Shown: positions 1-8,346 of the stretch, in pieces
How the letters are laid out: the number at the start of each line of letters is the position of its first letter
How positions within the stretch are numbered: the stretch's first letter is position 1
Assembly: GCA_003164305.1 (NCBI GenBank)
Contig: PLSZ01000514.1
Coordinates: forward strand, 6,543 to 14,888
Reading direction: 5' to 3'
Length of the DNA: 8,346 bases
Source of the DNA: Acetobacteraceae bacterium
GTDB lineage: Bacteria; Pseudomonadota; Alphaproteobacteria; Acetobacterales; Acetobacteraceae
Notes under the pieces: model-generated
What the model was told of the DNA's origin: nothing
The model's input: the letters and a program-made list of their open reading frames with translations, nothing else
Databases searched by the model: none
Translations under genes and position numbers: made by a program

Positions 1-1411
1 CATCTTCCAGGGAGCGGCATTCGTTCCGCTCGCCGAGCCATAGCGTCAGCACCGCCGCGCCGGCCATCAGGGCACACGCCAATAGGTAGCCCAGGAGCAC
101 GCGGTCGCGGGAGCCGCTTTGGATCAGCAGGCCGAACAGGGTCGGCGCCATGATACCGCCGATGCCGGTGCCAAACGCGTAGAACAAGGCTATGGCGAGC
201 GCGCGCACCTCCAACGGAAAGTTCTCCGCCACTGTCAGGCTCGCGGCGGACGCGGCGGCGGAGGCGAAGAAGAACGTGGCGCTCCAGGCGACCGTCTGGG
301 TTGTCGCGGTCAGGACATCGGCGCGGAACAACAGGCCGGAGAGCAGCAGCAACGCGGCGGACGCGCCATAAGTGAAGGCGATCATCGGCTTGCGGCCCAC
401 GGTGTCGAACAAGGGTCCCAGCAGCAGCGGCCCAAACACGTTGCCCAGAGCGAACGGTAGCACGTAAAGCCCGACCAGATCGGGGTTCACGCCGTAAAAG
501 TCCGTCAGCAGCATCGCGTAGGTAAAGAAAATCGCGTTGTAAAAAAACGCCTGGGCGATCATCAGGGCCAGGCACAGGACGGTGCGACGAGGATAACGTT
601 GCAACAGCGTTCGGAAGACATCGGCGAAGGGCGTAAACGTCCGATCCGCGCGCAACCTGAGGCGCGCGCCGGAGACGGGCGGCAATGCATGGCCGGCTTC
701 GGTGACGCGGGTTTCGATCTGTTGGACCACGGCCTCCGCCTGACCCTCCTGACCGTGCAACATCAGCCAGCGCGGACTTTCCGGAACGAAACGGCGCAGC
801 AACAGGATCGGCACGCCGATCGCGGCGCCAAGGAAGTAAGCGAGACGCCAGCCATGATCCGGAGAAATAAAGCGGGGATCGAGCAAGACCAGCGACGCGG
901 CCCCACCCAGCGCGGCGCCCAGCCAATAGCTGCCGTTCACCGTCAGATCGGTGCGTCCGCGGAACCTTGGCGGGATGAGTTCCTGAATAGCGGAATTGAT
1001 CGCGCTGAACTCACCGCCAATGCCGGCTCCGGTGAGAAAACGCATCAGCGCGTAGCCGGTCAGGTTCCAGGTGAACGCGGTACCGGCGGCGGAAAGCAAA
1101 TAAAGCAGCAGCGTCACACTGAACAGACGCTTGCGGCCCAGTCGATCGGTCAGCCAGCCGAAGAACAGCGCGCCGGTCACCGCGCCGGCGACATAAGCGC
1201 TGCTGGTGAGGCCGACCTCCGCGGCTGAAAAATGTAATGACGGACTTTCGCGCAACGCGCCGGCCAACGATCCGGCGAGTGTCACCTCAAGCCCGTCGAG
1301 GACCCAGGTGATGCCCAGAGCGATGATGACGACCCAGTGAAAGCGAGCCCAGGGAAGACGATCGAGACGGGCTGGAACGTCGGTGGTAACGGTACGGCGC
1401 CCCGCGGTCAC
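1..1411 (-). CDS. MFS transporter, sugar/metabolite porter type (C-terminus cut by window edge)
   Basis: A proton-coupled major facilitator carrier of the inner membrane; the substrate cannot be told from sequence. Reading from a GTG at 1411 gives 470 residues before the edge. Signatures of the sugar-porter/metabolite-H+ symporter group are clear: acidic LDGLEV in helix 1 (about 38-43), GWLTDRLGRKRLF (85-97) between helices 2 and 3, RFLTGAGIGGEFSAINS (124-140) in helix 4, PESPRWL (210-216) after helix 6, and the repeat loop DTVGRKPM (336-343). The visible end, ERNECRSLED, resembles the tail of the family, so only a few residues are probably missing. The GTG was chosen because it is the first usable start after an in-frame TGA upstream and precedes the first membrane segment properly; its ribosome binding site is weak. 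It lies 20 nt after the Thr-rich lipoprotein stop and may be co-transcribed with that cluster. Confidence 0.9.
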   Translation of the reverse strand, partial: MTAGRRTVTTDVPARLDRLPWARFHWVVIIALGITWVLDGLEVTLAGSLAGALRESPSLHFSAAEVGLTSSAYVAGAVTGALFFGWLTDRLGRKRLFSVTLLLYLLSAAGTAFTWNLTGYALMRFLTGAGIGGEFSAINSAIQELIPPRFRGRTDLTVNGSYWLGAALGGAASLVLLDPRFISPDHGWRLAYFLGAAIGVPILLLRRFVPESPRWLMLHGQEGQAEAVVQQIETRVTEAGHALPPVSGARLRLRADRTFTPFADVFRTLLQRYPRRTVLCLALMIAQAFFYNAIFFTYAMLLTDFYGVNPDLVGLYVLPFALGNVFGPLLLGPLFDTVGRKPMIAFTYGASAALLLLSGLLFRADVLTATTQTVAWSATFFFASAAASAASLTVAENFPLEVRALAIALFYAFGTGIGGIMAPTLFGLLIQSGSRDRVLLGYLLACALMAGAAVLTLWLGERNECRSLED

Positions 1412-1431
1412 GAGGGCGCCGTTCCGATAAT

Positions 1432-1620
1432 TTAACGATGAATCTCAGTCGTTGTTGTCGTCTCCGACTGGGCCGGCATCGCCATCGGGGGCGGAGTGGT
1501 GATGGTCCGCTCACTGGTCGTGGTGGTGCGGGTCACCGGATCGGGTCCGCAACCGGCCAGCATGGCGACGCCGGCGAGCAAGGCCATTCCAAGCGATAGC
1601 TTCAAAGTGGATTTGGGCAT
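1432..1620 (-). CDS. Small Thr-rich lipoprotein A (62 aa)
   Basis: A predicted exported lipoprotein of unknown function. The N-terminus has a lysine-bearing n-region and a hydrophobic core ending in the lipobox LAGC (residues 21-24), so the mature protein should start at Cys24. The mature part is only about 39 residues and almost all Thr, Pro, Ser and Met, with runs TTTT and TTTTT and a PPP turn. It begins CGPDPVTRT, very like the next gene upstream (CAAPVTRT), which argues for duplication. The ATG at 1620 is preceded by a good GGAG about 9 nt away. A longer in-frame start at 1806 would place Arg-rich, unrelated sequence before the signal peptide and is not credible. Third gene of a three-gene tandem; no family recognised. 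Confidence 0.75.
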   Translation of the reverse strand: MPKSTLKLSLGMALLAGVAMLAGCGPDPVTRTTTTSERTITTPPPMAMPAQSETTTTTEIHR

Positions 1621-1642
1621 GATCAACTCCAGTGGGTGAAAG

Positions 1643-1954
1643 TCAGTTCGTTCCAGACGTGGTCGTTTCGGTCGTCGATCTGATGACGGGCGGCGGCGTA
1701 ACGGCTGGCGCCGGACCGGTTTCGTCCGTCTCCTCGTCAACGACGTTGCCGTTACGGTCGCGGTTGACCGTCCGTGTGACCACGGTCTGCTGAGGCGTGA
1801 TGACAACGGGCGGAGGAAGCGCTCGCGGCTGGGTCGTCGTCACCTCGCTCGTTTCGGTCCGCGTCACCGGAGCCGCGCATCCCGCGAGGCAAACGCAACC
1901 GACCGCCCAGGCCATCCCGGCCAGCAGGCCAAAACGCGATCTGGTTTCAGTCAT
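1643..1954 (-). CDS. Small Thr-rich lipoprotein B (103 aa)
   Basis: A predicted exported lipoprotein with no recognised family. The signal peptide has an Arg-rich start and ends in lipobox LAGC (residues 23-26), giving Cys26 as lipidation site. The mature part is low-complexity: Thr/Pro/Val-rich at both ends, with a charged middle element RTVNRDRNGNVVDEETDE (about 61-78). That element resembles RTVDSDGNVSERT in gene C, and the C-terminal STTETTT resembles RTTETTT there. The ATG at 1954 has GGAG about 9 nt upstream. It sits 23 nt after gene C and 22 nt before gene A, as expected for an operon. A disordered cell-envelope polypeptide is the simplest reading; the role is unknown. Confidence 0.8.
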   Translation of the reverse strand: MTETRSRFGLLAGMAWAVGCVCLAGCAAPVTRTETSEVTTTQPRALPPPVVITPQQTVVTRTVNRDRNGNVVDEETDETGPAPAVTPPPVIRSTTETTTSGTN

Positions 1955-1977
1955 GGTCTGACTCCGGAATGACGCGT

Positions 1978-2262
1978 TCAGCGAGCGGTAGTGGTCTCCG
2001 TCGTGCGGCGCGTGGTGGTCGTTTCGCCGTACGGGCTGACGGTGGTCCCGGTGGTCATTGTCCGTTCGCTGACGTTACCGTCGCTATCGACCGTGCGCTG
2101 CTGAACGGTACGCTGCGTCACCGGCGCAGGAGCCACCGGAACGACGGGAGCCACCGGAACATAGGTATTTGTCGTCGTGGTGGTCTCCGAGCTGGTTTGC
2201 GCCATCGCGGCGCCCGCGATCAGCGTCAGGGCCGCTGGCGCGGCGAGCCAAATTCGGGTCAT
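1978..2262 (-). CDS. Small secreted Thr-rich protein C (94 aa)
   Basis: A predicted periplasmic or secreted protein of unknown function. The signal peptide has no lipobox Cys and should be cut after AMA (residues 19-21), leaving Gln22 as first mature residue. The mature chain is dominated by Thr runs (ETTTTTNT, GETTTT, TTETTT) around a Pro/Val segment (VPVAPVVPVAPAP, about 35-47) and a core RTVDSDGNVSERT. The ATG at 2262 is preferred over an in-frame ATG at 2301: it has GGAG about 10 nt upstream and starts directly at the signal peptide, while the longer form adds 13 polar residues and overlaps the predicted transcription start region. It is first in the Thr-rich tandem and lies about 50 nt downstream of an exact sigma EcfG-type promoter, so it is probably general-stress induced. 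Confidence 0.78.
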   Translation of the reverse strand: MTRIWLAAPAALTLIAGAAMAQTSSETTTTTNTYVPVAPVVPVAPAPVTQRTVQQRTVDSDGNVSERTMTTGTTVSPYGETTTTRRTTETTTAR

Positions 2263-2318
2263 GTCTCGTTCTCCAACGAAATGCCAATGAGTGGAGATCA
2301 CCCAGTGACCATTTATGA

Positions 2319-2343
2319 AACGGAGGACACCCCGATTGGTTCC
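2319..2343 (-). promoter_or_regulatory. Sigma EcfG-type promoter for the Thr-rich cluster
   Basis: Read on the minus strand, GGAAC (2343-2339), 16 nt, then CGTT (2322-2319): an exact match to the alphaproteobacterial general stress sigma factor consensus. The predicted start near 2311 gives a leader of about 50 nt before the ATG at 2262. The -35 lies 10 nt past the stop of the Mla auxiliary gene, so this promoter separates the two operons. No strong terminator is visible between them, so some read-through is possible. Confidence 0.75.
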
Positions 2344-2352
2344 GAATCCGGT

Positions 2353-2946
2353 TTACCTCGTGCGTGACAGCGTCAACGCGACCCGATCCGCCAGCTGATC
2401 GACCGCCGCGGCCATCGCGGCGACGACGTCCGCATCCTTCATGCTCCCGGACGAGATCGGCACCATCGTAACGATCGAGGCCCGTTCACTGGCCGCGATG
2501 CCGTGCCGGTCGATGCCAAGGACACTCCACCGCGCTGCCAATACACAGCGTCCGTCCGGCATGATGTCGAACGCATCGACGGTGATCAGCAACGCGCGCG
2601 CGGGCTGTCCGGACGGGACCGACCGCGCGATGACGATTCCAGGCAGCCGTTTGGTTAAATCGTCTTCCAGCGCCCGCGTCACGCCAACCGACAAACGTTC
2701 CCCCCAACGACCGGTCTTGCTGATTGTCAGCGCGTTCTGTCCGTCGCGCAGTTGAATGTCCAACGTATCAAGATAATCCGGCACCGTTACCGTCTTGAGC
2801 TCAACGATGGGGCGGCCCGTTTCCGACGCCATCCCGGAGACCGGAGGTGCCGGCGGACCCATTATGTAAATCCGCGGCGCCGGTCCCGCGCATCCCAGCA
2901 GCAGCAGCACGCCGGACAAAAGACCCCATCGGATTGTCGCCATCAT
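2353..2946 (-). CDS. Lipid ABC transporter auxiliary lipoprotein (PqiC/ABC_trans_aux family)
   Basis: The predicted outer-membrane-facing lipoprotein partner of an MCE transporter. Known members of the ABC-type transport auxiliary lipoprotein family (PqiC, formerly DUF330) work with MCE proteins in moving lipids between membranes. The 197-residue product has a signal peptide ending in lipobox LLGC (16-19). The family's diagnostic segment follows: PDYLDTLDIQLRDGQNALT (56-74), then a conserved Trp in GRWGERLSVGVTRALEDDL (79-97). The middle (about 119-145) carries the alternating strand pattern of the domain, and the C-terminus is an amphipathic helix. Its ATG overlaps the stop of the MlaD gene (ATGATGG), so translation is coupled. 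It is the last gene of the Mla operon. Confidence 0.88.
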   Translation of the reverse strand: MMATIRWGLLSGVLLLLGCAGPAPRIYIMGPPAPPVSGMASETGRPIVELKTVTVPDYLDTLDIQLRDGQNALTISKTGRWGERLSVGVTRALEDDLTKRLPGIVIARSVPSGQPARALLITVDAFDIMPDGRCVLAARWSVLGIDRHGIAASERASIVTMVPISSGSMKDADVVAAMAAAVDQLADRVALTLSRTR

Positions 2947-3923
2947 CGTGCGTCCCGCCCGAGCAAAATCGCGTTCGGCTTTTCTTCCACCGTGCGGCTG
3001 AAATTACGCAACGACGCGGCACTCGCCGCCAGATCGCGCGCCGCTGCCTCCAGGTCATCGCGCAGCGGCGAACGCGGCGCGGTCAGATCGCCAAGATTGC
3101 CCACTACCTTGTCGGCATGACTGACCGTTTTGTCGGCCGACGTGGCGACCGTCCCGATCTCCTTGCCCGCGGTCTTCACCTCACCCTCGGTGGTTTTCGA
3201 CAGATGATCGATCGAATCCAACGCTCGCGATGCATCCTGTTGCACCTGTTTCACCGCGGCGGTGGCGGTATCCAACGTGTCATGGGCCGCGTCGGAGGTC
3301 TGTCGGACACTGTCCACGAGGGGCCCGGCCTTACCGGTCACTTCGCCAATCAGACCGTTGATCCCAGCCAACGCGGTACGGGCCCTCTCCACGAGGTCCG
3401 GAAGTTTAAGGTCCTCGATTTCGTTCCTCACCTGTTGCAAATCCGAAGGGACCGTGGGGATTTCCGGAATGCCGCCGCTTTCGCCGCTGACCTTGGCCTC
3501 GGTGCCTGGATAAAAGTCGAGGTTCACGCTGACCTGGCCGGTGACAAGGCTCGTCGTGGCCAGTTGCGCGCGCAGGCCGGCCTTGATGGCCAGATCCAGA
3601 TCGTTGGCGCCGGCGGTCAGCGGATCGCTGGTCCAGGAGACCTGGGTTGGCTCGATTTCCATGTAAACCGGAATCACCGGCACCAGTTCCGGCAATTTAA
3701 GATAGACTTTCATGCTGCTGACGGTGCCGATTTGCACGCCCCGCAGCGTGACCGGCGCGCCGACCGCGAGGCCCGCGACGGAATTCTGAAAATACGCGAC
3801 GACGCGCAGCTTCGGGCTGAACAGGTTCCTGCCGCCGAACACCAGGATGGCGACGACGACCAACGCCAACGCGCCGAGCACGAAAGCGCCAATGGCGGTC
3901 GGTGTCTTAGCGGTGATCGCCAT
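2943..3923 (-). CDS. mlaD: MCE-family lipid-binding protein (MlaD-like)
   Basis: The periplasmic substrate-binding part of a lipid ABC transporter, anchored in the inner membrane; MlaD proteins form hexameric rings that shuttle phospholipid. The 326-residue product has one N-terminal membrane helix (about 11-30), then an MCE domain with RVVAYFQNSVAGL (40-52) and VGAPVTLRGVQIGTV (54-68), continuing to about 140 (SLVTGQVSVNLDFYPG). The long rest is predicted helical, rich in Ala, Asp and Thr, with coiled-coil character (about 165-310). It ends in EEKPNAILLGRD, a family-like tail. The ATG at 3923 has an AGGGAAGGG-type binding site and starts just before the membrane helix; an extension to 4061 would be Arg-rich overlap with the ATPase gene. 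It overlaps the ATPase end by 17 nt. Confidence 0.92.
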   Translation of the reverse strand: MAITAKTPTAIGAFVLGALALVVVAILVFGGRNLFSPKLRVVAYFQNSVAGLAVGAPVTLRGVQIGTVSSMKVYLKLPELVPVIPVYMEIEPTQVSWTSDPLTAGANDLDLAIKAGLRAQLATTSLVTGQVSVNLDFYPGTEAKVSGESGGIPEIPTVPSDLQQVRNEIEDLKLPDLVERARTALAGINGLIGEVTGKAGPLVDSVRQTSDAAHDTLDTATAAVKQVQQDASRALDSIDHLSKTTEGEVKTAGKEIGTVATSADKTVSHADKVVGNLGDLTAPRSPLRDDLEAAARDLAASAASLRNFSRTVEEKPNAILLGRDAR

Positions 3924-4689
3924 CAATGTCCCTTCCCTCGTCAGGCCGTTCGCGATGCATGAACGCGTGGACGGCCGGAAGGTCGCTGGTATCGCGCAGT
4001 TGCTTCGGCGAACCGCGCGCCAACGCCGTCTTCGTCTCCGCGTCCAGAAAAATTCCGTCATCGCAAATACCCAGCAAACTGGGCAATTCGTGGCTGACCA
4101 TGATCACTGTGACTCCGAAACCATTCCGCAACTCCAGGATCAGATCGTCCAGCCGTTTGGACGCGACCGGATCCAGGCCGGCGGACGGTTCATCCAAAAA
4201 CAGCACGTCGGGATCGAGCGATAAAGCCCGCGCTATGCCGACCCGGCGGCGCATTCCACCGCTGAGTTCACCGGGCATGGTCGATCCCGCCTTGTCCAGG
4301 CCGACCAACGACAATTTCAATCGCGCCAGCTGCTCGATCGAATTGTTGTCCAGATGGGTAAACATCCGCAACGGCAACGCCACGTTCTCCTCCGCGGTCA
4401 TCGAACTCCACAGCGCGCCGGATTGAAACACGACCCCGAAACGACGCCCGATCTCGGCCCGGCGCGATTCGGTGGCGGCCCAGTAGTCTTCGTCGCCAAT
4501 GTAGATTGAGCCGGTGTAGGGCGGCAATAAACCGATCATGGTGCGCATCAGCGTGCTTTTGCCGCAGCCGCTGCCGCCCATGATGGCGAAGATCGACTTC
4601 TCGCCGACTTCGAAGGAAATGTCGTGTTGCACGACACCGCCATCGTAGCCGAAGCTTATGCCATCGACGCGGATTTTCGGTGTGGCCAT
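3907..4689 (-). CDS. mlaF: Lipid ABC transporter ATP-binding protein (MlaF-like)
   Basis: The cytoplasmic ATPase that powers the MCE lipid transporter. All motifs are intact in 260 residues: Walker A GGSGCGKST (38-46), Q-loop Gln89, signature LSGGM (142-146), Walker B VLFLDEP (162-168), D-loop SAGLD (169-173) and switch His200. The LSGGM signature followed by RRR, and the segment GVVFQSGALWSSMTAEENV (85-103), are characteristic of the MlaF subfamily. The C-terminal tail from about 224 (ARGSPKQLRDTSDLPAVHAFM) is the short region typical of these ATPases. The ATG lies 3 nt after the permease stop with little ribosome binding sequence, so it is probably translationally coupled. The gene end overlaps mlaD by 17 nt. 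Confidence 0.95.
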   Translation of the reverse strand: MATPKIRVDGISFGYDGGVVQHDISFEVGEKSIFAIMGGSGCGKSTLMRTMIGLLPPYTGSIYIGDEDYWAATESRRAEIGRRFGVVFQSGALWSSMTAEENVALPLRMFTHLDNNSIEQLARLKLSLVGLDKAGSTMPGELSGGMRRRVGIARALSLDPDVLFLDEPSAGLDPVASKRLDDLILELRNGFGVTVIMVSHELPSLLGICDDGIFLDAETKTALARGSPKQLRDTSDLPAVHAFMHRERPDEGRDIDGDHR

Positions 4690-4692
4690 CGC

Positions 4693-5871
4693 TCAGAAGC
4701 TCAACGCGTTGGCGCAGACGGCGAATACCGCGTCCAGCGCGATGATGCCGACGATGCCGATCACCACGGCGGTTGTCGCGGCCTTGCCGACATCCGCCGC
4801 GGTGCGTCCCGCGCTCAATCCGGACCGGCAGCCGACGATCGCGATCATGGCGCCAAACGCGACACTCTTGAGCAGGCCGAACACGATCTGGCCACCGCCC
4901 AATGAGACCTGCGTCTCATCGATGAAGCTGGTGGCCGACATGTTCAGCATCGCGACAGCCACGGCGAGGCCACCAAGCACACCGACGGCGAAACCATAAA
5001 TGTAGAGCAACGGCATCATGCACGTCAGCGCGATGATCCGCGGCAGGATCAAATAATCGTGCACCGGGATGCCGATCGTGCGCAGCGCGTCGATTTCTTC
5101 ATTGCCCACCATGGTGGCGATTTCGGCGGCGTAAGCACCGCCGGTCCGCCCGGACATCACGATCGCGGTCATCAGCGCGGTCATTTCGCGCGCCATCGCC
5201 ACCGCCACCAGATCCGCGACGAATATCCCGGCACCGAATCGTTTTAATTGCACCGCGCCGACGAAGGCGACAATGGCACCGGTCAGCGCGTTGACGACGG
5301 TCACGATCGGCAACGCCGCGACGCCGGCATCGCGCATGCAGGTCAGCAGATCGACCGAGCGCATCCGGACCCGGCCGCGCACGGATGCGCCCGCGCTCAG
5401 GACCGTGTCGCCAATCAGCGAAAATACTTCCAGCGTTTCGTTCCAAATACCGATTGTAACCTGACCGATACGAGCAACCAGCTTCGGTCCAGCCGGCGCG
5501 CCCGCGGCGGAGGGCGCGGCTTCCGTGGTCAGCGCGAGCAATCGCGTCGCCGCCTCAGGCAGACCGTCTTCGTGGAACGGAACATGATGCCCTCGCGCGG
5601 CCCGGCGCAGCGATGCGACAAAAATCAGCAGCGCGCTGTCCCAACGGCCCAGACCACTGGCATCGAACGAAATACCCCGGGTGCCGGCCGCTTCGATAAT
5701 TCGCGAGATCGCCGCTTCGTCGGTACGAATCCCATTCACCGCGATCCAGTCGCCGGTCAGTGTGATCAACACGCCATCCCGATCGGCACGCGCCTCCCAT
5801 CCCTCACCCCGAGGGCCCTGGGCAGACCCGTCCCGCCGGTCCGCCGCCGGATGGGCCGGCGTGTCATTCAT
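4693..5871 (-). CDS. mlaE: Lipid ABC transporter permease with N-terminal STAS-like domain (MlaE-like)
   Basis: The inner-membrane permease of the MCE transporter, fused to a regulatory domain. Counting from the ATG at 5871 (392 aa), residues about 30-115 resemble a STAS/MlaB-like domain: GVLITLTGDWIA, then DASGLGRWDSALLIFV at the usual STAS loop. Residues about 130-392 are the MlaE domain with about five membrane segments and the family hallmark AREMTALMTAIVMSGRTGG, then GNEEIDALRTIGIPVHDYL. In E. coli, MlaB is separate; the fusion would explain why no mlaB gene is present here. The start is uncertain: ATG 5871, ATG 5892 and TTG 5919 are all in frame and none has a good binding site. I favour 5871 because its ATG overlaps the stop of a well-initiated upstream short ORF. 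First gene of the operon. Confidence 0.92.
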   Translation of the reverse strand: MNDTPAHPAADRRDGSAQGPRGEGWEARADRDGVLITLTGDWIAVNGIRTDEAAISRIIEAAGTRGISFDASGLGRWDSALLIFVASLRRAARGHHVPFHEDGLPEAATRLLALTTEAAPSAAGAPAGPKLVARIGQVTIGIWNETLEVFSLIGDTVLSAGASVRGRVRMRSVDLLTCMRDAGVAALPIVTVVNALTGAIVAFVGAVQLKRFGAGIFVADLVAVAMAREMTALMTAIVMSGRTGGAYAAEIATMVGNEEIDALRTIGIPVHDYLILPRIIALTCMMPLLYIYGFAVGVLGGLAVAVAMLNMSATSFIDETQVSLGGGQIVFGLLKSVAFGAMIAIVGCRSGLSAGRTAADVGKAATTAVVIGIVGIIALDAVFAVCANALSF

Positions 5872-5938
5872 GGCGAAACGACCGCGTCGCATCGCGGCGC
5901 GGCCGTTCGTCGTGTTCAACGCCGTTGCCTGAACGCAT
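5864..5938 (-). CDS. Possible 24-aa leader ORF overlapping the mlaE start
   Basis: An ATG at 5938 follows a perfect AGGAGG (5950-5945) with 6-nt spacing, the best ribosome binding site in this part of the window. It opens a 25-codon frame ending in TGA at 5866-5864. The product is polar and Arg-rich (begins MRSGNGVEHDE) with no recognisable domain. Its stop overlaps the likely mlaE ATG (5871) by 8 nt, the arrangement used for translational coupling. Alternatively the site once started mlaE itself and a one-base indel separated it from the frame. Sequence alone cannot decide; the peptide is not claimed to be functional. Confidence 0.4.
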   Translation of the reverse strand: MRSGNGVEHDERPRRDATRSFRHE

Positions 5939-6027
5939 CGATGGCCTCCTCACACGATCAGAGCCGGCGAATGTCATCCGTTCCGTCGGCACTGGCGCTG
6001 GCGCCAACGAAAGGACAGCATTAGGCG

Positions 6028-6507
6028 TCAGTCCGCCATCGCGTCAATAATGTTGAGGGCTCGTCCCCGATCTCCTTCACCCAGGGCATGCAACGCGTCG
6101 CGAACGCGGTTCACGCGCGGGCCGCCGTCCGGCATGGTCGCCGCATCTTGTGTCGTTTCCCTTGTCAACAACCGCGTTTCCGCCATCTCCAGCGATTGCT
6201 GAGCCTGGCCCGTACGACCGGCGTTCAACGCGGCGCGCGCGGCGCGAAGATAATCGCGCGCATCCGCGTCTTCGCCAACATCAGGCGTGGGCAATCGTGG
6301 CGCGATCGTCGAGCGGGTGTCGTCCGGCAGGATATGACTCGCCCGGGTCGAGCGCGGATCGTTCGGGCTGGGATAAATGCCCGCCGACGAAAATGACGCG
6401 TCGGCCTCCGGGCCCGTATTAGCCAGCATTGGCGACCGCGCCTGGGCCAACCCAGCGATCGACGTCACACCGAGCAGAGCAAAAGTCGCGAGTTTCAGCA
6501 TACGCAT
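6028..6507 (-). CDS. Secreted protein of unknown function (159 aa)
   Basis: A predicted periplasmic protein; I recognise no named family. A signal peptide of about 23 residues ends in AQA (21-23). Residues about 25-80 are Pro/Ser/Asp-rich and look disordered. Residues about 84-112 form a helical stretch, DARDYLRAARAALNAGRTG then AQQSLEMAETRLL, and residues about 131-158 a second one, RVNRVRDALHALGEGDRGRAL. Both carry the spacing of small TPR-like helical hairpins. Similar hypothetical proteins occur in Acetobacteraceae as far as I recall (unverified). The start is firm: AAGGAGGT lies at 6522-6515, 7 nt before the ATG at 6507. It is upstream of the Mla operon with a gap of 89 nt or more, and probably separate from it. 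No EcfG-type promoter precedes it. Confidence 0.75.
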   Translation of the reverse strand: MRMLKLATFALLGVTSIAGLAQARSPMLANTGPEADASFSSAGIYPSPNDPRSTRASHILPDDTRSTIAPRLPTPDVGEDADARDYLRAARAALNAGRTGQAQQSLEMAETRLLTRETTQDAATMPDGGPRVNRVRDALHALGEGDRGRALNIIDAMAD

Positions 6508-6533
6508 GAGGATGACCTCCTTACTTCGCCGGA

Positions 6534-6671
6534 TCAGCCATACGCCAGACCCGGAAGGACCGGCGAACCTTCCGGGGCTGGTCCATCCACCTTCAGCGGA
6601 ACGGGGAAGCGCGGGAAGTTGTCAGGCATCAGCCCTGCTTCCTGAAGCAACGTCCCTCTCAAAAACGTCAT
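6534..6671 (-). CDS. Possible 45-aa ORF, unknown
   Basis: An ATG-started frame of 46 codons between the decayed DUF3309 gene and the secreted-protein gene. The product begins MTFLRGTLLQEAG, has a Pro-rich middle and ends LPGLAYG; it has no signal peptide or membrane segment. Its ribosome binding site is poor, third-position GC is lower than in neighbouring genes, and a long inverted repeat (6545-6581) lies inside it. It could be a real small protein, the remnant of one, or chance. Not recognised. Confidence 0.2.
   Translation of the reverse strand: MTFLRGTLLQEAGLMPDNFPRFPVPLKVDGPAPEGSPVLPGLAYG
6545..6581. repeat. 14-bp inverted repeat (one mismatch) with 9-nt loop
   Basis: CCCGGAAGG (6550-6558) pairs perfectly with CCTTCCGGG (6568-6576). 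After one A/G mismatch, four more pairs follow (CCAG with CTGG), for a 14-bp stem around the loop ACCGGCGAA. No T-run follows on either strand, so a classical intrinsic terminator is not supported. It sits 38 nt upstream of the ATG at 6507 and could be a 5' leader structure, a T-less terminator or a protein-binding site. Confidence 0.5.
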
Positions 6672-6675
6672 GGCG

Positions 6676-6803
6676 TCAAAACGTCCCGGTCAGCATCAGA
6701 ACCACGACGATGATAAGTACCAGCCCCAATACGCGCTGTATGGCCACGTCGGTCACGCCGCGATCAGCAACAGCACGACGATGATCAGAAGCAACGCGCG
6801 AAT
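6676..6803 (-). pseudogene. Decayed DUF3309-type small membrane protein gene
   Basis: DUF3309 proteins are about 50-residue peptides: two hydrophobic stretches around a PTWPYS-type turn. Here one frame reads IRALLLIIVVLLLIAA, a TGA stop (6755-6753), then PTWPYSAYWG. A second frame then reads LGLVLIIVVVLMLTGTF to a TGA at 6678-6676. Three lesions are visible. The expected start is ATT (6803-6801) rather than ATG, although a GTGAGGG binding-site-like stretch sits 6 nt upstream. There is an in-frame stop before the Pro-Thr-Trp turn. The frame is lost just after the turn, where several family residues also appear to be missing. Loss by mutation is the natural reading; assembly error would need three separate mistakes. 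DUF3309 function is unknown, though such genes often sit near stress genes. Confidence 0.65.
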
Positions 6804-6924
6804 GACAAACCCTCACCAACAGGCCGGCTGGACGACTCTCATCTCGTTATCGGATGCGTCCGCTCCTGAGGGCGCCGCGCATCGCGAAGTTCTTTCGCCA
6901 CACACGAAAGGAAACCGGCGGGAT
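6804..6924 (-). other. Untranslated stretch between EcfG-type promoter and decayed gene
   Basis: About 120 nt with no convincing gene. The predicted transcript start near 6916 is followed by a small hairpin, CTTTCG (6892-6897) with CGAAAG (6905-6910) around a 7-nt loop. Only very short frames (20-30 codons, no good binding site) are present. It is probably the long leader of the decayed DUF3309 gene. The remainder of the 6508-7011 gap is described under the inverted repeats, the 45-aa ORF, the decayed gene and the promoter. Confidence 0.4.
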
Positions 6925-6949
6925 AACGGGCCGGTCGCCGCAAAGTTCC
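6925..6949 (-). promoter_or_regulatory. Sigma EcfG-type promoter upstream of the decayed DUF3309 gene
   Basis: On the minus strand, GGAAC (6949-6945), 16 nt, then CGTT (6928-6925): an exact consensus match. It lies 63 nt after the DUF883 gene end and about 122 nt before the apparent DUF3309 start. If active, it would now transcribe a broken gene or an RNA, and could read on into the secreted-protein gene at 6507. Confidence 0.65.
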
Positions 6950-6973
6950 CCTGCCCGTCCGCGCGCCCTGGCC

Positions 6974-7000
6974 GGCGCCGCGCCCATCAGACGCGGCGCC
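6974..7000 (-). terminator. GC-rich hairpin after the DUF883 gene, possible T-less terminator
   Basis: GGCGCCGCG (6974-6982) and CGCGGCGCC (6992-7000) form a perfect 9-bp GC-only stem with a 9-nt loop. It starts 12 nt past the DUF883 stop on the minus strand. No T-run follows, so termination is inferred from position and stability only. Confidence 0.45.
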
Positions 7001-7011
7001 CGGGCGGAACG

Positions 7012-7338
7012 TCAGCGACGCGCCAGGAACACGCCCGCGATCAAGCCAACGGAAGCCGCCACCAGAAGAGACGTCATCGGCTGCGCCTCCACCTGACGGG
7101 AAATCCGCGCTCCGGTCTGCGACCCGATCTGATACGCTTCCTCGCTCAGATCCGAAATCGCCGCCGAGGCCCCGCGGCACGCCTCACGCAACGCGTCCGA
7201 GGTGGCGCGGGCGCTTTCGCGCAGGCCGCGGTAGGACAGCGCCTCTCCATTCCCGTTCGACTCGCCCGACACGTCGTTTTCGTGCCCGGCACCGGAGCCG
7301 TTATGCATCGTCGTATCGTCAGCTTTGGACTGGCTCAT
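7012..7338 (-). CDS. DUF883/ElaB-YqjD-like membrane-anchored protein (108 aa)
   Basis: A small tail-anchored inner-membrane protein. E. coli relatives (ElaB, YqjD) are stationary-phase proteins reported to associate with ribosomes at the membrane. The N-terminus (1-33) is polar, Gly/Asn/Ser-rich and probably disordered. Residues about 36-82 form an amphipathic helix (YRGLRESARATSDALREA). Then comes the family C-terminus, VEAQPMTSLLVAASVGLIAG (83-102), ending in the basic ARR anchor. The start at 7338 is firm: AAGGAGG at 7350-7344, 5 nt before the ATG. It lies 30 nt after the possible 35-aa ORF and downstream of an exact EcfG-type promoter at 7518-7494, in keeping with a general-stress gene. 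A GC-rich hairpin follows its stop. Confidence 0.85.
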   Translation of the reverse strand: MSQSKADDTTMHNGSGAGHENDVSGESNGNGEALSYRGLRESARATSDALREACRGASAAISDLSEEAYQIGSQTGARISRQVEAQPMTSLLVAASVGLIAGVFLARR

Positions 7339-7368
7339 CGCCGCCTCCTTGAGGGTTGTATGAAGATT

Positions 7369-7476
7369 TCAGATCGCGTGAATTAAGTACAGCGCGACCA
7401 CGACCGGAACCGGACCGTAAGCGATCCACCATCGCGCGCCGCGCGTTCGATCCCCCTTTCCTGCTCGGCACCCCAT
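7369..7476 (-). CDS. Possible 35-aa single-pass membrane peptide
   Basis: A short frame from ATG at 7476 to TGA at 7371-7369. The product has a basic N-terminal half (MGCRAGKGDRTRGAR) followed by a hydrophobic segment, WWIAYGPVPVVVALYLIHAI, which looks like a membrane helix interrupted by Pro. The frame is open further upstream into the PNPOx gene, but that part is antisense-like shadow. It lies in the gap between two good genes and directly downstream of an exact EcfG-type promoter, with about 10 nt of leader. Against it: a poor ribosome binding site and a length too short to judge by codon use. No family recognised. Confidence 0.35.
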   Translation of the reverse strand: MGCRAGKGDRTRGARWWIAYGPVPVVVALYLIHAI

Positions 7477-7493
7477 CCCCGGGACGTCATATG

Positions 7494-7518
7494 AACGCGC
7501 GGCGTCGATGGCGGTTCC
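7494..7518 (-). promoter_or_regulatory. Sigma EcfG-type promoter for the DUF883 gene
   Basis: On the minus strand, GGAAC (7518-7514), 16 nt, then CGTT (7497-7494): exact consensus. It begins 6 nt past the stop of the PNPOx gene. The predicted start near 7486 serves the possible 35-aa ORF at once and the DUF883 gene after a leader of about 150 nt. Confidence 0.72.
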
Positions 7519-7523
7519 CGACG

Positions 7524-8012
7524 CTACGGCAAGGAGGTGCGGCCTTTGGTACCCACCATCGGACGTTCCCCGAACAATTTGGCTTCGAGAAACTTGATGG
7601 CGAGCACGATCGGATGCGACGGCGCGGTCCAGAACTCTCCGATGTCCGGCTCGAATCGCAGCAGACAGACACGAGGGTCGTCCGGGCCGTCCTGGAAGTA
7701 GGCCTCGGCGTGGTCGTCCCACAGATCCGTGATGGTGTCCGTTTCCGTTACCTGCGAGATTCGACCCGACAACGATACATAAACATTGTCCTTCACGTCG
7801 GTAAACGTCAGACAAGCACCGGAATTTCTCCGGGCGTCCTCGTGGGTCTGACTTTCCCGGTCGGCGAAAAACCAGATCGCGTTTTGCTCGGGACGAGAAA
7901 TCCCGCGCATCGGCCGTGCCCGCACGCCTTCATCGCCATGCGTCACCATCATGCAAACGCCGATTGACTGGACATACGCCCAGATCCGATTCCGTTCAGG
8001 TTGTTTACTCAT
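7524..8012 (-). CDS. PNPOx-fold general stress protein (pyridoxamine 5'-phosphate oxidase-like)
   Basis: A small cytoplasmic split-barrel protein of the general stress protein 26 type; relatives bind flavin, but the substrate is unknown and true pyridoxamine phosphate oxidase activity is not implied. The 162-residue product shows the expected order: an early strand around VCMMVTHGDEG (19-29), RARPM (31-35), IWFFAD (46-51), then ACLTFTD (66-72) and YVSLSGR (78-84). After these come DLWDDHAEAYFQDGPDDPRV (96-115) and the final LLRFEPDIGEFW (117-128). The Gly-Pro-x-Asp-Pro motif before the last strand is typical. The ATG at 8012 is the only credible start; its GGAG is rather far (about 13 nt). 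An exact EcfG-type promoter lies about 107 nt upstream, so induction by general stress is likely. Confidence 0.88.
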   Translation of the reverse strand: MSKQPERNRIWAYVQSIGVCMMVTHGDEGVRARPMRGISRPEQNAIWFFADRESQTHEDARRNSGACLTFTDVKDNVYVSLSGRISQVTETDTITDLWDDHAEAYFQDGPDDPRVCLLRFEPDIGEFWTAPSHPIVLAIKFLEAKLFGERPMVGTKGRTSLP

Positions 8013-8036
8013 GATGAATTGCCATCTCCGAAATGA

Positions 8037-8067
8037 CTGACAGCCCGGCGGATCCGGCCACTGTCAG
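8037..8067 (-). repeat. Hairpin in the PNPOx gene leader
   Basis: CTGACAG (8037-8043) and CTGTCAG (8061-8067) are perfect inverted repeats. Inside them CCGG (8045-8048) pairs with CCGG (8054-8057) around a 5-nt loop. In the predicted minus-strand leader the structure ends about 24 nt before the PNPOx ATG, just ahead of its GGAG. It could affect ribosome access or bind a regulator; no T-run supports termination. Confidence 0.45.
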
Positions 8068-8118
8068 CCCATGCCGCCTGAGAGGCGACGGCGTTCCCTG
8101 CGTTACCAACCGGCGGTC

Positions 8119-8144
8119 AACGCCGCGGGTTGGGCGGAGGTTCC
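8119..8144 (-). promoter_or_regulatory. Sigma EcfG-type promoter for the PNPOx-fold gene
   Basis: On the minus strand, GGAAC (8144-8140), 17 nt, then CGTT (8122-8119): exact consensus with the other allowed spacing. It starts 12 nt after the histidine kinase stop. The predicted start near 8111 gives a leader of about 100 nt containing a hairpin. A GC-rich inverted repeat (about 8107-8130) overlaps the -10 region. Confidence 0.72.
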
Positions 8145-8155
8145 CAATCGGAGCC

Positions 8156-8346
8156 TTAACTGTCGGAAACCAGGCTTTTCGGAAATTCCAGGGTCCAGCG
8201 CAGACCCGTCGCGGCGTAATCGATACGGACCTCGCCATGCAGCGCGCGCGCGACGGTGCGTTCGATGACCACACGGCCGAACCCGCGCCGCCCAGGACGC
8301 TCGACGGGGGGACCGCCGGATTCTTCCCAGGAGAGGGTGCACATCG
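8156..8346 (-). CDS. Sensor histidine kinase, HWE/HisKA_2 type, C-terminal fragment
   Basis: Only the last 62 codons are in the window; the gene enters from the right edge. The visible part is the end of the ATPase (HATPase_c) domain. SWEESGGPPVERP then GRRGFGRVVIERTVARALHG is the G2-box region and following helix as found in HWE/HisKA_2 kinases, including the Trp-x-Glu-x-Gly-Gly-Pro pattern. It closes with strands VRIDYAATGLRWTLEFP. The Met at 8344 is an internal residue, not a start. The sensor domains and phosphorylated His are outside the window, so the signal is unknown. HWE and HisKA_2 kinases frequently feed the PhyR-NepR-EcfG general stress pathway, which fits the EcfG-type promoters next door, but that link is inference. 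Confidence 0.85.
   Translation of the reverse strand, partial: MCTLSWEESGGPPVERPGRRGFGRVVIERTVARALHGEVRIDYAATGLRWTLEFPKSLVSDS

Follow-up and report, generated by a model that had tools for sequence, protein, structure and literature searches.

Do four short promoter-like sequences in a stretch of 8,346 nucleotides from an Acetobacteraceae bacterium (the whole of which we call the window) belong to a single regulator, sigma-EcfG, which we take to be ECF15, of the alphaproteobacterial general stress response (GSR)? The original prediction counted four exact matches to GGAAC-N16/17-CGTT, on the coding strand and between genes, and assigned the genes that follow them to one sigma-EcfG regulon. 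A pattern scan of the window confirmed all four positions: every match is intergenic, lies on the minus strand, which is the coding one, and precedes a gene read in that direction; the gene next to site 6949 is broken. The sites (named by their higher coordinate, with gaps from the preceding stop taken from ORF coordinates) and the genes discussed here are as follows.

8156..8346, minus strand: truncated gene at the window edge, coding for the C-terminus of a sensor histidine kinase of the HWE/HisKA2 type (phmmer and relatives)
8119..8144, minus strand: candidate sigma-EcfG-type promoter, GGAAC-N17-CGTT, exact match, 11 nt past the kinase stop and before the PNPOx gene
7524..8012, minus strand: protein with the PNPOx fold, similar in type to general stress protein 26 (Pfam PF16242, 5.5e-35)
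7494..7518, minus strand: candidate sigma-EcfG-type promoter, GGAAC-N16-CGTT, exact match, 5 nt past the PNPOx stop
7369..7476, minus strand: gene for a probable membrane microprotein, 35 codons counted from an in-frame ATG (local search and alignment)
7012..7338, minus strand: DUF883/ElaB-like protein with a C-terminal glycine zipper (PF19029, 18.7 bits, below the cut-off of 27)
6925..6949, minus strand: sigma-EcfG-type site, GGAAC-N16-CGTT, exact match, 62 nt past the preceding stop, target uncertain
6676..6819, minus strand: broken DUF3309 gene (PF11752, 15.4 bits, below cut-off)
6028..6507, minus strand: 159-aa protein, putatively exported (N-terminus read by eye; family homologs)
2319..2343, minus strand: sigma-EcfG-type site, GGAAC-N16-CGTT, exact match, 9 nt past an mla-type operon and before the Thr-rich trio
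1978..2301, minus strand: first Thr-rich exported protein, Thr1 (homologs of 35-45% in relatives' 159-aa-gene loci)
1643..1954, minus strand: second Thr-rich protein, with a putative lipobox-like signal (ORF; weak homologs; lipobox by eye)
1432..1620, minus strand: third Thr-rich protein, with a putative lipobox-like signal (homologs of 43-58% in loci L100, L101, L112 and L113)

All four sites have the -35 element (GGAAC), the -10 element (CGTT) and the 16-17 nt spacer of a sigma-EcfG promoter, and the motif GGAAC-N16-CGTT is given for this sigma factor in the accessible text of two papers (PMC7083833, PMC3892343). When spacers from 8 to 26 nt were scanned, the GGAAC/CGTT pair occurred in the window only at spacers of 16 (three times), 17 (once) and 21 (once); the reversed pattern occurred once in the same scan. 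Allowing one mismatch at spacers of 16-17 nt adds two sites, 3400-3425 (+) and 3666-3690 (-), both of which fall within an MCE-type gene. Dinucleotide shuffles of the window (n = 200, spacers N15-18) gave a mean of 0.44 sites and a maximum of 2, and the chance rate from 72 related genomes, where exact matches number about 5-32 per Mb, is 0.04-0.27 exact sites per window. An isolated exact match is nonetheless little proof, because just 19 of these 72 genomes contain more copies of the exact pattern than of its reversed control. For the same reason we dropped genome-wide motif enrichment as evidence and used a local test instead.

That test covered 15 loci of relatives that carry GSR core genes (222,703 bp in total), which contain 30 exact sites against 2.8 expected, an approximately tenfold enrichment. 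The first ten of these loci, from nine genomes, had 27 exact sites against 1.95 expected; that count left out L220, L223, L224, L225 and L226, all of which are included in the 15-locus count. Poisson P values for such counts overstate independence, given the relatedness among the loci and among the genomes. Exact sites precede phyR in 6 of 14 matches and nepR in 4 of 12, and there are none at core loci L219, L224, L225 and L226. What marks GSR loci in these genomes is clusters of exact sites, not single matches.

The ORF at the edge of the window points to the same system. It matches 5epv (phmmer, E = 5.2e-6), a blue-light (LOV) histidine kinase presumably from Brucella, and it is 63%, 64% and 60% identical to the kinases of L132, L133 and L218. 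The fragment is C-terminal catalytic-domain sequence of the HWE/HisKA2 family; on its own it has no Pfam match, and a plasmid search with it returned no hit. The HWE/H-box phosphoacceptor region lies beyond the window but is present in the L218 homolog, whose full-length protein has CHASE3, PAS_4 and HWE_HK domains. Among relatives, phyR-nepR-ecfG has this kinase as a neighbour, together with PNPOx and DUF883 genes. The fullest example is L132, with the order ecfG-nepR / phyR - kinase - PNPOx - DUF2383 - CsbD - PRC-barrel-like ORF - microprotein - DUF883, the kinase being directly upstream of PNPOx. Pfam confirmed both PhyR (PF22029, PF22233) and NepR (PF18557) there, and EcfG is the protein beside them with sigma-70 regions 2 and 4 (Pfam). 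L218 has the order phyR - kinase - exact site - CsbD-like - DUF883, and L219 has phyR - CsbD-like - DUF883. PhyR is in the same stretch in five of the six loci found via PNPOx at a minimum of 46% identity (L131, L132, L133, L167 and L168, but not L134). L224 also has PNPOx (44%) beside PhyR, but it is not an independent case because it was fetched through NepR.

Together, the partial kinase, the way these genes are arranged in relatives and the local enrichment of sites make it most likely that the window lies directly 3' of a GSR core, and we infer that ecfG, phyR and nepR are present in the window's own genome. Our main reading, to which we give a probability of about 0.85, is that the window is the 3' flank of the kinase gene in the GSR core of a soil Acetobacteraceae species and that its sites are used by sigma-EcfG. 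The core beyond the window edge would consist of phyR and the HWE kinase gene, with nepR-ecfG adjoining. By analogy with other alphaproteobacteria, stress would cause the kinase to phosphorylate PhyR, and phosphorylated PhyR would remove NepR from sigma-EcfG. RNA polymerase carrying sigma-EcfG would then start transcription at the GGAAC-N16/17-CGTT sites, with PNPOx and the microprotein-DUF883 pair as predicted direct targets. The motif and its surroundings support the sigma-EcfG reading of the sites in general, and it is well supported at 8144 and, with less backing from relatives, at 7518.

For site 8144, we compared the regions upstream of PNPOx homologs at 35 loci, all fetched for PNPOx, from 33 genomes. 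An exact site lies 28-61 nt upstream of the gene at seven of these loci. The five core-linked relatives (L131, L132, L133, L167 and L168) have no exact site upstream of PNPOx; L132 has a CATT variant there. Six homologs on Rhizobiales plasmids, chosen among 60 of 156 records, lend weak support to a bearing of such sites on PNPOx regulation: GGAAC-N16-GGTT ends 40 nt upstream in three of them, and among the other three, one has a match with a single mismatch at -191 and another has an exact match roughly 1 kb upstream. Many PNPOx homologs carry the JGI name 'general stress protein 26'. The accessible text on Sphingopyxis lists gsp, ku, csbD and an HWE kinase next to phyR as sigma-EcfG targets (PMC7083833), and that on Sphingomonas melonis lists 'general stress protein 26', with a GCAAC -35 (PMC6599016). 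The PNPOx protein here belongs to this fold family and is probably under GSR control.

Site 7518 probably serves the membrane microprotein together with DUF883. The original prediction placed a 35-aa ORF (7383-7490) plus DUF883 after this site. The ORF is probably in the wrong frame, since its ATG begins 3 nt past the -10 element, whereas it is frame 7369-7476 that has homologs ahead of DUF883 genes. Local search matched the product of that frame to a 25-aa ORF upstream of L132 DUF883 (46% over 24 aa, E = 4.5e-4), whose ATG position is ACG in the window. The microprotein had no match in Pfam, NCBIfam or plasmids, and among the loci read its 25-aa type is confined to stretches with the GSR core or to the neighbourhood of DUF883. 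The homologous microprotein is preceded by a site with CGTT in L133, one with TGTT in L131 and none in L101. An exact site is upstream of DUF883 at one of five loci; a one-mismatch site at 3935-3960 in L132 was discarded because it overlaps the microprotein start. The DUF883 protein, 18.1 bits against the ElaB model (below cut-off), is 43%, 45% and 42% identical to the GSR-locus copies in L132, L218 and L219.

The weakest step is that sigma-EcfG also uses sites 6949 and 2343, which precede the DUF3309 remnant and the Thr-rich trio respectively. The DUF3309 gene had been described as decayed, and an in-frame stop and a frame change within the sub-cut-off Pfam match bear this out. Relatives have intact copies, and none of these in eight genomes has a site, a weak test because no NepR match was found in any of the eight. 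Site 6949 is 417 nt away from where the 159-aa gene begins. Homologs of this gene are present in 165 of 347 genomes drawn from the G161 family, and at 25 such loci the 500 nt preceding the gene contain no exact site; eight of the 25 come from six genomes in which a NepR match exceeds the cut-off. The G138 and G350 families gave no homolog and the G038 family MlaE relatives only. A class-wide draw of 385 genomes contained no 159-aa homolog, and PNPOx in eight genomes at 26-33%. An MlaE scan of genome contigs found 14 loci (29-45% identity). The 400 nt preceding each of eight Thr1 homologs (seven genomes, none with a NepR match) hold no exact site, and three of the eight have one-mismatch matches. 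The idea of one sigma-EcfG regulon is partly supported: the comparison of upstream regions in relatives proposed with it gave support for PNPOx and some for microprotein-DUF883, but produced no equivalents for the 159-aa gene, the Thr-rich trio or the DUF3309 remnant. What speaks for 6949 and 2343 is the exact match and the position in the cluster, no equivalent site having turned up in relatives.

It is quite conceivable, though on balance doubtful, that only 8144 and 7518 are working sigma-EcfG promoters and that the matches at 6949 and 2343 arose by chance or are decaying. The lack of equivalents, the broken gene after 6949 and the background frequency of exact matches in related genomes all fit this, but two extra hits in 8.3 kb are unusual at the expected rate, both are intergenic and on the coding strand, and absence at DUF3309 and Thr1 homologs is weak evidence because their genomes lack a NepR match. 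A tentative extension of the sigma-EcfG reading, less likely than not, is that in this Acetobacteraceae lineage an envelope/stress cluster (DUF3309, the 159-aa protein and the Thr-rich trio), which in the relatives examined has no exact sites, came to adjoin the GSR core and acquired promoters for sigma-EcfG. The core would also drive an undescribed family of 25-aa membrane microproteins.

GGAAC-type -35 elements are common to several ECF groups, and the window's own ecfG would lie beyond its edge; the sites could serve a different sigma factor of the ECF type whose -35 is similar. We consider this very improbable, because the sites concentrate at phyR-nepR-ecfG loci, some of them before phyR or nepR themselves, and the CGTT -10 with a 16-nt spacer agrees with the motifs in the accessible text of PMC7083833 and PMC3892343. 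Somewhat less remote, but still improbable, is that at least one of the sites is the promoter of a small non-coding RNA and not of the downstream gene. Site 8144 is followed by a 106-nt gap before PNPOx, just past a kinase stop, and ReC64 of Rhizobium etli, downstream of the phyR-partner kinase gene tcrY, has a sigma-EcfG1 promoter (PMC3892343, accessible text). However, the window has no Rfam family over threshold, the terminator scan lists no terminator-like site on the way from these promoters to PNPOx or DUF883, and at seven of 35 PNPOx homolog loci an exact site stands 28-61 nt upstream of the gene. Promoter and terminator scans and Rfam gave nothing further bearing on the sites.

In openly licensed papers we found little on this branch of soil Acetobacteraceae, the family name being absent from the 25 papers listed of 30 matches, and in the accessible sigma-EcfG literature we did not find DUF883, DUF3309, the Thr-rich trio or the microprotein as named targets. 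The locus offers a worked GSR example in a soil branch of the family, with PNPOx, the membrane microprotein, DUF883 and the Thr-rich trio as testable targets. It resembles the sigma-EcfG/PhyR-NepR system of Alphaproteobacteria in promoter motif, spacing and an HWE kinase beside phyR, but here the core genes would lie beyond the window. The kinds of target (general stress protein 26, CsbD, Ku) recall those in the accessible accounts of Sphingopyxis granuli and Sphingomonas melonis. As in the ecfG1 locus of R. etli (phyR/tcrX, tcrY, ReC64; accessible text), a sigma-EcfG-type site lies downstream of the kinase gene, but here a protein gene follows, and Rfam found no RNA family. The PNPOx protein shares the fold family and probable GSR control of general stress protein 26 (PF16242), but it falls in a clade tied to the GSR core locus, core genes being at 0 of 29 PNPOx loci below 35% identity. 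The window shows known sigma-EcfG biology in a little-studied family, and probably adds one more instance of an arrangement already on record.

We found four matches to GGAAC-N{15,18}-CGTT in the window, all on the minus strand. This pattern scan bears out the original prediction of four exact sites (GGAAC-N16/17-CGTT) on the strand that encodes the genes, each at precisely the position given, and ORF coordinates place each of them, as predicted, in an intergenic gap (11, 5, 62 and 9 nt past the preceding stop codon for sites 1, 2, 3 and 4). In minus-strand order the window contains:

Edge-cut ORF, minus
8144-8119, minus, site 1
PNPOx gene (PF16242), minus
7518-7494, minus, site 2
7369-7476, minus, small ORF (probable microprotein)
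DUF883-like gene, minus
6949-6925, minus, site 3
Broken DUF3309 gene, minus
6028-6507, minus, exported 159-aa protein
2353-5919, minus, mla-type operon (STAS-MlaE, ABC, MCE, ABC_trans_aux auxiliary lipoprotein)
2343-2319, minus, site 4
1432-2301, minus, Thr-rich exported trio
MFS transporter gene, minus

The ABC, MCE and MFS labels come from sequence and position, not from a family search. The closest MlaE seen has 56% identity and comes from a genome of the Elstera family (G387); the search covered G161-family genomes only as far as they fell within a class-wide genome draw.

Shuffled versions of the window had a mean of 0.44 matches and a maximum of 2 (200 shuffles), and the density in 72 related genomes gives an expectation of 0.04-0.27 exact matches per window (median 0.09). 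Across spacers of 8-26 nt, the GGAAC/CGTT pair occurs in the window three times at 16 nt, once at 17 and once at 21. Because just 19 of the 72 genomes contain more matches to the exact pattern than to its reversed control, the strength of the case lies in local clustering and gene neighborhood, not in the motif by itself.

The order kinase–PNPOx–microprotein–DUF883 in the window is that of L132, a relative's locus with the general stress response (GSR) core genes. L132 reads ecfG–nepR, then phyR–kinase–PNPOx–DUF2383–CsbD–PRC-barrel-like ORF–microprotein–DUF883, but the window lacks DUF2383, CsbD and the PRC-barrel-like ORF. Pfam confirmed PhyR and NepR in L132, both adjoined by an EcfG-type sigma factor, as well as CsbD, DUF2383 and DUF883; the PRC-barrel-like ORF is named by its likeness to one confirmed in locus L133. 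Two other core loci read phyR–kinase–exact site–CsbD-like–DUF883 (L218) and phyR–CsbD-like–DUF883 (L219); the DUF883 match passes the Pfam cut-off in L218 but falls short of it in L219. The last 62 residues of the window's edge-cut ORF match the C-terminus of the blue-light-activated histidine kinase 5epv (PDB; E = 5.2e-6), which we take to be the HWE-type LOV kinase of Brucella. This end is 60-64% identical to the phyR-adjoining kinases of L132, L133 and L218; the complete L218 kinase has CHASE3, PAS and HWE_HK domains. Kinases of the HWE or HisKA2 families phosphorylate PhyR in the general stress response, according to an excerpt of PMC7083833.

PhyR lies in the fetched stretch of five of the six loci found through PNPOx proteins of at least 46% identity (L131, L132, L133, L167 and L168, with L131 and L133 both from one genome, G533); the fetched stretch of the sixth, L134, has none. 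Locus L224, from an Elstera family genome, also has PNPOx (44%) adjoining PhyR, and is kept out of this count because it was fetched through NepR. The core-gene queries used found no core genes at any of the 29 loci whose PNPOx is less than 35% identical. Both G533 loci have a complete phyR-nepR-ecfG set and a separate PNPOx gene (57% identical to the window's in L133 and 47% in L131). Loci L225 and L226 (genomes G508 and G571) have two tandem ecfG-like genes beside divergent phyR and nepR.

Exact sites are concentrated at such loci: ten GSR-core loci from nine genomes contain 27, versus 1.95 expected from the remainder of the same genomes, and 4 matches to the reversed pattern. That set excluded five NepR loci; with these added, so that all core loci fetched are included, there are 30 sites versus 2.8 expected. 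Support differs by locus, with no exact site in L219, L224, L225 or L226. An exact site lies within 500 nt before phyR in 6 of 14 matches and before nepR in 4 of 12. The NepR profile matched 38 of the 72 hand-picked genomes at E = 0.001 (28 above its cut-off) and, among 14 controls, only Caulobacter; it has 35 positions and may miss divergent NepR, and some genomes are possibly incomplete.

The expectation that relatives keep these upstream sites holds in part for PNPOx. Seven of 35 PNPOx loci have an exact site in the 400 nt upstream of the gene, every one at 28-61 nt, where about 0.3 would be expected by chance (computed from 27 sites in the 520,734 bp of these loci). In the five core-linked relatives no exact site immediately precedes PNPOx; in L132 a CATT variant stands at that place. 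In Sphingopyxis, changing CGTT to CATT or TGTT in one promoter lowered in vitro transcription, and natural CATT and TGTT promoters were transcribed (PMC7083833, excerpt). Of six plasmid PNPOx loci read, three on Rhizobium plasmids (L227, L229 and L232) have GGAAC-N16-GGTT ending 40 nt upstream.

The 35-aa ORF originally proposed downstream of site 2 (7383-7490) is probably in the wrong frame; its matches were weak (E = 0.022 and 0.031) and lay away from GSR loci. The frame at 7369-7476 instead resembles a hydrophobic ORF of 25 aa that immediately precedes DUF883 in L132 (E = 4.5e-4, local search), and similar ORFs occur in L131, L133 and a further relative's locus, L101. A pattern scan of 233 sequences, window included, gave no further members, although the pattern is narrow and distant members may escape it; L116 duplicates the L132 stretch. 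Upstream of the microprotein, the window and L133 carry an exact site and L131 a TGTT variant; L101 has no upstream site and comes from a genome without a NepR match. The ATG of the L132 microprotein is ACG in the window, where an in-frame ATG lies further upstream, at 7476.

For the genes after sites 3 and 4, no equivalent exact sites were found in the relatives compared. Intact DUF3309 genes occur in loci of eight genomes, mostly adjoining 159-aa gene homologs; the 330 nt preceding the matched DUF3309 motif contain no site. Among eight homologs of the first Thr-rich protein (1978-2301), none has an exact site within 400 nt upstream and three have a one-mismatch match. These absences are weak evidence, because the compared DUF3309 and Thr-rich genomes have no NepR match. 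No exact site lies within 500 nt upstream of the 159-aa gene in 25 loci, including eight from six NepR-positive genomes (G533, G495, G496, G520, G544 and G508); 15 of the 22 genomes behind these loci have no NepR above the cut-off, and one, G531, was outside the NepR test. The case for sites 3 and 4 as candidate promoters is their exact match and place in the cluster, since no equivalents were found upstream of the relatives' genes compared.

Of the 347 genomes drawn from one family, 165 encode a homolog of the 159-aa protein; among the matches listed, two have an NCBI organism name, both 'Acetobacteraceae bacterium'. The window therefore probably comes from an Acetobacteraceae-like bacterium of soil. 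Several Acetobacteraceae-like genomes (loci L098, L100, L101, L103, L112 and L113) have Thr-rich trio homologs close to the 159-aa gene homolog, frequently together with DUF3309. From gene order, the trio and the 159-aa gene, often with DUF3309, appear to form a conserved, functionally uncharacterized cluster.

For other alphaproteobacteria, the motif, the core and these kinds of target have already been published. Excerpts report gsp, ku, csbD and the phyR-adjoining HWE kinase as targets (PMC7083833), general stress protein 26 as another (PMC6599016), and, downstream of the kinase gene, an ncRNA that has a sigma-EcfG1 promoter (PMC3892343). Among the matches listed, the openly licensed literature found on this topic does not contain the word Acetobacteraceae, and the abstract openings found for sigma-EcfG and small proteins do not name such a microprotein. 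Relative to these systems, what is new is the microprotein, together with the possibility that a cluster lacking exact sites elsewhere has been recruited.
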